Assembly (NCBI GenBank): GCA_937922785.1
Contig: CALAJQ010000020.1
Location: 62,001 to 126,000, forward strand
Direction: 5' to 3'
Length of the DNA stretch: 64,000 bases
From: an uncultured Acidimicrobiales bacterium
GTDB lineage: Bacteria; Actinomycetota; Acidimicrobiia; Acidimicrobiales; SZUA-35
The number at the start of each line of letters is the position of its first letter. Position 1 is the stretch's first letter. The notes below the pieces were generated by a model that searched no databases, was not told the DNA's origin, and saw only the letters and a program-made list of their open reading frames with translations. The position numbers and the translations under genes are program-made. Shown here piece by piece: positions 1 through 64,000 of this stretch.

Positions 1-576
1 GGCGAGGCAGAAGACGGAGGCTCGGCAATCGATGTCATTCGTGCGAGTCGTCCCGATGTTGTTCTGATGGACATCCGGATGCCAGGTCGCAGTGGCATCG
101 AAACGACAAAGGCCATCGTGGCCGATGAAGACTTGGCGGGAGTGCGAGTAATCGTGCTCACAACCTTCGAACTGGATGAGTACGTTGTGGACGCAATGCG
201 TGCGGGAGCAAGCGGCTTTCTAGATAAAGGCGTGGATCCACAGCAACTGCTTGAGGCCATCAAAGTGGTGGCTGCGGGCGATGCTCTGCTTACCCCTAGC
301 GCAACGAGAGCTCTGCTAGCGTCGCTTGACGGCAGCTCGGGCGGACTACCAATCGACGAGGAGACGGTGAAGTTCCTGACTGCTCGCGAGCGTGAGGTTG
401 TCGGTCTCGTTGGTCAAGGATTGTCGAACGACGAGATCGGCGAGGCGCTGTACATGTCGCCGCTGACCGCCAAGACCCATGTGAGCCGAGCGATGACCAA
501 ACTCCACGCCAGGGACCGGGCTCAACTAGTTGTGATCGCGCTAAGGACTGGCCTGACTCGACTCGACGACCTCTAG
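1..576 (+). CDS. NarL/LuxR-family response regulator, 5' end outside the window
   Basis: The reading frame is open from base 1, so the gene is cut by the window edge and 191 residues remain. The visible part holds the second half of a receiver domain. The phospho-acceptor Asp lies in VLMDIRMPG, followed by the conserved Thr (VLTTF) and Lys (LDKG) of the switch region. The C-terminal GerE-type helix-turn-helix (LTAREREVV ... GLSNDEIGEAL ... AKTHVSRAM) is complete. Family knowledge makes it the DNA-binding half of a two-component system; its kinase would lie upstream. It converges on the ABC ATPase gene, with a short hairpin between the two stop codons. Target genes cannot be read from the sequence. 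Confidence 0.95.
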   Translation, partial: GEAEDGGSAIDVIRASRPDVVLMDIRMPGRSGIETTKAIVADEDLAGVRVIVLTTFELDEYVVDAMRAGASGFLDKGVDPQQLLEAIKVVAAGDALLTPSATRALLASLDGSSGGLPIDEETVKFLTAREREVVGLVGQGLSNDEIGEALYMSPLTAKTHVSRAMTKLHARDRAQLVVIALRTGLTRLDDL

Positions 577-589
577 CGCGGGCGCGCTA
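574..589. terminator. Short bidirectional hairpin between convergent genes
   Basis: Arms TAGCGC (574-579) and GCGCTA (584-589) around a 4-base loop overlap both convergent stop codons. There is no T-tract, so a terminator role is inferred only from position and GC-rich pairing. Confidence 0.4.
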
Positions 590-1258
590 CACCGCCGCAG
601 GTTCGGTGACCGCTCCGTCGAGCATTCTTAGTGATCGGGTGGCGTATGCCGCGGCGCGGGCTGCGTGGGTGACCATGACTACCGTGCGGCCGTCTTCGCA
701 TAACGATTGGAGCAGGCCAAGGATGTCATCACCGGTGACCGAGTCGAGTGCACCCGTCGGCTCATCGGCCAAGATCAATTGAGGATCGTTCATCAACGCG
801 CGTGCGATCGCCACCCGTTGCTGCTCGCCGCCTGAGAGCTCGGACGGTTTGTGGTCGGCCCGGTCTTGCAGCCCAACCCGCTTAAGCAACTCAGTGGATG
901 AGGCTTGAAGGTCTTTCAGCTTTCCCCCGTCAAGCAACGCTGGCACTGCAACGTTTTGCCAAGCGTTGAGTGTCGGCAGCAGGTCATAGAGCTGGAAGAT
1001 CATGCCGATGTGGCGGCGGCGGAAAGTTGTGCGCTCGCGTTCATCCAGGGTGCTCAGTTCGGTTCCCGCCACTTCGACTCGACCACCGGTGGGAGGCTCG
1101 AGCCCTCCGATTAGGTTCAACAGGGTTGACTTGCCGCTGCCCGACGGCCCTTCGACCGCCACGAAATCTCCAACCGAAACCGTGAAGTTGGCTCGGTCAA
1201 CTGCGTGCACCTGTCCAAACTGGCACGAGAGGTCGATTGCTCGAATGGAGATACTCAT
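587..1258 (-). CDS. ABC transporter ATP-binding protein (MacB/LolD type)
   Basis: The 223-residue ATPase has Walker A (GPSGSGKST), Q-loop (FQLYDLLP), signature LSGGEQQRVAIARAL, Walker B (LILADEPTGALD) and H-loop (VMVTHA). This is the pattern of MacB/LolD/FtsE-like ATPases that energise FtsX-type permeases. I chose the ATG at 1258 because it overlaps the PadR stop codon (ATGA), which implies translational coupling; an upstream in-frame extension would run through the PadR gene. The partner permease is the divergent gene at 1831. The set is probably an efflux or lipoprotein/peptide export system repressed by the PadR protein; its substrate is unknown. Confidence 0.93.
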   Translation of the reverse strand: MSISIRAIDLSCQFGQVHAVDRANFTVSVGDFVAVEGPSGSGKSTLLNLIGGLEPPTGGRVEVAGTELSTLDERERTTFRRRHIGMIFQLYDLLPTLNAWQNVAVPALLDGGKLKDLQASSTELLKRVGLQDRADHKPSELSGGEQQRVAIARALMNDPQLILADEPTGALDSVTGDDILGLLQSLCEDGRTVVMVTHAARAAAYATRSLRMLDGAVTEPAAV

Positions 1259-1782
1259 CGTTTGAACTCGACCTTCAGTCGTGACAGACGTTCGGTCGTG
1301 TGATCGATCCAGCTGAGGTCGGCCTCGAGATGAAACAGAGTGAAATCGCACACAACTATTTCGGTCTCGGAATCGGCGTTGCGTTTCTGGCTGGTCACCT
1401 CGCGCATGCGGGCCATGTGTCGGGCCCGCTGCGCTTCAAGAAACGGCTGGGCGTCGCGGCCGGAAAGTAACGCAAGGCTGACCTTCAGAAACAGCTCGCC
1501 TTTGGGCGCTTCATCAACTGGCAGGGGAGCGCTAAGCCATGTCTCGAGATCGGAAACACCAGACTCGGTGATTGCATACTGCTTTCGATCCGGACCGTTC
1601 CCGCCAGACTCGCCAACGAGCGTCACAAGCCCATCGCGGTCGAGCCGAGACAACGTTGAGTAGATCTGGGAGAACCTAAGCGGCTTCAAGTTCGGGAAGC
1701 GTTCGTCGTATTCGCGCTTGAGGTCATAGCCGTAGCTCGGGTGGCCATCCAGGAGGCTCAGAAGTATCTGCTGCGTGCTCAT
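1255..1782 (-). CDS. PadR-family transcriptional regulator
   Basis: The 175-residue protein has an N-terminal PadR winged helix (STQQILLSLLDGHPSYGYDLK ... FSQIYSTLSRLDRDGLV). A C-terminal alpha-helical Vir-like dimerisation region follows (EAQRARHMARMREV ...). The ATG at 1782 matches the usual PadR start and lies 7 nt after a TATAGT box, so the mRNA is probably leaderless. It shares an operator/promoter region with the divergent permease and is translationally coupled to the ATPase, so it probably represses its own operon and the permease until an inducer such as a toxic compound binds. The inducer is not evident. Confidence 0.93.
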   Translation of the reverse strand: MSTQQILLSLLDGHPSYGYDLKREYDERFPNLKPLRFSQIYSTLSRLDRDGLVTLVGESGGNGPDRKQYAITESGVSDLETWLSAPLPVDEAPKGELFLKVSLALLSGRDAQPFLEAQRARHMARMREVTSQKRNADSETEIVVCDFTLFHLEADLSWIDHTTERLSRLKVEFKR

Positions 1783-1789
1783 GAGGCCG

Positions 1790-1823
1790 ACTATACCACA
1801 CCGGTATACCAACATGGTATAGT
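1790..1823. promoter_or_regulatory. Symmetric divergent promoter/operator of the PadR-ABC system
   Basis: Arms ACTATACC (1790-1797) and GGTATAGT (1816-1823) flank a central GGTATACC (1803-1810), giving three half-site blocks 13 bp apart. Each outer arm contains a TATAGT -10 box, one per strand. Each box ends exactly 7 nt before the divergent ATG codons at 1782 and 1831. A PadR dimer bound here would block both leaderless promoters at once. Confidence 0.85.
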
Positions 1824-1830
1824 CCGACTC

Positions 1831-4242
1831 ATGACGGCTTTGTACCTCCTCGGCTTGAAGCGACTCCTCACCAGACCGGGGGTGGTGTTGCTCTCGATCA
1901 TCGGCATTGCCGCTGGAGTTGCGCTGGTCATCTCGGTGAACGTGGTGCTCGGTTCGGTTGGTCAATCGATCGAGGAGGTTTCGGAGTTAAACGATGACGC
2001 CGGCCTTGTTGTCACGTCTCGATCACCACTGGGCTTTCCTATCGAACTTGCTGACCAAGCGGCAAACGATCCATCGGTTGCCGCCGTTCAACCTCAGCTC
2101 AGCACCGTGATGTTCATCGACGACACCGAAACCGTAGTCATCGGTCGGCTCGACATTCCCACCGCACTTCGAGGGTCTGCTTTTGATGCGAACGAGTTGA
2201 CCGTGCGGTCCGGCGGCAGCTCCACTGTGATCACCGCCGCACCGGCGCCAGCGGATATGGCCACCATCAACGACGGAGCTGTACTGCTGCTGCCGATGAC
2301 CCAGGCTTGGGAGGTGACCGGTCGTGATGGGCTGGTTGATTCGGCCGCGTTAACGCTTAGTGGCGCTGCTGATTCGGTTGAAGCTCTTGGCGACCGCCTT
2401 CAAGCCGACCTTGGATCGCAGATCTACATCGCCCCACCCGATGCTCAGAAGCAATTCGCGTTGACCCAACTTGAGCAGGTGCAGCAGCCGCTGCTTCTCA
2501 TGGCGACCATTGCGTTAGTGGCCGGTGGTTTCCTTGTGTTCAACACAATCCAGAACACGGCTCGGGCACAGGCTCGAGAGCTCGCGGTGTTGCGTGCGCT
2601 TGGCGCTGGTCGGCGTCAGGTTGCTGGAGGTCTAGTGCTGGAGGCGTTGGTGCTTGGGCTTGTCGGTTCCGCCATTGGGGTTGCCGGTGGTGCGGTGCTT
2701 GGACGAGCGATCGTTGGGGTCTTGCCCGACCTCGTTCACGCCGTGGCCGGGACCCAAGTGCGCTTCCATTGGGATTGGCGTGTCTTGCCTGGCGCGATTG
2801 TGGCCGGGCTGGCGGTGGCGCTGTTGTCGGCGGCGTTACCTATTCGAGCTCTGCTGAAGTCTCGGCCGGATCAGGTGCTGTCTCGCCGGCCGACGATAAC
2901 TAGTGGCCGGTTCATTCGACCGGTTGCGGTGGGCCTTGGTGTGGTGGCGGTGATGGTCGGGGGTGCGATGACTAGGTCGAACGAAATCTCGATTGCCCAG
3001 AACGGAATCGGCTTCATGTTTCTGGGGATGCTGGTGCTCGGGTTGGGTCTGGCTGGCCCCATCGCTCGGCTGGCTGCGGGAGTGGCGTCGAGGTTCGGAT
3101 CTCTTGGGTCGCTTTCCGCGGTTGACATTCGGGGTTCGGAGCGTCGGGTCTGGTCGGTGGCAGCGTCTGTGTTTGTTGCGGTCGCCACGGCGCTGGCGGT
3201 TGGGGGAGCGGCCCGAAACCAGGGCGACACATTAAATGAGCAGTTCCAGCCGACGCGTGCGGTAGACCTCTTTGTCTCGGCGGCGGCGGCAGACGATCTT
3301 CCACTTGGCGTTTTCTATCCGAGCGAATCGATTGATCAGGTGAAGGCGGTCGATGGGGTTGCCGAGGTGCGGTCGCTGGTCACGATGTATTCCGAGGCCG
3401 ACGGCAAGCAGATCATCCTGCTGGGTTCAGACGAAGCAGTAACCGCGCCGGCGTTGAGGTTGGCGGGGACCGAAGCCGTTGCGCGGGTGACCAGGGGTGA
3501 AGCAGTGGTGGTGACTATCCAGTTCGCTCGGGCGTTCGACTTGGACGTTGGTGACATGGTTGACATTCCCGGTTCCCAAGGTCGGGTCCAGCTGCCGATT
3601 GCGGGCATAACAAAAGCAACCACTCTGTCGATCAGCGGTGCTGTTCATATGAGTCGGGCAGCATTGGTGGAAGCGTTTGGTGATGTGGGAGTAAACACCT
3701 TCGGGATTGAAACAACGCCGGGGTCCGACGTTGCTGCGGTCGGTGAACGGGTTCGGGCTGTGCTTGAACCGTCGGGTCTTCCTGTTGTTGTGGCCACCGG
3801 TCAGGAATGGTTTGACGGTGTGATTGCGGCCACTGAGGATGCGATCAACGTGTTCTTGATTGTGTCATCTGCGGTGGTTGCGGTGGCGGGCATTGCGACG
3901 TTGAACGCGACTGCGTCGTCGGTGGCCGAGCGTCGACGGCAGCTTGGTGTGTTGCGTTCGATTGGGGCAACCCCGCAACAGGTTCGAAAGCTTGTGTTGG
4001 TTGAAGCAGCGTCGGCGGGAATCGTGGGTGCAGTGTTTGGCACCGTCATTGGTATCGGGATGCACCGCTTGTCGGTATATGTGACCACCAACGCGACGCC
4101 GTTTCCTCAGGACTACTTCTTCTCATGGCCCGCGGTTACCCAAGCAGTGGCGTCAGCTGTTGTGGCGGTAGCGGTAGGTGGTCTGATCCCTGCCATCCAA
4201 GCCGGCCGCCTAAGAATCGCCGACGCCCTAGCGTTTGACTAG
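1831..4242 (+). CDS. FtsX/MacB-type ABC transporter permease
   Basis: The 803-residue protein has two repeats of the FtsX/MacB permease plan. It has an N-terminal membrane segment (about residues 15-40), a large periplasmic MacB_PCD-like domain, and a first three-helix FtsX block (about 220-360; QARELAVLRALGAGRRQV). Two further segments, a second extracellular domain and a C-terminal FtsX block (ERRRQLGVLRSIGATPQQV) follow. This 10-helix double form is typical of actinobacterial permeases paired with LolD/MacB ATPases. The ATG at 1831 follows TATAGT by 7 nt. It is separated from its ATPase by the operator and transcribed divergently; the substrate is unknown. Confidence 0.92.
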   Translation: MTALYLLGLKRLLTRPGVVLLSIIGIAAGVALVISVNVVLGSVGQSIEEVSELNDDAGLVVTSRSPLGFPIELADQAANDPSVAAVQPQLSTVMFIDDTETVVIGRLDIPTALRGSAFDANELTVRSGGSSTVITAAPAPADMATINDGAVLLLPMTQAWEVTGRDGLVDSAALTLSGAADSVEALGDRLQADLGSQIYIAPPDAQKQFALTQLEQVQQPLLLMATIALVAGGFLVFNTIQNTARAQARELAVLRALGAGRRQVAGGLVLEALVLGLVGSAIGVAGGAVLGRAIVGVLPDLVHAVAGTQVRFHWDWRVLPGAIVAGLAVALLSAALPIRALLKSRPDQVLSRRPTITSGRFIRPVAVGLGVVAVMVGGAMTRSNEISIAQNGIGFMFLGMLVLGLGLAGPIARLAAGVASRFGSLGSLSAVDIRGSERRVWSVAASVFVAVATALAVGGAARNQGDTLNEQFQPTRAVDLFVSAAAADDLPLGVFYPSESIDQVKAVDGVAEVRSLVTMYSEADGKQIILLGSDEAVTAPALRLAGTEAVARVTRGEAVVVTIQFARAFDLDVGDMVDIPGSQGRVQLPIAGITKATTLSISGAVHMSRAALVEAFGDVGVNTFGIETTPGSDVAAVGERVRAVLEPSGLPVVVATGQEWFDGVIAATEDAINVFLIVSSAVVAVAGIATLNATASSVAERRRQLGVLRSIGATPQQVRKLVLVEAASAGIVGAVFGTVIGIGMHRLSVYVTTNATPFPQDYFFSWPAVTQAVASAVVAVAVGGLIPAIQAGRLRIADALAFD

Positions 4243-4254
4243 TTGAGCCGAGTT

Positions 4255-4300
4255 GGTACGGCTGAAGTCCCGCCCAACGAGAACTACTCCGTATCTTTCT
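4255..4300. repeat. Intergenic ~40-bp repeat, copy 1
   Basis: This sequence recurs at 19890-19930 with only a few substitutions. Shared cores are GAAGTCCC and GAGAACTACTCCGTA, bounded by TACGG ... CCGTA that can pair as an outer stem. Both copies lie just 3' of long genes. It may be a small structured or mobile intergenic element; no known family is recognised. Confidence 0.55.
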
Positions 4301-4372
4301 GGGGTGGACGCCCAGTCTTGATGGAGCATGCCCGCTGCTGGTGGGTCGCGCGGGCTTTACTACACTGCGACT

Positions 4373-4672
4373 ATGGAGAATGAAGGAGTGGCCGCCGCGG
4401 CGTTCATCGTTTTCCTGGGGTCGATCGCTCTTGTTGTGATCTGTTTGCTGACACTCGGGGCCCGAGCCGGTATCGATCGGTTCGCTGTGTGGATGCCGAA
4501 GAGGCTCGCGACCATTGTGATTCAAGCAATGGTGCTTGGGTTTGGAACCTTGGCTGTTTCGTTCGGGGTTATGTTGATCTCGGTAGAAGGCCGCCCCTAT
4601 GGCTGGTTGGGTGTCGCAATTGGCGTTTACACGCTGGGCACACTTGTGCAATCGGTCCGTACAGACGGCTAG
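4373..4672 (+). CDS. Small three-helix membrane protein, unknown function
   Basis: The 99-residue hydrophobic protein has three probable membrane segments (about residues 6-28, 46-70 and 75-92) with short polar links. No family is recognised. The start is ATG 4373, preceded by TACACT with a 6-nt gap, which fits the leaderless pattern seen elsewhere in the window. It stands alone between the permease and a convergent DUF695-like gene. Confidence 0.7.
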   Translation: MENEGVAAAAFIVFLGSIALVVICLLTLGARAGIDRFAVWMPKRLATIVIQAMVLGFGTLAVSFGVMLISVEGRPYGWLGVAIGVYTLGTLVQSVRTDG

Positions 4673-4752
4673 CAAGATTCGGCGAGCGCTTCGGCCTGTT
4701 CAGGCCCGATCATCTGTCGTTTGTGAAGCGGTAGTTCTGACGCCCCCCATGC

Positions 4753-5244
4753 TCAGTAGAGCGACTTCATGAACGCATCGAAGTCTTGCCAGTCTGGGTC
4801 CTCGTACAGGTCAATCTCGATTGGGTAAACAGGTTGGCCCGCGAGGCCCTGATTGAGCGCTTCCATGAACTCTTCTTGTGATTGGCAGCGGATGGCGAAC
4901 TCTTTCAAACCGTTCCCGGTCTTTGTGTAGGCAAGCATCACTCGGCCAGGTGTTTCTAGCTTCTCGAGGTTGTCTTCGAGTTGGTTCATCCGTTCGTTGT
5001 CCTCGGGAGTGGGCAGGCCGTTGTTTGTGGAACCGTCGTAGGGCCAGCGAATCACGGCGAGATGTTGGAGGCCTGCTCGTATGGCTGCCGACGGGGAGTG
5101 GCTGAGGTGTTTGACCACAATCGGCAGGCCGTCTTCGTCGGTGTATTGAGCGACAGCCCAGTTGCCAACTTCAAAGTTCATGCCGGAGGTATCGGGCGAC
5201 TGACCGTCTGCTCGTTGGAACAGTCGTTTAAGGAAGTTGGCCAT
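4753..5244 (-). CDS. DUF695-like protein
   Basis: The 163-residue soluble protein contains NWAVAQYTDEDGLPIVV near residue 30 and a C-terminal PIEIDLYEDPDWQDF segment. Both resemble the DUF695 family, whose function is unknown. The start is the ATG at 5244; a TTG one codon earlier is less likely. It is about 40 bp downstream of the DUF1353 gene on the same strand, so the two are probably co-transcribed. The family assignment rests on recollection of these motifs only. Confidence 0.7.
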   Translation of the reverse strand: MANFLKRLFQRADGQSPDTSGMNFEVGNWAVAQYTDEDGLPIVVKHLSHSPSAAIRAGLQHLAVIRWPYDGSTNNGLPTPEDNERMNQLEDNLEKLETPGRVMLAYTKTGNGLKEFAIRCQSQEEFMEALNQGLAGQPVYPIEIDLYEDPDWQDFDAFMKSLY

Positions 5245-5282
5245 CAAATGAACCTAGCGGTTATGCATGGACCGGTGAGAGT

Positions 5283-6065
5283 TTATGCCTCAGCAACTGG
5301 CGGCTTTCCACCAGCGTGCCGTATCTGCCTTGAGATCAGCTTGCCTGACGATTCCAGCACTGCGTACAAACCGATTGAGGGAATGGCAATCGCTGCCGGT
5401 CCCAACAAAAACGGTACGCCTACGTAGGCGATAATCAAGCCCGCCCCAAATTGTCGCCCCCACAGTAGGGATGCGGGTGCCGCAGCTGCCGCGTACACCA
5501 CGAACTGACCCCATTCTCTGGACAACAGAGCGATGGATGCTCCAATGGTGCCGCTGGCCGCCAGCACGATCCAAGTCACCATCAGGAGCCTCCGTCGCGT
5601 TCCCGTTTGGAGGCGTGTTCGCAAAGCCACCGCAGCCCACATGAGCCACCTTCGAAAGAAGGGCACACCAAGGGTCTTTAACATTGATCGGAAGTAGGCA
5701 TCGACTTGCTGGTCAGTGATGCTCTCGGGTCGTGGCTCGGATCCCTCGGGAGGATCGCCTATGAGCCGATCATGAATGAGTGCTGCGGGGGTGTGGATTC
5801 CGTAGCTGTTCACCCACCACCGGAAGGGGGCTGGAACTGACGCGAGATCGGTGCGTCCGAGGCTTGCATTGTCGACTGTCCGGATGGCCGCGATGTCGGA
5901 TGGCTCAAGACCACTAATCCCAACGTCGCCGTTGTAGGTAATCGTCGACCTCAGTCGAAACCACCGATCATCTACCTGGGTCAGGTCGACACTTCCATCC
6001 CGGGAAGGGGAGGAGATTGTGAAGCCGTTCCACGGTGTGTCGGGATTCTTGTCAGCAAGAAACAT
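5283..6065 (-). CDS. DUF1353 domain protein with C-terminal membrane segments
   Basis: In this 260-residue protein the first ~120 residues carry the DUF1353 hallmark TDLASVP ... RWWVNSYGIHTPAALIHDRL. The conserved His-Asp suggests a metal-binding or hydrolytic fold related to phage proteins, but no activity is established. Residues ~155-240 form three hydrophobic segments, an unusual addition to a domain that is generally soluble. It is followed on the same strand by the DUF695-like gene. A 158-bp gap upstream separates it from the radical SAM gene and shows nothing recognisable. Confidence 0.8.
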   Translation of the reverse strand: MFLADKNPDTPWNGFTISSPSRDGSVDLTQVDDRWFRLRSTITYNGDVGISGLEPSDIAAIRTVDNASLGRTDLASVPAPFRWWVNSYGIHTPAALIHDRLIGDPPEGSEPRPESITDQQVDAYFRSMLKTLGVPFFRRWLMWAAVALRTRLQTGTRRRLLMVTWIVLAASGTIGASIALLSREWGQFVVYAAAAAPASLLWGRQFGAGLIIAYVGVPFLLGPAAIAIPSIGLYAVLESSGKLISRQIRHAGGKPPVAEA

Positions 6066-6223
6066 GCCGCCCCCAGTTCTGTCCCAGCCATTCGGCCCTA
6101 GTCGCTAATCCTGCAGCCATTGCTCCTCCTCGGTTTGGTGATAAGACGCACGATCGGTCGATCAGATACATGAAACTCTTGCAGGTAGTTGGGTCGGGCC
6201 CTTAGATTGGTTGCGCATTGCTA

Positions 6224-7216
6224 TCAATGGCTTATTTTCACTTGGGTAGCCGTTGAGACTGAAGCATCCGCCAGGAGCGCAAACCAGTCGACGAACAACT
6301 CATCTTGATTGATGACCTGGGCGCGGACCTCCTTGTGCAGTTCAACCAGTCGACTTCTGATATCGGCGGTGAGATCCAACTTCGTATGCAACCCGTGGAT
6401 GGATCCGAGCTCAAACCCGGACAAGTTGTAGCTGTATGGCCTCAGGTTTCCGACTTCATCGATCACTAGCGGGCTGAGTATCTCCGCTGTTGTTGAAGTG
6501 AGCGATTCCAGCTGTTCAATCAGCCAATCGAGCGAAGGTGCCAGTTGGCTCGTCGTGGCAAGGTCGCATTGCACCGTTGGGCCCCCATCGAGGGATGCCA
6601 ACAACGCTGCGGTTATCCCCAGTCGTTCGATTGACTCAGCTGACAGCGCTGACTGAGATCGTCCGGTCTCGACGAGCGGCCGGACTTGGAACAGCGATGC
6701 GCCGAGGTCCGAGCCCAGTTCATATAGGCCTGGAACATCTTCGAGTGATTGGTCCGACACGCAGCTCACAACGCCAACCCGTACACCTGCTCGTGCTAGC
6801 CACTCAACGAGCTTGGCTGCTTGCCTAAACGAGCCCGCCTTGTTCCTCAGCAAATCGTGATTCGCCTCGAGTCCGTCAAGCGAGACAGCGACGGTGTCAA
6901 ACGAAGTAAGCGCTTCAATGGCCTTCTCGCTCTGCAACTGTCCGTTGGTGACCACCGCCGTTGAGTAGCCGAGCCTTCGGGCACCGAGCGCGAGCTCCCC
7001 AAGCCGAGGTTCCAGTGTTGGCTCGCCACCCGACACGCTTAAGTGCCTATATCCCTGCTGCGACAGCTTGCTCAGCGCCTCCAGTGCTGTATCGATCTCG
7101 AGCGAAGTTGTTCGCTTCGGACTCGAGTCGCTATAGCAATGGAGGCACCTGAGGTTGCAGGTGTCGGTCACATGCAGATGGACTGTGCCAGCTGGGAACG
7201 GCATCTGCTTCGCCAT
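6224..7216 (-). CDS. Radical SAM protein with degenerate twitch/SPASM tail
   Basis: The 330-residue protein has the CxxxCxxC cluster motif CNLRCLHC at about residues 16-23, GGEP at about 63-66, and the AdoMet-binding SLDG segment at about 112. This is the plan of peptide-modifying and PqqE-like radical SAM enzymes. The C-terminal third (IDEVGNLRPYSYNLSGFELGSIHG) looks like a SPASM/twitch domain, but the cluster-binding cysteines expected in such a segment are replaced; only one further Cys (VQCD) remains. It lies 3 nt after a 100-residue ORF and is divergent from the giant subtilase. A peptide-maturation role is inferred, not shown. Confidence 0.88.
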   Translation of the reverse strand: MAKQMPFPAGTVHLHVTDTCNLRCLHCYSDSSPKRTTSLEIDTALEALSKLSQQGYRHLSVSGGEPTLEPRLGELALGARRLGYSTAVVTNGQLQSEKAIEALTSFDTVAVSLDGLEANHDLLRNKAGSFRQAAKLVEWLARAGVRVGVVSCVSDQSLEDVPGLYELGSDLGASLFQVRPLVETGRSQSALSAESIERLGITAALLASLDGGPTVQCDLATTSQLAPSLDWLIEQLESLTSTTAEILSPLVIDEVGNLRPYSYNLSGFELGSIHGLHTKLDLTADIRSRLVELHKEVRAQVINQDELFVDWFALLADASVSTATQVKISH

Positions 7217-7219
7217 TCC

Positions 7220-7522
7220 TCAACCAAGCCTTGGAATCTCTGCGAAGTCTTGCTCGATACTCACGTGGAAGAGATCAGGCTCAGGAAAGCCCCAAGGGAA
7301 GATCTTGACTGGCCCGAACGGGCCGGCCTTCAGCAAATCGAACAAGTTTTCATAGTCGACAAAGAAGTCAAAACAGATGCCCGCGACACACGGGTTGATC
7401 CCGCGAATCTTCTCAGGAAACTTGACTTGGCTAGCGATAGCCTCCACTCCTTTCGTGTCGACCCCTCGACTTGATACCGCCTTAGCTAGCTCTAAACGGA
7501 GCGCATTTTCATGTTGATTCAT
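7220..7522 (-). CDS. 100-residue partner of the radical SAM protein, unknown
   Basis: This small protein is co-transcribed with the radical SAM gene, whose ATG begins 3 nt after its stop codon. AAGGGTGAGTT upstream of the ATG is a fair ribosome site. It has an N-terminal helix (about residues 5-30), a CVAGICFDFF segment with two Cys near residue 45-50, an aromatic/Gly/Pro-rich middle, and the C-terminus AEIPRLG. The size and context allow either a RiPP precursor or a recognition/accessory protein for the radical SAM enzyme. The family is not recognised. Confidence 0.65.
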   Translation of the reverse strand: MNQHENALRLELAKAVSSRGVDTKGVEAIASQVKFPEKIRGINPCVAGICFDFFVDYENLFDLLKAGPFGPVKIFPWGFPEPDLFHVSIEQDFAEIPRLG

Positions 7523-7682
7523 AACTCACCCTTCTCTTGTAGTTGCTAAAGGTGACGTCCAGCGGCTCGCTTTGATACAGAATTCTTGGTTCACCGGAAA
7601 GCGCGTATCAATCCAGCTGCCTGCCCGTCCTGTGATGTGACGGCGCAACAATGCTCCGTCGACAGATGAAAAAGGCAGCACC

Positions 7683-10600
7683 ATGGCAGAAAGAACGATT
7701 CGGCTCCAAACGAGTCGCCCCCTCGGACGCGGAGAGATTGCTGAACTCGAAGCAGCGGGCTGTTTCCTAGACAGAGCAGCGGGACTGAACACCTACCTTG
7801 TCCGCTCGTCGGCAAACAGCGCAATGGAGAAAGTCCTAACCCTAAATTTCGTCGAGAAAGCCGAGGCATGCGGGAACCATGAGAAGTTGGATCGAACCCT
7901 CGCAACGATTGTGCAGGGTCTGACAACCCGGGCAACGCTAAAGGGCGCGAACTCAGATCTAACACAAGAAGACAAAGCCGCAGACACGATCAATGTCGTC
8001 GTAGCTATTGACCCAACCGATGCCAGCTCGCTCGAAAAGATCGGCAACCTCGCGAAGGTGGTTGAGTCAACAGACCGAAGAGCATTGCTGGAGATCTCGC
8101 CTTACAAACTGCGTGATCTCGCAGACCTGGATGTGGTGCGGTCAGTCGAACCCGTTCCCGAGGTGTACACAAGCAACAATGTTGCCAGACTTCTGACCGG
8201 CGTCGAATCAACCGCTGACCACTTTGGTCTTGACGGAGCCGGAGAAATCGTGGGCATCGCCGATTCCGGAATCGACAAAGGTCTCCTCGGTGACATGTTG
8301 GCCGACCTAGACGGGCGCGTCATCAAGATAAGAGCAACGGCAGGAAAGACGGCGGCATTTCAAGGGATCGCTGCCGGGGCAGATCTGAACAACCATGGGA
8401 CACACGTCGCAGGCAGCGTCGCCGGCGACGGCACGAGCTCGAACGGCAATGTACGCGGCATGGCACCGGCGGCGCAGGTCACGTTCACCTCTATGGGGCA
8501 GGACGAGACAGCGGGACTAACGACTCCGCTTGACATCGCGGCCGGACTTCTCCAGGACGCATATGACGACGGAGCCCGCATCCACTCGAACAGTTGGGGC
8601 GACCCGAAGCAACTCGGACGTTACACGAATCAAAGTGACTCGGTAGATCAATTCGTCTGGGACAACCGAGACATGCTGGTGGTAATTGCCGCAGGTAACG
8701 AAGGCAACGGAGCCAGCACCGTGATACCGCCGGGGACCGCAAAGAACTGCCTCACGGTTGGAGCTTCGGAGTCGGTTCGCCCTGTTCCTTCGCTGCTCAC
8801 ATTGAATCCAAACTTCCAAGACACCGATGGCGACCCAACTACGCCGCCTATCAACGCAATTCTCGAGCTGCGAGGAAAGGATCAAGAAGCCGATGATCCC
8901 GATGACGTCGCTTGGTTCTCCAGCCGGGGTCCGGTCAACGACGGAGCGGCGACCTACATCAAGCCTGACTTAGTGGCACCCGGAACCATGATTCTCTCAA
9001 CCCGATCGCGGGTCAGCGTCGCCGATCTTGGTCCCGATGGCTGGCCAGATGATCCCCAGTTCTTCTCCTATACAGATGCCGACGGAAACCTAACTCATGA
9101 TGAGGCGGTCGGGCTCGGGCTACCCGGTGAGCCCTTCTTCGGCACTTGGAATCAAAGTACCCCTGGACTGCCAGCGGGCTCCGGAGCGGGTGCATCCGAG
9201 AACTACTACTACTCGGACGGAACTTCAATGGCCACGCCCATTACGAGTGGAACAGCAGCGCTCCTGAGGCAATATCTCAGAACCCAGCGTGGTATGGCGA
9301 ACCCCTCAGCAGCGTTGATGAAAGCCCTTCTAATCAACGGCGGATCGGTTCCTCGGGGCAGGGCTACCACAGCAAATTCAACCAATGGATTCGGATGGCT
9401 CGATCTGGCCACCACCATCGCCCCAGATGGTTCTGGGCAGCAAATCTATGCTGACGACATCGACCTAGCTGTGGGTACGGGCGAGGTTCGGTCCTTTAGT
9501 GCAGTAGTCGCGGACAGTTCAGTTCCGCTTCGGGCAACATTGGTGTGGACAGATAGACCAGGCAAGGGCCTGCAGAACAAGCTCTACCTACGAGCGATTG
9601 CTCCGGACGGATCCATTGTCGACGGAGATCTGACCGCCTTTCCTGTCTCTACCAACAACGTCCAACGCGTACATATCGACGGTCCAATGCCTGGAACCTA
9701 CACGCTCGAGGTGCACGGCATAGATGTTCCATTCGGCATTCCAGATCTGGCTCCTGATCTACGTCAGGACTTTGCCCTTGCCATCATGAATGGCGTCGGA
9801 TTTTCACCTAAACCGGTTGATGTGGTCCAAGTGATCGACCGCAGCGGCAGCATGGGGTTTTACGGGTTCTTAGAGCCTGCCAAGCTTCGCTCGAGCCAAC
9901 TGGTAGACGCACTAAGAGTTGGTGACCGGACAGGGGTTGTTCAATTCAGCACCCGCGCTGACTCGGTTGTCCCACTGACTGAACTAGCAGGAAGAGGCGA
10001 TCAAATCGCTATTCAGTCAGCTATTGGAACATTGACGCCCGGAGGCAACACCTCCATTGGAGCCGGACTTCAACTTGGCGTTGCCGAGCTTGGCCCCGAC
10101 GTGGGAAGGCCGCAATCGATCGTTCTGCTAAGCGATGGCTACGAGAACACTCCGCCGTGGGTAGGTGGCTCGGTCGCCGACTCGCCCCCAGCCAACTACG
10201 GCGGCAGCGATCTCACCGAGGTTCTACCGGCTGTGCCTTCAGCTACCAAGATTTACACCTTGTCGCTTGGGACGGCGAGCGATGAAGAGCTACTGCAAGA
10301 AATGGCTCTTGCACGCGATGGTCAGTTCCACTCGGTCTACAGCTCCGCAGACCAGGCCAAGCTTCACGAAATCTATGTGCATCTTCAGGCCCTGGCTGGC
10401 GGTGAAGAAGTGCTGGCATCCGGGTCTGCAATAGCTATGTCGTCGGGTGGGCTGGCAGCTAATTCAGCTGCCGCCTTCTCAGCGGAAAATTCCGTCAACC
10501 ATCGAGGCCTTCGGGTTGCGGCCTCGCCGCCTGCAGGAACAAAGGCCCGGCCTTCAGGGGTGCCTGAATGGCTACGCGAACTCCTTGACTTGGAAACTCC

Positions 10601-11351
10601 GCAAACCAACGAGGACGCTCATTGCGGACGGCATTTCGTTGAAGTCGATGAATCAATCGAGTCCGCGACTTTTACTGTCTCGTGGCATGACCGCTCCAGC
10701 CCCGTTCGGTTGGCTGTGCGGACGCCGGGGCTGAGGAAATTGGATGTCAACGACGCCGGCGTTTGGGTGATCGAGGGAGAGAACCACATAATGATCCGGG
10801 TGAATAGTCCAAAACCTGGGACCTGGTGTATGAACGTGAGTGCCGCTGAGGATCGTGACGATGGCCTCGGAAGCCCCTATTCCTGGGGGGCTCACGCAAC
10901 AACATCAGTTGGTTTGATCACGCAAGGCCCGAGAACCCCGCTAGGTCGCAGCGAACACACGGTGGTGGCAGAGTTCGTTGATCCCGATGACCTAGCTGTC
11001 CGACCTCGCTTTAGCGGTTCAGTGTCGGTCCCACTTGCTCCGTTGGAGAAACTGGCCTTCGAATGGCGCAGCGAACTCGATCGACTCCAGCTTCCGGATG
11101 AACCTTTGCCGGAGGGCCTTGACGAAGCGCGACTGAAACTCGGAGTACTGGACCTCGTCAAACGAAGCATGGGTGACCCATCCATTTTCGAGTCGGAAAT
11201 CAGCCCACTAACCTTCAGTGGCAGGGGCACCAAGAAGGCCAAAATCGAAACACCAATCCAAGGAATTTCCACAGTAGTGGTGGAGGTCAGGGCTGAGTCC
11301 CGCCAAGGTCACAAAGTCGTGCGAAAGGCTCGCTTCGACATTCTGTCCTAG
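7683..11351 (+). CDS. Giant subtilase (S8) with von Willebrand A domain
   Basis: The 1222-residue protein has an N-terminal propeptide-like region (~1-160). A peptidase S8 domain follows with catalytic Asp194 (IADSGID), His238 (NHGTHVAG) and Ser515 (DGTSMATP). A large insert lies between His and Ser, as in KP-43-like subtilases, followed by a P-like beta domain (~550-700). A vWA domain starts with MIDAS DRSGS at ~719. The ~330-residue C-terminal beta-rich tail is of unknown type. No N-terminal signal peptide or lipobox is visible, so it may be cytoplasmic or use another export route. The sigma factor gene starts about 50 bp downstream, and the protein is the head of the protease island. Confidence 0.93.
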   Translation: MAERTIRLQTSRPLGRGEIAELEAAGCFLDRAAGLNTYLVRSSANSAMEKVLTLNFVEKAEACGNHEKLDRTLATIVQGLTTRATLKGANSDLTQEDKAADTINVVVAIDPTDASSLEKIGNLAKVVESTDRRALLEISPYKLRDLADLDVVRSVEPVPEVYTSNNVARLLTGVESTADHFGLDGAGEIVGIADSGIDKGLLGDMLADLDGRVIKIRATAGKTAAFQGIAAGADLNNHGTHVAGSVAGDGTSSNGNVRGMAPAAQVTFTSMGQDETAGLTTPLDIAAGLLQDAYDDGARIHSNSWGDPKQLGRYTNQSDSVDQFVWDNRDMLVVIAAGNEGNGASTVIPPGTAKNCLTVGASESVRPVPSLLTLNPNFQDTDGDPTTPPINAILELRGKDQEADDPDDVAWFSSRGPVNDGAATYIKPDLVAPGTMILSTRSRVSVADLGPDGWPDDPQFFSYTDADGNLTHDEAVGLGLPGEPFFGTWNQSTPGLPAGSGAGASENYYYSDGTSMATPITSGTAALLRQYLRTQRGMANPSAALMKALLINGGSVPRGRATTANSTNGFGWLDLATTIAPDGSGQQIYADDIDLAVGTGEVRSFSAVVADSSVPLRATLVWTDRPGKGLQNKLYLRAIAPDGSIVDGDLTAFPVSTNNVQRVHIDGPMPGTYTLEVHGIDVPFGIPDLAPDLRQDFALAIMNGVGFSPKPVDVVQVIDRSGSMGFYGFLEPAKLRSSQLVDALRVGDRTGVVQFSTRADSVVPLTELAGRGDQIAIQSAIGTLTPGGNTSIGAGLQLGVAELGPDVGRPQSIVLLSDGYENTPPWVGGSVADSPPANYGGSDLTEVLPAVPSATKIYTLSLGTASDEELLQEMALARDGQFHSVYSSADQAKLHEIYVHLQALAGGEEVLASGSAIAMSSGGLAANSAAAFSAENSVNHRGLRVAASPPAGTKARPSGVPEWLRELLDLETPQTNEDAHCGRHFVEVDESIESATFTVSWHDRSSPVRLAVRTPGLRKLDVNDAGVWVIEGENHIMIRVNSPKPGTWCMNVSAAEDRDDGLGSPYSWGAHATTSVGLITQGPRTPLGRSEHTVVAEFVDPDDLAVRPRFSGSVSVPLAPLEKLAFEWRSELDRLQLPDEPLPEGLDEARLKLGVLDLVKRSMGDPSIFESEISPLTFSGRGTKKAKIETPIQGISTVVVEVRAESRQGHKVVRKARFDILS

Positions 11352-11403
11352 GCACGGCAGGCCTCAAACTCCCACCTTGCATCGATCCGTTAAGCTACTC
11401 AAG

Positions 11404-11967
11404 ATGGAGGCGCCTGACGAGACAATCCTGTCAAAAGCACAACTCGGTGACCCCGATGCATGGCGCCTTCTTGTGGATACCTATTCAGGCGTGGTTTGGG
11501 CCGTACTTAGGTCGCTGAGGGTTCAAGAGCCAGATCGGTCAGACATCTATCAGTCGGTCTTTCTCAAGCTCACCACCCACATCGGCACCATTAGGGAGCC
11601 GCTTGCTTTGCCGGGCTGGCTCGCAACAGTCACCCGCAGGCAATGTATCGACATGTTCAGAAAGCAAGATAGGCAACCAACTCCGTCCGAGGCCACAGCC
11701 GATGTGGAGGCCAACGAACCGTTGCCAGAGGAACAGATCATTGTCGATGATGAACGGGTCGCTGTTATGCGGTCATTCAGGCGTTTGGATGAGAAGTGCC
11801 AACGGTTGCTATCTCTAATGTTCTTCGGCATGGAGCACTCCTATTCAGCGATATCGGAGATCGTTGAAATTCCGGTGGGGTCAATCGGCCCCAGTCGACA
11901 ACGATGCTTGGAGAAGCTCTCCAAAATGGGCGAAGTGGCTTCGTTGAGAAGGGACTGGTCAAAGTGA
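11404..11967 (+). CDS. ECF-like sigma-70 factor
   Basis: The 187-residue protein has region 2 (DIYQSVFLKLTTHI ... WLATVTRRQCIDMFRK) and region 4 (RLLSLMFFGMEHSYSAISEIVEIPVGSIGPSRQRCLEKL), the two-domain ECF plan. I chose ATG 11404 rather than an upstream TTG. Its stop codon overlaps the GTG start of the next gene (GTGA), so the two are translationally coupled, as sigma/anti-sigma pairs often are. Its likely job is to direct transcription of the protease island. Matching promoters were not identified. Confidence 0.92.
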   Translation: MEAPDETILSKAQLGDPDAWRLLVDTYSGVVWAVLRSLRVQEPDRSDIYQSVFLKLTTHIGTIREPLALPGWLATVTRRQCIDMFRKQDRQPTPSEATADVEANEPLPEEQIIVDDERVAVMRSFRRLDEKCQRLLSLMFFGMEHSYSAISEIVEIPVGSIGPSRQRCLEKLSKMGEVASLRRDWSK

Positions 11968-12407
11968 GCGAGTTCGACGGTTTGGAAGAACTCCTAGCAG
12001 ACGCATTTGAAACTTTTGATCCCGTGCCTGCTGACTTGAAGGCCACTGCCGCAGGGCTCTCCGATTGGATTCACCCTGACGCCAGTCTTGCTGTGTTAGT
12101 TGCACGAGAATCGGTAGCGCTTCGCAGTCCCGCCATCAGTCAGAGTGAGTTCGCTTGGCCCGAGTTCTCAATGTCTGTGCAGTGGGCCTTTTCGAACGGG
12201 CGGCTATCGATCTTGGGCATGTTTCCCGAAGCGGCACCAGATTCGATTTTGGTTCAAGGGCCACATCGCACGAGTGTCGAAGCCTCCCTCGTTCGCGGGT
12301 CATTTGAGTTGGACACTGAAGGTGATTCGCCGTTTCGAATCTCGTTCTCGGTAGAGGGTCAGGAATTCGTCACGCCGTGGATCGAGCCGACGACCGGTAG
12401 CAGTTAA
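11964..12407 (+). CDS. Small protein coupled to the sigma factor
   Basis: The 147-residue protein begins with GTG overlapping the sigma-factor stop. The N-terminal half (DPVPADLKATAAGLSDWIHPDASLAVLVARESVALRS) is helical, and the rest is beta-rich. I recall similar small proteins next to sigma-70/CHAT/subtilase loci in actinobacteria, so it may regulate the sigma factor, but it lacks a recognisable anti-sigma zinc motif or membrane segment. Its 3' end overlaps the convergent CHAT gene by 38 bp. Confidence 0.75.
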   Translation: MSEFDGLEELLADAFETFDPVPADLKATAAGLSDWIHPDASLAVLVARESVALRSPAISQSEFAWPEFSMSVQWAFSNGRLSILGMFPEAAPDSILVQGPHRTSVEASLVRGSFELDTEGDSPFRISFSVEGQEFVTPWIEPTTGSS

Positions 12408-14859
12408 ACGCGGCAGCAGCTGCAGTTGCCCCCACAGCCAACGCTGTTTGTTTGGCGAGGTGGAGGGCGTGCTGGGGCGACTGTCCATCGGCCAGTTGTG
12501 TGTGGAAGTCGCGAAGTAGCGTTGACACCGATGGGTCATCAGCCACCACAGTGGCGCTTGCCACGACCCATTGTGCGCCGGTTCCCAAAAAGCCCTCTGC
12601 GAATGAAACTGCCCCGGCGGCGCCAAACTGGGCAGCCCGTGAGCCAAGACAGTTGGCAACGACTACGCCCGGGGGTGCTTGAACTACACCAGTTAGGTCA
12701 TAGAGATATAGACGTTCCTGGCCTACCCCCAACCAGCTGAACATAGGGTTCTCCGGCTCGGATCCACCGTGACCCCTGAAGTGCACCAACGCGGCGTGTT
12801 CTAACAGATCCAGGACAGCATCGGTGGAGTCGCTAGCGACCTGCCATGACGCTTGATTTGCCACTTCGGCCATTGGGTCAACGGCGGTCAACGAGGTGTC
12901 AATCACCAATACGTTTCCGAGTCGGTCGAGCTCTCGGGGTGCGGCTCGGCCCTCTCGAGCAAGCGCTACTTGGAGGGGCCCTGCGCTTAAGGAGGGGAGC
13001 AAGCCAACTGGCAGGTGCCTGAGTTCAGAATCCAGCACAATCGTGTCCACTCTTACGCTCTCGCCGTCGAACAACAGATGATCAGCCTCAGTCGCCAGGT
13101 CCTGGCACCTGGTGGCAGCAGCGGATTCAGCCTGTGGGTTCGCCATCCAAAGCCTGAAAGCCCGGTCTAGTGCTACGAAGAGCCCGGCGTCATGAGGAAT
13201 AACTCTGTGCCTCGGGTCTGGCGAAGAGCTAGAGATAACGAGGTGGCGCCCTGAAATTGAGACTTCGCACAATCGGTCAGTTTGGGTTGCAGAGGGCGAT
13301 GGTTGCTTGCGGGGTTTGTCTCGCCACGACTGTTCCTCCAGCGCAGCACGAATGTCTTGCAGTTTCGTACGGCTATCAAGATCATCAGGACTCTCTCGAA
13401 CGTCCTGCTCCGCAGCGCGGTAGGAAGCTAGCAAGGACTTGGTGTTCGCGTCGTCTGATCGCGGCCAGAACGTCGTGGTCGGGCTTCGAAGCTGATCCGA
13501 CCAGTAGTGATAGGAAGCTGGGTTTTTAATGGTAATGGCCTTGGCTAGATCGACGACTGAATGAACGGGTCCGGTTTGGGACCCCAGAAGCTCTAGCGAA
13601 CCAGTAGTTTCGGCGAACCGGTGAGCCCGATCTAACGAGAGTGAACAGATTTGAAGCGCACGATCTGAGTCACCGCTTGCTGAAGCAAGCTTCGCTTCGA
13701 TTCCGTCAAGTCGAAACTGCTCTTCCGGTGTGAGGGGAATGCCTGGCAGCAGTTCTAGTGACGCTTTTACGTGGTCGGTGTTGTCATCGGTCAGTCCTGC
13801 TTCTGCTTGGGCGAGGACAAGTCTCACAACTGCCGCCCGATGGCCTGCGTCTGATAGATCGGCGGCCGTTGTTGCCAAGTCAGTAATCAGCTTTCCGTCT
13901 GATTCGATTTTCTCCGCAAGCGCCAAGGCCGACCAACCAGTCCGGCCTTGCGACCCAAGCAGGGCCTGGGCCTGGTCGGCAAGTTGAACAGACCGTGTGA
14001 GGTCGCCGGAATGTCTGGCAGCGCGGCTGGCCAGCACCAGGGCCTCGGCGCGGTCAGCCTCGAGGCCGAGTTCTGCGAGCTCGGCCGCTCCGTCATCAAG
14101 TGCCCTCAACGCTTGCGAATAGAGGCCCGCCTTCATAAGGGTCTCGGCGCGTGCTGTGACTCGAACACCCGTCGGGTTCCCCATTTCGCGGAATTGGCGC
14201 TCAGCCTCGTCATAGAGACTCAGCGCGGCGGGAAGGTTGCCCTCGCAACTGACAGCCCAGCCCTTGTTGTGAATAGTAAGAGCCATCCAGTGCGATTGGC
14301 CGACGCGCGAATAGGCCTGGAAGGCCGCCTCAAACTCTTCGATCGCTGCGCTGATGGCTCCCTCATATGTAAGGAGTATTCCCAGGTTTGTGTGAAGGTG
14401 CCCTTGCCCAAGATCGTCTCCTTGGGATACGAAGGCCTTCAGCGATTCTTCGTATCCCGCTCTAGCGCCCACCGAATCGCCCGATCGTTGCAGCAGGGTC
14501 GCACGCTGATGGGCCGCCCTCGCATAGGTATTGCCCGATGCAGTTCCTAACACGGTGTCCAACCGACCTATTGCTGTTTCGAAGTCGCCGCTGAATGCTT
14601 CGGTTGCAGCGAGGCTGACTTCCACCTGGTCTCTGAGGTCAGAATGGTCGGGCATCGAGTGGAGCGCTTCGTTAAGCGAGTGGCGCGAAGCAGCGGCGTC
14701 GCCGAGGTTTCGCTGGGCGATGCCGATGGTCAATTGCGCATAGTTGCGAGCGGTCTGACTGTCGCTCGCAAGGTGAGGCTGAGCTAGTGCGATCGCCTCG
14801 GCCGGATCGCCACCAGCAAGCCGGACCAGTTCCTTGAGTGTTTCGAGGTCGTCTTTCAT
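12370..14859 (-). CDS. TPR-CHAT caspase-like protease
   Basis: The 829-residue protein has an N-terminal superhelix of TPR-like repeats (~10-480), a linker, and a C-terminal CHAT domain (~560-829). The CHAT domain has catalytic His697 in LVHFRGHGG and catalytic Cys737 in VVVANCLGS, the separase/caspase-like dyad. ATG 14859 is preceded by an AAAGGGA ribosome site and removes an upstream 8-codon extension. CHAT proteases with TPR sensors act in bacterial conflict or programmed-death modules, sometimes cleaving a partner to activate it. Here two subtilases, a metalloprotease and a sigma-factor pair surround it, so substrates may be among those neighbours. That is inference. Confidence 0.92.
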   Translation of the reverse strand: MKDDLETLKELVRLAGGDPAEAIALAQPHLASDSQTARNYAQLTIGIAQRNLGDAAASRHSLNEALHSMPDHSDLRDQVEVSLAATEAFSGDFETAIGRLDTVLGTASGNTYARAAHQRATLLQRSGDSVGARAGYEESLKAFVSQGDDLGQGHLHTNLGILLTYEGAISAAIEEFEAAFQAYSRVGQSHWMALTIHNKGWAVSCEGNLPAALSLYDEAERQFREMGNPTGVRVTARAETLMKAGLYSQALRALDDGAAELAELGLEADRAEALVLASRAARHSGDLTRSVQLADQAQALLGSQGRTGWSALALAEKIESDGKLITDLATTAADLSDAGHRAAVVRLVLAQAEAGLTDDNTDHVKASLELLPGIPLTPEEQFRLDGIEAKLASASGDSDRALQICSLSLDRAHRFAETTGSLELLGSQTGPVHSVVDLAKAITIKNPASYHYWSDQLRSPTTTFWPRSDDANTKSLLASYRAAEQDVRESPDDLDSRTKLQDIRAALEEQSWRDKPRKQPSPSATQTDRLCEVSISGRHLVISSSSPDPRHRVIPHDAGLFVALDRAFRLWMANPQAESAAATRCQDLATEADHLLFDGESVRVDTIVLDSELRHLPVGLLPSLSAGPLQVALAREGRAAPRELDRLGNVLVIDTSLTAVDPMAEVANQASWQVASDSTDAVLDLLEHAALVHFRGHGGSEPENPMFSWLGVGQERLYLYDLTGVVQAPPGVVVANCLGSRAAQFGAAGAVSFAEGFLGTGAQWVVASATVVADDPSVSTLLRDFHTQLADGQSPQHALHLAKQTALAVGATAAAAAFNCYRSSARSTA

Positions 14860-15032
14860 GCTGTTCCCTTTCAGCCTTGACAAGCAGACTCTTACTGTCT
14901 TGATGCCAAATGATTCCTATATTCGCAGCTGGCTAGTTATCTGTACTTGGACAACGAAGCTCGAATAGTTTGTATCACGGGCCGTCTTTCCCCGTCTTTG
15001 ATAACCGAAACTACGAACCAGGATGGTTAGAG

Positions 15033-16529
15033 ATGAATAAGTTCAAGGTATTGATGATCGCATTTCTGCTAGTCGCCGCCAGTTGTGGAGGCAATGACGA
15101 CTCCGGTGAAGACACGACATCGAGCGTCTCAGATGGTGACAGCGGTTCCGATGACGGCGCCGCAAGAACGACTTGCGACCCTGCTGTCAAGGAGGCGTCG
15201 CACGAGTGTGTTCAGATTGCCACCTACGCGCTGCTTGATGACAACCAAGCGATCGAGAAGCGAAAGGAAGGGTGGTCTTGGCTGAGCGCCCCAATCCCGG
15301 GGGCAGCGGTTTGTAACACTCTCAACAACGAAGACAACGAACCCGAAAACGACATGCCAGCAGCATGGGTAGTACTGGAGGAGGGGGAAGAGGCGATCCA
15401 AGACCGAGTTCTGGCCTGGCTACAGGGGCTCGCTGATGATCCTGATTCGACGGCTGGGCTCAACTACATATTGCCAACAGCCATGGGTTACGGAGTGTTC
15501 CCTGCAGACAACCCTTCCGCAGCTGGCGACATTCCGTCAGTACGGCTTGGAGAAGCCCGTGATGGGGTCGATGTCACAATATATGTCGCTGACACGGGAT
15601 ACTCCGAACCGCCAGCGGACTACCCGCTGGCGAATCTCGAAGAGGGTGTTGGGGGCCGGGAGAGTATTCCGAAGCAAACCAATGATCCCAGCACTGGTCA
15701 CGGCCTAATGGTCGGCTCTGTCGCAGCGCTCAAGGCTCCCGGAGCGACTGTGATCGTGATTAACGCGACTGCTCCTCTGGACTCAGAAGGCAAGGGACAG
15801 CCGTTCATTAGCGTTAGTTCACTGGCTGAGGCCATTAAGCCTGACGGTGGTGTCGCAAAACCGGCAGTCTTGAACATGAGTTTCGGGACGCTTCCTTGTG
15901 ATTTCGAAGAGATTGCCGAGGGGGGGAATGACGCATTTCGGGCCGACGTCGACGCACAGATAGCGCGAATCGACGGGGTAAGCACGATTGCAGATTTGGC
16001 GGTTCTGAGCATGAACGGACTACGGACTGTGATGTCGGATGCCGAAAGTCAATACGATCTGCTAGTCGCGGCGGCCGGAAACATGGGACCCGATTCTGCT
16101 GATTTCTTCCCGGCCGCCCTAGCGGATGAGTTCCCAACGCTTGTCGCAGTTGGGGCCCGAGATGACACAGTTCCAAATACCAAGGAGTGTTTTGAGGCTG
16201 GTCATTTTGCATGGATGGTCGAGAGCACCGTCGAGGCTTGTGACCCAAACGACCGGGTAGCTGACTTTTCGCGGAACGCAGATTGGATTGGGAGCTGGGC
16301 ACCAGGCGTCGACATGGTCGCTGCCTACCCTGATGCACTCGAATTCGAGTACTACGACGGCAGCGTCGCTATGCCCGGTCCGCTTGTGAGGATCTCTGGT
16401 ACGTCTATGGCCACGCCCTACATCTCAGCGGTTTTGGCAACATGCTTGTCCGGTTGGGGACCATCGGAAATTAACGAGACCGATATCACTGACTGCTTGG
16501 TCGACTTTCAGATTCCGTCTGGCTCATGA
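15033..16529 (+). CDS. Lipoprotein subtilase (S8)
   Basis: The 498-residue protein has a lipoprotein signal (MNKFKVLMIAFLLVAASC, lipobox AASC), an acidic Ser/Asp-rich linker and a subtilase domain. The catalytic residues are Asp187 (VADTGY), His223 (TGHGLMVG) and Ser458 (SGTSMATPY). It would be anchored on the outer face of the membrane. ATG 15033 is chosen because the signal peptide begins there. The stop codon overlaps the start of the next gene (ATGA), so a surface protease and a PASTA-like membrane protein are made together. Confidence 0.9.
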   Translation: MNKFKVLMIAFLLVAASCGGNDDSGEDTTSSVSDGDSGSDDGAARTTCDPAVKEASHECVQIATYALLDDNQAIEKRKEGWSWLSAPIPGAAVCNTLNNEDNEPENDMPAAWVVLEEGEEAIQDRVLAWLQGLADDPDSTAGLNYILPTAMGYGVFPADNPSAAGDIPSVRLGEARDGVDVTIYVADTGYSEPPADYPLANLEEGVGGRESIPKQTNDPSTGHGLMVGSVAALKAPGATVIVINATAPLDSEGKGQPFISVSSLAEAIKPDGGVAKPAVLNMSFGTLPCDFEEIAEGGNDAFRADVDAQIARIDGVSTIADLAVLSMNGLRTVMSDAESQYDLLVAAAGNMGPDSADFFPAALADEFPTLVAVGARDDTVPNTKECFEAGHFAWMVESTVEACDPNDRVADFSRNADWIGSWAPGVDMVAAYPDALEFEYYDGSVAMPGPLVRISGTSMATPYISAVLATCLSGWGPSEINETDITDCLVDFQIPSGS

Positions 16530-17446
16530 CCGCCGTCAGCAGACAAGAGGCGTATGCCCCAACGCGGGCCGAGTTCTTGGCTAAGACGGTGGCTGAAGTG
16601 ACCATCGCTGCGGTGTCGATCTTCATAGCTCTATGGATATGGCGGTCCGATGGGCTTGAAAGGGATCGTCTGCTGGAACAGCAACAAAGGGAATCTGCAC
16701 AAGCTGCGCAATCCAATTGGCAGGCTCAACTTGCCAACCGCCGGCATGAGATCCTGAACGTCTGGTTGCCGGTGTACCTGTCAGGCGAAGACGCAGATCT
16801 GGCCGAAAGCATGATGCTGGCCCTCGACGTGAGCATCTCCCAAAAGACATTTTCAGCACTGCAGGTGACGTTGAGTTCCTCGGGTCTATTGACGCCTGAA
16901 CTCGAGGCGCGACTTGCCAAAAGTGTCGCAGGGGCAACACGGGCGCGGGTCGAGAACCCGGTGCCTCTGATAGAAATCGCGAAATTTGATGACCATGCCC
17001 AGGCGGATGACTTGAGAGATCAGCTGCTAGGCCAAGGCATACACGGAGTGGAAATTCGCCAGGTTGAGGGCTCGTTTGCGGTCGTCGTAACGGGCGTTGC
17101 CGATGAGGCGTTGGCGGCACTAATCCGCGACGGGCTAGGCGGGCAAACCCCAAGCGCCGAAACCTCTGCAGAACACGACGGCTCCCAGGCCAGCGCTGCG
17201 GTACTGCCCAACGTCTATCAACTCCCCGAACTTGACGCGTTGCGGGCATTGGCTGATGCCGGGTTTACGAACGTGGTTGTGTGGCGAGTCACCTCGGGGT
17301 CGGTTGGCCCAGGCCTAGCGAGGCAGTTGGTTGTCAGTGATGGATCCGCAGTTGGGAACGAGACGGTGTTGGTAGATCGGAACGGACCAACAGTTCAGCA
17401 GATTCCGGCCAACACAAAGTTGGCGCTGAAAGTCGTTAAGAGCTAG
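16526..17446 (+). CDS. Single-pass membrane protein with coiled coil, SPOR-like and PASTA-like domains
   Basis: The 306-residue protein has one membrane segment (~24-44), a charged coiled-coil stretch (~45-75) and a middle helical region. A domain with EIAKFDDHAQADDLRDQL ... VEIRQV resembles SPOR repeats. A C-terminal block (VLPNVYQLPELDALRALADAGF ... LALKVVKS) has the spacing of a PASTA domain. PASTA and SPOR domains bind cell-wall glycans, so the protein may hold the coupled subtilase near the septum or wall. Both domain assignments are by pattern only. Confidence 0.75.
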   Translation: MTAVSRQEAYAPTRAEFLAKTVAEVTIAAVSIFIALWIWRSDGLERDRLLEQQQRESAQAAQSNWQAQLANRRHEILNVWLPVYLSGEDADLAESMMLALDVSISQKTFSALQVTLSSSGLLTPELEARLAKSVAGATRARVENPVPLIEIAKFDDHAQADDLRDQLLGQGIHGVEIRQVEGSFAVVVTGVADEALAALIRDGLGGQTPSAETSAEHDGSQASAAVLPNVYQLPELDALRALADAGFTNVVVWRVTSGSVGPGLARQLVVSDGSAVGNETVLVDRNGPTVQQIPANTKLALKVVKS

Positions 17447-17457
17447 CGGCTCTTAAC
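17435..17457. terminator. Hairpin terminator after the PASTA-like gene
   Basis: Perfect 9-bp arms GTTAAGAGC (17435-17443) and GCTCTTAAC (17449-17457) flank a 5-base loop and span the stop codon. No long T-tract follows. Confidence 0.55.
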
Positions 17458-17615
17458 CGTCTCCAGGCTGTTGCGTCTCTAACCCGATTCAGAAACTTCT
17501 TGTATCAAACGCGGCCGTTGGGCGGTCTTGGTTGTGAACCCCGCATTTGGGCGTGGTCATGACTGCTGGGCGGGACCGAACTCGTCTGGCTCAACGGATC
17601 TGAGGAGATAAAGAA

Positions 17616-19724
17616 ATGGCACTAGAAGATGACTTCCTTTGGAAACTAGATTTCCAACAACACTGGCCCGCCCAAAGCGTCCTGGTCGTTCCGTACCGAA
17701 CCACTGAAGAGGCCCAGACGACGCTCAGCTTGGACGCGATGCGCGAACAGATCTTTGACAAGTTCTGGGGATTTGCTGAAGGAAGGCCGGCTAGTCCTGC
17801 CGTGGGCTCGATGGCTCACTATTTCCGAACCGTGAGTAACAACGCGATGGCTTTCGACGACCCAGAGGGCACCTATGTGACCCGCAAGGATTACTACGTT
17901 TCGAATCAACGGGCTGACTATGACCTTGACCCTGGCGATGATCTCAGCAGCGCAATGAGAACAGTGCTGCTTCGGTCGCTAGAGGACGAGGTCGACTTCA
18001 ACGCATACACAGAAGGCAGCGGGGGAGTTGAACGAGGTGATCTTGTTGTTGTCATGGTCAATCGCAGCGGCCGAGGTCGGGGTGGCACGGTTAGAGCATC
18101 GATTCCAGGTGAGCTAACCCTCGACGGCGTCAAAGTGCGAGTGCACGTGGCCGCGTTCGGCAACTCGGCCGATATGGATGTTGGCGCTCATGAACTCATT
18201 CACGTTCTTGTCACGCAGAATACTGACTTGTATGGACCTGGCGGCTGGAACACGCCGGCATCTCTCATGGGAAACAGCCCGGGCCGCGGCGTGGTACATC
18301 CCGATGGAGTTCACAAGGTGCGGCTTGGCTGGCAAAAGCCACGGGCTATCGATATCGCTTCCGCTGCCAGCCAAACGCAAACTCTTCTAGCCCAGACGGT
18401 TCCGGAACGAACACGCGGAGAGGGCGACCCAATTGTTCTGTTTGACTCGCGCCGGTCGGATCGGGAGTTCTTCTTGCTTGAATACCGAACTCCCGACGCC
18501 AGAAGCGCATCCGCGGGCGACTATGAAAGCAACTTGGATTCTTCAGGCCTTGCAATATGGCATGCGGAGTCCGATGGCAATGGCTACGTGAGGCGTCACG
18601 GCTACATCAAGAATGTTGCCGCTCCAGGTAGGGAACCCTCAGGCAACGACCTGCTTCAGGGAGGCGGGTGGCTCGAATTCCGTCCGGCCTTGCAAGGCAA
18701 TGACGGGGTGTTCTATTGCATCAAGACCGACGGTTCGATGGTTTGGTACCGAAATACCGGGTGGGAATCGGGTACCGCATCATGGGCTAATGGTGGACGT
18801 GAGAAGAGGATTGCGTCTGGTCGTGGTTGGGAGGATTTCTACCAAGTGCTGGCCGGAAATAGTGGCGTTCTCTACTGCGTCAAGACGGATGGTTCGATGG
18901 TTTGGTACCGGAACACTGGCTGGGAGACGGGTGACGCAACCTGGGCTAATGGTGGACGTGAGAAGAGGATTGCGTCTGGTCGTGGTTGGGAGGATTTCCA
19001 TCAGCTGATTGCCAGCGACCAAGGCGTGTTCTATTGCATCAAGACGGATGGTTCGATGGTTTGGTATCGGAACATTGGCTGGGAGACGGGCGAAGCAACC
19101 TGGGCTAATGGTGGACGTGAGAAGAAGATTGCGTCCGGTCGTGGCTGGGAAGACTTCCATCAAGTCGTAGCAGGTAACAACGGAGTGCTCTATTGCATCA
19201 AGACGGATGGTTCGATGGTTTGGTACCGGAACACTGGCTGGGAGACGGGTGAAGCAACCTGGGCTAACCGAGGACGCGAGATGGATATCGGTCAGCAGAG
19301 TGGTTGGAACGACTTCCATCAAGTTATCGCTGGCGACAATGGGGTCTTCTATTGCATCACCAAGGACGGCGCCATGGTTTGGTTCCGTCACATCGATTGG
19401 GAGACTGGCGGGCCGAGGTGGGCCAATGGTGGTCGGCCTGTCACGCTGATCAGCGGAAACCGCAAGATGCTGATCAACTGGGGCTACGACGCCCAGCTTC
19501 AGACTCGGCCGGTTCCAGGCGAAACTCGACGCCATGGACCACCTATCAACCTGGTCGCCTCGCCCAAGGGGGAGTACGGATACCAACACGGCTTCTGGAC
19601 GTCAAAGAACCGCAACATCCGGCTTCGCTGGCCCGGCGGAGACCGGCTAGACGCGACCATCCGTGTGGCCCAAGCCGCCGAAGACGCTGACTCCATCGAG
19701 GTGACAATCACGACGGCTAACTAA
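17616..19724 (+). CDS. M6-like metalloprotease fused to tachylectin-2-like beta-propeller
   Basis: The 702-residue protein has a zinc-peptidase motif HELIH at 192-196 followed by a downstream GGWNTPASLMG segment, similar to M6 (immune-inhibitor-A-like) proteases. Residues ~345-610 hold five tandem 53-residue units (G-V-F/L-Y-C-I-K-T-D-G-S-M-V-W-Y-R-N core) matching tachylectin-2-type sugar-binding propeller blades. A short C-terminal beta domain ends the protein. The start is ATG 17616 after TGAGGAGAT. No signal peptide is visible. It probably cleaves glycoprotein or binds GlcNAc-type glycans, based on family knowledge. It is the last gene of the protease island and is closed by a hairpin. 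Confidence 0.88.
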   Translation: MALEDDFLWKLDFQQHWPAQSVLVVPYRTTEEAQTTLSLDAMREQIFDKFWGFAEGRPASPAVGSMAHYFRTVSNNAMAFDDPEGTYVTRKDYYVSNQRADYDLDPGDDLSSAMRTVLLRSLEDEVDFNAYTEGSGGVERGDLVVVMVNRSGRGRGGTVRASIPGELTLDGVKVRVHVAAFGNSADMDVGAHELIHVLVTQNTDLYGPGGWNTPASLMGNSPGRGVVHPDGVHKVRLGWQKPRAIDIASAASQTQTLLAQTVPERTRGEGDPIVLFDSRRSDREFFLLEYRTPDARSASAGDYESNLDSSGLAIWHAESDGNGYVRRHGYIKNVAAPGREPSGNDLLQGGGWLEFRPALQGNDGVFYCIKTDGSMVWYRNTGWESGTASWANGGREKRIASGRGWEDFYQVLAGNSGVLYCVKTDGSMVWYRNTGWETGDATWANGGREKRIASGRGWEDFHQLIASDQGVFYCIKTDGSMVWYRNIGWETGEATWANGGREKKIASGRGWEDFHQVVAGNNGVLYCIKTDGSMVWYRNTGWETGEATWANRGREMDIGQQSGWNDFHQVIAGDNGVFYCITKDGAMVWFRHIDWETGGPRWANGGRPVTLISGNRKMLINWGYDAQLQTRPVPGETRRHGPPINLVASPKGEYGYQHGFWTSKNRNIRLRWPGGDRLDATIRVAQAAEDADSIEVTITTAN
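18708..19440 (+). repeat. Tandem 159-bp coding repeat (five lectin blades)
   Basis: Equivalent codons recur at 18708, 18867, 19026, 19185 and 19344, an exact 159-bp period. The middle units are almost identical at DNA level, while the outer ones diverge. This suggests recent gene-conversion or slippage-driven homogenisation. Confidence 0.93.
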
Positions 19725-19730
19725 CCAGGT

Positions 19731-19762
19731 TTGGTCACGGCCCAGCCGCGGGTCGTGACCAA
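19731..19762 (+). terminator. Terminator hairpin after the metalloprotease gene
   Basis: Arms TTGGTCACG (19731-19739) and CGTGACCAA (19754-19762) with a GC-rich interior follow the stop codon by about 7 bases. Confidence 0.6.
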
Positions 19763-19889
19763 CCCCGGCGTGCGGGCGCCGATGCGAGTCGAATCAGACG
19801 TCATGGTCCCGTCGCTGACTGACATCGACGCTTTCGCCTGGGCCTAGGGCTATTGCGTCCACCTTGGGTTTAGTGCGGTGACGCAGAGG

Positions 19890-19935
19890 TAGTACGGGCG
19901 AAGTCCCACCCAGCGAGAACTACTCCGTAACTTCT
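19890..19935. repeat. Intergenic ~40-bp repeat, copy 2
   Basis: Copy 2 of the element at 4255-4300. Shared blocks are TACGG, GAAGTCCC, CCCA and GAGAACTACTCCGTA. It lies between the metalloprotease terminator and the convergent HD gene. The rest of the 218-bp gap (19725-19942) holds nothing recognisable. Confidence 0.55.
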
Positions 19936-19942
19936 CCTTCGG

Positions 19943-20599
19943 TCAGCTAGATGCGGTGAGAGCCGCGATCTCAGCTGTCATGTTTCGGCGGGCCGGTTCT
20001 TCCCAACGGTCGATGCCGTCTGAGGAGAAGTACAGCTGGTCACGGCTGAGTAAATCTTCGAGAACAACGCTGCGCCCAGTCCGGAACTGGTCATCGGGAA
20101 CGTGCCCATACTCTTCGCGGATTTGCTGGGTGTAGATCGTGTAGCGATCAGAGCTTGAACCGAGGATCGCTAGGTCTGCGTCTAGGAAGACGGCAGCGCT
20201 GGAGTCGTCAATCAATAGGTGACCGTCGGTTGCTCGTATAAGGGCGGCGACCCGATCAACCAAATGGGCGTCACAGGTTGCAAGCTCGAGCTCGGCCAGT
20301 TGGGCGCTGAGCTCTTCGTTCGATTCATCGCCAGTGTGATTTGCTGTCTCGTGGATCGCATCGTGATAGAACGCTGCCAAACGCGGCGCCGGATCCAAGG
20401 AGGTGTCGATCGAGTCAAGGTGGCGAAGTAGAGCCAGGACATGTTTAGCTGTGTGATATCGCCTGTGTGGTTCACGATGAAGAGTCAGTAGTTGGTCTAT
20501 AGCCGCTGTCGGAGCGTCAACAGATTCTGCGAGAGTCAACCATCTCGTTGTTAGTTCTGTCTCAGCGCTCGAAAAGCCTGATCTAGCGTGTGCGGGCAT
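19943..20599 (-). CDS. HD-superfamily metal-dependent phosphohydrolase
   Basis: The 218-residue protein has the H...HD signature RRYHTAKHVLALL (~45-57) and LAAFYHDAIHE (~78-88), plus a downstream Asp (LDADLAIL). This matches the group annotated as predicted metal-dependent HD hydrolases. The substrate is probably a nucleotide or phosphate ester but is not known. It lies 9 bp downstream of the DUF222 HNH gene on the same strand; this is probably incidental. Confidence 0.88.
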   Translation of the reverse strand: MPAHARSGFSSAETELTTRWLTLAESVDAPTAAIDQLLTLHREPHRRYHTAKHVLALLRHLDSIDTSLDPAPRLAAFYHDAIHETANHTGDESNEELSAQLAELELATCDAHLVDRVAALIRATDGHLLIDDSSAAVFLDADLAILGSSSDRYTIYTQQIREEYGHVPDDQFRTGRSVVLEDLLSRDQLYFSSDGIDRWEEPARRNMTAEIAALTASS

Positions 20600-20608
20600 C
20601 TGCCCAGA

Positions 20609-21802
20609 CTAGACATCTAGTTCGGCCTTTTCGGCTCGGTGTCGGGCGCGGTGGTATGGGGCGCATCGGGGTTCGAGTTGGGTGGTGATTGTGTGGTTGG
20701 TTTGTTCATAGGGCGGGTTGTGGTCGAGTTGGAGTAGGTCGGTTGTTTGGCAGTCGACGCACTGGTGGTCATGTCTTTCGAGCGCGACTCGTTTCTGACG
20801 GGTGGTCGGGTGACGGCGCCGGTTTGAGGCGTCAATCGGCGTCCGGTTTGCTTCGTGGATCATGAGTCTGATGTATGCGTTGTCGAGTTGGCGACATATC
20901 GCTGATGTGGTGATTGGGGTTCCGTCGTCGAAGGTGCAGCCGTCGCCTCTGACGTGAATGACGATCTCAGTTGTGAGGTCTATCCCGATGTCGCTGAATA
21001 GGATGGTGAATGCGTCGGCTCGTTGTTGGGCGAGGGTGGGGAATTGCCAGTCGTCGTCGGGGTCTGGGTGCCAACGTTCATGCATATCAGCGAGTTTGGT
21101 TGTGAGCGGTTTGTTCCTGGTTATCTCGGACGCGTCCGCGGACGCGCGTGGGTTGATGGTTGTGGTGGCAGCCCTGTTGGTCTCGGTTGGTTCTTGGGTT
21201 GGGGTTTGTGCGATCTGGGTGACGAGTTTGTCGACTGCGGCGATCACGGGTTTGGCTATTGCTGGAGCAACTGCGATACGGATGATGGTCATGCCATCGC
21301 CGTCTGTGTAGGTGGTGACTGAGCGGGCTTGGTGGTGGCGCTGATCGCGTTGATGCTCATCGGGGTCGTTCTCGGCCAGCGCTTTGGCGATAGCGGTGGT
21401 TAGCCGGTTTGCGGAACAGTCTTTGGATAGTTCGAGGAGTTGGTGTTCGTTGTCTGGGTCGGCCCAGCGGGTCAAAATTCGGGCTTTTGCGTAAGAGATC
21501 CGGTTTGACTTGAACGCAGCATCGATTAGGGGAAGGTTCGGGAGGGAGTGGCCAACTCGGATCCATTCGCGGGCGGTTGATGTTTGGATATCGAGTCGGT
21601 TCGAGATTGCGAAGGCTGCGCTTTTGAACCCCTGGCTGAACCAGTCGCGTTCGCATTCATAGTGGGCCGCTAAATGGACGGCCCGGTATTGGTTGGTGTT
21701 GATCTCACATCCCAAGGCCGCCAACTGTTCGACAGTCGACAAGCGCTGTGACGGGGTGGCGTGAGCGTCAGAAAATGTGGAAGGCAGAGCGGCTGCGGGC
21801 AT
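20609..21802 (-). CDS. 13E12-type DUF222/HNH endonuclease-like protein
   Basis: The 397-residue protein has an N-terminal DUF222 region (STVEQLAALGCEINTNQYR ... ISYAKARILTRW) and a C-terminal HNH finger (CVDCQTTDLLQLDH). This pair defines the 13E12 repeat family, multicopy and expanded in Actinobacteria. The final cluster reads CAPYHRARH, keeping one Cys and the HxxxH pattern. The ATG at 21802 has GAGG just upstream and is preferred over a GTG at 21871 that would run into the divergent gene. Its function is unproven; the family often behaves like a selfish or homing element. Confidence 0.9.
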   Translation of the reverse strand: MPAAALPSTFSDAHATPSQRLSTVEQLAALGCEINTNQYRAVHLAAHYECERDWFSQGFKSAAFAISNRLDIQTSTAREWIRVGHSLPNLPLIDAAFKSNRISYAKARILTRWADPDNEHQLLELSKDCSANRLTTAIAKALAENDPDEHQRDQRHHQARSVTTYTDGDGMTIIRIAVAPAIAKPVIAAVDKLVTQIAQTPTQEPTETNRAATTTINPRASADASEITRNKPLTTKLADMHERWHPDPDDDWQFPTLAQQRADAFTILFSDIGIDLTTEIVIHVRGDGCTFDDGTPITTSAICRQLDNAYIRLMIHEANRTPIDASNRRRHPTTRQKRVALERHDHQCVDCQTTDLLQLDHNPPYEQTNHTITTQLEPRCAPYHRARHRAEKAELDV

Positions 21803-21856
21803 GGGGGTCCTCGGGGTTACAGAAAGGGATCTAGAGAGGACGGCCAACAAAACAGG

Positions 21857-23050
21857 GTGGGCGTCGAGCACCGCCAGCTGATCAGACCACCGGCACCTAC
21901 AACACTAACCAGGGTCTATGACAACATCGATTTAGGGAACGAAGATGAGTACGTTTTAGTCCGTAGCTCGATTCCGGTCGCTAAAGCCAAGACCGGTGAT
22001 GTCCGATCAGACCGTGTGGGCATCTTCAGCTTTTCCAATTCCAGAGAGCGTCATAGCCACGCTCGGATGATGGATGCCTGGGCGGCCCATCATCATGATT
22101 TGGTCGAGGACTACGGTCGGCCATTGCTCGCATCCGAGAAGCCTCTCATTCGGGCGAGCGCACAGCTCGCGATCTCCTACGCACTCATCCTCAACCGAAG
22201 TCAGTTTGAGGAGGCAGCTGTCCTCCTCAAACAGTTCCTTGAGTCTGGTCTCTACCAGGAGCGTCGAGTTTCAGCGCTACTCGCGCTCGGCCAGTGCAAC
22301 TTGATGATAAGTCGCTTCAAAGAAGCAGGCGATGCCTACAACGGGACGCTGGCCATACTTGCGCAACAAGCAACTCGGTCGTTAGATGACATTGATGACG
22401 AGGCCACGGCCACTGCTGGGTTAGCTATAGCGTATTCAGAGCAAGGTTACTACGAGGCTGCGCATGCAGAACTTAGTCGGTCCGACGAACTCGCTGTGGC
22501 CAGTGGATCACTACTTCGGACAGCGACAAACAACATGCATCGCGCCGAGATGCTCCGCCAGCAAAACGCTTTTGGTCAAGCGATCGAAGCTGCGTCCGAG
22601 GCCGTAGAACAGTTTTCCATGCTTACCAAACAGAGCGCAGGAATGGTCAAAGCCGGGAATCTTGACACTGCGGTTTGCCGGATCGTCGCCGCCAGATCCC
22701 AGGCGGCTCTCGGGAACCCTAATCAGGCATTGCAGAGTGTCTCGAGAATCAGGGTCGAAGGCGACCTCCCTCCCGAATTGTGTTGGCACTTAAGGCTGTG
22801 CGAATTCGACATCGCGGCAGCGTCGGTTGATCTAGCGAAGACGCTCGAAATTGAAAGTTGGTTTGAAGGTAAGCCAGAAGTCGGCATCCAAATTCGGACA
22901 GAACTGAACATGTCCATCGGGATGCATCGGAGACGCCAGGCGATTCCCGGCGCCTCGGAACCGCTAAGAGCTGCGCTGGTTTACTACGAGCAAATTGATC
23001 ACCAGGTACGAGTTGCAGCTGTGAGGGGACTTCTCCAAGACGAAGAGTAG
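21857..23050 (+). CDS. TPR-repeat protein, uncertain start
   Basis: About 397 residues of alpha-helical repeats (YALILNRSQFEEAAVLLKQFL ... ARSQAALGNPNQALQSV) give a tetratricopeptide superhelix spanning most of the protein. No enzymatic domain is visible. The frame stays open upstream to 21761, but that part overlaps the HNH gene's 5' end. I prefer GTG 21857, although no good ribosome site is present. The odd N-terminus may mean an original domain, for example a helix-turn-helix as in TPR regulators, was lost when the DUF222 gene arrived. It converges on the Fe-S protein with a 14-bp gap. Confidence 0.7.
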   Translation: MGVEHRQLIRPPAPTTLTRVYDNIDLGNEDEYVLVRSSIPVAKAKTGDVRSDRVGIFSFSNSRERHSHARMMDAWAAHHHDLVEDYGRPLLASEKPLIRASAQLAISYALILNRSQFEEAAVLLKQFLESGLYQERRVSALLALGQCNLMISRFKEAGDAYNGTLAILAQQATRSLDDIDDEATATAGLAIAYSEQGYYEAAHAELSRSDELAVASGSLLRTATNNMHRAEMLRQQNAFGQAIEAASEAVEQFSMLTKQSAGMVKAGNLDTAVCRIVAARSQAALGNPNQALQSVSRIRVEGDLPPELCWHLRLCEFDIAAASVDLAKTLEIESWFEGKPEVGIQIRTELNMSIGMHRRRQAIPGASEPLRAALVYYEQIDHQVRVAAVRGLLQDEE

Positions 23051-23064
23051 CCGGGCTGTTTGTT

Positions 23065-24261
23065 CTAACTATTTGCGGCGTCGGCCGCCGCCTTCTTCTT
23101 GGCCATGATCTTGAGGGAGAAGGTTTCGCCTCGGCCCTTCTCGCTCCAGGGGCAGACCCCAATACAGATTCCGCAGCCGTGGTTCTCGACGAAGTAGGGG
23201 ATACATGTGTCGAAGTCGACATACCAGCGCTCGCGGCCACGGACCATCTGTTTGGTGTCGAAGATCGCGTTCGGGGGACAGTTGGTGGTGCACGCCTGAC
23301 AACGGGCGCAGAACTCGTCGATACCGATGTCTTCTGGGGCATCAAGAACAAGTGGAAGGTTCGTGGCCACTGCTCCAAGCCGATACATCGATCCCAGGTC
23401 TTTGGAAATCATCGACCCGTGTTTGCCGAGCTGACCGAGGCCGGCCTCAATCGCGGCCGGAATTTGGAGGAAGCCATGTATCGCCGCTTGTGCGTCCCAT
23501 CCCATGTCGCGGATGTGTTGGGCAACTTGGGCCGATATCAAATCGGTGCCTCGATACTCAGCTTGGATGGTTAGTGCTGAGCGCTCACTTGGGGCGTAAA
23601 GCGCCGCTTCGCGATCCATCTCGACACCAAAGCTGATGATGTAGGGATGATCGAGTGGAAGCTCTTCAGTCAGCATGTCATCGGTTAGAGGAGCGATACC
23701 CACCATGCAGGCGCCCAGTTCTTTCGTAAGAGCCTTGATCTGCTCGGTCATCGCGGCGGGATCTTCTACCGCGATTTTCTCCGGTGCTTTCTCACCGGTG
23801 AAGCGACGCGTGTTCCATTGTCGTTTGAGTAGTGCAATCCACTCGCCCTTGGTCCGGATCCCTTGGAAGAGAAACTCGAGCTTTCCCATGGGGTGGCCGA
23901 ACTGCCAAGTGTGGAAGATCGGGCTGGCCGGGCGGTGCTCGGTCTCACCAAGCCCGTTGATCACGTTGCCCGATACGGGTGGCTTCTGTACCTCGAACGC
24001 ATAATTCGTCGACGGATATTCGTCTAGCTTCATGAAGTGAGACTTGCGGCTTTGGCCCGGTTTGGGTGTGAAGTCGGCTGCAGGCTGGCCAGGTTCGGGC
24101 GCAGGGATGGCTGGCCCGAAATCGTCCAGAACGATCCTGCGTCCGGCCTGTTGGGCAGCGTTGAACTCCTTACGTAGTTCGCGCCCCGATGTCCAGTGCC
24201 GTATCGACGTCTTCAGAAGTTGCCGAGCGCCCTTTATGTCTTGTTGGATTCGCTCACGCAT
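23065..24261 (-). CDS. Reductive-dehalogenase-like corrinoid/Fe-S protein
   Basis: The 398-residue protein has a C-terminal ferredoxin part with CARCQACTTNCP (~318-329) and CGICIGVCPW (~363-372), two [4Fe-4S] motifs. The middle region (PYIISFGVEMDREA ... EYRGTDLISAQVAQHIRDMGWDAQA ... IEAGLGQLGKHGSMISKDLGS) matches the cobalamin-binding core of RdhA and related epoxyqueuosine-reductase-like proteins. It lacks a Tat signal, so it is cytoplasmic. ATG 24261 has GTAGGA upstream. It is third in an operon with two putative selenoproteins, which may deliver electrons or protect it from peroxides. Substrate unknown; dehalogenation is an inference. Confidence 0.85.
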   Translation of the reverse strand: MRERIQQDIKGARQLLKTSIRHWTSGRELRKEFNAAQQAGRRIVLDDFGPAIPAPEPGQPAADFTPKPGQSRKSHFMKLDEYPSTNYAFEVQKPPVSGNVINGLGETEHRPASPIFHTWQFGHPMGKLEFLFQGIRTKGEWIALLKRQWNTRRFTGEKAPEKIAVEDPAAMTEQIKALTKELGACMVGIAPLTDDMLTEELPLDHPYIISFGVEMDREAALYAPSERSALTIQAEYRGTDLISAQVAQHIRDMGWDAQAAIHGFLQIPAAIEAGLGQLGKHGSMISKDLGSMYRLGAVATNLPLVLDAPEDIGIDEFCARCQACTTNCPPNAIFDTKQMVRGRERWYVDFDTCIPYFVENHGCGICIGVCPWSEKGRGETFSLKIMAKKKAAADAANS

Positions 24262-24296
24262 CGTTCCTACCCCAGTTTCTGATTGGCCTATTCCGT

Positions 24297-24869
24297 TTAA
24301 CCTTTGGTCCACCCAACGCTGGATGGGTGCCCCTTACGCTGTTCTTCTGCTTCGCCTGTGTGTTTGCCTACGTTCCACCCCACGTCGCTGAGGTTCTCGC
24401 TAGCCCAGTCGACCGACTCCTGATCGGTCACGGTGGCGACGGTGTCGTTCCATCGGTTCAGCCATCCGGCAAGGGAATTGACTGCGAGGATCTCGATGAT
24501 CTGCTCGTTGGAGTAGTGCTTGCGGAGCTCCTCGAAATGTTCGGGCCCGGATTCGTTTGGAGACTGAGAAGCGGCAAGTACCAGATCTAGAGCGGCTCGC
24601 TCTGGGTCGGTAAACAGATCCGAAGTTCCGTACTGCCAGATGGCCTGAATCCGCTCGGTCTCAACTCCCATTGCGTTCAAACTGAACGCGCCGTGAGATT
24701 GTCAATGCGTACTGCTGTTGGAATGGCTTGCCATCGTAAACAGCATCGACTTGAACTCTCGAGAGATCGTTCGCTCGCTGTTGACGAGGTTCACCAAGTT
24801 GTTGACCATGGCTCGTAGCTCGGGCCAATTGTCGAGCTCAAAGTCTTGACGGTTCTGGTACTCGCTCAT
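24297..24869 (-). CDS. Putative selenoprotein, CMD/AhpD-like (SxxU), UGA at residue 56
   Basis: The frame runs from ATG 24869, with AGGAG 6 nt upstream, to the stop at 24297. It has one in-frame TGA at 24702-24704 and gives 190 residues if read through. The residues around the TGA (NSSTH-U-QSHGAF) align with the N-x-C-x-Y-C-Q-x-H-T redox signature of carboxymuconolactone decarboxylase/alkylhydroperoxidase-D-like proteins. The TGA replaces the second Cys and Ser replaces the first. The downstream part (MGVETERIQAIWQY ... ERAALDLVLAASQ ... QIIEILAVNSLAGWLNRW) is typical CMD sequence. A SECIS-like hairpin follows the TGA. Selenocysteine is inferred; selA/B/C/D are not in the window. Confidence 0.78.
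24665..24697 (-). promoter_or_regulatory. Putative bacterial SECIS after UGA 24704
   Basis: In the mRNA a perfect 7-bp stem GCGUUCA/UGAACGC (24689-24683 with 24679-24673) closes a 3-nt loop GUU that begins with G. The loop starts 20 nt after the UGA. A lower stem CUC/GAG (24697-24695 with 24667-24665) extends it. This satisfies the general bSECIS description: loop 16-37 nt from UGA and an early loop G. Confidence 0.7.
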
Positions 24870-24878
24870 TGTTTGCTC

Positions 24879-25865
24879 CTAGCCCCGCAGATGGTCGGGG
24901 ATGGTTACTTGTAATTCGTCGGCGATGTCGTAGTAGCGCTTGTTGACTGGGACACCCACAGCATCAACGACCCGGTTGGTGCCTTCAAAACCAGCGCAGA
25001 CTGCGGCGGCCCGCGTGACCGCTCCCGGCCCCGCTGCGTCGTGCAGGGCCTGGCGTGCGATCGGTAGTTCATCGAAGTCGAGTAGCACGATGGCGTCGAC
25101 AAAGGCCACAAGCTCGTTACCTAGAGGAACCAGCGGGTCGAGGGTCTCGTTGGTGACGGCCAAGATGTTGACTGGCAGGTTGTTGGCGTTGGAGTTCTCA
25201 CGGAGCATCCAGGCATGGCCAAACAGTCAAAAGAAGCACTCGTTGAGGAAGGACGTGCGAGAGGCGACCAGCTCCATCTGGGCTCGGGTCAGTTCTCTAC
25301 CGGGGTCGATGTCGTACTTGTGCACGAACTCATCGGTTAGGTACCACTCTTTCGACATCGCGTCTTTGGCAGCCTTCTCGTTGGGAAGAGCGTTTAAAGC
25401 GGTTGGAGCCAGAGCGATTCCAACCGTCGGGACCCAAGCGTTGGACTTCACCGCTCGTTCATCATTGGCGGGAGTTGGTTCGCCGGGGACCGGCGCAGGA
25501 AGACCGTCTAAAGGAGCGCCCAAACCGACCCGGTAGGAGTCAATCGAACTGATCTGGGCCACAACCGCGACAAGCTCAACAAAGGCAAGAACATCGAGAC
25601 CCTCGGCCTCCCACGCAGCCACGTGTTCAGAGCGACTGTTCATCGCCTCGACTGCAACCCGTCGGACCGTGTCAGCCACTATCTGCGCGAGATCGGGACC
25701 AGTCGGTTCGAGGCCGCGGGCAAACCGGGCCTGGTGAGCAAGGGTGACGCGTTCGGATCCGGTGAAGAACGAACCTGCGGTGGCGATGTTTCTCAGCGCG
25801 TCCGCAATAGCGGAATCGGCCGCTGCATCGGGTGCGGCGAGTGTTGGCTGGCTTGCCGTATACAT
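24879..25865 (-). CDS. Putative selenoprotein, two-domain CMD/AhpD-like (CxxU), UGA at residue 213
   Basis: ATG 25865 has AGAGG 6 nt upstream. The frame continues to the stop at 24879 across a single in-frame TGA (25227-25229), giving 328 residues. The TGA lies in ECFF-U-LFGHAWMLRE, matching the CxxC...H active site of AhpD-like peroxidases with the second Cys replaced. Sequence on both sides of the TGA is conserved-looking: RELTRAQMELVASRTSFLN before, and GNELVAFVDAIVLLDFDELP after. The N-terminal ~190 residues form a related but Cys-free helical domain. It is first in the operon, 9 bp before the second putative selenoprotein, under a 27-bp palindromic operator. A CxxU redox centre in peroxide or disulfide reduction is inferred. 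Confidence 0.8.
25190..25211 (-). promoter_or_regulatory. Putative bacterial SECIS after UGA 25229
   Basis: In the mRNA UGGA (25211-25208) pairs with UCCA (25193-25190), and GCUC with GAG/C around small bulges. They close the 3-nt loop CGU (25202-25200), whose second base is G. The loop starts 24 nt after the UGA. The fold is less perfect than the neighbouring one but has the same layout. Confidence 0.55.
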
Positions 25866-25890
25866 GGAATCCTCTCAAGCAAGGGTTTAG

Positions 25891-25917
25891 ACGATTCTAG
25901 TCGGCGACTAGAATCGT
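25891..25917. promoter_or_regulatory. 27-bp palindromic operator of the selenoprotein/RdhA-like operon
   Basis: Perfect 13-base arms ACGATTCTAGTCG and CGACTAGAATCGT flank one central base. The minus-strand arm includes a TAGAAT -10 box, placing a repressor over the promoter about 25 bp before ATG 25865. The core CTAGTC-nnn-GACTAG recurs at 27678-27692 in front of the alkylsulfatase gene, next to the double TetR gene. Confidence 0.8.
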
Positions 25918-25938
25918 GTCTACTGCAAAGGAGTGGTG

Positions 25939-26354
25939 ATGAAAAATTCGCTTCTTCGGGACTTTGGAAGGAATTGGCCGAGCGTCACCCCAACGCTCTG
26001 GTTGTCTTGTCTCATCGCGGAAATGCCGAAACATGGTGGGAAAGTGCTGACGCGACCGTGTGGCAAGTCATGCGCGATATCGAATCCGGAAGTCGTCAAG
26101 AACACGTGGATGGCCTTCACCAGTTATTGCGCGAACTAACCGGATTCAGTGAGGATCTCGACGACGCCGTTGACGCTCGCAGGGCCTACAACCAGCACTA
26201 CGAGAAAGTGGTGGCGACCGTCCCGAAGCAGCGGCTTCTCATTTGGCAGCCCGGCGACGGTTGGGAGCCACTGTGTGAACGGCTTGGATTGCCTGTTCCC
26301 GATGAGGCTCCGGCGCACGCCAACACTCGCACGGAGTTCCGCAAGCGGTTCTAA
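25939..26354 (+). pseudogene. Truncated, frameshifted sulfotransferase remnant
   Basis: From about 25960 the third frame encodes SGLWKELAERHPNALVVLSHRGNAETWWESADA ... RLLIWQPGDGWEPLCERLGLPVPDEAPAHANT. This is the C-terminal two-thirds of a Sulfotransferase_4-type P-loop sulfotransferase. The ~75 N-terminal residues with the PAPS-binding GxxRTGT loop are absent. No start codon fits the frame; the nearest ATG (25939) is one base out of frame, next to a run of five A. The remnant overlaps the convergent alkylsulfatase stop by 4 bp. Decay or partial transfer is likely. Confidence 0.8.
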
Positions 26355-27667
26355 GTGGCAGTGACCTCGGCCCGAAGTTCCTGAGCGCAAGTGTGGAGGT
26401 AGTTGCGCCCGGTTGCCGTTATGAGGTTGTAGCCAAGCTCGTCGAGGGCGTTGGCCTTCAGAAGCTTGGCCTCATCAGCCCGGTGTTCGAGGGCAATGCA
26501 CATGTCGCACAACTCCGCCGCCCATTGGGTCTGGCCATCGGAAAGTGCAGCCTCGGCTCGGGACAAGAGCACATCCGCGCCGCCCGCGAGATCGGCGATC
26601 TGGGCTGCTCGTTCAGCTGGGTGCAGCGGGTTCATGTGGCTGGGGTTGCCGTCGAACCAGCCAAGAATGCCGTTGAAGATTGATCGCACACTCCAGCTGA
26701 TGTTGCCGTAGTACTCACCAAGAATCGGGTTGTCGGCGAGTTCTGACGGCAAGGTGATCTCGTGCGCCATCTCATCCGGGGTCTTGCCAGCATTCATCCC
26801 CGCGATCGTCTCGTTGTAGATATGCCACATGGCTCGGCTGTAGGTGTCGATTGCTTGGTCAACTTCACCCGCTCCAGAAAACGGGGTGGTATGGCCGAGC
26901 ACCAGATGGTCGGCCTTGAGCTCACGGATCCGGTCGACCGCCTCGCACCAGTCGCGAACATCGCGGTACTGCGTACCCCGGATGGCGTACAGGTTCGGCC
27001 ACGAGCGATACATGTTGTCTCCACCGAACGCGACCCGGTCATCAGGGAACCATGTGAGGATCTGATCTTTCGTCTCGCCCGGATTAGGGGTGACTACGAG
27101 GTTTACGCCACCAAGGGAGATGGTCGTTTGCTTAGCAAACGTCTTTGACGGAAGAGTTTTGGGATCCGGTCCGCCGCTTGGTCCGGCCGCCAGGGCCCCA
27201 GTCTTCGGGTAGCGAACCGGAGCGATGCCGTTGTTGATGCGTTTCTCGGGTGGCAGAAGAAAACCAGCCTGCCGCTTGCCCCTGGTGCCAGCGATCGTGG
27301 CTCCGTTCCGCGAGAACCTTTGGGCTTCGTCGCCGAAACTCGCATGGCCCCAGATCTCTACGTCGGGATTCTCCTCAACAAATGCGGTCGCTCCGCCCGT
27401 GTGGTCAGGGTGACCGTGGGTGTACACCAGACCGAGAATTGGAAGATTGGTGTGAGCACGCAAGTCGGCAATCGCTTCGGACGATTCCGCCGGAGTCGAT
27501 CCCGAATCTACCGCAACCACACCGGTGTCACCGATTACAAAGGAGAACGTCGATACGCCGTAGCCAACGGCCACGTGGACTCGTTCGGTTAGAACCATCC
27601 ATTGACGTTCGAAAAGGTGATTTACCGAACGGAGTTTTTCGGATGCGGGAGTGTCCATGCCGGGCAT
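26351..27667 (-). CDS. Alkylsulfatase-type metallo-beta-lactamase hydrolase (short form)
   Basis: The 438-residue protein has the metal motif THGHPDHTGG (~84-93), FGGDN (~215) and VLGHTTP (~252). It then has the SdsA/BDS1 dimerisation region (ALSDGQTQWAAELCDMCIALEHRADEAKLLKANALDELGY). It lacks the C-terminal SCP2-like domain found in classic alkylsulfatases. Family knowledge suggests hydrolysis of alkyl or aryl sulfate esters, but carboxyl or phosphate esters are possible. The ATG 27667 follows TAGATT by 7 nt (leaderless), and the -10 box lies beside the CTAGTC operator. It may also be read from the upstream VOC-TetR genes. Confidence 0.87.
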   Translation of the reverse strand: MPGMDTPASEKLRSVNHLFERQWMVLTERVHVAVGYGVSTFSFVIGDTGVVAVDSGSTPAESSEAIADLRAHTNLPILGLVYTHGHPDHTGGATAFVEENPDVEIWGHASFGDEAQRFSRNGATIAGTRGKRQAGFLLPPEKRINNGIAPVRYPKTGALAAGPSGGPDPKTLPSKTFAKQTTISLGGVNLVVTPNPGETKDQILTWFPDDRVAFGGDNMYRSWPNLYAIRGTQYRDVRDWCEAVDRIRELKADHLVLGHTTPFSGAGEVDQAIDTYSRAMWHIYNETIAGMNAGKTPDEMAHEITLPSELADNPILGEYYGNISWSVRSIFNGILGWFDGNPSHMNPLHPAERAAQIADLAGGADVLLSRAEAALSDGQTQWAAELCDMCIALEHRADEAKLLKANALDELGYNLITATGRNYLHTCAQELRAEVTAT

Positions 27668-27677
27668 GGATCCGAAT

Positions 27678-27692
27678 CTAGTCGATGACTAG
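27678..27692. promoter_or_regulatory. TetR-type operator before the alkylsulfatase gene
   Basis: CTAGTC-GAT-GACTAG is a palindrome, and on the minus strand it is extended by the same flank (GACTAGAnTCG) as the operator at 25891-25917. It overlaps the TetR stop codon and lies next to the TAGATT -10 box of the leaderless gene starting at 27667. Confidence 0.78.
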
Positions 27693-28885
27693 GTGGGATG
27701 CGTGGTGCGAACGTCGTCGTCGACGAGTCGGCACGAGATAGCCGCAATGCGCAGTCGAATCCCAGCAACACCGCCGTTCAACGACTCGAGGCTGTACTCG
27801 ATGATGTCCCTATAGATCGCCCATCCAAGCTCGAGAGCGTGGACGGCAGCTACTTGGGCGTGAACCGATGTACAAGTCATTGGTCGGCCGGTTCGCTCGG
27901 CCACAACCTCAACCATTTTCAGCACAACCGGAGCTCGACCGTAGGCTTCATGAACCCAGTCCTCAGTTGCGGCTATGTGGGCCAGCGTTCGCCACATCGG
28001 ATGGCGCGTCGTTGTACGAACCGGAACTGGCACGGGCGAAGTGCCGTCTTCCATCGCTTCGAGTAGCGGGGCAGATCCGAATCGAAGCGTTTGAGCGATT
28101 AGATGTTCCTTCGACTGGAAATAGTGATGCACTTGGCCGTGGTTAACTCCGGCGAGCGCGGCAATTTCTTTTGCGGTCACCTGCGAGGGAGGTCGAACGG
28201 CCAGCAGCGTATAGGCCGCATTCATAAGACTTTGTCGGACCTCTTCTCGGCCCCGCGGCGCTCCTTCGCTTATTGCAGGACGCATCGGGGCGATATCGCT
28301 CTCGGTGACCTGCTCTCCTACCGGGATGTTGTCATCAAGCAAACGAAGCGAACGTTGAGCGACCTGTTTTCGAATAGCCGGGATGTCGGGCTCAAACTCG
28401 CCGAGCGCAGTCTCGATGATGTCGCGAAGAATCCACCAGCCCCGTTGCATAGCCATGACGGCTGCGACGTCGGCCATTACTACTGGGTCGGTGGGTGTCG
28501 AGCCGGTGTCGGCGGCTCGGCGTCGCACGAGCGTGTCCACTATCGGGGACGGGTCGAAAGGTGGCTGGCGCCAAACGCCAGAAGACGCGAGGTAGGCGAG
28601 TGTTCGCCATGCCGGTGACCGGATCTCAGTCTCGATAGGGAGCGGGAAGCGAGCGCCATCGGCCAAACGGTCCTGGTGATAGGGGGAATCCGCGTCCTGA
28701 ATGGTGGCCGCAACCAATTCATCCTTCGAACCGAAGTAGTGATGGATTTGGCCGTGGTTGACTCCGGCTGCATCGGCGATCTGCTTGCTGGTCACCTCGG
28801 TCGGAGGGGCGTCGGATAGCAGGTTGGTAGCGGCAAGCATGAGCTTTGCTCGCACGGCGTCTCGGCCCCGACCCGTTGGCTCCAT
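27689..28885 (-). CDS. Double-headed TetR regulator (tandem TetR fusion)
   Basis: The 398-residue protein consists of two complete TetR units. Residues ~8-52 (LMLAATNLLSDAPP ... VTSKQIADAAGVNHGQIHHYFGSKDELVAATI) and ~218-265 (LMNAAYTLLAVRPPSQVTAKEIAALAGVNHGQVHHYFQSKEHLIAQTL) are two very similar helix-turn-helix domains. Each is followed by its own ligand-binding half. An ordinary TetR is ~200 residues and dimerises, so this is a covalent pseudo-dimer. It sits 1 nt downstream of the VOC gene and immediately upstream of the alkylsulfatase, and is the best candidate to bind the CTAGTC palindromes at 25891 and 27678. Confidence 0.9.
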   Translation of the reverse strand: MEPTGRGRDAVRAKLMLAATNLLSDAPPTEVTSKQIADAAGVNHGQIHHYFGSKDELVAATIQDADSPYHQDRLADGARFPLPIETEIRSPAWRTLAYLASSGVWRQPPFDPSPIVDTLVRRRAADTGSTPTDPVVMADVAAVMAMQRGWWILRDIIETALGEFEPDIPAIRKQVAQRSLRLLDDNIPVGEQVTESDIAPMRPAISEGAPRGREEVRQSLMNAAYTLLAVRPPSQVTAKEIAALAGVNHGQVHHYFQSKEHLIAQTLRFGSAPLLEAMEDGTSPVPVPVRTTTRHPMWRTLAHIAATEDWVHEAYGRAPVVLKMVEVVAERTGRPMTCTSVHAQVAAVHALELGWAIYRDIIEYSLESLNGGVAGIRLRIAAISCRLVDDDVRTTHPT

Positions 28886-28886
28886 G

Positions 28887-29579
28887 TCAGTCCTCGATCA
28901 GAACGGGTGGCGTGCTCTCGCTCATTCGCTCGGTGAGGACATCGTCAGGCATCGAGATGATGGCTTCATAGAGCTTGCGGCCGAATCCTCTTTGCCACGG
29001 CAGGTCAACATCAAACTCAGGTTGGGGGACCGGTTGATCAGAAGACTGGTAGCTCATCGGGTTTCGGTAGCGTTCTAGCTCTTCTCCGGAAATACCGGCC
29101 AGATCTACTACCTCGGGGTCAATCCACGCTCGGCCATCTATCGGGCTGGCCGACGTTGCCACCTCGAGGCTCAAGTCTTCGAGGCCAGCGAAATAGATTG
29201 AATGGCACATCCCGTGATCTATCGGGCCGAATACGGTTAGCCCTCGGGACCGGATCCGGTCTCGCATCGCAAGCACATCCTCGAGGGTGTCTACGTTGAA
29301 TGCAAGGTGCTGCATGGCGCCTCCCGCACACGGTCCGCCTCCACTACCTGCGTGGGTAACACCGATGGTTCGATCTATATCCTTTATGTCCGGCGTTTCG
29401 ACGAATGCGATGGAGCAGTTGTCGTTGAGCTTCATGAAGCCGTGCCAGGCTCCCTCGACGCCATGCATCCAATAGAGAGCCACGAGTTCGCACCCGAGCA
29501 CGTCATTAAAGAACTCGATTTGTGACTTGATGTCTTTGGTGGCGATTGCGAGGTGATGGATGCCATTGGCTGCGGTCAT
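28887..29579 (-). CDS. VOC-superfamily protein (glyoxalase/extradiol dioxygenase fold)
   Basis: The 230-residue protein begins with a VOC beta-alpha-beta module (GIHHLAIATKDIKSQIEFFNDVLGCEL). The second module contains AMQHLAFNVDTLEDVLAMRDRIRSRG and a Glu strand (YFAGLEDLSLEVAT). Candidate metal ligands are His8 or His9, the His of MQHLAF and the Glu of LSLEV. A ~70-residue C-terminal extension is unusual. It heads the VOC-TetR-alkylsulfatase operon. A lyase, isomerase or ring-cleavage role in the same catabolic route is possible but unproven. Confidence 0.85.
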   Translation of the reverse strand: MTAANGIHHLAIATKDIKSQIEFFNDVLGCELVALYWMHGVEGAWHGFMKLNDNCSIAFVETPDIKDIDRTIGVTHAGSGGGPCAGGAMQHLAFNVDTLEDVLAMRDRIRSRGLTVFGPIDHGMCHSIYFAGLEDLSLEVATSASPIDGRAWIDPEVVDLAGISGEELERYRNPMSYQSSDQPVPQPEFDVDLPWQRGFGRKLYEAIISMPDDVLTERMSESTPPVLIED

Positions 29580-29720
29580 CGGCTTTCTCTCTTCTACTCA
29601 GCTGCGATTCATAGTGGGTGTGTGCTTCCATTGTGGACCCATTGGAGGTCCGAAGTGCAAGCCGAGCAGGGCGCAACCGGTCGGAGCGCTGTTTCCCCTA
29701 ACATTCTCCTTACTTAGGCG

Positions 29721-30434
29721 ATGGATACTCATTTCATGACGACACTTGATGGCTCGCGGTATCGACTGGTGTCTCGTCGCGCGCTGTTGAAGGGAACGGT
29801 TGGCGTAGGGTTTCTGGCAGCGACCGCTGCCTGTGGGGTAAACGATTCTGAGATCTTTGCCGGAGCGGTGGCCCAGCCCGTTCCCAGTACCACTAGCACG
29901 ACCAACACAACTACAACCTCGACTTCTGAGTCGGGGGAGTCAACAACCACTCAGGCCACCGCTACTGGACCAGCAGTAATGGGGGAGATGGTGGTTGAGG
30001 TTACATACACCCGCAGCGCAGGCGGCAAGATCGCGTCGCCCTATGTGGCCATCTGGGTTGAGGACGAGGCCGGCGATCTTGTTGAGACTGTGGCGTTGTT
30101 CTATCAACAAGACCGCAAAGGAGCCCGGTGGCTAGATCATCTTGATCGCTGGTTCACAGCCGACGCTGCCCGGATTGCTGCCGGGGGAACCGATGACGCC
30201 GCGGTCATCTCGTCGGCGACCCGGCCGCCAGGCGAGTATGCAGTGGTTTGGGATGGAACCGTGAATGGCGACCCAGTGCCGGCGGGAACGTACAACATCT
30301 ACATCGAGTCAGCCCGGGAGGAAGGACCCGTGTCGCTGACAAGCGCCACGGTTGTGCTGAACGGCACGCTTCCTTCGACCACCCTGCCCGACGACGGCGA
30401 GCTTTCGTCTGCAACTGTTCGTATCGATGGCTGA
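29721..30434 (+). CDS. Tat-exported lipoprotein, DUF2271
   Basis: The 237-residue protein has a twin-arginine signal (SRRALLKGTVGVGFLAATAAC) combined with a lipobox ending at Cys, then a Ser/Thr-rich linker. A DUF2271 domain follows (SPYVAIWVEDEAGDLVETVALF ... GEYAVVWDGTVNGDPVPAGTYNIYIE). DUF2271 proteins are encoded with ApbE and PepSY proteins, as here, in putative periplasmic flavin-based electron-transfer systems. ATG 29736 is an alternative start because GATACT lies 6 nt before it. Its stop overlaps the PepSY gene by 8 bp. The 141-bp gap before it holds no clear element. Confidence 0.87.
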   Translation: MDTHFMTTLDGSRYRLVSRRALLKGTVGVGFLAATAACGVNDSEIFAGAVAQPVPSTTSTTNTTTTSTSESGESTTTQATATGPAVMGEMVVEVTYTRSAGGKIASPYVAIWVEDEAGDLVETVALFYQQDRKGARWLDHLDRWFTADAARIAAGGTDDAAVISSATRPPGEYAVVWDGTVNGDPVPAGTYNIYIESAREEGPVSLTSATVVLNGTLPSTTLPDDGELSSATVRIDG

Positions 30435-31047
30435 GGCTCAAGTTCGAAATCGAAACAAGCGTCGATCCAACCAGATCCAAAAGTGGATGCGCTGGAGTCA
30501 CGTCTACATCAGCATGATCGCTTTTGTCGTGATTGGGTTTTTCGGCATCACTGGGCTGCTGCTCAACCATCCGAGCTGGCTCGGCGGCGACGAGACCGTC
30601 ACCACTCTGTTCGACGGAACGCTGCCCGACAGTGTGCGAGATGGTGACGGCGGGGTGGAATTCTTGTTGGTCAGTGAGTTTCTCCGCAGCGAACACGGCG
30701 TGGCCGGGGAAGTGACCAATTTCGACCAGATTGGCAACGAGGGGTCGATTAACTACACGGGCCCGGCCTATGGGGCTTCTGTCCGGTTCGACGTAGAAAC
30801 GCTCGACTACACAGCAAGAGTTACCGAAGAACAATTTGTTAATGCAATGCGTGATCTCCACACCGGCAGCGACACCAACTCAGCCTGGAATTGGGTGATA
30901 GATATTGCGGCTGGCATGTTGGTGGCCGTCGCTATCACCGGACTTGGCATTCAACTGTTCATGCGGAAGCGTCGCACTAGCGCACTTCAGTGGTTGGCGG
31001 TTGGTGCGGTGGTTGTGGTCGTCCTGGGCTGGCTCACGCTTGTTTGA
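30427..31047 (+). CDS. PepSY-associated transmembrane protein
   Basis: The 206-residue protein has an N-terminal membrane helix (WSHVYISMIAFVVIGFFGITGLLLN), an outside domain of ~110 residues, and C-terminal helices at ~155-175 and ~185-205. This is the plan of PepSY_TM proteins that accompany DUF2271 and ApbE. The role is inferred to be transmembrane electron transfer or flavin handling. It overlaps the DUF2271 gene and converges on apbE with a 14-bp overlap. Confidence 0.85.
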   Translation: MAEAQVRNRNKRRSNQIQKWMRWSHVYISMIAFVVIGFFGITGLLLNHPSWLGGDETVTTLFDGTLPDSVRDGDGGVEFLLVSEFLRSEHGVAGEVTNFDQIGNEGSINYTGPAYGASVRFDVETLDYTARVTEEQFVNAMRDLHTGSDTNSAWNWVIDIAAGMLVAVAITGLGIQLFMRKRRTSALQWLAVGAVVVVVLGWLTLV

Positions 31048-31915
31048 ATCGAGCTGAGGAAGCTACAACCCCGCCATCAGAGCGGACCAGGAAGCAGTCG
31101 GCGTTTTCACTCTTCGTGAGCGCGAGGGCCTCGTCTGGCGACAAGACTAAGCAGGCGGTGGCAAGGACATCGGCCGCAGCGGCCGAAGGTGCGATAACAG
31201 TGGCGCTATGGATGTGGTCCGACGGTTGGCCAGAACGTGGGTCAAGTACCTTCGGGTAGCGAGCCCCTTCGATCGTCCACCATCTGCGACCCCCGCCGCT
31301 GGTTGCCAGCGCCTCGTTGGCTATTTCGACCGTCGCCATCGGAGCAACATTGTCATATGGCCGGTTCGGGTTCTCGATGCCCACAAGCACCGGAGACTCG
31401 CCCCGGTGAATCAGGTCGCCGCCGAGGCTTAGCCACGCTGAAGTCACTGACTGTTCAGCGAAAGCGATTGCGAGTGACCGATCTGCAATCCAACCCTTGG
31501 CGATGCCGTTGAGATTCAGGCCGCTCAGAGCCACTTGGCCGGGCCCAGGACTCGTGAGTGCGTCAACCGTTGTTTTGAGTAGCTGGATGTCGGGTAGCAA
31601 ATTCTGTGCCTCAGCTGAATCCCAAACGTCGACGAGCGGTTGCAGCGAGGGATGGAACGCTCCGTGGGTCCTGCGGTTCCATTCGATTGCGAGGTCAACC
31701 ACAACTTCTAGCTCGGGGATGTCCGTTGTGCCGTTTCTCCGAAGGTCATGGAGCGCGCTGGATTCATCAAAGACGGTGAAGATTGCCTCAAGCCGCTGGG
31801 CTTCGCTTACGACGGCGAGCTCGGCAGCATCGGCGACAGCGGTGGAGGGTGCAGTAACGTTCGCTTCGCCGCGTGTTCCCAGCAGGGGCTCGACGGTTAG
31901 TCCGGGGTTCGCCAT
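31034..31915 (-). CDS. apbE: ApbE-family FAD:protein FMN transferase
   Basis: The 293-residue protein has the ApbE hallmarks LEAIFTVFDESSALHDLRRNG, LNLNGIAKGWIADR (~147-160), LSLGGDLIHRG and KVLDPRSGQPSDHIHSATVIAPSAAAADVLATACLVL. ApbE covalently attaches FMN to a Thr in target proteins using FAD and Mg2+. Likely targets are the neighbouring DUF2271/PepSY group. It has no signal peptide, whereas many ApbE proteins are exported lipoproteins. GGGAACCC precedes ATG 31915. Confidence 0.92.
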   Translation of the reverse strand: MANPGLTVEPLLGTRGEANVTAPSTAVADAAELAVVSEAQRLEAIFTVFDESSALHDLRRNGTTDIPELEVVVDLAIEWNRRTHGAFHPSLQPLVDVWDSAEAQNLLPDIQLLKTTVDALTSPGPGQVALSGLNLNGIAKGWIADRSLAIAFAEQSVTSAWLSLGGDLIHRGESPVLVGIENPNRPYDNVAPMATVEIANEALATSGGGRRWWTIEGARYPKVLDPRSGQPSDHIHSATVIAPSAAAADVLATACLVLSPDEALALTKSENADCFLVRSDGGVVASSARFKQA

Positions 31916-31948
31916 GCTGGGTTCCCGGCTGCTTCCCTGCGTCGTCTG

Positions 31949-32452
31949 CTAGGCCGCTGCCGACAGGGTCCGGGTGCCGAGTTCGTTGTCAACCATCAAC
32001 ACTCCGTAGCCATCAGTTCCTACCAGTCGGAGCTTGGCAATTATCTCACCCACTGTTGATTCCTCTTCGACCTGCTCGGTGACAAACCATTGGAGCAGGT
32101 TGTAGGTGGCGTGATCTCGCTCCTGAAGTGCAAGATCACTTAGGTCATTCAGGTGTTCTGTCATCGAGCGCTCGTGTGCCAGCGAAGCCTCAAACACCTC
32201 GACGAGGCTGTCGAATTCCTCGGGAGGAGCGCCAACCGGCAGCAACCCTACGGGGGCGCCCTGGTCGATCAGGTAGTCGAATAGTTTTGTTCCGTGCGTC
32301 TGCTCTTCGTCATATTGCAGACGGAACCAGTGGGCGGCGCCATTGAACTCTTCACGACTGCACCAGGCGGACATTGCGAGGTAGACGTACGCCGATTCCA
32401 ACTCTCGGTTGAGCTGTTTGATTAGGGCGGTGCGGATGGACTCGGAGATCAC
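31949..32452 (-). CDS. Ferritin
   Basis: The 167-residue four-helix protein has ferritin ferroxidase-site residues: NRELESAYVYLAMSAW near the start, the E..H pair in YDEEQTHGTKLFDYL, and LQWFVTEQVEEE. It stores iron and removes Fe2+ in the cytoplasm. I chose GTG 32452 because the product then begins ISESIRTAL like other ferritins, and because TAAACT (32465-32460) lies exactly 7 nt upstream, the leaderless spacing seen elsewhere. The in-frame GTG at 32473 would add seven atypical residues. Confidence 0.93.
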   Translation of the reverse strand: MISESIRTALIKQLNRELESAYVYLAMSAWCSREEFNGAAHWFRLQYDEEQTHGTKLFDYLIDQGAPVGLLPVGAPPEEFDSLVEVFEASLAHERSMTEHLNDLSDLALQERDHATYNLLQWFVTEQVEEESTVGEIIAKLRLVGTDGYGVLMVDNELGTRTLSAAA

Positions 32453-32495
32453 GAATAGGAGTTTAGCGACCACCAGTTGCGATTGAGGTTGACGG

Positions 32496-32933
32496 CTAAC
32501 CGTGGCCCTTGGCTGAAATAATCTTTGCCAAGAGGACTTTTAGCTGGGAGCGCTCGGCCTTTGAGAGAACTGAGAAGGTGTTCGAACCGTTCCAGAGTTT
32601 GGTTGGGATTGTCTTCTTGAACTCTTCGCCCTTGACCGTAAGGACGAGGTTCTTGACACGCCGATCCGTTGGGTGTGGTTGGCGCTCGATTAGGTCGAGG
32701 GCCTCGAGGCGGTCAGCAACGAGGGTTACGTAAGACGGGTCGAACTCCATGCAATGGGCCAGGTCTTTCATCGGCATTGGTCCATCGATGTTACGGAGCG
32801 CCCAGTAGTCGGTGTTTGTCATGCCGAATTCTTCTAGGCGCTCATTCACGTGATCCACCACCATCGGCATCACCGTGTATAGCGCGTCGGCAAGGTCGAC
32901 TGCGTCTGAGGCTTGTTTCCGATCGGTCGCCAT
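32496..32933 (-). CDS. MarR-family regulator
   Basis: The 145-residue protein has a MarR winged helix (MKDLAHCMEFDPSYVTLVADRLEALDLIERQPHPTDRRVKNLVLT) with the usual wing DxR motif. Helical dimerisation ends flank it. It is divergent from a DoxX-like gene across a 139-bp region with an inverted repeat, so self-repression and control of the DoxX/DUF427 genes are likely. Confidence 0.92.
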   Translation of the reverse strand: MATDRKQASDAVDLADALYTVMPMVVDHVNERLEEFGMTNTDYWALRNIDGPMPMKDLAHCMEFDPSYVTLVADRLEALDLIERQPHPTDRRVKNLVLTVKGEEFKKTIPTKLWNGSNTFSVLSKAERSQLKVLLAKIISAKGHG

Positions 32934-32993
32934 CGCCTGATGATAGCTGGTTCCTCAGTTCATTGACGTCAAGAATCATTGCAAGGAAATAAG

Positions 32994-33024
32994 GTTGAGT
33001 TATTCAACTATTGAGTAATATGAT
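32994..33024. promoter_or_regulatory. MarR-type operator and promoter for the DoxX-like gene
   Basis: GTTGA-GTTAT-TCAAC (32994-33008) is an inverted repeat that overlaps a second imperfect one (TTATTCAAC / ATTGAGTAA). It is followed by a TATGAT -10 box (33019-33024). It lies in the only intergenic region between the MarR gene and its divergent neighbour. Confidence 0.6.
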
Positions 33025-33072
33025 GACCCAAGTCGCCCAGATGTCCTGGGGCCAGCGAATGGAGCAACAAAC

Positions 33073-33426
33073 ATGACAGCACTTGTATGGATCACGACCG
33101 GACTCCTGGTTCTCTCCATGGGAGGTATCGGAGGAATGAAACTAGTGGGGAACGCAGCGGGCATCGAGCAAGCTGTGCGTCTCGGCTACGACAAGATTCG
33201 AATACCAATCGGCATCGCCGAGGTAGCGGCTGTCGCTGGCGTGTTGGCTGGGGCAATCGCTGCGGACTTTGAATGGCTCGGGATTGCGGCCGCGGTGGGC
33301 GTTATTCTCATGATGGTTGGTGCCGCTGGATTTCATGTGCGAGCGGGAGACCGATTCGAGATCGTGCCGTCAATCGTTGTGGGTACCGCAGCAGTGCTGT
33401 ACATAATCGCGATCAACGCAAGCTGA
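33073..33426 (+). CDS. DoxX-like small membrane protein
   Basis: The 117-residue protein has four hydrophobic segments. The DoxX_2-like layout is GGIGGMKLVG followed by RIPIGIAEVAAVAGVLAGAI and FHVRAGDRF before the last helix. DoxX proteins act in membrane redox or thiol stress processes in some actinobacteria. It is divergent from the MarR gene and followed 30 bp later by the tandem DUF427 gene, probably one transcript. Confidence 0.87.
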   Translation: MTALVWITTGLLVLSMGGIGGMKLVGNAAGIEQAVRLGYDKIRIPIGIAEVAAVAGVLAGAIAADFEWLGIAAAVGVILMMVGAAGFHVRAGDRFEIVPSIVVGTAAVLYIIAINAS

Positions 33427-33456
33427 AAGCCAAGTCGAACCTGAAAGGACGAACTA

Positions 33457-34239
33457 ATGACCCTGACCCTTGGAACGGGCCCTCTGGCTGCGGATGCGCC
33501 CGAGACGACTAACTATGTTCTCGACGGGCCTCATCAGAAGCTGCTGTTCACAGTTTTCCCTCGTCGTATCCGGGCAAAATTGGGCGGTCAAACAATCGTC
33601 GATTCTGAGCGGGCGATGCTGCTCCATGAGAGCAATATCTTTCCCGTCCTCTACTTCCCCGTCGATGACGTTTCTATGCAGTTCTTGACCAAGACTGAGC
33701 ATTCAACTCACTGTCGGTACAAGGGAGACGCCTCGTACTGGACGATTTCCGCAAGCGAGACCGTGGCCGGGAACGCTGCTTGGGGCTATGAGAACCCGCT
33801 TGAGGCCGTGACCTGGCTGCGTGACCGCATTGCCATTGAGTCAAACCGAATGGACCAATGGTTCGACGAAGACGACGAAATCTTTGGTCACATACGTGAT
33901 CCGTATCACCGTGTTGACGCCCGCCCAACTAGCCGACACATTCAGGACCGCATCGCGGGCGGCCTAGTTGCAGAGACTACGAGCGCGTTTGTCGTCTCCG
34001 AGACTGGCGGACCAAACCGCATTTACATCCCGCCTGATGACATTCGAACTGAAGAGTTCGCCCAGTCGGACACAACCACGCATTGTCCCCACAAGGGCGA
34101 CACGGTTTATTGGCATCACAATAAGAGCGAATCTAACGACGTGGCGTGGAGTTACCCGACTCCTCTCGAAGAAGCCACTCGGGTCGCCAAGTATTGGTGC
34201 TTCGATGGTCCAAACGTGGAGGTGAACCGGATCAAGTGA
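33457..34239 (+). CDS. Tandem DUF427 protein
   Basis: The 260-residue protein is made of two DUF427 units. Unit 1 (~25-125) has VDSERAMLLHES, YFPVDDV, STHCRYKGDASYW and NAAWGYENPLEAV. Unit 2 (~150-255) has VVSETGGPNRIYIPPDDI, TTHCPHKGDTVYW and DVAWSYPTPLEEA. Both keep the Cys-x-(Y/H)-K-G core. DUF427 has no assigned reaction. Single-unit forms are about 95-120 residues, so this is a duplication. It probably belongs with the MarR-controlled DoxX gene. Confidence 0.9.
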   Translation: MTLTLGTGPLAADAPETTNYVLDGPHQKLLFTVFPRRIRAKLGGQTIVDSERAMLLHESNIFPVLYFPVDDVSMQFLTKTEHSTHCRYKGDASYWTISASETVAGNAAWGYENPLEAVTWLRDRIAIESNRMDQWFDEDDEIFGHIRDPYHRVDARPTSRHIQDRIAGGLVAETTSAFVVSETGGPNRIYIPPDDIRTEEFAQSDTTTHCPHKGDTVYWHHNKSESNDVAWSYPTPLEEATRVAKYWCFDGPNVEVNRIK

Positions 34240-34277
34240 CCGAGGTGGTCAGTACGTCAGGTGCCGATGGTTATGTC

Positions 34278-36143
34278 CTAAGGCTCGATAATCGCAGCGA
34301 TGCCGAAGGTAGTAAGGCTTTCGAACAGCTCACGAACGGTGTCTGCTGCACCAGAGATTTCAGCCTGATCAAGCGCACTCGAATCGCTCATGGCCAATGA
34401 AAAAACGGTGCGGCTGCAGCGAATCGTGGCCCCGGCTCTCTCGTCGATTTGGTTGGGCCGGTGGTGGACGGCCGAGCGACCAATGCCCAGCACGTGGTCT
34501 TCGTCGAGATCGGTGAAGTGCACGTTAATGGTCAACGGTCCGGAGGCAAACGCTTCAGGGTCGAACCTTACGCCGAGAATGTCAAACAGGTGTGATGCCT
34601 GCATTGCGTGCGACATGTCTTGGGTCGTGATTTGCCCGTCGGTTGGTGTGCCTTCTCGCAGCTCTCGGGCCCCCATGAGGTATGCGTTTCGCCATGTCGC
34701 AGCCTCGGACTGGTAAGCGAGTTGCTCGAGCGCATCAGCCTGTAACTGTCGAGCCGCTGTATTCGAGGGTTCAGCAAACACAACATGGTTTACCACCTGG
34801 GCAACCCAGCGGTAGTTGCCTTCTTCGTAGCTAGTTCGAGCTTTGGCTAAGACCTCGTCGGCGCCGCCCATGAAGTCGACGTAGTTGGTGCTGGCATCGA
34901 CCGGTGGCAGCGGGTTCAGGTTTGCTGGGTTGGCGTCGTACCAGCCGAGGTAGCGGTTATAAACCGACTTTGCGTTCTGGGAGACGCTTCCGTAGTAGCC
35001 ACGGGCGTGTGACTGGTTGAACTCTGCGGGAAGACGTAGCTCCTCAGCTATTTCGGTTGGAACTCGGCCGTCGTTGGCGAGCCGCATTGTTTGGTCGTGG
35101 ATCCAGCGGTAGAGGTCCCGCTGCATTGTCAGGAAGCCGCGCACGTCAGTGTTGCCAAAGCGGGGCCAATGGTGGCTGGCAAACATGGTGTCGGTTTGGC
35201 TGGCCCAGAGCTCGATGGCTTCCTGGATATATTTGCTCCACGCCAAGGCGTTGCGGGTTTGTGCACCACGGATGGGGTAAAGCTGATGCATCGTGTGGGT
35301 GCAGTTCTCGGCCATACACAGCAACCGTTTGTCCGGGAAGTGGAAGTTCATCTCGGCCGGAGCTTCTGCGTCGGGGGTGTTCTGGAACACAACACGGATG
35401 CCGCTTAGAGTCAGCTCTTCGCCGGTTTCGCTAACAGTCTCGGTAGGTGGCAGAAGGTTGGACGGCGCCATCGGTCGTTGTGTCCCGAGACCGCAATCAA
35501 CGTGTTCGAAAGGGCCTGAATCCAAAGACGGTCCAAACTGAAATCCGGCCCGGCGGCGCATGATGTGGCCAGCAATTGAGAACTCGCTGACAATCTCTTC
35601 GATGAAGCCGACCGGGGCCACGATTCGGACGTCACCCTTGTCCACCGCTTCTTGGCTTGTGACCCCCAAAATTCCGCCGAAGTGGTCGACATGGCTATGG
35701 GTGTAGACGACCGAGGTTACTGGGCGGTGTCCAAGCGTTCGGTTTGCCAGGTCAAGAGCGGCCGAGGCCGTTGCCGCGCAGGTGAGCGGGTCGATCACGA
35801 GCCACCCGCCGTCAGTGCCGGCCATAAGCGTGATGTTCGAAATGTCGTAGCCCCTTACCTGCCAAACACCCTCAGCCACTTCAAACAAACCATGTATCGC
35901 GTTAAGGCGGGCCTGGCGCCACAGGCCAGGATGAACCGACTCCGGCGCTAGCTCGGAGTCTCGGACGAAGTCGTGGTTCCTAGCGTCGAAGATCAACCGA
36001 CCGTTGGGCATGGCCACAACGGCCGGTTCGAGCTGAGCGATCAGGCCTTGGTTGGCGCGTTCGAAATCGCCAGGGTCATCGAAGGAAATTGCGGCGGCGC
36101 TGTTCGCGCTTGCGGTGTAGGAACTAGCCGGATTGTGGTCCAT
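34278..36143 (-). CDS. Alkylsulfatase (SdsA1/BDS1 type)
   Basis: The 621-residue protein has the zinc-binding THSHVDHFGG motif (~165-174), a second metal site in MAENCTHTMHQLYPIRGAQ and SHHWPRFGN. An alpha-helical dimerisation domain follows (YEEGNYRWVAQVVNHVVFAEPSNTAARQLQADALEQLAYQSEAATWRN), then a C-terminal SCP2-like domain (~500-621). This is the full class III alkylsulfatase plan, hydrolysing alkyl sulfates to alcohol and sulfate. I use ATG 36143; the longer frame adds 15 unlikely residues. It is divergent from an amidohydrolase gene across the ATTGTCGACAAT palindrome. No signal peptide is evident. Confidence 0.92.
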   Translation of the reverse strand: MDHNPASSYTASANSAAAISFDDPGDFERANQGLIAQLEPAVVAMPNGRLIFDARNHDFVRDSELAPESVHPGLWRQARLNAIHGLFEVAEGVWQVRGYDISNITLMAGTDGGWLVIDPLTCAATASAALDLANRTLGHRPVTSVVYTHSHVDHFGGILGVTSQEAVDKGDVRIVAPVGFIEEIVSEFSIAGHIMRRRAGFQFGPSLDSGPFEHVDCGLGTQRPMAPSNLLPPTETVSETGEELTLSGIRVVFQNTPDAEAPAEMNFHFPDKRLLCMAENCTHTMHQLYPIRGAQTRNALAWSKYIQEAIELWASQTDTMFASHHWPRFGNTDVRGFLTMQRDLYRWIHDQTMRLANDGRVPTEIAEELRLPAEFNQSHARGYYGSVSQNAKSVYNRYLGWYDANPANLNPLPPVDASTNYVDFMGGADEVLAKARTSYEEGNYRWVAQVVNHVVFAEPSNTAARQLQADALEQLAYQSEAATWRNAYLMGARELREGTPTDGQITTQDMSHAMQASHLFDILGVRFDPEAFASGPLTINVHFTDLDEDHVLGIGRSAVHHRPNQIDERAGATIRCSRTVFSLAMSDSSALDQAEISGAADTVRELFESLTTFGIAAIIEP

Positions 36144-36204
36144 GGGCGCCTTTCTGGCTGGATCTCTCGAACGGATCGGCCACCACACTTTGCCCTATGC
36201 GGGC

Positions 36205-36220
36205 GATTGTCGACAATCGG
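36205..36220. promoter_or_regulatory. GntR-type palindrome CGATTGTCGACAATCG
   Basis: This is a perfect 16-bp palindrome in the divergent region of the alkylsulfatase and amidohydrolase genes. Its 12-bp core ATTGTCGACAAT is identical to the one in the divergent galD/ligC promoter region at 51575-51586. The core resembles operators of FadR-subfamily GntR proteins, and such a gene lies at 48881. Confidence 0.75.
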
Positions 36221-36280
36221 GAGCTCCACATGCGATCATCGGGTATGCCTGGTGTCGGTGGAGATTCAGTTGGTTGCTAA

Positions 36281-37969
36281 ATGAACGCCACCGCAGATCG
36301 CGTTTTTCATGGTTGTCTTGTTCTTGGTAGTGGGACTGACGGACCGTCACCATCAGCGTTAGCAGTTTCGGGCAGTAGGATCGTGGCCGTTGGCGGCGAC
36401 GAGGTGCTTGGCCTAATCGGTCCTTCAACCGATGTCATAGACCTGGAGGGTCGCACACTTCTTCCGGGAATCAACGACGGCCATTTACACATTGGCGGAT
36501 TCTCACAAAGTCGGCCGCCAACTGCCCTTAGCGTGTCACCAAAGACCTGCCCGACCGTTAGGTCGATTGCCACTGCTATCGCCGAGCGAGTCGGCCAGTT
36601 GGAGACTGACGAGTGGCTCACGGGCCGGGGATGGGTAGGGGAGAGTCTCGACGATCTGCCTGGCACCGAACCCTGGGCGGGCTTGATTGACGACGTGTCG
36701 CCCCATAACCCGGTGATTCTCACCGACTTCAGCGGACACGCCATCTGGGTGAACTCGGCGGCCATGCGGGCGGCCGGAGTTTCGAAAGACTCTGTCGTTC
36801 CTCAGGCCGGGCTCGCTCGTCGTGACTCCGAAGGCGAATACACCGGACTGTTCGTTGACGCTGCGCAGGCGATGATCACCGATCACATCCCCGCTCGGAC
36901 CGATGCCCAACTCGAGGAGGCCATCCGAGGTGGGATCAGCGAGCTTCACCGTAACGGAATCACCTCGATGACCGATGCAGCGCTTAACCCGCTGCCGGGC
37001 AACGAAGACACTCTTGGTGGATCGCGGGTGTTTGACCTGTTGCGTCGGATCTGCAATAGCGATGACGTCAAGATGCGGACCAACGTCTTGCTCACGTTTA
37101 GCTCGCTCGGCTCATCCCTGCTGGAGCACACAGTTGCTGGCCTAAACGAGTGGGTTCGGCCCGAGAGCGACCCCAACTGGTTCAACGTTCGTGGCCTCAA
37201 GATCTTCGCCGACGGAGTTCCACCCAGCTGCACCGCGTGGGTGTCTCACGCATATCCCGACGGCAGCCACGGTTGCCTTACCGTTGGCGGAGAAACCGAT
37301 GCCGACCGGGCCGAGGAGCTGGCCCAGATCATCCGAACCGGCCACAGCTACGGCATGCAAGTTGGGGTCCACGCCACCGGCGACCTCACTGTGGAAGCAG
37401 TGTTGGACGGGTTCCAGCAACTCTCAGGCCATCAAGCTGGCGAAGATCTTAGGGATTCCCGGCACTACATAATCCATGGGCCCCTGGCCACACCAGAGAT
37501 GTTGGCCAAGGCAGGTTCGCTTGGCATTGGGTTCAACGTGCAGCCGTCGCTTAAGGCCACATCAGCGCGAGCGATCGAGGCGTTGTTCGGGCGAGAATTG
37601 AGCAACTGGCAATGGCCCCTACGGTCAATGCTTGACTCTGGCAGTGTTATGGCCGCTAGCTCGGATGCGCCCGTATGTGAACCAAACTGGCGTCACGGGA
37701 TCGCCGGTGCCGTTCTGCGGGAAACAGCCGACGGCGAAGTGTTCGGTGCGGAGCAACGCATAAAAGTTGAAGAGGCAGTCCACGCCTACACCACTGCCGG
37801 TGCATGGCAGGACGGAGCGGAAACCTGGAAGGGCTCCCTTGTCCCGGGCATGGTTGCCGATCTGTGTGTGGTTGATTCTCGATTGACTACAGACGACCCC
37901 CACACCTTTGCCGAGGCCGAAGTATCCATGACCGTGGTCGATGGCGTCATCGTGCACGAAACGATTTGA
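36281..37969 (+). CDS. YtcJ-like amidohydrolase
   Basis: The 562-residue protein has the amidohydrolase_3 layout. It has an N-terminal beta sandwich (VFHGCLVLGSGT ... LLPGINDGHLHIGG with the metal HxH), VLTDFSGHAIWVNSAA, an internal GVHATGDLTVEAVLDGF with metal His, IIHGPLATPEML, and a late Asp in MAASSDAPVCEP. Such enzymes hydrolyse amides, carbamates or related bonds; the substrate is unknown. The MBL-fold gene follows after 12 bp, so the two probably act in one route. Confidence 0.9.
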   Translation: MNATADRVFHGCLVLGSGTDGPSPSALAVSGSRIVAVGGDEVLGLIGPSTDVIDLEGRTLLPGINDGHLHIGGFSQSRPPTALSVSPKTCPTVRSIATAIAERVGQLETDEWLTGRGWVGESLDDLPGTEPWAGLIDDVSPHNPVILTDFSGHAIWVNSAAMRAAGVSKDSVVPQAGLARRDSEGEYTGLFVDAAQAMITDHIPARTDAQLEEAIRGGISELHRNGITSMTDAALNPLPGNEDTLGGSRVFDLLRRICNSDDVKMRTNVLLTFSSLGSSLLEHTVAGLNEWVRPESDPNWFNVRGLKIFADGVPPSCTAWVSHAYPDGSHGCLTVGGETDADRAEELAQIIRTGHSYGMQVGVHATGDLTVEAVLDGFQQLSGHQAGEDLRDSRHYIIHGPLATPEMLAKAGSLGIGFNVQPSLKATSARAIEALFGRELSNWQWPLRSMLDSGSVMAASSDAPVCEPNWRHGIAGAVLRETADGEVFGAEQRIKVEEAVHAYTTAGAWQDGAETWKGSLVPGMVADLCVVDSRLTTDDPHTFAEAEVSMTVVDGVIVHETI

Positions 37970-37981
37970 GCGGAGAGCACC

Positions 37982-38872
37982 ATGGGAATTCTTGAGAGTG
38001 GCCGCGAGTCCGGATACGTCGCCGAGTCGACCGAAGTAATCGTGACTGGTACCGGAATACCAAGCCTAGATCCGAAACGGGCTGGCGCTGGCGTCCTGGT
38101 CAGGCATGGTGAGATAGCGCTTCACTTCGATGCAGGCCGAGCAACCGCTACCCGAGTTGTTGAAACCGGAACTGATATCGGTGACCTCGATGCCGTGTTC
38201 TTGACCCACTATCACTCTGACCACGTCATTGGACTTCACGACTTTGTGATTTCTAGATGGGCCGAGGACGACCTTGACCTCAACGACAGGTTGCAGATTG
38301 TTGCCCCCAATGGTGCCACCCTTCGTTTTTGCCAGCGGATGCTTGACCTATGGGGTGATGATCTTGAAGTTAGGGCCGAACACAACGGCCGGTCGTCCGA
38401 TCCGAAAGTCGAACTAATCGGCTTTGATACGCCGACCGGCTTGGTCGAAGTCTGGGCAAAGGGGGACGTGCGAGTAGTCGCCGGGCCAGTGCGCCACGAG
38501 CCCGTTGTTGGGGCTGTCGGTTTTCGAATCGAGACTCCCGATGGGGTAGTTGCGATAAGCGGCGACACCACTGTATGCCCCGAAGTTGCAGCGCTGGCTG
38601 AAGGGGCCGACGTTGTTGTGTACGAAGCGCTTCGGCGTAAGCAGCTGTTGGACCTGCCCGAAGAACTGCATTTCATCGCCGACTACCACGCCGACACCGT
38701 TGAGATCGGTGCGCAGATGGCGGCGTTGAAGATTCCCACCGTGATGCTCACCCACCTCATTCCTCCGCCGTCGACGGAAGCAGAAAGCGCTGAGTTCGAA
38801 AGCGACCTGAGATCAGGCGGCTACACCGGCACGGTCATCGTTTGCAACGACCTCGATAAGTTCACGTTCTAA
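37982..38872 (+). CDS. RNase Z-like metallo-beta-lactamase hydrolase
   Basis: The 296-residue protein has VILTGTG-like start (VIVTGTGIPSLD), the metal motif LTHYHSDHVIGL (~78-89), Asp in VAISGDTTVC, and a last His in VMLTHLIPPP. The overall plan follows the ElaC/arylsulfatase-like MBL group. Because it is in an operon with an amidohydrolase and is surrounded by sulfatases, a role as a small-molecule esterase or sulfatase is more likely than tRNA processing. That is inference. Confidence 0.87.
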   Translation: MGILESGRESGYVAESTEVIVTGTGIPSLDPKRAGAGVLVRHGEIALHFDAGRATATRVVETGTDIGDLDAVFLTHYHSDHVIGLHDFVISRWAEDDLDLNDRLQIVAPNGATLRFCQRMLDLWGDDLEVRAEHNGRSSDPKVELIGFDTPTGLVEVWAKGDVRVVAGPVRHEPVVGAVGFRIETPDGVVAISGDTTVCPEVAALAEGADVVVYEALRRKQLLDLPEELHFIADYHADTVEIGAQMAALKIPTVMLTHLIPPPSTEAESAEFESDLRSGGYTGTVIVCNDLDKFTF

Positions 38873-38873
38873 C

Positions 38874-38939
38874 GGGGACAGGCCTGGCTCATGCTCACCT
38901 TCGCCACGGGCGAGGTGAGCGTGAAATAGGCCTGTCCCC
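38874..38939. repeat. Nested REP-like hairpin between convergent genes
   Basis: The outer arms GGGGACAGGCCT (38874-38885) and AGGCCTGTCCCC (38928-38939) are perfect 12-mers. An inner pair GCTCACCT (38893-38900) and AGGTGAGC (38913-38920) encloses a CGCC/GGCG tip. The GGGGACAGGCCT end resembles REP-type elements mobilised by RAYT transposases in other bacteria. It also lies where a bidirectional terminator is expected. Confidence 0.7.
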
Positions 38940-38959
38940 ATTGGCTCACCTGGTCCGCG

Positions 38960-40546
38960 TTATTTCTGGAACCACAGATAGGCGAACCAGTGGGTGTCGG
39001 GTGGGCCGGCGTAGGGTTCGAGCTCGTAGCGGCATGGCTGTTCCATTAGGCGTGGGTCATTTTGGTCTTCAAGCACGGACAGCAAGCGAGCTTCCATCCG
39101 GGCCCGAACCTCTTCAAACGCGGGATCATCGGCCAGATTGGTGAGGTAGTCGGGATCGGTGTTGAGGTCATACAGCTCTTCTCGTGGTCGCTTGCCGACG
39201 GCAAGGTCGTACAGCGGTTCGACGTCTTGGTCTTCCCGGTTGAGGATCATCCAAGCCTTGGTTGGGCCGGCGTCCCAATCCATGATTGTCCGCAGCGGGT
39301 TCTTGGCTAGTTGGTCCCAGGTGGGCTTGTTCTCCGCAGGTGTGTCAGGCCCAAGATCGATCGGGTCTCCAAGCGGCCAGCGGTCGGGTTCGAAGTTGAT
39401 GATGTATATGAAGTCCTTCTCGCGAAGTGAGCGCTGCGGGTAGGGGAGGAACCCAGCCCGGGCGTGGGCCACGTGGCGTTCGCGTCCGGTAACTACGTAG
39501 TCTCGCTCGGGCTCAATCTGACCACTCGCCGAACTTTGTAGCAACGGCACAAGACTGGTCGCCGACATAGATTCCGGCGGTTCGATTCCACCGACCTCAC
39601 AAAGCGTGGGGCCAAAGTCCATCAGGTTCACAAAGTCTTCGATCACGCGTCCGGGCTCGACGACGCCTGGCCAGCGCACGGCTAATGCAACCTCACAACC
39701 AATGTCATACAGGTTGTTCTTCGAGCGGGGAATGCCCGGAATCCCGTGATCACCACTAACCACGATGATCGTGTTTTCGTACTCTCCGGCCTTCTTCAGT
39801 TCTTCGACGAGAATGCCTAGGCCGTGGTCGAAGGCCAGCACCTCGCCCAAATAATCGCCGACGTCTTCACGAACATCGTGGACGTCAGGCAAGAAGCCTG
39901 GCATCTTGCCTTGTAGGTCATCGGGGTCGATGTTCCAAAGTGCTTTGCCTGAACCGCGCTCCCACGACCGGTGAGTGTTGGCCGGCCCCCACCAATAACA
40001 GAACGGCCGATCCTTGCGCCGAGCCAACAGGAACGAACGAACGTTTTCACGGGTCTCGGCGTACAAGAGTTGCTTGGCCCCCTCGATGCCGAACTTTTCT
40101 CCGAACGACGTGACGTAATGGGAGAACTGGTTGAAGTCGAGTCCGGCCGGGTTGTAAGAGGTTCGAAACCCGCCCATAGGGGAGTTGCGGGTCTGACCGG
40201 GGCTCCACACCTTGTAGGTGTGGCCGATTTCGTAGCCGCCACGTTCTTCAAGCTCTAGCGGGAACGTTGGGATCTCTTCATCCCATTCTGATCCCATCAA
40301 GATTGAGCCAAGGCCGGTCTGCCAGAAGTATTGACCCGCCAGAATGGAGCTACGGCAAGGCGTACATGTCGGAGCAGGAACCAGCGCGTTCAGGAAAAGG
40401 GCACCCTCGGCAGCGATGGCGTCGAAGCTGGGAGTCTCGATTAGGTCGTTCCATGTGCTCGCCCCTGGAGCGTCGCGATACGCGCTGGCGTAGCGGCCCC
40501 AGTCGTCGGCGAATGCAAACACAATGTTCGGTCGGTCTAGCTGCAC
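38960..40546 (-). CDS. Type I sulfatase (arylsulfatase family)
   Basis: The 528-residue protein has an N-terminal metal Asp pair (NIVFAFADDWG). The formylglycine motif Cys61-T-P-C-R is within PTCTPCRSSILAG, and the rest carries GDHGIPG and other alkaline-phosphatase-fold motifs (~270). It needs a formylglycine-generating enzyme for Cys61; none is in the window. I chose GTG 40546 with GGAG 5 nt upstream over a TTG at 40579. No signal peptide is visible, so it should act on cytoplasmic sulfate esters. It fits the two alkylsulfatases nearby. Confidence 0.9.
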   Translation of the reverse strand: MQLDRPNIVFAFADDWGRYASAYRDAPGASTWNDLIETPSFDAIAAEGALFLNALVPAPTCTPCRSSILAGQYFWQTGLGSILMGSEWDEEIPTFPLELEERGGYEIGHTYKVWSPGQTRNSPMGGFRTSYNPAGLDFNQFSHYVTSFGEKFGIEGAKQLLYAETRENVRSFLLARRKDRPFCYWWGPANTHRSWERGSGKALWNIDPDDLQGKMPGFLPDVHDVREDVGDYLGEVLAFDHGLGILVEELKKAGEYENTIIVVSGDHGIPGIPRSKNNLYDIGCEVALAVRWPGVVEPGRVIEDFVNLMDFGPTLCEVGGIEPPESMSATSLVPLLQSSASGQIEPERDYVVTGRERHVAHARAGFLPYPQRSLREKDFIYIINFEPDRWPLGDPIDLGPDTPAENKPTWDQLAKNPLRTIMDWDAGPTKAWMILNREDQDVEPLYDLAVGKRPREELYDLNTDPDYLTNLADDPAFEEVRARMEARLLSVLEDQNDPRLMEQPCRYELEPYAGPPDTHWFAYLWFQK

Positions 40547-40617
40547 CTTTGCTCCGCAAATGACATAGGGCCTCCTCAAATGACAGGTCCTAACGGATGT
40601 TACTAAGATCTAATCGC

Positions 40618-40920
40618 ATGAGCGAAGCGCAGTCAGCAGCCATCGGCACTTGGCGCTTGAGCGTCTCGACCAAACGGGGCCAAGAGCATCCGATCGTCGC
40701 TCTTGCCGCCGACGGCACCGGCATTTACCAGAGCCCCGAAGGCCCGCTACCGGTGACGGCAACTTATGATGGCGACGACGTCTCATTCACCGCGATTCAC
40801 AAAACTGTGATGACTGATTTCTCGATGCGGTTTCGGGGCACAGCCACGGGAGACAAGTTCGACGGAGCCATGGTTACCGTTATGGGCGCTCACCCCATAA
40901 CCGGTGAGCGCGTCGGCTAA
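40618..40920 (+). CDS. Small beta-sheet protein, unknown
   Basis: The 100-residue protein has alternating beta-strand sequence (IGTWRLSVSTKRGQ ... PVTATYDGDDVSFTAIHKTV ... MRFRGTATGDKFDGAMVTVMG). It resembles lipocalin-like sensors with a G-x-W start, similar to small proteins that measure ligand-bound mass change. The family is not recognised. ATG 40618 follows TAAGAT by 8 nt. It converges on the CMD gene with a 4-bp overlap and is divergent from the sulfatase. Confidence 0.7.
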   Translation: MSEAQSAAIGTWRLSVSTKRGQEHPIVALAADGTGIYQSPEGPLPVTATYDGDDVSFTAIHKTVMTDFSMRFRGTATGDKFDGAMVTVMGAHPITGERVG

Positions 40921-41456
40921 TCGTCGAAGCTGCGTTTGCCGGGGCCGACGCCCAACCCAAACGTGTTCGCGAACATGCTCACCATTGTGTAGTGGCCAAG
41001 GAAGATGACTAGCTCGAGCATGACTTCTTCCGAGTAGCGTGACCGAAGAATCGCCCAAGCGTCATCAGGGACGGTTGCTTCGTCCAGCAGTCCGTCGGTG
41101 GCAACGAGGATGGCTTTTGACCAACTATCCCAACCCTCAGCATCAGGCCCTTGTTTAACCCACTCACATTCTTGGGCGGTTACTCCTGCTTCGATCGCCT
41201 TGGCGTAGTGCTGGCCCCATTCAAACTCAGATTGGTATTTCCAGCTGATCCTAAGAACCATGAGTTCGCGGTCCCTGGCTGGAATCTGGGTTTCGAAGTT
41301 GGCGAACGAACCCGTTGCTTTCAGGCGGCGCAGCGCTTCAGGGTGTCGAGCCAGAAGTTGGAACAAGCTGAGTTGAGCCTGGGTGTCGTTCATTAGCGAA
41401 CGCTGCTCGTCGTTCATCTCTTCAGGCGCAACAAGCGGGATGCGGGGCTCGCTCAC
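40917..41456 (-). CDS. Carboxymuconolactone decarboxylase-family protein (Cys-free type)
   Basis: The 179-residue protein has the CMD helices RELMVLRISWKYQSEFEWGQHYAKAIEAGVT. The redox Cys pair is replaced by E-W in FEWGQH, as in decarboxylase-like rather than peroxidase-like members. This contrasts with the two UGA-containing CMD genes at 24297 and 24879. Its ATG overlaps the stop of the SDR gene (ATGA), so the pair is co-translated. A role in ring-derived lactone or acid metabolism is possible; the substrate is unknown. Confidence 0.88.
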   Translation of the reverse strand: MSEPRIPLVAPEEMNDEQRSLMNDTQAQLSLFQLLARHPEALRRLKATGSFANFETQIPARDRELMVLRISWKYQSEFEWGQHYAKAIEAGVTAQECEWVKQGPDAEGWDSWSKAILVATDGLLDEATVPDDAWAILRSRYSEEVMLELVIFLGHYTMVSMFANTFGLGVGPGKRSFDD

Positions 41457-42211
41457 AGCAAGAACCCTCCGTCTATTGGGAAGGCAGTTCCAGTAACGAA
41501 GCTGGCTTCTTCGGACGCCAGGTATGCGATTGCGGCAGCAACGTCGGACGGTTTGCCGACTCTGCCGATTGGGTGCTTGGCTTCCACGAACGCTCGTAGG
41601 TCTGGGTCAGCGAAGGCTTCGGCAGCTAGGGGAGTTTCGATCACGGCTGGGCATAGGCAGTTCACTCGAATGTGGTCGCCCGCGTACTCCAGCGCTGCGT
41701 TGCGGCTCAGCCCGACCACACCGTGCTTCGCCGAGACATAGGCCGACCCTGCAACTGGGCCGGCCTTGAGGCCAGCGGTGGATGAAATGTTGATGATCGA
41801 ACCTCTGCCTTGCTCGAGCATCTGGGGAATCTCATATTTCATTGACAAGAACACGCCTTTGAGGTTCACGTCGATCACAGAATCGAAGTGTTCCTCCTCC
41901 ATCTCGTGCAACCGAGTCATCTGGCCACTCACACCGGCGTTGTTCACCGCTATGTCGAGTCGCCCCAGCTCGGAAACCGTTTTGTCAACCATCCTTTTGG
42001 CGTCGGCAGCGACTGCCACGTCGCCTTGCACAAAGATCGCTCGCCCACCCGATGCCTTGATCTGCTCGAGGGCCGAGGCTCCTGCTTCAGCCCGACGGCC
42101 GCTGATAGCAACTTCGGCTCCTTCAGAACAAAGCCGTAAGGCAGCCTCAAGGCCGATTCCCGTTGACCCGCCGGTTATTAGTGCAGTCTTGCCAGTGAAG
42201 CGCATGACCAT
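41453..42211 (-). CDS. Short-chain dehydrogenase/reductase
   Basis: The 252-residue protein has the classical SDR features: cofactor loop TGGSTGIG (~13-20), NNAG (~90), the catalytic Ser (NISSTAG) and YVSAKHG (Tyr-x-x-x-Lys). The C-terminal IDGGFLL is typical. The residue after the second strand (SGRR) suggests NADP preference. ATG 42205 may be the true start because TAGATT lies 6 nt before it. It is first in a two-gene operon with the CMD protein. The substrate is unknown. Confidence 0.92.
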   Translation of the reverse strand: MVMRFTGKTALITGGSTGIGLEAALRLCSEGAEVAISGRRAEAGASALEQIKASGGRAIFVQGDVAVAADAKRMVDKTVSELGRLDIAVNNAGVSGQMTRLHEMEEEHFDSVIDVNLKGVFLSMKYEIPQMLEQGRGSIINISSTAGLKAGPVAGSAYVSAKHGVVGLSRNAALEYAGDHIRVNCLCPAVIETPLAAEAFADPDLRAFVEAKHPIGRVGKPSDVAAAIAYLASEEASFVTGTAFPIDGGFLL

Positions 42212-42220
42212 AATCTAGTA

Positions 42221-42237
42221 ACGATCGTGAACATCGT
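42221..42237. promoter_or_regulatory. Possible operator ACGAT-n7-ATCGT
   Basis: An inverted repeat with 5-base arms lies in the 39-bp divergent region of the SDR and aldolase-like genes, overlapping the likely promoters. It is short and could be chance. Confidence 0.35.
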
Positions 42238-42250
42238 GTAGACAAGAGTT

Positions 42251-43237
42251 GTGAAGACACTTGATCAGAAGCTCAACACACTCAGATCTCAACCAGATGC
42301 TGACGCTTTCATCATTTGTTATGCAGCCGACCCAGATATGGGCGGGGGACTCAGGCCCACAGTTGCTCAGGGCATTGACCCAGTTGCTTGGCGTGACCAG
42401 ATGGCAGAAATGGTCGAGGCCCAAGACGTAGACATTCTGCTTGCATCGGTATCCACAATGGACCACCTAGCCCGTGATCGGCAGTTGTTTGTGAGCTCTC
42501 CGGTGACGCCGGCGATTCGAGCCAACGACACCACCGATATCTGGCACGTTAGGGGCGGCTCCTATTCGGGTCACGCCTCACGACCTTTCGCTACAACGAC
42601 TGTCAAAGAAGCAATGTATGGAACGCTTCATCCTGACCCCGATCAGCCAGTTGACGTACCGCTAGGCCTCTGGTCGATCACGTTTAACAATGACATAGAT
42701 GCCGATGAGGCATCATTGCTTCGCTATCGAGCGTTTCGTCAAGAAGCCGCGGAGAATGGGTTTCGCCACTTTGTTGAAGTCTTCAACCCAAATGTTGCTG
42801 CGGCTGGCATCGACGGTCCTGTTGGGGCATACGTAAACGACTGCATCGCTCGCATGCTGGCCGGTGTGCCCAGGGCAAGTCGACCAGAGTTTCTGAAAGT
42901 CGTGTACAACGGCCCAGATGCGCTAGAAGAACTTGTTGGCGGCCTGGATGTGACCGTAGGCGTCCTAGGAGGGCCGCCCAGCACCGCCAACGACTCGTTC
43001 ACGCTCATTCGTGATGTCAAGAAACACGGCGGCCGAGTGGCGTTGTTTGGTCGGCGCATCAAAGTTGCCGACGACCCCATCTTGTTCACCAAGATGTTGA
43101 GACTGGTCGCCAACGGAGACCTGACGCCTGAAGACGCAACCAGGGAATATCACGGCGGCCTAGCGAATGCTGGCATTGCGCCGACACGCACACTCGAGCA
43201 AGATCTTGTTATCGAGACTCCGGAGTTGTTGGTGTAA
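42251..43237 (+). CDS. Class I aldolase-like TIM-barrel protein
   Basis: This 328-residue protein is predicted as a beta/alpha barrel. PEFLKVVYNGPDALEELVG (~212-230) places a Lys in the strand-6 context of Schiff-base aldolases such as LacD, DeoC and DhnA. A Gly-rich phosphate-binding-like segment (TVGVLGGPP) follows. GTG 42251 is the start; TAGACA lies 6 nt upstream. Its stop overlaps the next ATG by one base. Together with a polyol dehydrogenase and a kinase it could complete a sugar-alcohol pathway ending in aldol cleavage. The substrate is not known. Confidence 0.65.
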   Translation: MKTLDQKLNTLRSQPDADAFIICYAADPDMGGGLRPTVAQGIDPVAWRDQMAEMVEAQDVDILLASVSTMDHLARDRQLFVSSPVTPAIRANDTTDIWHVRGGSYSGHASRPFATTTVKEAMYGTLHPDPDQPVDVPLGLWSITFNNDIDADEASLLRYRAFRQEAAENGFRHFVEVFNPNVAAAGIDGPVGAYVNDCIARMLAGVPRASRPEFLKVVYNGPDALEELVGGLDVTVGVLGGPPSTANDSFTLIRDVKKHGGRVALFGRRIKVADDPILFTKMLRLVANGDLTPEDATREYHGGLANAGIAPTRTLEQDLVIETPELLV

Positions 43238-44334
43238 TGGATCAACTTGACCACCTCCCGACCTCGATGGAATGTGTGATCTGCCACGGGCCTCACGATT
43301 ATCGCCACGAAGAGAAGGCTGTCCCGACCGCCGGACCCGGTGAGGTTCTGCTGAAGGTGCATTCGGCTGGGCTTTGCGCCAGTGATGTTGCTTGCTTTAA
43401 GGGCGCTTTCGGGTACTGGCCGGGTGACGGCATGCCAGGATTTGTTCAGCCGCCAGTTGTGCCTGGGCACGAATTTGTGGGAACCGTTGTTGGGCTTGGT
43501 GAAGGTGCCGCTGAGAAGTACGGGCTTGCACTTGGCGACACCGCTGTTAGCGAGCAAATCACTCCATGTTGGGACTGTCGTTTCTGTAACCGGGGCCACT
43601 ACCACATGTGCCAGAACACCGAGATCTACGGATTTCGCCAACTGGCTCATGGCGCCATGGCCGAGTTCATGGTGTTCCCCGCCAATGCAATTAATCACAA
43701 AGTGCCCGACTCAGTCTCGATAGAGCACGCTGTGTTCATCGAGCCATTGGCCTGTGCCATACACGCAGTGGATCGAGGCAACATTCTCGAAGGCGACACT
43801 GTTGTCGTTGCCGGTTGTGGACCCATCGGGCTTGGGATGATTGCAGCCGCCAAGGCGAAGGGCCCGGGAATGGTAATCGCTACCGATCTCCATAATGACA
43901 GACTGGAATTGGCCCGAGCCTGTGGCGCCGATCTAACCCTGAACCCCGGCGTAGTGGATGTGATCGCTGAAGTGCGCAACCTCACCGAGGGTTATGGCTG
44001 CGATGTGTTCTTGGAGGCTTCTGGGCACCCTTCGGCGGTGGACCAAGGTTTGAGAATGATCCGCAAGATGGGCACCTTTGTTGTGTTCGGGGTTTTCAAA
44101 GAAAAGGTCACCACAGAATGGTCAATCATCGGCGACCGTAAAGAACTCGACGTTCTGGGTGCTCACCTCGGGCCAAACACCTATCCCAAAGCGATCGAGC
44201 TGATCGCCTCGGGTGCTCTGCCAATGGACCGAATCATCACACACCGTTTGCCGTTTTCGGAGATCGGCACCGCACTGGAGCTGACAGCATCAGGCGCGGA
44301 ATCGGTAAAAGTCACGCTGGCTCCCGGACTCTGA
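43237..44334 (+). CDS. Zinc alcohol dehydrogenase, erythritol/threitol dehydrogenase-like
   Basis: The 365-residue MDR enzyme has catalytic zinc ligands Cys (GLCASDV, ~47), His-Glu (PGHEFVG, ~76) and a structural zinc set CWDCRFCNRGHYHMC. The Rossmann loop is AGCGPIGLG (~188-196) and the acidic residue DLH suggests NAD. Its sequence order (VICHGPHDYRHEE ... GDGMPGFVQPPVVPGHEF ... SIIGDRKELDVLGAHLGPNTYP) closely follows erythritol/L-threitol dehydrogenases. It is embedded in an operon with an aldolase-like protein and an FGGY kinase. Confidence 0.9.
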   Translation: MDQLDHLPTSMECVICHGPHDYRHEEKAVPTAGPGEVLLKVHSAGLCASDVACFKGAFGYWPGDGMPGFVQPPVVPGHEFVGTVVGLGEGAAEKYGLALGDTAVSEQITPCWDCRFCNRGHYHMCQNTEIYGFRQLAHGAMAEFMVFPANAINHKVPDSVSIEHAVFIEPLACAIHAVDRGNILEGDTVVVAGCGPIGLGMIAAAKAKGPGMVIATDLHNDRLELARACGADLTLNPGVVDVIAEVRNLTEGYGCDVFLEASGHPSAVDQGLRMIRKMGTFVVFGVFKEKVTTEWSIIGDRKELDVLGAHLGPNTYPKAIELIASGALPMDRIITHRLPFSEIGTALELTASGAESVKVTLAPGL

Positions 44335-45548
44335 TGTCGGACGCGTACATCGGCCTTGATATCGGCACCACGGGCATCAAGGCGGTTGCGTTTGACGCCA
44401 AGGACCAACAGCTGGCTATCGCCGAGGCACCTACTCCTGTTCAGACCGTGGGCACCGGCGGCGAATACGACGCGGGTGAGCTGTGGAAGTGCGCGGCATC
44501 GATTTTGTTAAAAGTGACGACCGAACTCTCCTCGGCGGGACACCATGTGTTGGCCATAGCGGTTGCATCAATGGGGGAGTCTGGGGTTCTAGTTGACGAG
44601 TCTGGTGAACCGCTCGCTCCAGTTATTGCGTGGTTCGATAGTCGCACTGAGCCCCAATCGAAATGGTGGGTCGATAACGTCGGCATCGAACGAACCCAAA
44701 CCATCACCGGGCTAACTCCAAAAGCGGCATTCGGGGCAAACAAGATGCAATGGATTCGCCAACAGTTGCCAGACCTTTGGGCCAGGGGAGCAAAGTGGCT
44801 AAACCTCGCTGACTGGATTGTGTACCGGCTGACAGGAGTGATGGCGACCGACTACTCACTGGCGTCAAGAACGATGCTTCTTGACGTATCGAAGCGTCAA
44901 TGGTCAGCTGAAATTCTAGCCGCTGCCGGAATTGACATCGGCCTATTGGCCCCTCTGGTTCAGAGCGGCGCACCGGTTGGAATCGTCACCGTCGAGGCTG
45001 CGCGCTGCACTGGACTTGCGCCCGGAGTAGTTGTTGGTGCGGGCGGGCAGGACCATGTGTGCGCCGCCCTAGCACTTGGAATCACTGAACCGGGCACGGT
45101 CCTGGATTCGATCGGCACCGCCGAAGCGCTGCTGCTTGTAACAGCCGAGTTCGACGCAACAGGCGCAATTTCGGGTGCTGGAGTGAGTCAAGGTGTTCAC
45201 GTCGAACCGGAGCGAACATACGCCATGACCGGGCACTTGGGCGGCGGTCGCGTCGACAAAGTGCGTCAAGAAGCCGGCCTCGAATGGGACGAGTTCATCC
45301 AAACGTCGGAGGCCCAGTCAGCTATGGATGAACTAGCCCAGTACGGGCAGGAACGAATCAATCTCATGCTGGATGCGGCTGACGTTGTAGTGACCCGTCA
45401 GCTAATCACCGGCGGAGGGTCGCGATTGACGACGCTGATCGAACGCAAACAAGCAATCAGCGAGCATCCAATCGAAGTCGCTGACCAGATTCAAGCAACG
45501 GCGCTTGGAGCAGCAAAGCTCGCGCGTCGTGCGGTGCAGTCCAAATGA
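44334..45548 (+). CDS. FGGY-family carbohydrate kinase with internal deletion
   Basis: The 404-residue protein has the N-terminal DIGTTGIKAV phosphate loop, DWIVYRLTG, GAGGQDH (~235) and C-terminal ITGGGSRLTTLIERKQ plus QATALGAAKLA. Ordinary members are about 480-520 residues. The segment usually found between the central glycine-rich region and the helix before GGGS (the PYLxGER-type block) is missing: GHLGGGRVDKV passes almost directly to QERINLMLDAADV. The kinase may be inactive or remodelled. Its ATG overlaps the dehydrogenase stop (TGATG). Confidence 0.85.
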   Translation: MSDAYIGLDIGTTGIKAVAFDAKDQQLAIAEAPTPVQTVGTGGEYDAGELWKCAASILLKVTTELSSAGHHVLAIAVASMGESGVLVDESGEPLAPVIAWFDSRTEPQSKWWVDNVGIERTQTITGLTPKAAFGANKMQWIRQQLPDLWARGAKWLNLADWIVYRLTGVMATDYSLASRTMLLDVSKRQWSAEILAAAGIDIGLLAPLVQSGAPVGIVTVEAARCTGLAPGVVVGAGGQDHVCAALALGITEPGTVLDSIGTAEALLLVTAEFDATGAISGAGVSQGVHVEPERTYAMTGHLGGGRVDKVRQEAGLEWDEFIQTSEAQSAMDELAQYGQERINLMLDAADVVVTRQLITGGGSRLTTLIERKQAISEHPIEVADQIQATALGAAKLARRAVQSK

Positions 45549-45585
45549 TCGATGTCGATAGCTCACTGCTCGAGAAAGGCCCCTG

Positions 45586-47682
45586 ATGAAACTGTTCTCA
45601 CATAAGAAGCGCCCTGTCCACCTCGGCCCTTACCCACTAGAACGACTTCCACGTCTGCCTGACGCTGATGAGCCGCCTGTGGCTAGGAGTGGTCGGCGGC
45701 CTACCGAAGAACGATCGGCCGGACCTCTTGCAGCAATCGATGCCTACAAGCTCTACATCGACTTGTATGACGGCCAGCGTGACGGAGACGTCCATGAACT
45801 GGCCCCCATCCCTGAGTCTTTGTCAGAGCGCGCCCAGCATCTAAAAAGCTCCCTGTACTTCCTCGATGCCGACATGGTCGGATGTGGCATAGCCCCAGCC
45901 GATGCGTGGACCACTGGTGAGCAGCTTGACCACAACCATGCTGTTGTCATTCTGATCGAACACTCACGAATGGTTGGAGTCGACCAACCTGGTGACAACT
46001 GGATTGACGGCACCCGCCAGGTAAATGCTGATCTTCGGGCCGCCGAGCTTGCCATCATCACTGCTGGCTATATCCGGCGTCTGGGTTTTGGGGCGAAGGC
46101 TCACACTCCCTCTTCTACTGACGTGGATATCGAGTTCTTAGCTTTGCAATGCGGCCTCATCGAGTCAGTTAGAGGACATTTGCAGGCGCCGTATATCTCA
46201 GGAGGGTTCGCACTTTCGGTAGTAACCACTAGTCTCCCGATCGCTCACGATGCTCCGCTTGCTAGACGCGGTCTGAGCGACTCGCTGCGCAGCACTAAAT
46301 CGCCAGCATGGATATTCGGTCGTGGCGGCACCAGGGCTGGGCTCGGTCGACTTAATGGTGATCACCGGCCGCTGCACATGGGCCGATACCCAATGGAGAA
46401 GATCAAACGGGTGCCTGAGGCCACGACGCTGATCATCCCAGAGGAAGTGGAGCGGGTCCCTGTCCGCGCCGGGGGTTTCCCCCGAGCCGCCCACGGCGAC
46501 ATGGGTCCGAAGTTTCAAAAGGACGTGAAGATATTCGCCTACAAGACCCCGCAAGCTCAGACCTACATCGAGCAAATTGGGGCGATGGTTCCACATCAAG
46601 ACGGCGAAGTCGCCGACGAGATTGTGAGCGGTACCAACGACCCGGCCCAAAACGCTGATGCCCTGAAGGCATTCGCCTATCACCTGGGCGGTGACATGGT
46701 TGGCGTGTGTGAGGTACCCACCTACGCCTGGTACTCCCACAATGGCAAAGGTGAGGAGATCACGCCTCGCCACAAATATGGCGTGGTCATCCTGCTTGAT
46801 CAGGGTTACGAAACAATGGAAGGCGCCAGCGGCGACGACTGGATCTCTGGTGCGCAGTCCATGCGGGCTTACATGCGCGGCGCCCAGATCGCCGGAATCA
46901 TGGCCGAGCACCTTCGCGGGCTCGGATGGAGCGCCCGGAGCCATACCAATAGAGATTCCGAGGTACTGCATATTCCACTGGTGTTAGAAGCCGGGCTGGG
47001 CGAGATGAGTCGCATCGGTGAGCTAGTACTAAACCCATTCGTGGGTCCACGTTTTAAGTCAGTTGTTCTCACCACAGACATGCCTCTTACTCCTGATCTG
47101 AAGATCGACTTTGGACTACAAGACTTTTGCAACAAGTGCACAAAGTGCGCTCGTGAGTGCCCATGTGGTGCCATCCCGTTTGGTGAAAAGATCATGTTCA
47201 ATGGCTACGAGACGTGGAAGCCTGATGTTGAGAAGTGCACAAAGTACCGTCTCGGCAACCTCAAAGGTTCAGCCTGCGGGCGCTGCATGAAGACATGCCC
47301 ATACAACACTGAAGGTGTGCTTTCCGAGCGGGCAATTCTGTGGGCGGCAATAAAGCTGCCTTTCACCCGCAAGTTCATTGCCCACCTTGATGACAAGGTC
47401 GGCAACGGCTCGATCAACACACTCAAGAAGTGGTGGTGGGACCTTGAGTTTGTGGAAGGACGAACAGTTCTACCAACCAAAGGCACCAACGCTCGTGGCC
47501 TAGATTTGGATGGCGGCCGGATTGCCAACAAGCAAAAGATCGCCCTCTACACGCCCGACGTTCTTCCAGCCGGAGACAATCAGGGTGTACCGGTGAAGCT
47601 TGTACGCAAAGAAGCGATCGTGCGTGGAGAGAACGCTGAAAGCCCGGCCGCAGCGAGGCGAAGAATCGGTTCTAAACCGTAA
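45586..47682 (+). CDS. rdhA: Catabolic reductive dehalogenase (NpRdhA type)
   Basis: The 698-residue protein has no Tat signal, so it is cytoplasmic. The N-terminal ~220 residues are a degenerate copy of the cobalamin-binding fold: HLGPYPLERLPR parallels HLGPY-like HMGRYPMEKIKR at ~265. The active copy covers ~265-505 (YHLGGDMVGVCEVPTYAWY ... YMRGAQIAGIMAEHLRGLGWSARSH). Then come two [4Fe-4S] motifs, CNKCTKCARECP (~515) and CGRCMKTCPYN (~564). NpRdhA and BhbA, with this plan, remove halogens from 3,5-dihalo-4-hydroxybenzoates or phenols using cob(I)alamin. pobA lies directly beyond it, supporting a halogenated 4-hydroxybenzoate substrate. Confidence 0.88.
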   Translation: MKLFSHKKRPVHLGPYPLERLPRLPDADEPPVARSGRRPTEERSAGPLAAIDAYKLYIDLYDGQRDGDVHELAPIPESLSERAQHLKSSLYFLDADMVGCGIAPADAWTTGEQLDHNHAVVILIEHSRMVGVDQPGDNWIDGTRQVNADLRAAELAIITAGYIRRLGFGAKAHTPSSTDVDIEFLALQCGLIESVRGHLQAPYISGGFALSVVTTSLPIAHDAPLARRGLSDSLRSTKSPAWIFGRGGTRAGLGRLNGDHRPLHMGRYPMEKIKRVPEATTLIIPEEVERVPVRAGGFPRAAHGDMGPKFQKDVKIFAYKTPQAQTYIEQIGAMVPHQDGEVADEIVSGTNDPAQNADALKAFAYHLGGDMVGVCEVPTYAWYSHNGKGEEITPRHKYGVVILLDQGYETMEGASGDDWISGAQSMRAYMRGAQIAGIMAEHLRGLGWSARSHTNRDSEVLHIPLVLEAGLGEMSRIGELVLNPFVGPRFKSVVLTTDMPLTPDLKIDFGLQDFCNKCTKCARECPCGAIPFGEKIMFNGYETWKPDVEKCTKYRLGNLKGSACGRCMKTCPYNTEGVLSERAILWAAIKLPFTRKFIAHLDDKVGNGSINTLKKWWWDLEFVEGRTVLPTKGTNARGLDLDGGRIANKQKIALYTPDVLPAGDNQGVPVKLVRKEAIVRGENAESPAAARRRIGSKP

Positions 47683-47712
47683 GCCAAAGTCCGCTGGCGG
47701 TCTCAGCCATGT

Positions 47713-48879
47713 CTAGTAGTCGAGGCCGACATATTGCTCAGCAACTGATTTCCGTGCCGATTCTGACCTTGTTAGATATGCCAGGTCTTCCTCTCGCATT
47801 CTCTGTTCGAATGCGGTCTCTTCGGGGAACCTGTGCAGCAGCACGGTCATCCACCAAGAGAATCGAACTGATGACCACACTCTCCGCAGTGCGGTTTCAG
47901 AATAGGAATCGAGCTTGGCTGAGTTCCCAGCGTAGTGCTCTACCAGCGCTTCGGTTAAGTAGTGGACATCAGCAATGGCAAGGTTCAAGCCCTTGGCTCC
48001 TGTTGGCGGCACAATGTGTGCTGCGTCGCCAGCGAGGAACATTTTCCCGTATTGCATCGGCTCGATTACTTGGCTTCGAAGTGGAGCGATCGATTTTTCA
48101 ATTGATGGTCCTGTCACGACGTGCTCACCAATAGACGGTGGCAGTCGCTCGATCAGCTCGGTCCAGAACCGGTCGTCTGACCATTGATCGACTGTGTCTT
48201 CTAACGGGCACTGAACGTAATAGCGGCTGAGCATCGGGTTGCGCTCAGAGCAGAGAGCGAAGCCGTTCTTGTGGTTGGCATAGACAAGCTCGGGCAGCGG
48301 GGGAGTTTCCGACAGTATTCCTAACCAGCCAAACGGGTAGGCCCGCTCGAACTCAGACCTGCGTTTGAACGGGATGGCCCCGCGGCTTACGCCGTGTTGC
48401 CCATCACACCCTGCGATGTAGTCACAATCGACCCGTTGTGTCTCGCCGTTGGTGGTGAAAGTGACGTATGGATTGTCTGTCGTCACGTCGTGGATTTCCA
48501 CGTCGCTAGATTCGAAGATGATGTTCAGGTTCTCTCGCTCGGCCGCAGCGTAGAGATCCTCCTGAATCTTGGTTTGGCCATAAGCCATCATCGGTTTTCC
48601 GGCGAGACGTTGGAACTCGATGTCGAGTATCTCACTGCCGCGCCACCCGATCTTGACCCGATCATGGCGATGGCCTTCTTTGTGTAGCCGCTCGCCAAGG
48701 CCAACAGATTCCAAGAGCTCGACGCTGGTCCATTCCAGAACGCCGGCCCGAATTCGATCCAGGACGTAGGACTTTGATTGGCGTTCGATGACGATGGATT
48801 CGATGCCTCGTTGATGCAGGATTAGTGAGAGAAGTGAACCAGCTGGTCCGGCCCCGATGATGGCTACCTGTGTCTTCAT
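47713..48879 (-). CDS. pobA: 4-Hydroxybenzoate 3-monooxygenase
   Basis: The 388-residue flavoprotein has GAGPAG (~9-14), RIRAGVLEWTSVELLESVG (~43-61) and the DG-type motif YIAGCDGQHGVSR (~155). It also has YPFGWLGIL and FLAGDAAHIVPPTGAKGLNLAIAD (~285-308). These match PobA from end to end. It uses NAD(P)H and O2 to convert 4-hydroxybenzoate to protocatechuate. It is the last gene of a galD-ligI-gntR-pobA operon and starts 1 nt after the GntR stop. It converges on the dehalogenase gene. Confidence 0.96.
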   Translation of the reverse strand: MKTQVAIIGAGPAGSLLSLILHQRGIESIVIERQSKSYVLDRIRAGVLEWTSVELLESVGLGERLHKEGHRHDRVKIGWRGSEILDIEFQRLAGKPMMAYGQTKIQEDLYAAAERENLNIIFESSDVEIHDVTTDNPYVTFTTNGETQRVDCDYIAGCDGQHGVSRGAIPFKRRSEFERAYPFGWLGILSETPPLPELVYANHKNGFALCSERNPMLSRYYVQCPLEDTVDQWSDDRFWTELIERLPPSIGEHVVTGPSIEKSIAPLRSQVIEPMQYGKMFLAGDAAHIVPPTGAKGLNLAIADVHYLTEALVEHYAGNSAKLDSYSETALRRVWSSVRFSWWMTVLLHRFPEETAFEQRMREEDLAYLTRSESARKSVAEQYVGLDY

Positions 48880-48880
48880 C

Positions 48881-49546
48881 TCAATCTGTCTCCTGTGTCT
48901 TGTGTTGCTGGCTTGGCGAGGCTGGGAGGTCTCCCCATCGCTTAAGTACGTCTATTACCGATTGAAGGTGGGCGCCCATCGCTGCTGATGCGGCGTCTTC
49001 GTTTCCGGCCACCACAGCAGCAGCAATGGCTGCGTGTTGCTCTAGAGAGTCGGCCGAACGCCCAGGCATGACCGCCAGGCGGTACTGATGGTGGGCCGCT
49101 CGGTTACGCAGGTTCTCAACCAGCTGCGATGCGATTTCGTGGCCACTCATCTCACGCAATCTGCGGTGAAAAACGCCATTTAGTTCGGAGTATTCGGCTC
49201 CGTTGTTTTTGGCAACTGCGTTTCGCATTTGGGCGATGACTTCGAGTAGTTCGTTGTGATCTTCTGGCGTGGCGATTCGAGCAGCCCGTGCTGCGATGAG
49301 GCTCTCTAGAACCGATCGCGCTTCGGTTATCTGGATTGCCTCGGTGAGGCTGATTCGGCGTACCGTCGCTCCGCGGTTCTCTTCACGTTGAACAAGACCT
49401 TCGGTGGTGAGGGCCACAAATGCCGATCTGATTGCGTCTCGGCCACAGTCATAGTGATCAGACAGCTGGATCTCAAGTAGTCGATCGCCCGGTTCGAAAC
49501 GACCCGACAAGATGTCGGTTCGGAGTGTGTCAGTAACGGTGTCCAT
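48881..49546 (-). CDS. GntR-family regulator (FadR/FCD subfamily)
   Basis: The 221-residue protein has an N-terminal winged helix (LRTDILSGRFEPGDRLLEIQLSDHYDCGRDAIRSAFVALTTEGLVQREENRGATVR). The C-terminal FCD ligand domain has the usual metal His positions (FHRRLREMSGHE ... EQHAAIAAAVVAGN). It lies inside the aromatic operon between ligI and pobA and is the likely regulator of it. The palindrome ATTGTCGACAAT at 51575 and 36207 is a plausible binding site. The effector may be an aromatic acid or a lig-pathway intermediate. Confidence 0.92.
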   Translation of the reverse strand: MDTVTDTLRTDILSGRFEPGDRLLEIQLSDHYDCGRDAIRSAFVALTTEGLVQREENRGATVRRISLTEAIQITEARSVLESLIAARAARIATPEDHNELLEVIAQMRNAVAKNNGAEYSELNGVFHRRLREMSGHEIASQLVENLRNRAAHHQYRLAVMPGRSADSLEQHAAIAAAVVAGNEDAASAAMGAHLQSVIDVLKRWGDLPASPSQQHKTQETD

Positions 49547-49560
49547 CGATTCCCTTTAAC

Positions 49561-50472
49561 TCACGATCCGAACTCATAAAGCACCTGAGGGTTGTCAACC
49601 AGGATCTGGTTACGAAGTGTTTCGTCGGGAACGATTCTGCCCAACAGATCTAGTAGGTGACCCTCATCGGGCATGTCGACAAGGTTCGGATGGGGCCAAT
49701 CAGTGCCCCAAAGAATGCGATCCGGAGCCGCAGCCACAACCGCTTGGGCAATTGGTACTACATCGTCATAGGGCGCGATGCGGCCTTCGGTTAGCCGTTC
49801 CGCGCATGAGATCTTGACCCAGCATTTGCTGTCGGTACGCATGCGTTCCAACAACAGCTGCAGAGGCTCCTGATCGACGCCGTCGGCGGCCGGTACCCGG
49901 GCCATGTGATCGATGATGTAAGGCACGGGAATATCGTCAAGAACCGAGCTGTACTGAGCGAAGTCTTTTGCATCGAGATGCAGCACAATGTGCCAACCCA
50001 ACGGGGCCACTCGGTGCACGAGCCGCCAGAACATGTCCATGTCTGGGGCGCCACCAAGGTGAGCTACAAAGTTGAATCTGATACCCCGGACGTTGTGGGC
50101 GTGCAGATGGGCCAGGTCATCATCGGTGAATGAGTCATCAATCATGGCGACGCCTGCAAATCGCTGCGGAGCGCGCCCAATCGCATCAACCATGGCTGAG
50201 TTGTCAGTGCCGTGGCAGCTGGCTTGTACAAACACAGCACGGGAAAGCCCAAGACGGTCTTGTAACGCAAAAAAGTCGTCGATGCCCGAATCGGGTGGCG
50301 TGTATGACCGGCTGGGCGAGAAAGGGAAGGATTCGGCCGGTCCAAACACGTGGCAATGAGCATCGCAGGCCAAGGGCGGGGGAGTAACCGAGGCTGGCGC
50401 GCTGGCTTCAGATCGGGGGCCAGGAACTGTTCGCTCTATTGGAAATTCATGCGGCGGGTTCTTGATTGCCAT
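49561..50472 (-). CDS. ligI: 2-Pyrone-4,6-dicarboxylate lactonase
   Basis: The 303-residue amidohydrolase-fold protein has CDAHCHVFGP with the HxH site near residue 37-39, RGIRFNFV (~125), HLDAKDF (~165), YIIDHMARV (~185), and ILWGTDWPHPN with the catalytic Asp (~255). It hydrolyses 2-pyrone-4,6-dicarboxylate to 4-oxalomesaconate in the protocatechuate 4,5-cleavage pathway. It is separated from galD by 3 bp. Confidence 0.94.
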   Translation of the reverse strand: MAIKNPPHEFPIERTVPGPRSEASAPASVTPPPLACDAHCHVFGPAESFPFSPSRSYTPPDSGIDDFFALQDRLGLSRAVFVQASCHGTDNSAMVDAIGRAPQRFAGVAMIDDSFTDDDLAHLHAHNVRGIRFNFVAHLGGAPDMDMFWRLVHRVAPLGWHIVLHLDAKDFAQYSSVLDDIPVPYIIDHMARVPAADGVDQEPLQLLLERMRTDSKCWVKISCAERLTEGRIAPYDDVVPIAQAVVAAAPDRILWGTDWPHPNLVDMPDEGHLLDLLGRIVPDETLRNQILVDNPQVLYEFGS

Positions 50473-50475
50473 TAG

Positions 50476-51555
50476 TCAGTCCTTCGCTCTGGGGAATACC
50501 AGGCCGTCCATTAGCTTGCGAGCCGTGCGAACGATGCCGGCGCGACTTATCTCGATGCCACCGTCGGGCGTGGCGGCTACCTCGACTGAAGCGTCAAAGA
50601 AGCCGGTGGGATGTTCCAGTCGGACCGTGTTGCCCGCTGGGTCGGTCATGCTTGATTCAGCCGACGATCCCGGTAGAAGAGCGGCGGTGGCAACTGAGAC
50701 GGCCCCGAGCACACCGATGGCTTCATGGCAACGATGAGGGATAAACGTTCTGGTATTGATGTGGCCACCGTCAACGGCCGGAGAAACCATCGTCAACTTG
50801 GGAACGGTGGTGTCACTCACATCACCGAGATTCATCATCTGCCCGGCTTGTATTCGGATGGCCTCAAGCTTGGTTCTGAGTTCGCTGTTGGTTTCTAGAA
50901 CCGAACACGATTCTGTTCCAGAAACTCCGAGATCAGCGGCCCGCATCACAACCACTGGCATCCCGTTGTCAATCAAGGTGCAGTCAACACTCTCGATCGT
51001 GTCAACAGCTTTTCCAGTGGGCAGCATCTGGCCACAGCTGCCACCACCGAGATCCTCGAAGTCAAGCTGAACCGCAGCCGCAGTGCCAGGCACTCCCGAA
51101 ATTGCGGTTTCACCGTCATAGACCGGTGCGCCATCACGTAGAAGAATGCGGGCGACAGCCACTGTGTCTGTGTTCCGCATGAGGATTCGCACTGTCAACT
51201 CACGAGCCCCGGGGTCGGTGTCGACCAGCCCCCGTTCAACTGCAAACGGAGCCACGCCGGCCAACAAGTTGCCGCAGTTCTGCCGGTCTGAGACTTGGTC
51301 TGAGTCAACGCCCACCTGAAGGAATAGGTAGGCGACGTCGGCTCGGTCGTCTGGACAGCGGTCGACTATGGCGACCTTGGAAGTCAGTGGGTGGGCTCCA
51401 CCGATGCCGTCGATCTGGCGTAGGTCGGGCGAACCCATGATTCGCCGGAGCAAATCATCACGCTCGGATGCGTTGGCGGGCAAATCTTGTGCGAGGAAAT
51501 AGGCCCCCTTCGATGACCCACCCCGCATCATCATGCATCGGACGCCGATCCCCAT
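50476..51555 (-). CDS. galD: 4-Oxalomesaconate tautomerase (PrpF family)
   Basis: The 359-residue PrpF-fold protein starts GIGVRCMMMRGGSSKGAYF and contains DGIGGAHPLTSKVAIV, QNCGNLLAGVAPFAVERGL and SCGQMLPTGK. These match GalD/LigU 4-oxalomesaconate isomerases, which convert the enol to the keto form, or shift the double bond, before hydration. I chose ATG 51555; the frame extends 10 codons upstream into the operator. It heads the operon galD-ligI-gntR-pobA. Confidence 0.92.
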   Translation of the reverse strand: MGIGVRCMMMRGGSSKGAYFLAQDLPANASERDDLLRRIMGSPDLRQIDGIGGAHPLTSKVAIVDRCPDDRADVAYLFLQVGVDSDQVSDRQNCGNLLAGVAPFAVERGLVDTDPGARELTVRILMRNTDTVAVARILLRDGAPVYDGETAISGVPGTAAAVQLDFEDLGGGSCGQMLPTGKAVDTIESVDCTLIDNGMPVVVMRAADLGVSGTESCSVLETNSELRTKLEAIRIQAGQMMNLGDVSDTTVPKLTMVSPAVDGGHINTRTFIPHRCHEAIGVLGAVSVATAALLPGSSAESSMTDPAGNTVRLEHPTGFFDASVEVAATPDGGIEISRAGIVRTARKLMDGLVFPRAKD

Positions 51556-51574
51556 GGTCTGACTGTACTCTGGG

Positions 51575-51586
51575 ATTGTCGACAAT
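51575..51586. promoter_or_regulatory. GntR-type palindrome ATTGTCGACAAT, divergent galD/ligC promoter
   Basis: The perfect 12-bp palindrome lies between galD (ATG 51555) and ligC (ATG 51679), with a further GTCGAC at 51590-51595. It is identical to the core of the palindrome at 36205-36220. It is placed to control both arms of the aromatic cluster. Confidence 0.78.
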
Positions 51587-51678
51587 TCTGTCGACGGTCT
51601 TAGTCGTTAGTTAAAGCGGTCTTGTTAAGCCCAGCTTTGACAAACACCTTTCTAGCCACACAAATCAGGGGTATTCAT

Positions 51679-52623
51679 ATGAGGATCGCACTTGGGGGAA
51701 CTGGTGCATTCGCCACCAAACATCTTGAAGGCATCGCCAATATCGACGATGCCGAGGTGGTGTCAGTCTTCGGTAGAACTGCCGATCGCACCGAGGCTTA
51801 TGCCACAGAACACGGCATAAGCCACTGGGCCACCAGCCTTGACGATGTACTCGAGCGAGACGATGTTGAGGCTGTCATTTTGGCCACCCCAACCCAGATG
51901 CACGCAGCCCAAGCCATTGCTTGCCTGGAAGCGGGCAAACACGTGGAGGTCGAAATTCCCCTGGCCGACAGCCTTGCTGACGCCCAAGCAGTGGTGGCTG
52001 CTCAAGAGCGCACCGGGCTTGTGGCGATGGCTGGCCACACCCGCCGGTTCAACCCGTCACACCAGTGGGTACACAACAAGATTCAGGCGGGCGAGTTCAA
52101 CATCCAGCAAATGGACGTGCAGACTTTCTTCTTCCGCCGCACCAACTCCAACGCCAAGGGCGAGCCCCGCAGCTGGACCGATCATTTGTTATGGCATCAC
52201 GCGGCTCACACGGTTGATCTCTTTAGTTATCAGGTCGGGGAACCGATCGTTGCTGCCAACGTGTTGGAGGGCCCCCATCACCCAGAGCTTGGCATTGCGA
52301 TGGACATGTCGATTCAGATGAAGACGAGCGGCGGATCACTGCTCACTCTGTCTCTGTCTTTTAACAACGACGGGCCTTTTGGAACCTTCTTCCGCTACAT
52401 CGGTGACACCGGGACTTATCTGGCTCGCTATGACGACCTCATTACCGGCAGAGACGAAGTCATAGACGTTTCCAACGTTGCAGTTTCGATGAACGGAATC
52501 GAGCTTCAGGATCGCGAGTTCATTGCCGCAATTGGAGAAGGACGCGAACCAAACAGTTCGGTTCAACAAGTCCTGAGCTGTTATCAGGCGTTGCATGATC
52601 TCGAACAACAGCTGGAAAGCTGA
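51679..52623 (+). CDS. ligC: 4-Carboxy-2-hydroxymuconate-6-semialdehyde dehydrogenase
   Basis: The 314-residue Gfo/Idh/MocA-fold oxidoreductase has a Rossmann start (MRIALGGTGAFATKHLEGI), PTQMHAAQAIACLEAGKHVEVEIPLADSLADA and GHTRRFNPSHQWVHNKI. FFFRRTNSNAKGEPRSWTDHLLWHHAAHTVDLF is characteristic of LigC. It oxidises the cyclic hemiacetal of the ring-cleavage product to 2-pyrone-4,6-dicarboxylate with NADP. ATG 51679 has AGGGG upstream. It is first in the ligC-ligJ-ligK operon. Confidence 0.95.
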   Translation: MRIALGGTGAFATKHLEGIANIDDAEVVSVFGRTADRTEAYATEHGISHWATSLDDVLERDDVEAVILATPTQMHAAQAIACLEAGKHVEVEIPLADSLADAQAVVAAQERTGLVAMAGHTRRFNPSHQWVHNKIQAGEFNIQQMDVQTFFFRRTNSNAKGEPRSWTDHLLWHHAAHTVDLFSYQVGEPIVAANVLEGPHHPELGIAMDMSIQMKTSGGSLLTLSLSFNNDGPFGTFFRYIGDTGTYLARYDDLITGRDEVIDVSNVAVSMNGIELQDREFIAAIGEGREPNSSVQQVLSCYQALHDLEQQLES

Positions 52624-52628
52624 TTGGT

Positions 52629-53639
52629 ATGAGTCGAATCATTGACTGTCACGGCCATTACACAACAACTCCACCTGGGGTTGGTGAGTGGCGCGAAGCT
52701 CAGAAAGCCTTGGTCGCGGCAGATCCCGCTTACGTAGGCGAAAAAGGCGTGGTCAGCGTTTCCGAGGATGAGATTCGCGACAGCATCGAGAACAATCAGC
52801 TTCGACTTCAACGAGAACGCGGCGCCGATCTGACAATCTTCTCGCCAAGGGCCTCGTGGATGGCCCATCACATCGGCAACGAGCACACATCACTTTTCTG
52901 GTCCCAGCATCAGAACGAATTGATTAAGCGAGTTTGTGATCTTTACCCATCAAACTTTGCTCCGGTGTGTCAGCTTCCTCAATCGCCCGGAGTAAGCATT
53001 GACAGCTCGGTTGTTGAGCTCCGTCGTTGTGTGGAGGAAATGGGTTTCATCGGGTGCAACGTGAACCCTGATCCGTCAGGCGGTCATTGGAGCGGCCCGC
53101 CGCTTTGGGACGAGTACTGGTGGCCTCTGTGGGAGGCGATGTGTGAGCTAGACGTGCCAGCAATGATCCACGTCTCAGCTGCTTGTAACGACAATTTCTT
53201 CACTACTGGCTCTCACTACTTAGGTGCCGACACCACCGCGTTCATGCAAGCGTTGAGTTCCGGGTTCATGGCTGACTTTCCCAATCTGCGATGGATCATT
53301 CCTCACGGGGGCGGTGCTGTGCCTTATCACTGGGGCCGGTTCAAAGGAATGGCCGAAGACAAGGGCTGGGATTTCGCTGGTCTGATGGACCACATCTGGT
53401 TCGATACCTGCGTCTATCACCAGCCCGGCATCGATCTCTTGCTCGATGTTGTGCCCACCGAGAACATTCTGTTCGCGTCAGAGATGGTGGGTGCAGTACG
53501 CGGAGTTGATCCTGAGACCGGAAACTACTACGACGACACCAAGATCTACATCGACAACTCGACCCTCAGTAGCGATGCCAAGCAGCAGGTGTTTGAGAGC
53601 AACACCCAACGAGTCTTTCCACGACTGGAGATGTCATGA
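52629..53639 (+). CDS. ligJ: 4-Oxalomesaconate hydratase
   Basis: The 336-residue amidohydrolase-like protein has the metal motif IDCHGHYTTTP, then RERGADLTIFSPRASWMAHHIG, GFIGCNVNPDPSGGHWSGPPL, IHVSAA and WIIPHGGGAVPYHWGRFKG. This corresponds to LigJ, which adds water to 4-oxalomesaconate to give 4-carboxy-4-hydroxy-2-oxoadipate. It starts 5 bp after ligC and overlaps ligK by 4 bp. Confidence 0.95.
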   Translation: MSRIIDCHGHYTTTPPGVGEWREAQKALVAADPAYVGEKGVVSVSEDEIRDSIENNQLRLQRERGADLTIFSPRASWMAHHIGNEHTSLFWSQHQNELIKRVCDLYPSNFAPVCQLPQSPGVSIDSSVVELRRCVEEMGFIGCNVNPDPSGGHWSGPPLWDEYWWPLWEAMCELDVPAMIHVSAACNDNFFTTGSHYLGADTTAFMQALSSGFMADFPNLRWIIPHGGGAVPYHWGRFKGMAEDKGWDFAGLMDHIWFDTCVYHQPGIDLLLDVVPTENILFASEMVGAVRGVDPETGNYYDDTKIYIDNSTLSSDAKQQVFESNTQRVFPRLEMS

Positions 53640-54337
53640 AACAAAACTCACACGGCAAACACGTGGTTGTTCAAGCCATAGACAGGACTCCGTTGGAAGT
53701 CGTTGATCAACTGGCGCCCATTGGAACTGCCACTGTGCACGAAGCAATCGGTCGGCGTGGCTTCGCCGGAACCGAGCTTCGCCCGATTCAACAAGACGTC
53801 CGAGTCGCCGGCAACGCGGTAACCGTGTTGAGCCACCCTGGCGACAACATGATGATCCACGCTGCGGTTGAAGTCTGTCAGCCGGGCGACTTGCTCGTTG
53901 TTGTTACCACTGCACCATCGACCCACGGAATGTTTGGCGATCTGCTGGCCACGTCGCTGATGAACCGGGGAGTGCGCGGTCTTGTTATCGATGCTGGTGT
54001 GCGAGATACGTCAGATCTACGGCAGATGGGTTTCCCCGTATGGGCTCGACACGTGTCGTGCCAAGGGACAGTCAAAAACACACCAGGTTCTGTGAACGTT
54101 CCCGTCGTTCTGGATGGGGTCACCGTCAACCCCGGTGATGTGGTTTGCGCCGACGATGATGGTGTGGTGATTATTGACCGTGCCGAGGCCGAGTGGGCTT
54201 TGGAAAACTCGCTGGCTCGGCTGGTCAAGGAAACAGAGACCCGAGCCCGTCTCGAGCGTGGAGAGCTAGGGCTGGATTTCTATGGCCTGCGAGAGAAGCT
54301 GGTCAGCCTGGGTGTGGAGTGGCAACAGGGCAGTTGA
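53636..54337 (+). CDS. ligK: 4-Carboxy-4-hydroxy-2-oxoadipate aldolase
   Basis: The 233-residue RraA-fold class II aldolase has TATVHEAIGRRG (~33-44), GDLLVVVTTAP, GDLLATSLMNRGVRGLVIDAGVRDTSDL (~100-127; Arg and Asp of the metal site) and PGDVVCADDDGVVII. LigK cleaves the adduct to pyruvate and oxaloacetate, the end of the pathway. It is translationally coupled to ligJ. The AT-rich 158-bp gap after it contains the palindromes described separately. Confidence 0.95.
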   Translation: MKQNSHGKHVVVQAIDRTPLEVVDQLAPIGTATVHEAIGRRGFAGTELRPIQQDVRVAGNAVTVLSHPGDNMMIHAAVEVCQPGDLLVVVTTAPSTHGMFGDLLATSLMNRGVRGLVIDAGVRDTSDLRQMGFPVWARHVSCQGTVKNTPGSVNVPVVLDGVTVNPGDVVCADDDGVVIIDRAEAEWALENSLARLVKETETRARLERGELGLDFYGLREKLVSLGVEWQQGS

Positions 54338-54367
54338 ACACGCCACAAAGCTGCAACTTGCAATAAA

Positions 54368-54382
54368 GCTACAATATGTAGC
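54368..54382. promoter_or_regulatory. Palindrome GCTACA-ATA-TGTAGC
   Basis: A perfect 6-base inverted repeat with a 3-base centre lies in the AT-rich gap before the VOC/flavoreductase genes. It could be an operator; no regulator is assigned. Confidence 0.4.
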
Positions 54383-54452
54383 GTAAGACTCCGTGAGTAG
54401 TGTAAATTCTAAACAAATCGGTGATTCGGGAATAGCTGCCCTGGAGCCGGTG

Positions 54453-54472
54453 TTGTTAAGCATACCTAACAA
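54453..54472. promoter_or_regulatory. Possible DtxR/IdeR-like box
   Basis: TTGTTAAG-CATA-CCTAACAA is a near-perfect inverted repeat. On the other strand it reads TTAGGTATGCTTAA, similar in its half-sites to iron-regulator boxes. It lies 23 bp before the VOC gene and upstream of a siderophore-interacting-type flavoreductase, a class commonly iron-regulated. Confidence 0.45.
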
Positions 54473-54495
54473 AAACTCTCTAGGAGAATTACTAA

Positions 54496-54894
54496 ATGTC
54501 AGTATTGCAACGCAATTCCAAATCCAATTCAGCTATCAATTCCAACGAGCGGCCGAGGTTCGGCATTGGCCACATGTCAATCTCGGCTTCCGACGTCGGC
54601 AAGATGACCGATTTCTATACCTCCATCGGTCTACGGCTGGTGGTCAACATGGGTCGTGCTTCGATTGTCGAGCTTCGTGGCGGCACACACATAATCATCC
54701 AATCGGGTGAGCCCGGCGTCGCCAGCCTGGACTTCATCGTCGATGACATTGACGAAGCACATGCAGTGCTCGAAGCCGAGGGCGCTTCGCCCGGTTCGAT
54801 CAGGCGTGGTAGTCCCCACGACAGCTTTATGGCAACCGACCCTGAGGGCAACACTCTGGTCATCAACTCCGATCACTCAATCGGCGTGGTCTGA
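54496..54894 (+). CDS. Small VOC-family protein
   Basis: The 132-residue single-unit VOC protein (GIGHMSISASDVGKMTDFYTSIGLRLVV ... SLDFIVDDIDEAHAVLEAEG ... SFMATDPEGNTLVINSDH) resembles glyoxalase or bleomycin-resistance-like members. The metal-site positions include His in GIGHMS. It has an N-terminal polar tail. AGGAG is 8-9 nt before the ATG. It is followed 16 bp later by the flavoreductase. It is too small and of the wrong family to be LigAB. Its function is unknown. Confidence 0.83.
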   Translation: MSVLQRNSKSNSAINSNERPRFGIGHMSISASDVGKMTDFYTSIGLRLVVNMGRASIVELRGGTHIIIQSGEPGVASLDFIVDDIDEAHAVLEAEGASPGSIRRGSPHDSFMATDPEGNTLVINSDHSIGVV

Positions 54895-54910
54895 AAGAAG
54901 GGATCTAAAT

Positions 54911-55723
54911 ATGTATGCAGAAGTAGATAACGTGCAGCGGCTTAGCCCAGACCTCTTGCGAGTCGTGCTGGCTGGCGGAACGCTAGATCAGTTCGAGATG
55001 TCTCCGGCGACCGATGCCTATATAAACGCGCGGTTCTTGCCTGAGGCTTCGCCCGTTGAGGTTCCGTTCACTCAAGATGAGCTTGATGGGCTTCCTTCCG
55101 AGCTGAGGCCGAAGCCTCGACGTTTCACCATTCGCGATTGGGATGACGAAGCGAAGAAGTTGTCGATTGACTTCGTCGCCCATGGAGACAGTGGTTACGC
55201 CGGTAGTTGGGCTCAAAGAGCTCAACCTGGCGACCGCCTCCAGTTTGACGGTCCGGGAGGGTCATACCGGCCACGATCAGATGTGGATTGGCACCTTTAT
55301 GTTGGAGACGAAAGCGCATTCGGCGCAATTGGAGCCAGCCTGCAATCTCTGAGCTTGGGCGACCGAGCGATGGTCTTCGCAGTTGTTGAAGAACCGGGAT
55401 GCGAGGTTGAGTTTTTAACTCGGGCCGAGGTGGACGTTCGCTGGCTCTATCGAAGCGAGCAAGGTTTGGGTGAAGCGGGTCCGGGTGCCCTTCAAGACCA
55501 AGACTGGGTTGCTGGGGTGGTTGCCTCTGCGCAGTTTCTGCCAGGAACCTTCGACATATTCGTGCACGGTGAGGCGGGTGAGGTGCGTTCGGTGAAACGC
55601 CATCTCTCTAGCGATCGTGGAATCGATTTGAGTAATGCTTCGATCTCGCCATATTGGCGACGTCGTCACACCGACGAAGAGTGGCGGAAGGTGAAGCGTC
55701 AATGGATGGCAGGCAAGGTTTGA
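54911..55723 (+). CDS. Siderophore-interacting-type FAD ferric reductase
   Basis: The 270-residue protein has the SIP plan. An FAD-binding barrel holds PKPRRFTIRDWDDEAKKLSIDFVAHGDSGYAGSWAQRAQPGD with the R-x-(Y/F)-T/S flavin motif, then GPGGSY and a NAD(P)H-binding half (YVGDESAFGAIGASLQSL ... VHGEAGEVRSVKRHL). Members reduce ferric siderophores. As the only flavin reductase nearby, it could instead supply electrons to the dehalogenase, which is speculative. AAGAAGGGA precedes ATG 54911. The lipoprotein gene overlaps its 3' end by 22 bp. Confidence 0.9.
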   Translation: MYAEVDNVQRLSPDLLRVVLAGGTLDQFEMSPATDAYINARFLPEASPVEVPFTQDELDGLPSELRPKPRRFTIRDWDDEAKKLSIDFVAHGDSGYAGSWAQRAQPGDRLQFDGPGGSYRPRSDVDWHLYVGDESAFGAIGASLQSLSLGDRAMVFAVVEEPGCEVEFLTRAEVDVRWLYRSEQGLGEAGPGALQDQDWVAGVVASAQFLPGTFDIFVHGEAGEVRSVKRHLSSDRGIDLSNASISPYWRRRHTDEEWRKVKRQWMAGKV

Positions 55724-56358
55724 CTGCAGTGGTCGGAAAATCGACGAGGCGCCTCAGGCTGACGATCCGAGGTGCGGCGATTCCAGCTTTGCTGGTTCTT
55801 GGAGCCGCCTGCTCCCCGTCGCAAGCAGTGTCTGAAACCCAGGTCGAAGCTGAGTCTCGCTCTGGGCTCTCCTCAGGGCCCTTGGGGCTGGCCGAAAGGC
55901 CCGGACCACGACGAGAGACAACTGGGGATGTCCCTCACATTCAGATTGATGCTGTGCCGAACGAAACAGTTGACGACGAACTCAGGCGAAGAGTCTTCAT
56001 GCTGCCTGGCGTAGAGGAGCGCGAATCTGCCCGTTCGCTTCCTGGCGCCGCTGGGCTTTGGCTGGACGAATCGCTTGAGCTGGAACGGCAAGAGGTTCTA
56101 GGTGGCGGGCGAGAGATGGCTCACATTCACCCAGACGGAAGCCTCCATGTGTTCCTCCCCGTGGATCTGGCCTTGGAGGTCGAATCGGCAAAGTGGGGAG
56201 AGCTTCATCCGTGGGTCACCCGTGAAGGGTTCTGGGAGGGTGTCACCATGGTCTATACGCCAGAGACTGTGGAGGAAGTCGACGTCGTGATGGCTGTTTT
56301 GGTGGCCTCGTACAACTTCATAGTTGGCGCAGATATCGATGCTGCAGACTTCAGCTAA
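55702..56358 (+). CDS. Lipoprotein with luciferase-like DUF5519 domain
   Basis: The 218-residue protein has a lipoprotein signal (IRGAAIPALLVLGAAC) and a disordered Ser/Pro-rich linker. The ~110-residue domain has MLPGVEERESARSLPGAAGLWL ... REMAHIHPDGSLHVFLPVDLALEVESAKWGELHPWV. The HIHPDGSLH core is typical of proteins labelled luciferase-domain or DUF5519. Its role is unknown. The start lies inside the flavoreductase gene, suggesting coupling. It converges on the patatin gene after 3 bp. Confidence 0.82.
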   Translation: MDGRQGLTAVVGKSTRRLRLTIRGAAIPALLVLGAACSPSQAVSETQVEAESRSGLSSGPLGLAERPGPRRETTGDVPHIQIDAVPNETVDDELRRRVFMLPGVEERESARSLPGAAGLWLDESLELERQEVLGGGREMAHIHPDGSLHVFLPVDLALEVESAKWGELHPWVTREGFWEGVTMVYTPETVEEVDVVMAVLVASYNFIVGADIDAADFS

Positions 56359-56361
56359 CTA

Positions 56362-57225
56362 CTAGTGCCGTTTGAACGCTTCAACTGTTTGTAGTCGAGC
56401 GCGTTCGATGATCTCGATCGCTGCACCGGGGCGGCGACGGGGAAATCCCTCAGCCGCTTCCAGAACACTCTGGTCTGGAATGAGGATGAGAGTCCTTGAC
56501 CCATCAGAGCGCAGAGCCGTTGCCTCCTGGTTAAGCAGGCGTCGGGCACGGGACCGGATTAACCCTTTGCCTGGCCGGGTCATTGGGGCGGCGATTAGCA
56601 CAACATCGTGTGACTCGGGAACGAGAATGTCGGCGTGGGTCGACGACGCCACTGCACCATCGACATAGGTTGAACCATTGATCGCTTTTGGTTGGAAGAC
56701 TCCCGGGACAGCCGATGTCGCCTCCAGGGCATCGCCAAGCGTTTCTGGTGTTTGGTCTCGGCCAAACACCACAGTGTGACCGTCATCGAGCCGCACGCTT
56801 GGCACCCAAAGCTGGCTTGGCCATTCTTGAGTTGCTGCAAACTTCCGGAGCATCATCGTGGGAAACAGGCCAGCCGGGACCAGGCCAACCAGCGCTGTAG
56901 CCAAGCCAACGTGCCGGATGCAGCGTGTAAGACTTGGTGCGACCGGCCGTAGCGCCTTTAGCGGATTCTGCCGTAGTGCTTCGCTGGCTGATCTCATCTG
57001 ATCGCGTTCCTGTTCGCTGGGCGGCGAGGAGATCATCTGAACAACTTCGTCCATCGGCACTCCGGTTAAGAGAGTGGCAGCGATTGCGGCGCCAGCTGAT
57101 GTACCGACAATCCGATCAGCGTCAGCCGGTTCACGGCCAATGGCGTCACGGACGCCTTCTATCACACCCAGGTGGTACGCCCAGCCCAATGGGCCGCCAG
57201 CGCCGAGAACAATTCCAACCGTCAC
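56362..57225 (-). CDS. Patatin-like phospholipase
   Basis: The 287-residue patatin has the oxyanion loop GAGGPLGWAYHLG (~8-20), the nucleophile GTSAG (~43-47) and DGA (~193-195) supplying the catalytic Asp. It is a Ser-Asp dyad lipid acyl hydrolase, probably cytoplasmic or membrane-peripheral. GTG 57225 overlaps the stop of the preceding small membrane protein by one base, so the two are co-translated. Confidence 0.92.
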   Translation of the reverse strand: MTVGIVLGAGGPLGWAYHLGVIEGVRDAIGREPADADRIVGTSAGAAIAATLLTGVPMDEVVQMISSPPSEQERDQMRSASEALRQNPLKALRPVAPSLTRCIRHVGLATALVGLVPAGLFPTMMLRKFAATQEWPSQLWVPSVRLDDGHTVVFGRDQTPETLGDALEATSAVPGVFQPKAINGSTYVDGAVASSTHADILVPESHDVVLIAAPMTRPGKGLIRSRARRLLNQEATALRSDGSRTLILIPDQSVLEAAEGFPRRRPGAAIEIIERARLQTVEAFKRH

Positions 57226-57485
57226 TACTCTTGAACCGAGGCTTGACCAGAAAAGCGACTCCGAATCGGTTTCGCAATGAGCGCACCGATTCCGAGGAAA
57301 GCTGCAACCTTGATTAGGCCGCCGACCGACGCCACGCCCGCCGGTTCAGCGCCTGATGCTTCGTTCACAAGTTGCGGTGACTCGCCTGCGAATGCGTCAA
57401 TAGCCTCGAATGCTCCGACCACTAGTGCCGATGCGACGAGCACCAGGACGATTGGCATTGTGTTGCGCGACAACCAAGGTTTCAT
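57225..57485 (-). CDS. Small two-helix membrane protein
   Basis: The 86-residue protein has two hydrophobic segments (about residues 10-28 and 52-70) joined by an outward loop, and a basic C-terminus. No family is recognised. ATG 57485 overlaps the stop of the DUF4405 gene. It lies between that gene and the patatin gene in a four-gene overlapping operon. Confidence 0.72.
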   Translation of the reverse strand: MKPWLSRNTMPIVLVLVASALVVGAFEAIDAFAGESPQLVNEASGAEPAGVASVGGLIKVAAFLGIGALIAKPIRSRFSGQASVQE

Positions 57486-57955
57486 GCGGTAGCTCGCGAT
57501 GGGCGAATACGGCTGATGTTGCGCTTGATCCACGGCCAGTGCACGGCGACGTGGATGCCAACTAGCAGGATCAACAGATTGCCTGACACGTCGTGGGTAG
57601 TTGACCAGAAGCTCGTAGCGGCGGGGTCGATTCCAAAGTCTGGCAGGATCGATTCCGACACGAGGAAGCCCGAGTAGGTCACGATGACCATCCCAACAAA
57701 GAGGATGATGTCGAACGACCGGTTGAACCGAACCTCGTTCGACCGCTTCGTAGGGTTTCGCTTGAATACTCGAGTGATCCAGGACCAGTCGAGAACAATG
57801 TGAGCGATGAAGATTGGGATAAATGCGATGGTGAAATACTCATGGAACGCAATGCCAGTGGTTTGGGGAGCTGATAACAAGACGTAGCCAACGAACAGCG
57901 CGATGTCCACCCAAACCCGGGTCGACATCGACGCCTTCTTACGCCTTGTTGTCAC
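57482..57955 (-). CDS. DUF4405-type cytochrome-b-like membrane protein
   Basis: The 157-residue protein has four membrane helices. Paired His residues are in FHEYFTIAFIPIFIAHIVLDWSW and STTHDVSGNLLILLVGIHVAVHWPW, the positions used for haem in DUF4405/cytochrome b-like proteins. The start overlaps the GltS-CDGSH fusion stop by 4 bp. A membrane electron-transfer role is inferred. Confidence 0.83.
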   Translation of the reverse strand: MTTRRKKASMSTRVWVDIALFVGYVLLSAPQTTGIAFHEYFTIAFIPIFIAHIVLDWSWITRVFKRNPTKRSNEVRFNRSFDIILFVGMVIVTYSGFLVSESILPDFGIDPAATSFWSTTHDVSGNLLILLVGIHVAVHWPWIKRNISRIRPSRATA

Positions 57956-59520
57956 GGTGTGGAGAACCCCGAGTATCTAACCCCGGTGAGCTTTGCCATC
58001 TGCTCGTTCCAAGTGGCTAGGTCCGACTTTGCGAATTTGCTTAGATGGTCGTGGCCGCAGGCTCGAGCCATAACGCTCATGAGCTCGGTAGAAGCATCAA
58101 AGAAAGTTGCTAGTCGTTGGCTGGCAGCCTCTACGTCGAGGCGGGCTCGCAGTTCAGGTTTCTGGGTTGCGATGCCCGCTGGGCAGTTGTTGGAGTTGCA
58201 CATTCGGGCCGCAACGCACCCAACAGCCTGCATGGCGGAGTTCGATATGGCGACCCCGTCTGCACCAAGCGCGAGTGCCTTTACAAAATCGATTGGCACC
58301 CGCAGGCCGCCAGTGGCGATTAACGTGACCCGGCCCGACGCACCCTGTTCGTCGAGAAAACGTCTAGCTCGCGCAAGGGCGGGAATCGTAGGGACGCTGA
58401 TGTGGTTCCGGAACATTTCTGGAGCAGCGCCTGTTCCGCCTCCACGGCCGTCGAGGATTATGTAATCGACGCCTGATTCGAGGGCAAAGCCCATGTCGGC
58501 CTCAATGTGATTGGCGCTTAGTTTCATGCCAATGGGAATCCCGCCGGTGACCTCACGAACTCGGTCGCCGAACGCACGGAAATCCTCAACCGTGTGAAGA
58601 TCTGGAAAGGTCGATGGAGAAATTGCGTCGTGGCCTGAGGGGATTTGGCGTACTTCGGAGATTTTGCCAATGTTCTTTGATCCGGGCAGGTGGCCGCCGG
58701 TGCCGGTCTTGGCTCCCTGGCCTCCCTTGAAGTGGAAGGCCTGTACCAGCGGGAGTAGATCCTCTTTGTAACCAAACTTTGCGCTGGCAAGTTCGTAAAA
58801 ATAGCGGCTATTCGCCTGTTGCTCTTCCGGCAACATTCCGCCCTCTCCCGAGCAGATTCCAGTTCCAGCAAGCTCTGCTCCAGCGGCCAACGCAACCTTT
58901 GCTTCTTCCGACAGAGCTCCAAAGCTCATGTCAGAAACAAAAAGTGGAATCTTGAGGCGTAGAGGCTTAGCGGCTTCGGGTCCAATGACAAGCTCGGTGC
59001 CGACTGCTACATCATCTAGCAGGGGTTGGGTAGCCATTTGCGCTGCCATGATTTGCAGGTCGTCCCAGTGCGGCAACTCGTTTCTCGGAACTCCCATTGA
59101 AGTCATCGGGCCGTGGTGGCCCAGCTTTGTCAGCCCTTCACGGGCCAGCTGGTGAATGAAGGCAACCGTTGGCTCCTCGGGTGTTGGCTTGGCAGTTGGC
59201 GCCCCGGATGGCTCGACCGCTACTGGTGTGGTTGAAACTTCTGGTTCGGCGACACTTCCAGTGGTACCGACCAATTCATCGGCGAACTGCGCATGAGTTC
59301 CATCGCAGTAGGGGGGAGTTCCGGTGCGTTTGCAAGCGCATAGAAATGCTTCGCCATCTGACTCTGCGGAAAAGGCAACTGGGGTGAATTCAGTGCCGGC
59401 GTGAGAGCCGTCGCAGAACGGCTGATTATTGGATCCGCCACATGCGCACCAAAACTGTTCTTCCCCAGCCTTTAACTGAACTGCTACTGGTTTGTTGTTG
59501 GCAATGATTGGTTTGGTCAT
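57952..59520 (-). CDS. Two CDGSH iron-sulfur domains fused to a glutamate synthase-like FMN domain
   Basis: The 522-residue protein has two N-terminal CDGSH zinc-finger-like [2Fe-2S] domains (CACGGSNNQPFCDGSH ~25-40; CACKRTGTPPYCDGTH ~61-76). A Pro/Thr-rich linker leads to an FMN-binding glutamate-synthase domain (~135-522: FVSDMSFGALSEEAKVAL, GAKTGTGGHLPG, DGRGGGTGAAPE, ARMCNSNNCPAGIATQ). The Cys cluster near the end could bind a [3Fe-4S] centre. It lacks the amidotransferase part of GltB, so glutamate synthesis is not assured. It heads an operon with the DUF4405, small membrane and patatin genes. Confidence 0.92.
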   Translation of the reverse strand: MTKPIIANNKPVAVQLKAGEEQFWCACGGSNNQPFCDGSHAGTEFTPVAFSAESDGEAFLCACKRTGTPPYCDGTHAQFADELVGTTGSVAEPEVSTTPVAVEPSGAPTAKPTPEEPTVAFIHQLAREGLTKLGHHGPMTSMGVPRNELPHWDDLQIMAAQMATQPLLDDVAVGTELVIGPEAAKPLRLKIPLFVSDMSFGALSEEAKVALAAGAELAGTGICSGEGGMLPEEQQANSRYFYELASAKFGYKEDLLPLVQAFHFKGGQGAKTGTGGHLPGSKNIGKISEVRQIPSGHDAISPSTFPDLHTVEDFRAFGDRVREVTGGIPIGMKLSANHIEADMGFALESGVDYIILDGRGGGTGAAPEMFRNHISVPTIPALARARRFLDEQGASGRVTLIATGGLRVPIDFVKALALGADGVAISNSAMQAVGCVAARMCNSNNCPAGIATQKPELRARLDVEAASQRLATFFDASTELMSVMARACGHDHLSKFAKSDLATWNEQMAKLTGVRYSGFSTP

Positions 59521-59525
59521 GTCGG

Positions 59526-59831
59526 TTACTTGTTCAGCTTTCCGGACAGAATCTGGGTTTGGATTCCGTTATCGGCAGGTGCGGCCGCAATCACGGTATT
59601 GGACTCGAAATCGATGACCTGGGCAAGTAGTCCCCATTCGTCATCGATCCAGGTGCAGAAATACAAGCCTTCACGCAGTTTGATCATCTCGACGATTTCT
59701 CGTAGTTCGCCCCTGGGCACGCTCGACAGCCGGTCGTTTCCTTCGAAGGTGTTTGTGAACTCCCAGCCATTGTCGTAGGTGTAGCTAATGGTCTTGCCAT
59801 CGAAGTCTGAAATGCCGTTGGTGTAGGTCAT
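59526..59831 (-). CDS. Phenolic acid decarboxylase/MoaF-like calycin protein
   Basis: The 101-residue protein has GKTISYTYDNGWEFTNTF followed by LREGLYFCTWIDDEWGLLAQVIDFESN. These resemble the YTYENGWEY and TW-x-E segments of phenolic acid decarboxylases and MoaF proteins in the calycin superfamily. It is shorter than PadC (~165 residues), so decarboxylase activity is doubtful. I chose ATG 59831; an upstream TTG/ATG extension lacks conservation. Next on the strand is the CDGSH-GltS gene 5 bp later. Confidence 0.7.
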   Translation of the reverse strand: MTYTNGISDFDGKTISYTYDNGWEFTNTFEGNDRLSSVPRGELREIVEMIKLREGLYFCTWIDDEWGLLAQVIDFESNTVIAAAPADNGIQTQILSGKLNK

Positions 59832-60013
59832 CTGGCTGATTCTCCATAGATTTTCGTAGTTACGAATTGCAGGTTTGTGGTCAAGAGCGAGTGTCAAATA
59901 CCCGAAGTAAACTGGGAAAAGTAGAGTTCGCTCTCACTAAACGTTTATGAACTTGAATACAAAGTGTACGTCAAGCAACGAAGTGCAGCGTAACGGATTA
60001 ACGAGTTGGATCG

Positions 60014-60583
60014 ATGGCTGAGGAACGGGAAAATCCGCGAACGCGCCGCGTGCGGCGCCTGATTCTTGATACTGCAGTTGAGGTCTTGCTCGAGTGCGGC
60101 GCTCACGACGTGACCGCTTCGGTTGTTGCCGAAAGAGCCGACGTCGCCCGGACCACTATTTACCGTCACTGGCCAGATCAACTCAGTCTGTTGCTGGCAA
60201 CGGTTATGACTTTGACTGATTCAGAACATATCTCTGCGCTTGAGGGTCCGCTGGCTGAAAGTGTGCCGCTCGAACTTGAACGGTTACGGATGCGGCTTGT
60301 GACAAGGGATGTTCGCTCAGTCTTTGGGGCGCTAGCGAGCTATGCAGTGCAACATGAGGCGTTCGAAGATGCGCAACGGCTCTTTGTGAGGCAACTAGCC
60401 CAACCCTTGGTGCTGACTCTGGAAGCCGCTCGGGCCAGGGGAGAGCTTTCTAGCGAAGTCGACTGTGAGTTCGAAGCCACACAGTTAGCAGCACCGATAC
60501 TTCACCAGCACCTGGTTCTGCATGAAGAGATCGCCGACTCACTAATAGCTGAAGTGTCCCGGCGCTGGTTTCTCAACACGTAA
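60014..60583 (+). CDS. TetR-family regulator
   Basis: The 189-residue protein has the TetR helix-turn-helix (RLILDTAVEVLLECGAHDVTASVVAERADVARTTIYRHWPDQLSLLLATV) and an all-helical ligand domain of the TetR_C_11 size. It is divergent from the PadC/MoaF-like and CDGSH-GltS operon across a 182-bp AT-rich region, which it may control. No clear operator palindrome was found there. Confidence 0.92.
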   Translation: MAEERENPRTRRVRRLILDTAVEVLLECGAHDVTASVVAERADVARTTIYRHWPDQLSLLLATVMTLTDSEHISALEGPLAESVPLELERLRMRLVTRDVRSVFGALASYAVQHEAFEDAQRLFVRQLAQPLVLTLEAARARGELSSEVDCEFEATQLAAPILHQHLVLHEEIADSLIAEVSRRWFLNT

Positions 60584-60602
60584 CTTCTGATTCGGCACTG
60601 GC

Positions 60603-61046
60603 TTAGGTAGTTTCGGCCAGCGCAGGTTCCTCATGCCGTTTGGAGATTCTCCACACCGTTACCAGGGCTGCTACCTCGATGGCGACAATTACCACGTGGA
60701 TCCCAAAGTCGACTGCTGGGCTGGCTGGAGCATCAGCTACCGGGAACAGCGGGTCGATTATGCCCTCTGAACTTTCGCGGATGACGTTCATTAGGAGAAC
60801 GACCAAATACTGCAACGGGTTCTGTGTGATCATCACAAACACCGATGCCACGACCATAACGCCAAGCCTCGATCCCATCTCATACACAAGGTTGAGTTGA
60901 GGGTCGCCTTCGACTGACAAGCCAGCGTTGATAAGAGCGTCGTGCCCGACGAAATGTTCAAATACTTGAACGGCCATGATCAATATGAGCACCGCTTGCA
61001 TGATGTTTACCCATAACGGGATGGTGCTTTTGGGTTTGGGGTTCAC
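60603..61046 (-). CDS. Four-helix membrane protein, unknown
   Basis: The 147-residue protein has membrane segments at about 12-30, 58-75, 78-95 and 115-135. The first-loop FEHFVGHDALINAG and the polar NVIRESSEGIIDPLF stretch are notable. No family is recognised. Translation starts at GTG 61046. It is divergent from a MarR gene with a 14-bp palindrome between, which suggests MarR control. Confidence 0.72.
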   Translation of the reverse strand: MNPKPKSTIPLWVNIMQAVLILIMAVQVFEHFVGHDALINAGLSVEGDPQLNLVYEMGSRLGVMVVASVFVMITQNPLQYLVVLLMNVIRESSEGIIDPLFPVADAPASPAVDFGIHVVIVAIEVAALVTVWRISKRHEEPALAETT

Positions 61047-61071
61047 TGGGTCTCGCTTCGTTCAGAGTAAG

Positions 61072-61085
61072 TGCGTGCGCACGCA
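61072..61085. promoter_or_regulatory. Palindromic operator TGCGTGCGCACGCA
   Basis: The perfect 14-bp palindrome is immediately followed by TACAAT (61086-61091). It lies in the divergent region between the membrane-protein gene and the MarR gene, a typical MarR-operator position. Confidence 0.62.
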
Positions 61086-61162
61086 TACAATAGGAGTGTT
61101 GTCTCGCCTAGTCAACCCTCAATGCTTGACGAGGTAGACCAAGCTGGTAAAGCTGTCGGTTG

Positions 61163-61603
61163 ATGGATGACTTTTTTACTGTTGCCGAGGCTCGCGCCTG
61201 GAGCGGCTTCCTCACAACGCACGCCAAAATGTCGGTGCGTTTGGAGGAGAACTTGCGCCGCACCTCAGGCATTAGTCACGCCGAATATGAAGTGTTGCTT
61301 CGCTTGTTCTTGACCGACGGCGGACGGCTCCGGATCCAGGAACTTGCTGCCAACAGCATCCTTTCTCACAGCGGGACTAGTCGGCTGGTTGATCGCCTGG
61401 TTGGGGCTGGTCTCGCGGAACGAGTGAACGCCGAGGAAGACAAACGAGGTGCTTACGCCGTTCTCACCGAACTCGGGCGGGAGAGCTTTGTGAAAGCGGC
61501 CAATCAGCACACAGCGTTGGTGCGTGAGCTCTTCCTGAGTCACTTCTCCGCCGGAGAGCTAAAGACGATGGCGTCATATTGGAGTCGAGTAGAACTCGAT
61601 TAG
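61163..61603 (+). CDS. MarR-family regulator
   Basis: The 146-residue protein has a MarR winged helix (LRIQELAANSILSHSGTSRLVDRLVGAGLAERVNAEEDKRGAYAVLTELG) with the D-x-R wing. ATG 61163 is preferred over a TTG one codon upstream. It likely acts on the palindrome at 61072 and the divergent membrane protein. Confidence 0.92.
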   Translation: MDDFFTVAEARAWSGFLTTHAKMSVRLEENLRRTSGISHAEYEVLLRLFLTDGGRLRIQELAANSILSHSGTSRLVDRLVGAGLAERVNAEEDKRGAYAVLTELGRESFVKAANQHTALVRELFLSHFSAGELKTMASYWSRVELD

Positions 61604-61636
61604 CTCGGCCGGTGGGTTCCGCTAACGTTTGGGCCA

Positions 61637-62729
61637 ATGGAACGCCGCGAGTTTGTCAGAATGTGTGGGCTGCTGGGACTGGCTGCCCCGTTGGCGGCAT
61701 GTGGTTTGGCGGGCGAAGAAGAATCCATCACTACCGATCCCAGCGAGTCTTTTTGAGGCGGCGGCGAGGCACGGCGGGCGCATCAAGACAGATGTCAACT
61801 TCGCTGATTTTCCGATTCCACTTGGCGGCGAATGGCTCCACGTCGAAGCCGACGAGCTGAAGAGAATCGTCGGCGACGAGTCAGTCTTGATCGAGACCGA
61901 AATTGTGGGCTACGGATCTGATGCAACCGTTGGCTACTTCCAGGATGGGGAATTCTCGTTGGGGCCCAGTGACGACACGGACCTCAAGTTTGTAGGCGAA
62001 ACCTGGCTGACGTTCTTTGAGACCTACGTTCTTCCGAGCGTCACCGACCAACTTCAGCTTGAAACCGAGATTGTGACTGTTGACTATTCGGGCCCTGAGG
62101 TCGTGTTAACTGATCGCTCCGGTGGCGAACACAGGGGCGACGCTGTATTGGTCGCAGTTCCTCCAAAGATCATTAAGGACAAAGCAATCAAGTTCGTTCC
62201 AGATCTCCCGGTCGGTCAACGGGAGGCGTTTGATGCAGCAAACATTTGGGGTGGAATGAAAGTGTTCATCGAATTCGCCGAACGGTTCTACCCAACCGCC
62301 CTTGTGGTAGCCGACACCAATGACAACGATGGTCAGAAGCTTTACTACGACGCTGCCTATGGCCAGCGCACAGCAACCAACGTGCTGGGATTATTCACTG
62401 TTGGTGACCAATCGATTCCCTACCAAGAACTGGATCCGGGTGAGGCCCTGCGGGACTACATCTTGGCCGAGCTCGATGAGATATTCGACGGCGCAGCCAC
62501 TAGGAACTACGTCAAGCACATCTCACAGAACTGGAACGAAGAACGCTTCATCGGGCAGGCATACCTTGCTGACAGTGGTGACTGGCGGCTACCGCCTCGG
62601 ATGAGAGAGGCCATCGACGGTCGAGTCCTCTTTGCCGGCGCCTCCTTTACAGGTGGTTCGGACTGGGGATCAGTTCACACCGCTGCGGCGTCAGCCCGGC
62701 GTGCGGTTTCGGAGTTGTTGAGCCCGTGA
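61637..62729 (+). pseudogene. Flavin amine oxidase with deleted FAD-binding N-terminus
   Basis: The gene begins at 61637 with a Tat/lipoprotein-type signal (ERREFVRMCGLLGLAAPLAAC) that runs into a stop at 61754-61756. The remaining frame, shifted, encodes RHGGRIKTDVNFADFPIPLGGEWLHVEADEL through GRVLFAGASFTGGSDWGSVHTAAASARRAVSELL. This is the body of a flavin monoamine oxidase. The N-terminal Rossmann motif (GxGxxG ... E) expected between the signal and GGRIKT is gone. A deletion with frameshift is the simplest reading, so the product is probably non-functional. Confidence 0.85.
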
Positions 62730-62773
62730 CCTTTCACGGGCGCCTGGCGCGCTTGCGACCTTCCAAGATGGAT

Positions 62774-63718
62774 CTACAGCGTGCCCCAGCGGTGAGCCGC
62801 AATTTCATGGGCGATTTCGGCGGCACATGCAGCTCCTTCGGCTGCGCTCGCGATTAGGCCACCGAACCCGGTCCTGGCGTCGCCGATCACGTAGAGGCCA
62901 GTAACTGCGGTAGCTCCGGTTTCACTGGCGTCTACCGCCAGCATGCCCCAATCGTTAGCCGAGCATGTGGCGCCTAGTTCTTCGGCGAAAGTGGTAGCAG
63001 GCGTCGAGTAGTCGGCGCTGATGAATCCGGCGTCTCTTTCGATGCGTTCGCCGGTCTCAAGTTCGATCGCGCTTAGCCGTCCATCGGTTGATTCGAGTTG
63101 ACGTACCGGTGCAGTGTGAACGGCTACACCTCGTCCTTCGAGCTGGGCTTTGTCATCGGCTGGCAGATCGTCGCCGTTTGTGAAGACTGCAAGATCCCGG
63201 CTCCACATGTGAACCATCGGGGCGTAGTGAACTACTGCGTCGGCACCGAACAGCGCAAGTCTTTCACCTCGATGTTCGAAGCCGTCGCAGAAAATGCATG
63301 GGTAAACGGTCTTCCCGTAGACGTGCTCGATTCCGTCCAGATTGAGCTTGCTTACGTCGTCGGTCTGGCCCGTTGCGATGATGAGCCGAGTAGTGGCCAA
63401 AAGCTCACCGTTGGCAAGGCTGACTTCGAAACCGTCGTCAGTCTTTGTTGTACCGGTGACGCTGTCGTTGACGTAGCGGACCGTGTCGTACCTGATGAGT
63501 TGTTGTTTGGAGATTGCCAGCAGTTCTGAGGGGTGAGCGCCGTCACGGGTAAGAAACCCGTGGGATGCGGTGGTGACAGCGTTGCGGGGGTTTTCTGCGT
63601 TCACGATCACGGTGTCCAGCAGGGCGCGGCCGGCTGTAAGTGCTGCGCTCATCCCCGCTGGGCCGCCACCGATGACGACTAGGTCATGCCTTGGCGGATC
63701 TGTTTGTTCGACAGCCAT
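62774..63718 (-). CDS. Thioredoxin reductase-like flavoprotein
   Basis: The 314-residue protein has FAD loop GGGPAG (~16-21), a redox-like CIFCDG (~139-144) in the position of the CxxC of thioredoxin reductases, and ADAVVHYAP (~160) where the NADPH motif is expected but degenerate. It ends with GLYVIGDARTGFGGLIASAAEGAACA. ATG 63718 has GGAG upstream; the long upstream frame extension is not coding. It is divergent from a TetR gene across two operators, so it is probably de-repressed by a ligand of that regulator. Disulfide reductase activity is inferred. Confidence 0.9.
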   Translation of the reverse strand: MAVEQTDPPRHDLVVIGGGPAGMSAALTAGRALLDTVIVNAENPRNAVTTASHGFLTRDGAHPSELLAISKQQLIRYDTVRYVNDSVTGTTKTDDGFEVSLANGELLATTRLIIATGQTDDVSKLNLDGIEHVYGKTVYPCIFCDGFEHRGERLALFGADAVVHYAPMVHMWSRDLAVFTNGDDLPADDKAQLEGRGVAVHTAPVRQLESTDGRLSAIELETGERIERDAGFISADYSTPATTFAEELGATCSANDWGMLAVDASETGATAVTGLYVIGDARTGFGGLIASAAEGAACAAEIAHEIAAHRWGTL

Positions 63719-63749
63719 ATGTTTGCTCCTCTGGGTTTGAAATCGAATC

Positions 63750-63786
63750 GAATGACCGGTGGTCATTCCAGTATGACCAATGGTCA
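63750..63786. promoter_or_regulatory. Tandem TetR-type operators
   Basis: GAATGACC-GGT-GGTCATTC (63750-63768) and TGACC-AAT-GGTCA (63774-63786) are two palindromes with the same TGACC/GGTCA half-sites, 24 bp centre to centre. They lie between the divergent flavoprotein and TetR genes. Confidence 0.8.
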
Positions 63787-63816
63787 GTCGCTGCGCAACC
63801 CGATACGATGTGCAAT

Positions 63817-64000
63817 GTGGCACCACCAGACAACACATCATCAGAGGGTCGGTTTCAGAGCCCGGAGGTTCGCCGGCGCCAGATTCTCGATGCGGCGGCA
63901 AAGCTCGCGATGGACGGAGGATTGGAGAACACGTCGATCGCCAAGGTCGCAGAAGCTGCCGGCATAGCTAAAGGATCGATCTATCTGCACTTTGAATCTC
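63817..64000 (+). CDS. TetR-family regulator, 3' end outside the window
   Basis: The first 61 residues, from GTG 63817, contain a TetR helix-turn-helix (RRQILDAAAKLAMDGGLENTSIAKVAEAAGIAKGSIYLHFES). TACGAT (63804-63809) ends 7 nt before the GTG, giving the leaderless pattern. The gene is cut at the window end. It is divergent from the flavoprotein and likely binds the TGACC operators between them. Confidence 0.9.
   Translation, partial: MAPPDNTSSEGRFQSPEVRRRQILDAAAKLAMDGGLENTSIAKVAEAAGIAKGSIYLHFES

What the first reader, a model, noticed from the sequence alone, without database searches (positions are those of the whole stretch)
24297..25865. Two adjacent AhpD/CMD-like genes with in-frame TGA at the redox cysteine: putative selenoprotein pair
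Both consecutive genes stay open across one TGA each (25227-25229 and 24702-24704), with family-like sequence on both sides. In both, the TGA replaces the second Cys of the peroxidase-type active site (C-F-F-U...H and S-T-H-U-Q-S-H). Both TGAs are followed by a hairpin whose loop starts 20 or 24 nt downstream with a G in the first two positions, as expected of bacterial SECIS elements. A sequencing error or decay would not be expected to hit the same functional residue twice. AhpD-like selenoproteins have been described from marine metagenomes. Two in tandem, one with the unusual SxxU, in an operon with a dehalogenase-like corrinoid protein, looks new.
Basis: partly seen in the sequence, partly recalled or inferred. 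Interest (0 to 1): 0.93.

Follow-up and report, generated by a model that had tools for sequence, protein, structure and literature searches.

The report
Selenoprotein gene pair beside dehalogenase gene
Two neighbouring bacterial genes appear to read a stop codon as the rare amino acid selenocysteine at their reactive site; one belongs to a known selenoprotein family, and the other is a recent selenium version of a protein family that includes a bromine-removing enzyme, kept together with a dehalogenase-like gene, which hints at selenium-based removal of halogens by bacteria.

Summary
Both genes (24879-25865 and 24297-24869, minus strand) run through one TGA each, at the second redox position of an AhpD/CMD-type protein. 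The genome has tRNA-Sec, SelA, SelB and SelD. Gene 1 is a member of a known selenoprotein family (NCBIfam NF041238, 213 bits, cut-off 175); all 38 rows aligned over its Sec column have a stop there. Gene 2 is the new part: four orthologues from three genomes have SxxU (TGA), while the other 34 of 38 loci examined have CxxC. The TGA copies share a hairpin with gene 1's loop type; seven Cys copies lack it. The window's gene 2 protein has no cysteine. Its closest solved relative is the debrominase Bmp8. Genes 1-3 stay together despite rearrangement; gene 3 is reductive-dehalogenase-like and keeps the catalytic Tyr/Arg. A PF00884 sulfatase is often nearby. Gene 2 is most likely a Sec-dependent reductive dehalogenase-like enzyme; this function is inferred. 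An antioxidant role guarding the dehalogenase is the main rival.

The parts
24879..25865 (-). Gene 1: AhpD-related selenoprotein, 328 aa, CFF-Sec; two AhpD-like halves, Sec in the second
   Evidence: (NF041238 212.8 vs 175)
25227..25229 (-). Sec codon TGA of gene 1 (residue 213)
25193..25207 (-). Predicted bSECIS apical hairpin of gene 1 (+20 to +34 after TGA); imperfect in the window, conserved in the family
24297..24869 (-). Gene 2: Bmp8-like CMD-fold selenoprotein, 190 aa, SxxU, no cysteine; AGGAG before its ATG, 9 nt after gene 1
24702..24704 (-). Sec codon TGA of gene 2 (residue 56)
24673..24689 (-). Predicted bSECIS hairpin of gene 2, GCGTTC-AGTTT-GAACGC, +13 to +29
23065..24261 (-). Gene 3: reductive-dehalogenase-like protein, likely start Met18 of the ORF 23065-24312; Tyr253 and Arg311 (ORF numbering), Fe-S cysteine motifs
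26351..27667 (-). Neighbour: metallo-beta-lactamase / alkyl-sulfatase-like protein; membership in the unit not shown
27689..28885 (-). Neighbour: tandem TetR-type regulator; pieces of it also lie upstream of gene 1 in L022 and L023

Best explanation
Genes 1 and 2 are true selenoprotein genes, decoded by the genome's own SelA/SelB/SelD/tRNA-Sec at TGA codons followed by SECIS hairpins with an NGTNN loop (supported by comparison; no protein was seen). They form a conserved unit with gene 3, a reductive-dehalogenase-like protein that probably carries corrinoid and Fe-S clusters (inferred from residues). Most likely the unit removes halogen from an aromatic compound, in several relatives perhaps after a sulfatase has freed it from a sulfate ester. 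In gene 2 the Sec56 selenolate would attack the halogen (as thiols are proposed to do in Bmp8 and selenium in deiodinase), giving a selenenyl halide. Because the first Cys is now Ser and the window protein has no Cys, the enzyme would have to be reset by an outside thiol or by gene 1, whose Cys-x-x-Sec pair is a natural candidate. Gene 3 would act on the same or a related substrate. All steps after decoding are inferred. Selenoprotein status: about 0.95. Dehalogenation role: about 0.4-0.5.
For: Sec machinery. Sec/Cys pairing at the gene-2 column, 4 TGA and 34 Cys of 38 loci (some loci overlap). Stop at the gene-1 column in 38 of 38 rows (some rows are the same gene). SECIS. Purifying selection after the TGA. 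Sec gene 2 is one clade inside CxxC proteins. Bmp8 nearest in PDB by profile, 7.9e-39 against 3.6e-17 for the next protein, and joint top by structure, Z 19.6. Bmp8 is said to dehalogenate by oxidation of its cysteines to a disulfide with HBr (a proposal, PMC5577590, passage). Cluster of genes 1-3 in rearranged orders; gene 1 and gene 2 orthologues (70% or more identical) occur in the same 3 of 39 family genomes, gene 3 orthologues in those 3 plus one. Tyr/Arg and seven Fe-S cysteines of gene 3 kept in 17 of 17 homologues looked at. Orthologous sulfatase beside gene 3 in four loci. A full-length NpRdhA homologue and a 4-hydroxybenzoate monooxygenase lie elsewhere in the window.
Against: Bmp8 sits on a long branch with unsure placement, and an uncharacterised CMD protein (2gmy) ties it in structure, Z 19.5. 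The CMD fold hosts peroxidases. Only 2 of 27 stretches around more distant gene-2 relatives hold a dehalogenase-like gene, both in one genus. Gene 3 scores below the TIGR02486 cut-off, 114 against 160, and dehalogenase-like matches are common in the family, 23 of 39 genomes at 1e-20. The window has no sulfatase beside the cluster (its orthologue is on another contig); L025 shows none among the ORFs scanned; sulfatases are numerous, 11 matches in this genome. In G032 gene 2 lies about 20 kb from genes 1 and 3.
Confidence: 0.48

Rival explanations
1. Genes 1 and 2 are antioxidant selenoenzymes (AhpD-type hydroperoxide reductases) that guard an oxygen-sensitive corrinoid/Fe-S protein (gene 3) in an aerobic cell.
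For: CMD/AhpD fold for both; TIGR01926 'peroxidase-related' matches for both, though below its cut-off (36 and 35 bits against 81.8); NF041238 is named alkylhydroperoxidase-related; Sec is typical of peroxidases (recalled).
Against: Bmp8 is nearer to gene 2 than the AhpD proteins; gene 2 has lost the first Cys of the redox pair; no AhpC-type peroxiredoxin is among the neighbours scanned with Pfam, though no AhpC search of the genome was made.
Confidence: 0.3
2. Genes 1 and 2 are electron-delivery or reactivation partners of gene 3 and do not touch the halogenated substrate themselves.
For: Conserved clustering and shared occurrence with gene 3; CxxU in gene 1 is a redox pair.
Against: The Cys-free mono-Sec gene 2 of the window cannot form an internal bond to a Cys and so is a poor electron shuttle (inference).
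Confidence: 0.17
3. The gene 2 TGA is a real stop and the gene is decaying, or only the 127-aa downstream ORF is made.
For: Mechanical ORF calling shows an ORF that begins after the TGA.
Against: Same TGA in four orthologues of three genomes, dN/dS far below 1 after it, SECIS loop seen only in TGA copies, complete Sec machinery.
Confidence: 0.02

Closest known systems
NF041238 AhpD_rel_CFYUT, alkylhydroperoxidase-related (seleno)protein (listed in review PMC13188914 as Sargasso Sea hypothetical protein 1, CxxU)
   Same: Gene 1: score over cut-off, CFxU motif
   Different: None noticed; here it is clustered with gene 2 and gene 3
Bmp8 tetrabromopyrrole debrominase (PDB 6ohi, 6ohj)
   Same: Gene 2: fold, nearest solved sequence, His three residues after the second redox position
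   Different: Second Cys is Sec and first Cys is Ser; about 27% identity in the structural alignment; activity unknown
NF053654 GroundWater_YciW, YciW-related (seleno)protein
   Same: Best NCBIfam hit of gene 2; its name implies Sec members
   Different: Gene 2 scores 44 bits against a cut-off of 310
Iodothyronine deiodinase and bacterial deiodinase-like selenoproteins (PF00837)
   Same: Proposed chemistry: selenolate attack on an aromatic halogen
   Different: Gene 2 has an all-helical AhpD-like model and no PF00837 match
Catabolic reductive dehalogenase NpRdhA (4ras) and PceA (4uqu)
   Same: Gene 3: Tyr at the catalytic Tyr, Arg at the NpRdhA Lys488 / PceA Arg position, Fe-S cysteines
   Different: Below the TIGR02486 cut-off; shorter than NpRdhA; main match limited to residues 182-400

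Membership tests
SelB-dependent bacterial selenoprotein (gene 1 and gene 2) | Genome has tRNA-Sec, SelA, SelB, SelD | tested here: met
   all four over their cut-offs. Control genomes over the cut-off: tRNA-Sec 5 of 14, SelB 2, SelA 1, SelD 2
SelB-dependent bacterial selenoprotein (gene 2) | Homologues have Cys where TGA stands | tested here: met
   34 of 38 loci Cys, 4 TGA
SelB-dependent bacterial selenoprotein (gene 2) | SECIS hairpin after TGA, G in first two loop positions, 16-37 nt away | tested here: met
   model as given in PMC13188914 (passage)
SelB-dependent bacterial selenoprotein (gene 1) | SECIS hairpin after TGA, stem of 4 bp or more | tested here: inconclusive
   window stem has a C-A mismatch and chance-level energy; family-level loop and codon conservation strong
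SelB-dependent bacterial selenoprotein | Sec present in the protein | not testable with these tools
   needs mass spectrometry or 75Se
NF041238 (gene 1) | Score over the curated cut-off | tested here: met
   212.8 vs 175
Bmp8-like debrominase (gene 2) | AhpD-like fold, nearest to Bmp8 | tested here: met
   tied in structure with 2gmy
Bmp8-like debrominase (gene 2) | CxxC redox pair | tested here: not met
   SxxU in the TGA copies; CxxC in sister orthologues
Bmp8-like debrominase (gene 2) | Reductive dehalogenase activity | not testable with these tools
   needs an assay
NF053654 GroundWater_YciW (gene 2) | Score over the curated cut-off | tested here: not met
   43.9 vs 310
Deiodinase family PF00837 (gene 2) | Pfam match | tested here: not met
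   only CMD listed at E 0.1
RdhA TIGR02486 (gene 3) | Score over the curated cut-off | tested here: not met
   114 vs 160.35
RdhA (gene 3) | Catalytic Tyr, Arg/Lys partner, Fe-S cysteines | tested here: met
   roles of Y426/K488 in PMC7565698 passages
RdhA (gene 3) | Binds a corrinoid | not testable with these tools
   needs the purified protein

The most novel reading that the evidence does not exclude
Gene 2 is a cofactor-free, cysteine-free selenocysteine dehalogenase: a bacterial counterpart of thyroid deiodinase that arose independently on the AhpD fold from a CxxC ancestor by a C-to-S and C-to-Sec change, working in one pathway with a corrinoid reductive dehalogenase, a CxxU selenoprotein reductant and a sulfatase on halogenated aryl sulfates such as those made by algae.
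Probability: 0.28. Interest if true: 0.86.

Novelty: new variant of a known kind. Interest (0 to 1): 0.64.

Why it matters
Known selenium-dependent dehalogenation rests, as far as I recall, on the thioredoxin-fold deiodinases. A Sec member of the debrominase-like CMD family, tied to a dehalogenase-like protein, would be a second, independent way to do this chemistry. It also gives a close-up of a Cys-to-Sec gain: orthologues 73-79% identical to the window's have CxxC without the hairpin, while the window's and its nearest kin have SxxU with it. That makes the question of why an enzyme takes up Sec and drops the first Cys directly testable with natural pairs.

Tried and rejected
Pseudogene, sequencing error and a start inside gene 2: rejected. 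Hairpin energy of the window alone as proof: rejected, chance level. A general link between the Bmp8-like family and reductive dehalogenases: rejected, 2 of 27 stretches. Placing Bmp8 in the tree: unresolved, long branch. Plasmid relatives of gene 2 (9 records): weak, 26-34% identity, and the first-ranked record has almost no annotation. Rfam over the window: no match at gathering scores. PADLOC: no match for the three proteins at 0.001. The paper on Bmp8's structure (10.1021/acs.biochem.9b00318) and Haft and Tolstoy 2025 (PMC12013261) are not held; I saw neither. Ten paper searches were made; their listings show no Sec-containing Bmp8-like protein, but for most papers only title and start of abstract were seen, and most subscription papers are not in the library. 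Papers of which I saw passages: PMC13188914, PMC5577590, PMC12025243, PMC2398784, PMC11429811, PMC7565698. PMC7144113 and PMC12013277 were searched for terms without a hit.

Full report
Observation. On the minus strand, gene 1 (25865 to 24879) and gene 2 (24869 to 24297) each stay open through one TGA. Gene 1 reads CFF-U-LFGH, gene 2 reads STH-U-QSH. Gene 2 begins 9 nt after gene 1 and has an AGGAG before its ATG. Gene 3 follows; its ORF starts at 24312 but homologues and a Met fit a start at 24261.

Sec decoding. The genome (4.91 Mb, 95.7% complete by the tool) has tRNA-Sec (66.7 bits, cut-off 47; also called by ARAGORN), selB (275 bits, cut-off 242), selA (385, cut-off 268) next to selB, and selD (368, cut-off 125), the last with an in-frame TGA of its own. 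Of the 14 control genomes the same searches pass the cut-off in 5, 2, 1 and 2. tRNA-Sec lies on a separate 18.9-kb contig, so a binning error cannot be fully excluded for it alone.

Gene 1 is known. It passes the cut-off of NF041238, alkylhydroperoxidase-related (seleno)protein, which the 2026 review PMC13188914 lists as a CxxU selenoprotein (passages). In the family, 30 of 39 genomes, the window's among them, have a match at 1e-10; 49 of the 50 matches carry one TGA and the other ends before the column. All 38 rows aligned over the column have a stop there (some rows are the same gene), and all of the 20 and the 33 sequences whose codon was read have TGA. Its predicted fold (pLDDT 94.2) matches both halves of human Sestrin2 (Z 17.4, 231 residues, rmsd 3.0, chain 5dj4_D) better than single AhpD-type proteins (Z 12.9 and below). 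Sestrin-like double-domain bacterial proteins are already described (PMC11429811, passages).

Gene 2 is the new element. Its nearest orthologues stand directly beside gene 1 in L022, L023, L025, L026, L027 and L028. L022, L023, L027 and the window have SxxU with TGA; L025, L026, L028 and L061 have CTHC. L022 and L027 come from the same MAG, so the four TGA copies are from three genomes. The other loci have CxxC, down to about 26% identity. In a class-wide sample, 11 of 395 genomes had a match at 1e-20 and none but the window's had TGA at the column. In a tree of 35 rows the four Sec proteins form one group (95/95) nested inside Cys proteins, so one gain of Sec, together with loss of the first Cys, is the simplest reading. 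The window protein has no Cys; the other three Sec proteins keep only Cys132.

Selection and RNA signal. In gene 2, window against L022, L023 and L027, dN/dS is 0.065, 0.087 and 0.069 after the TGA and 0.14-0.20 before it. In gene 1, among codons 150-319 examined, the four with the strongest synonymous constraint are 221-224, in the hairpin; Arg222 is CGT in 20 of 20 against 14% in the same genes. Over 33 distinct sequences the loop is NGTNN with G and T invariant; the five stem pairs, from the loop outwards, are formed in 33, 33, 29, 30 and 27; the closing pair is C-G in 31 and T-A in 2; the window is among the four that fail at the third pair. Gene 2's hairpin has the same C-G-closed NGTNN loop (AGTTT) with a 6-7 bp stem in 4 of 4 TGA copies and in 0 of 7 Cys copies, one of which (L026) encodes the same AFSLNAMG peptide; random synonymous recoding gives it in 0.75%. 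Results against: the folding energy of each hairpin window is ordinary (36% of recodings are as low for gene 2 and 58% for gene 1), and any stem of 7 bp or more turns up in 8.8% for gene 2.

What gene 2 is like. A profile of 34 relatives finds Bmp8 in the PDB at 7.9e-39, the next protein at 3.6e-17. The model (pLDDT 90.7) is joint nearest to Bmp8 (Z 19.6, 159 residues, rmsd 2.0, 27% identity) and to an uncharacterised CMD protein (Z 19.5, 145 residues, rmsd 1.6). PDB titles Bmp8 a debrominase and holds a C82A mutant with tribromopyrrole; PMC5577590 reports the proposal that its cysteines are oxidised to a disulfide with loss of HBr (passage). I recall, without having seen the paper, that its authors compared the mechanism with thyroid deiodinase.

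Gene 3. It matches NpRdhA (1.9e-34) and PceA (9.2e-30). By the printed alignment, Tyr253 falls on NpRdhA Tyr426 and Arg311 on Lys488, the place of an Arg in PceA (counted by eye). Both, and seven Fe-S cysteines, are kept in 17 of 17 homologues. PMC7565698 names Y426 and K488 as a catalytic dyad acting as proton donor (passages). Gene 3 stays below the TIGR02486 cut-off.

The unit. Orders differ: 1-2-3 in the window, L022, L023, L027; 3-1-2 in L025; 3 divergent from 1-2 in L026, with an aminotransferase between; 1-3 in G032 with gene 2 about 20 kb off. Of 39 family genomes, orthologues (70% or more identical) of gene 1 and of gene 2 are in G000, G023 and G032, of gene 3 in these and G031, whose contig ends 3.4 kb long. 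Orthologous sulfatases, 67-81% identical to each other, lie beside gene 3 in G032, L027, G023 and G031; the window's genome has one (86% to L027's) on another contig, and the nearest PF00884 match in the window is a different one about 14 kb from gene 1, at 39587-40531. A different sulfatase lies beside gene 2 in L026; L025 shows none among the ORFs scanned; L022 and L023 are short contigs. This genome has 11 sulfatase matches in all. Stretches around more distant gene-2 relatives hold a dehalogenase-like gene in 2 of 27, so the link belongs to this orthologue group.

Organism context. At 45586-47682 (+) the window holds a full-length NpRdhA homologue (3e-197; TIGR02486 178.5 over 160.35), next to a 4-hydroxybenzoate 3-monooxygenase (576.6 over 538.7). 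NpRdhA reduces 3,5-dibromo-4-hydroxybenzoate (PMC7565698). This would fit a bacterium that degrades halogenated hydroxybenzoates.

Verdict. A real, conserved pair of selenoprotein genes; one known family, one new Sec variant. That they are selenoproteins is strongly supported by comparison though unproven at the protein level. The dehalogenation role is an inference from nearest relative, active-site anatomy and conserved neighbours.

Noticed in passing
window 45586-47682 (+) and 47713-48879 (-): Full-length NpRdhA-type catabolic reductive dehalogenase next to a convergent 4-hydroxybenzoate 3-monooxygenase, a likely halo-hydroxybenzoate degradation pair.
   Followed up: partly
G000:C16:164748-165671 (L019): selD of this genome has its own in-frame TGA, so SelD is itself a likely selenoprotein, a known situation.
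   Followed up: partly
window 25953-26339 (+): C-terminal part of a sulfotransferase (Sulfotransfer_4, profile 77-215 of 215) between gene 1 and the alkyl-sulfatase-like gene; may be a remnant.
   Followed up: no
gene 1, window 24879-25865: Predicted fold matches both halves of human Sestrin2, with the active Sec in the second half.
   Followed up: partly
G000:C10:87422-88339 (within L108): A second TGA-containing gene-1 paralogue, 37% identical, elsewhere in the genome.
   Followed up: no
L100:11776-13083, L022:949-2277, L023:863-2176: A luciferase-like monooxygenase lies upstream of gene 1 in these relatives; in the window the upstream neighbour is the alkyl-sulfatase-like gene.
   Followed up: no
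window 17616-19724 (+): 702-aa protein with a tachylectin match; not related to the finding.
   Followed up: no
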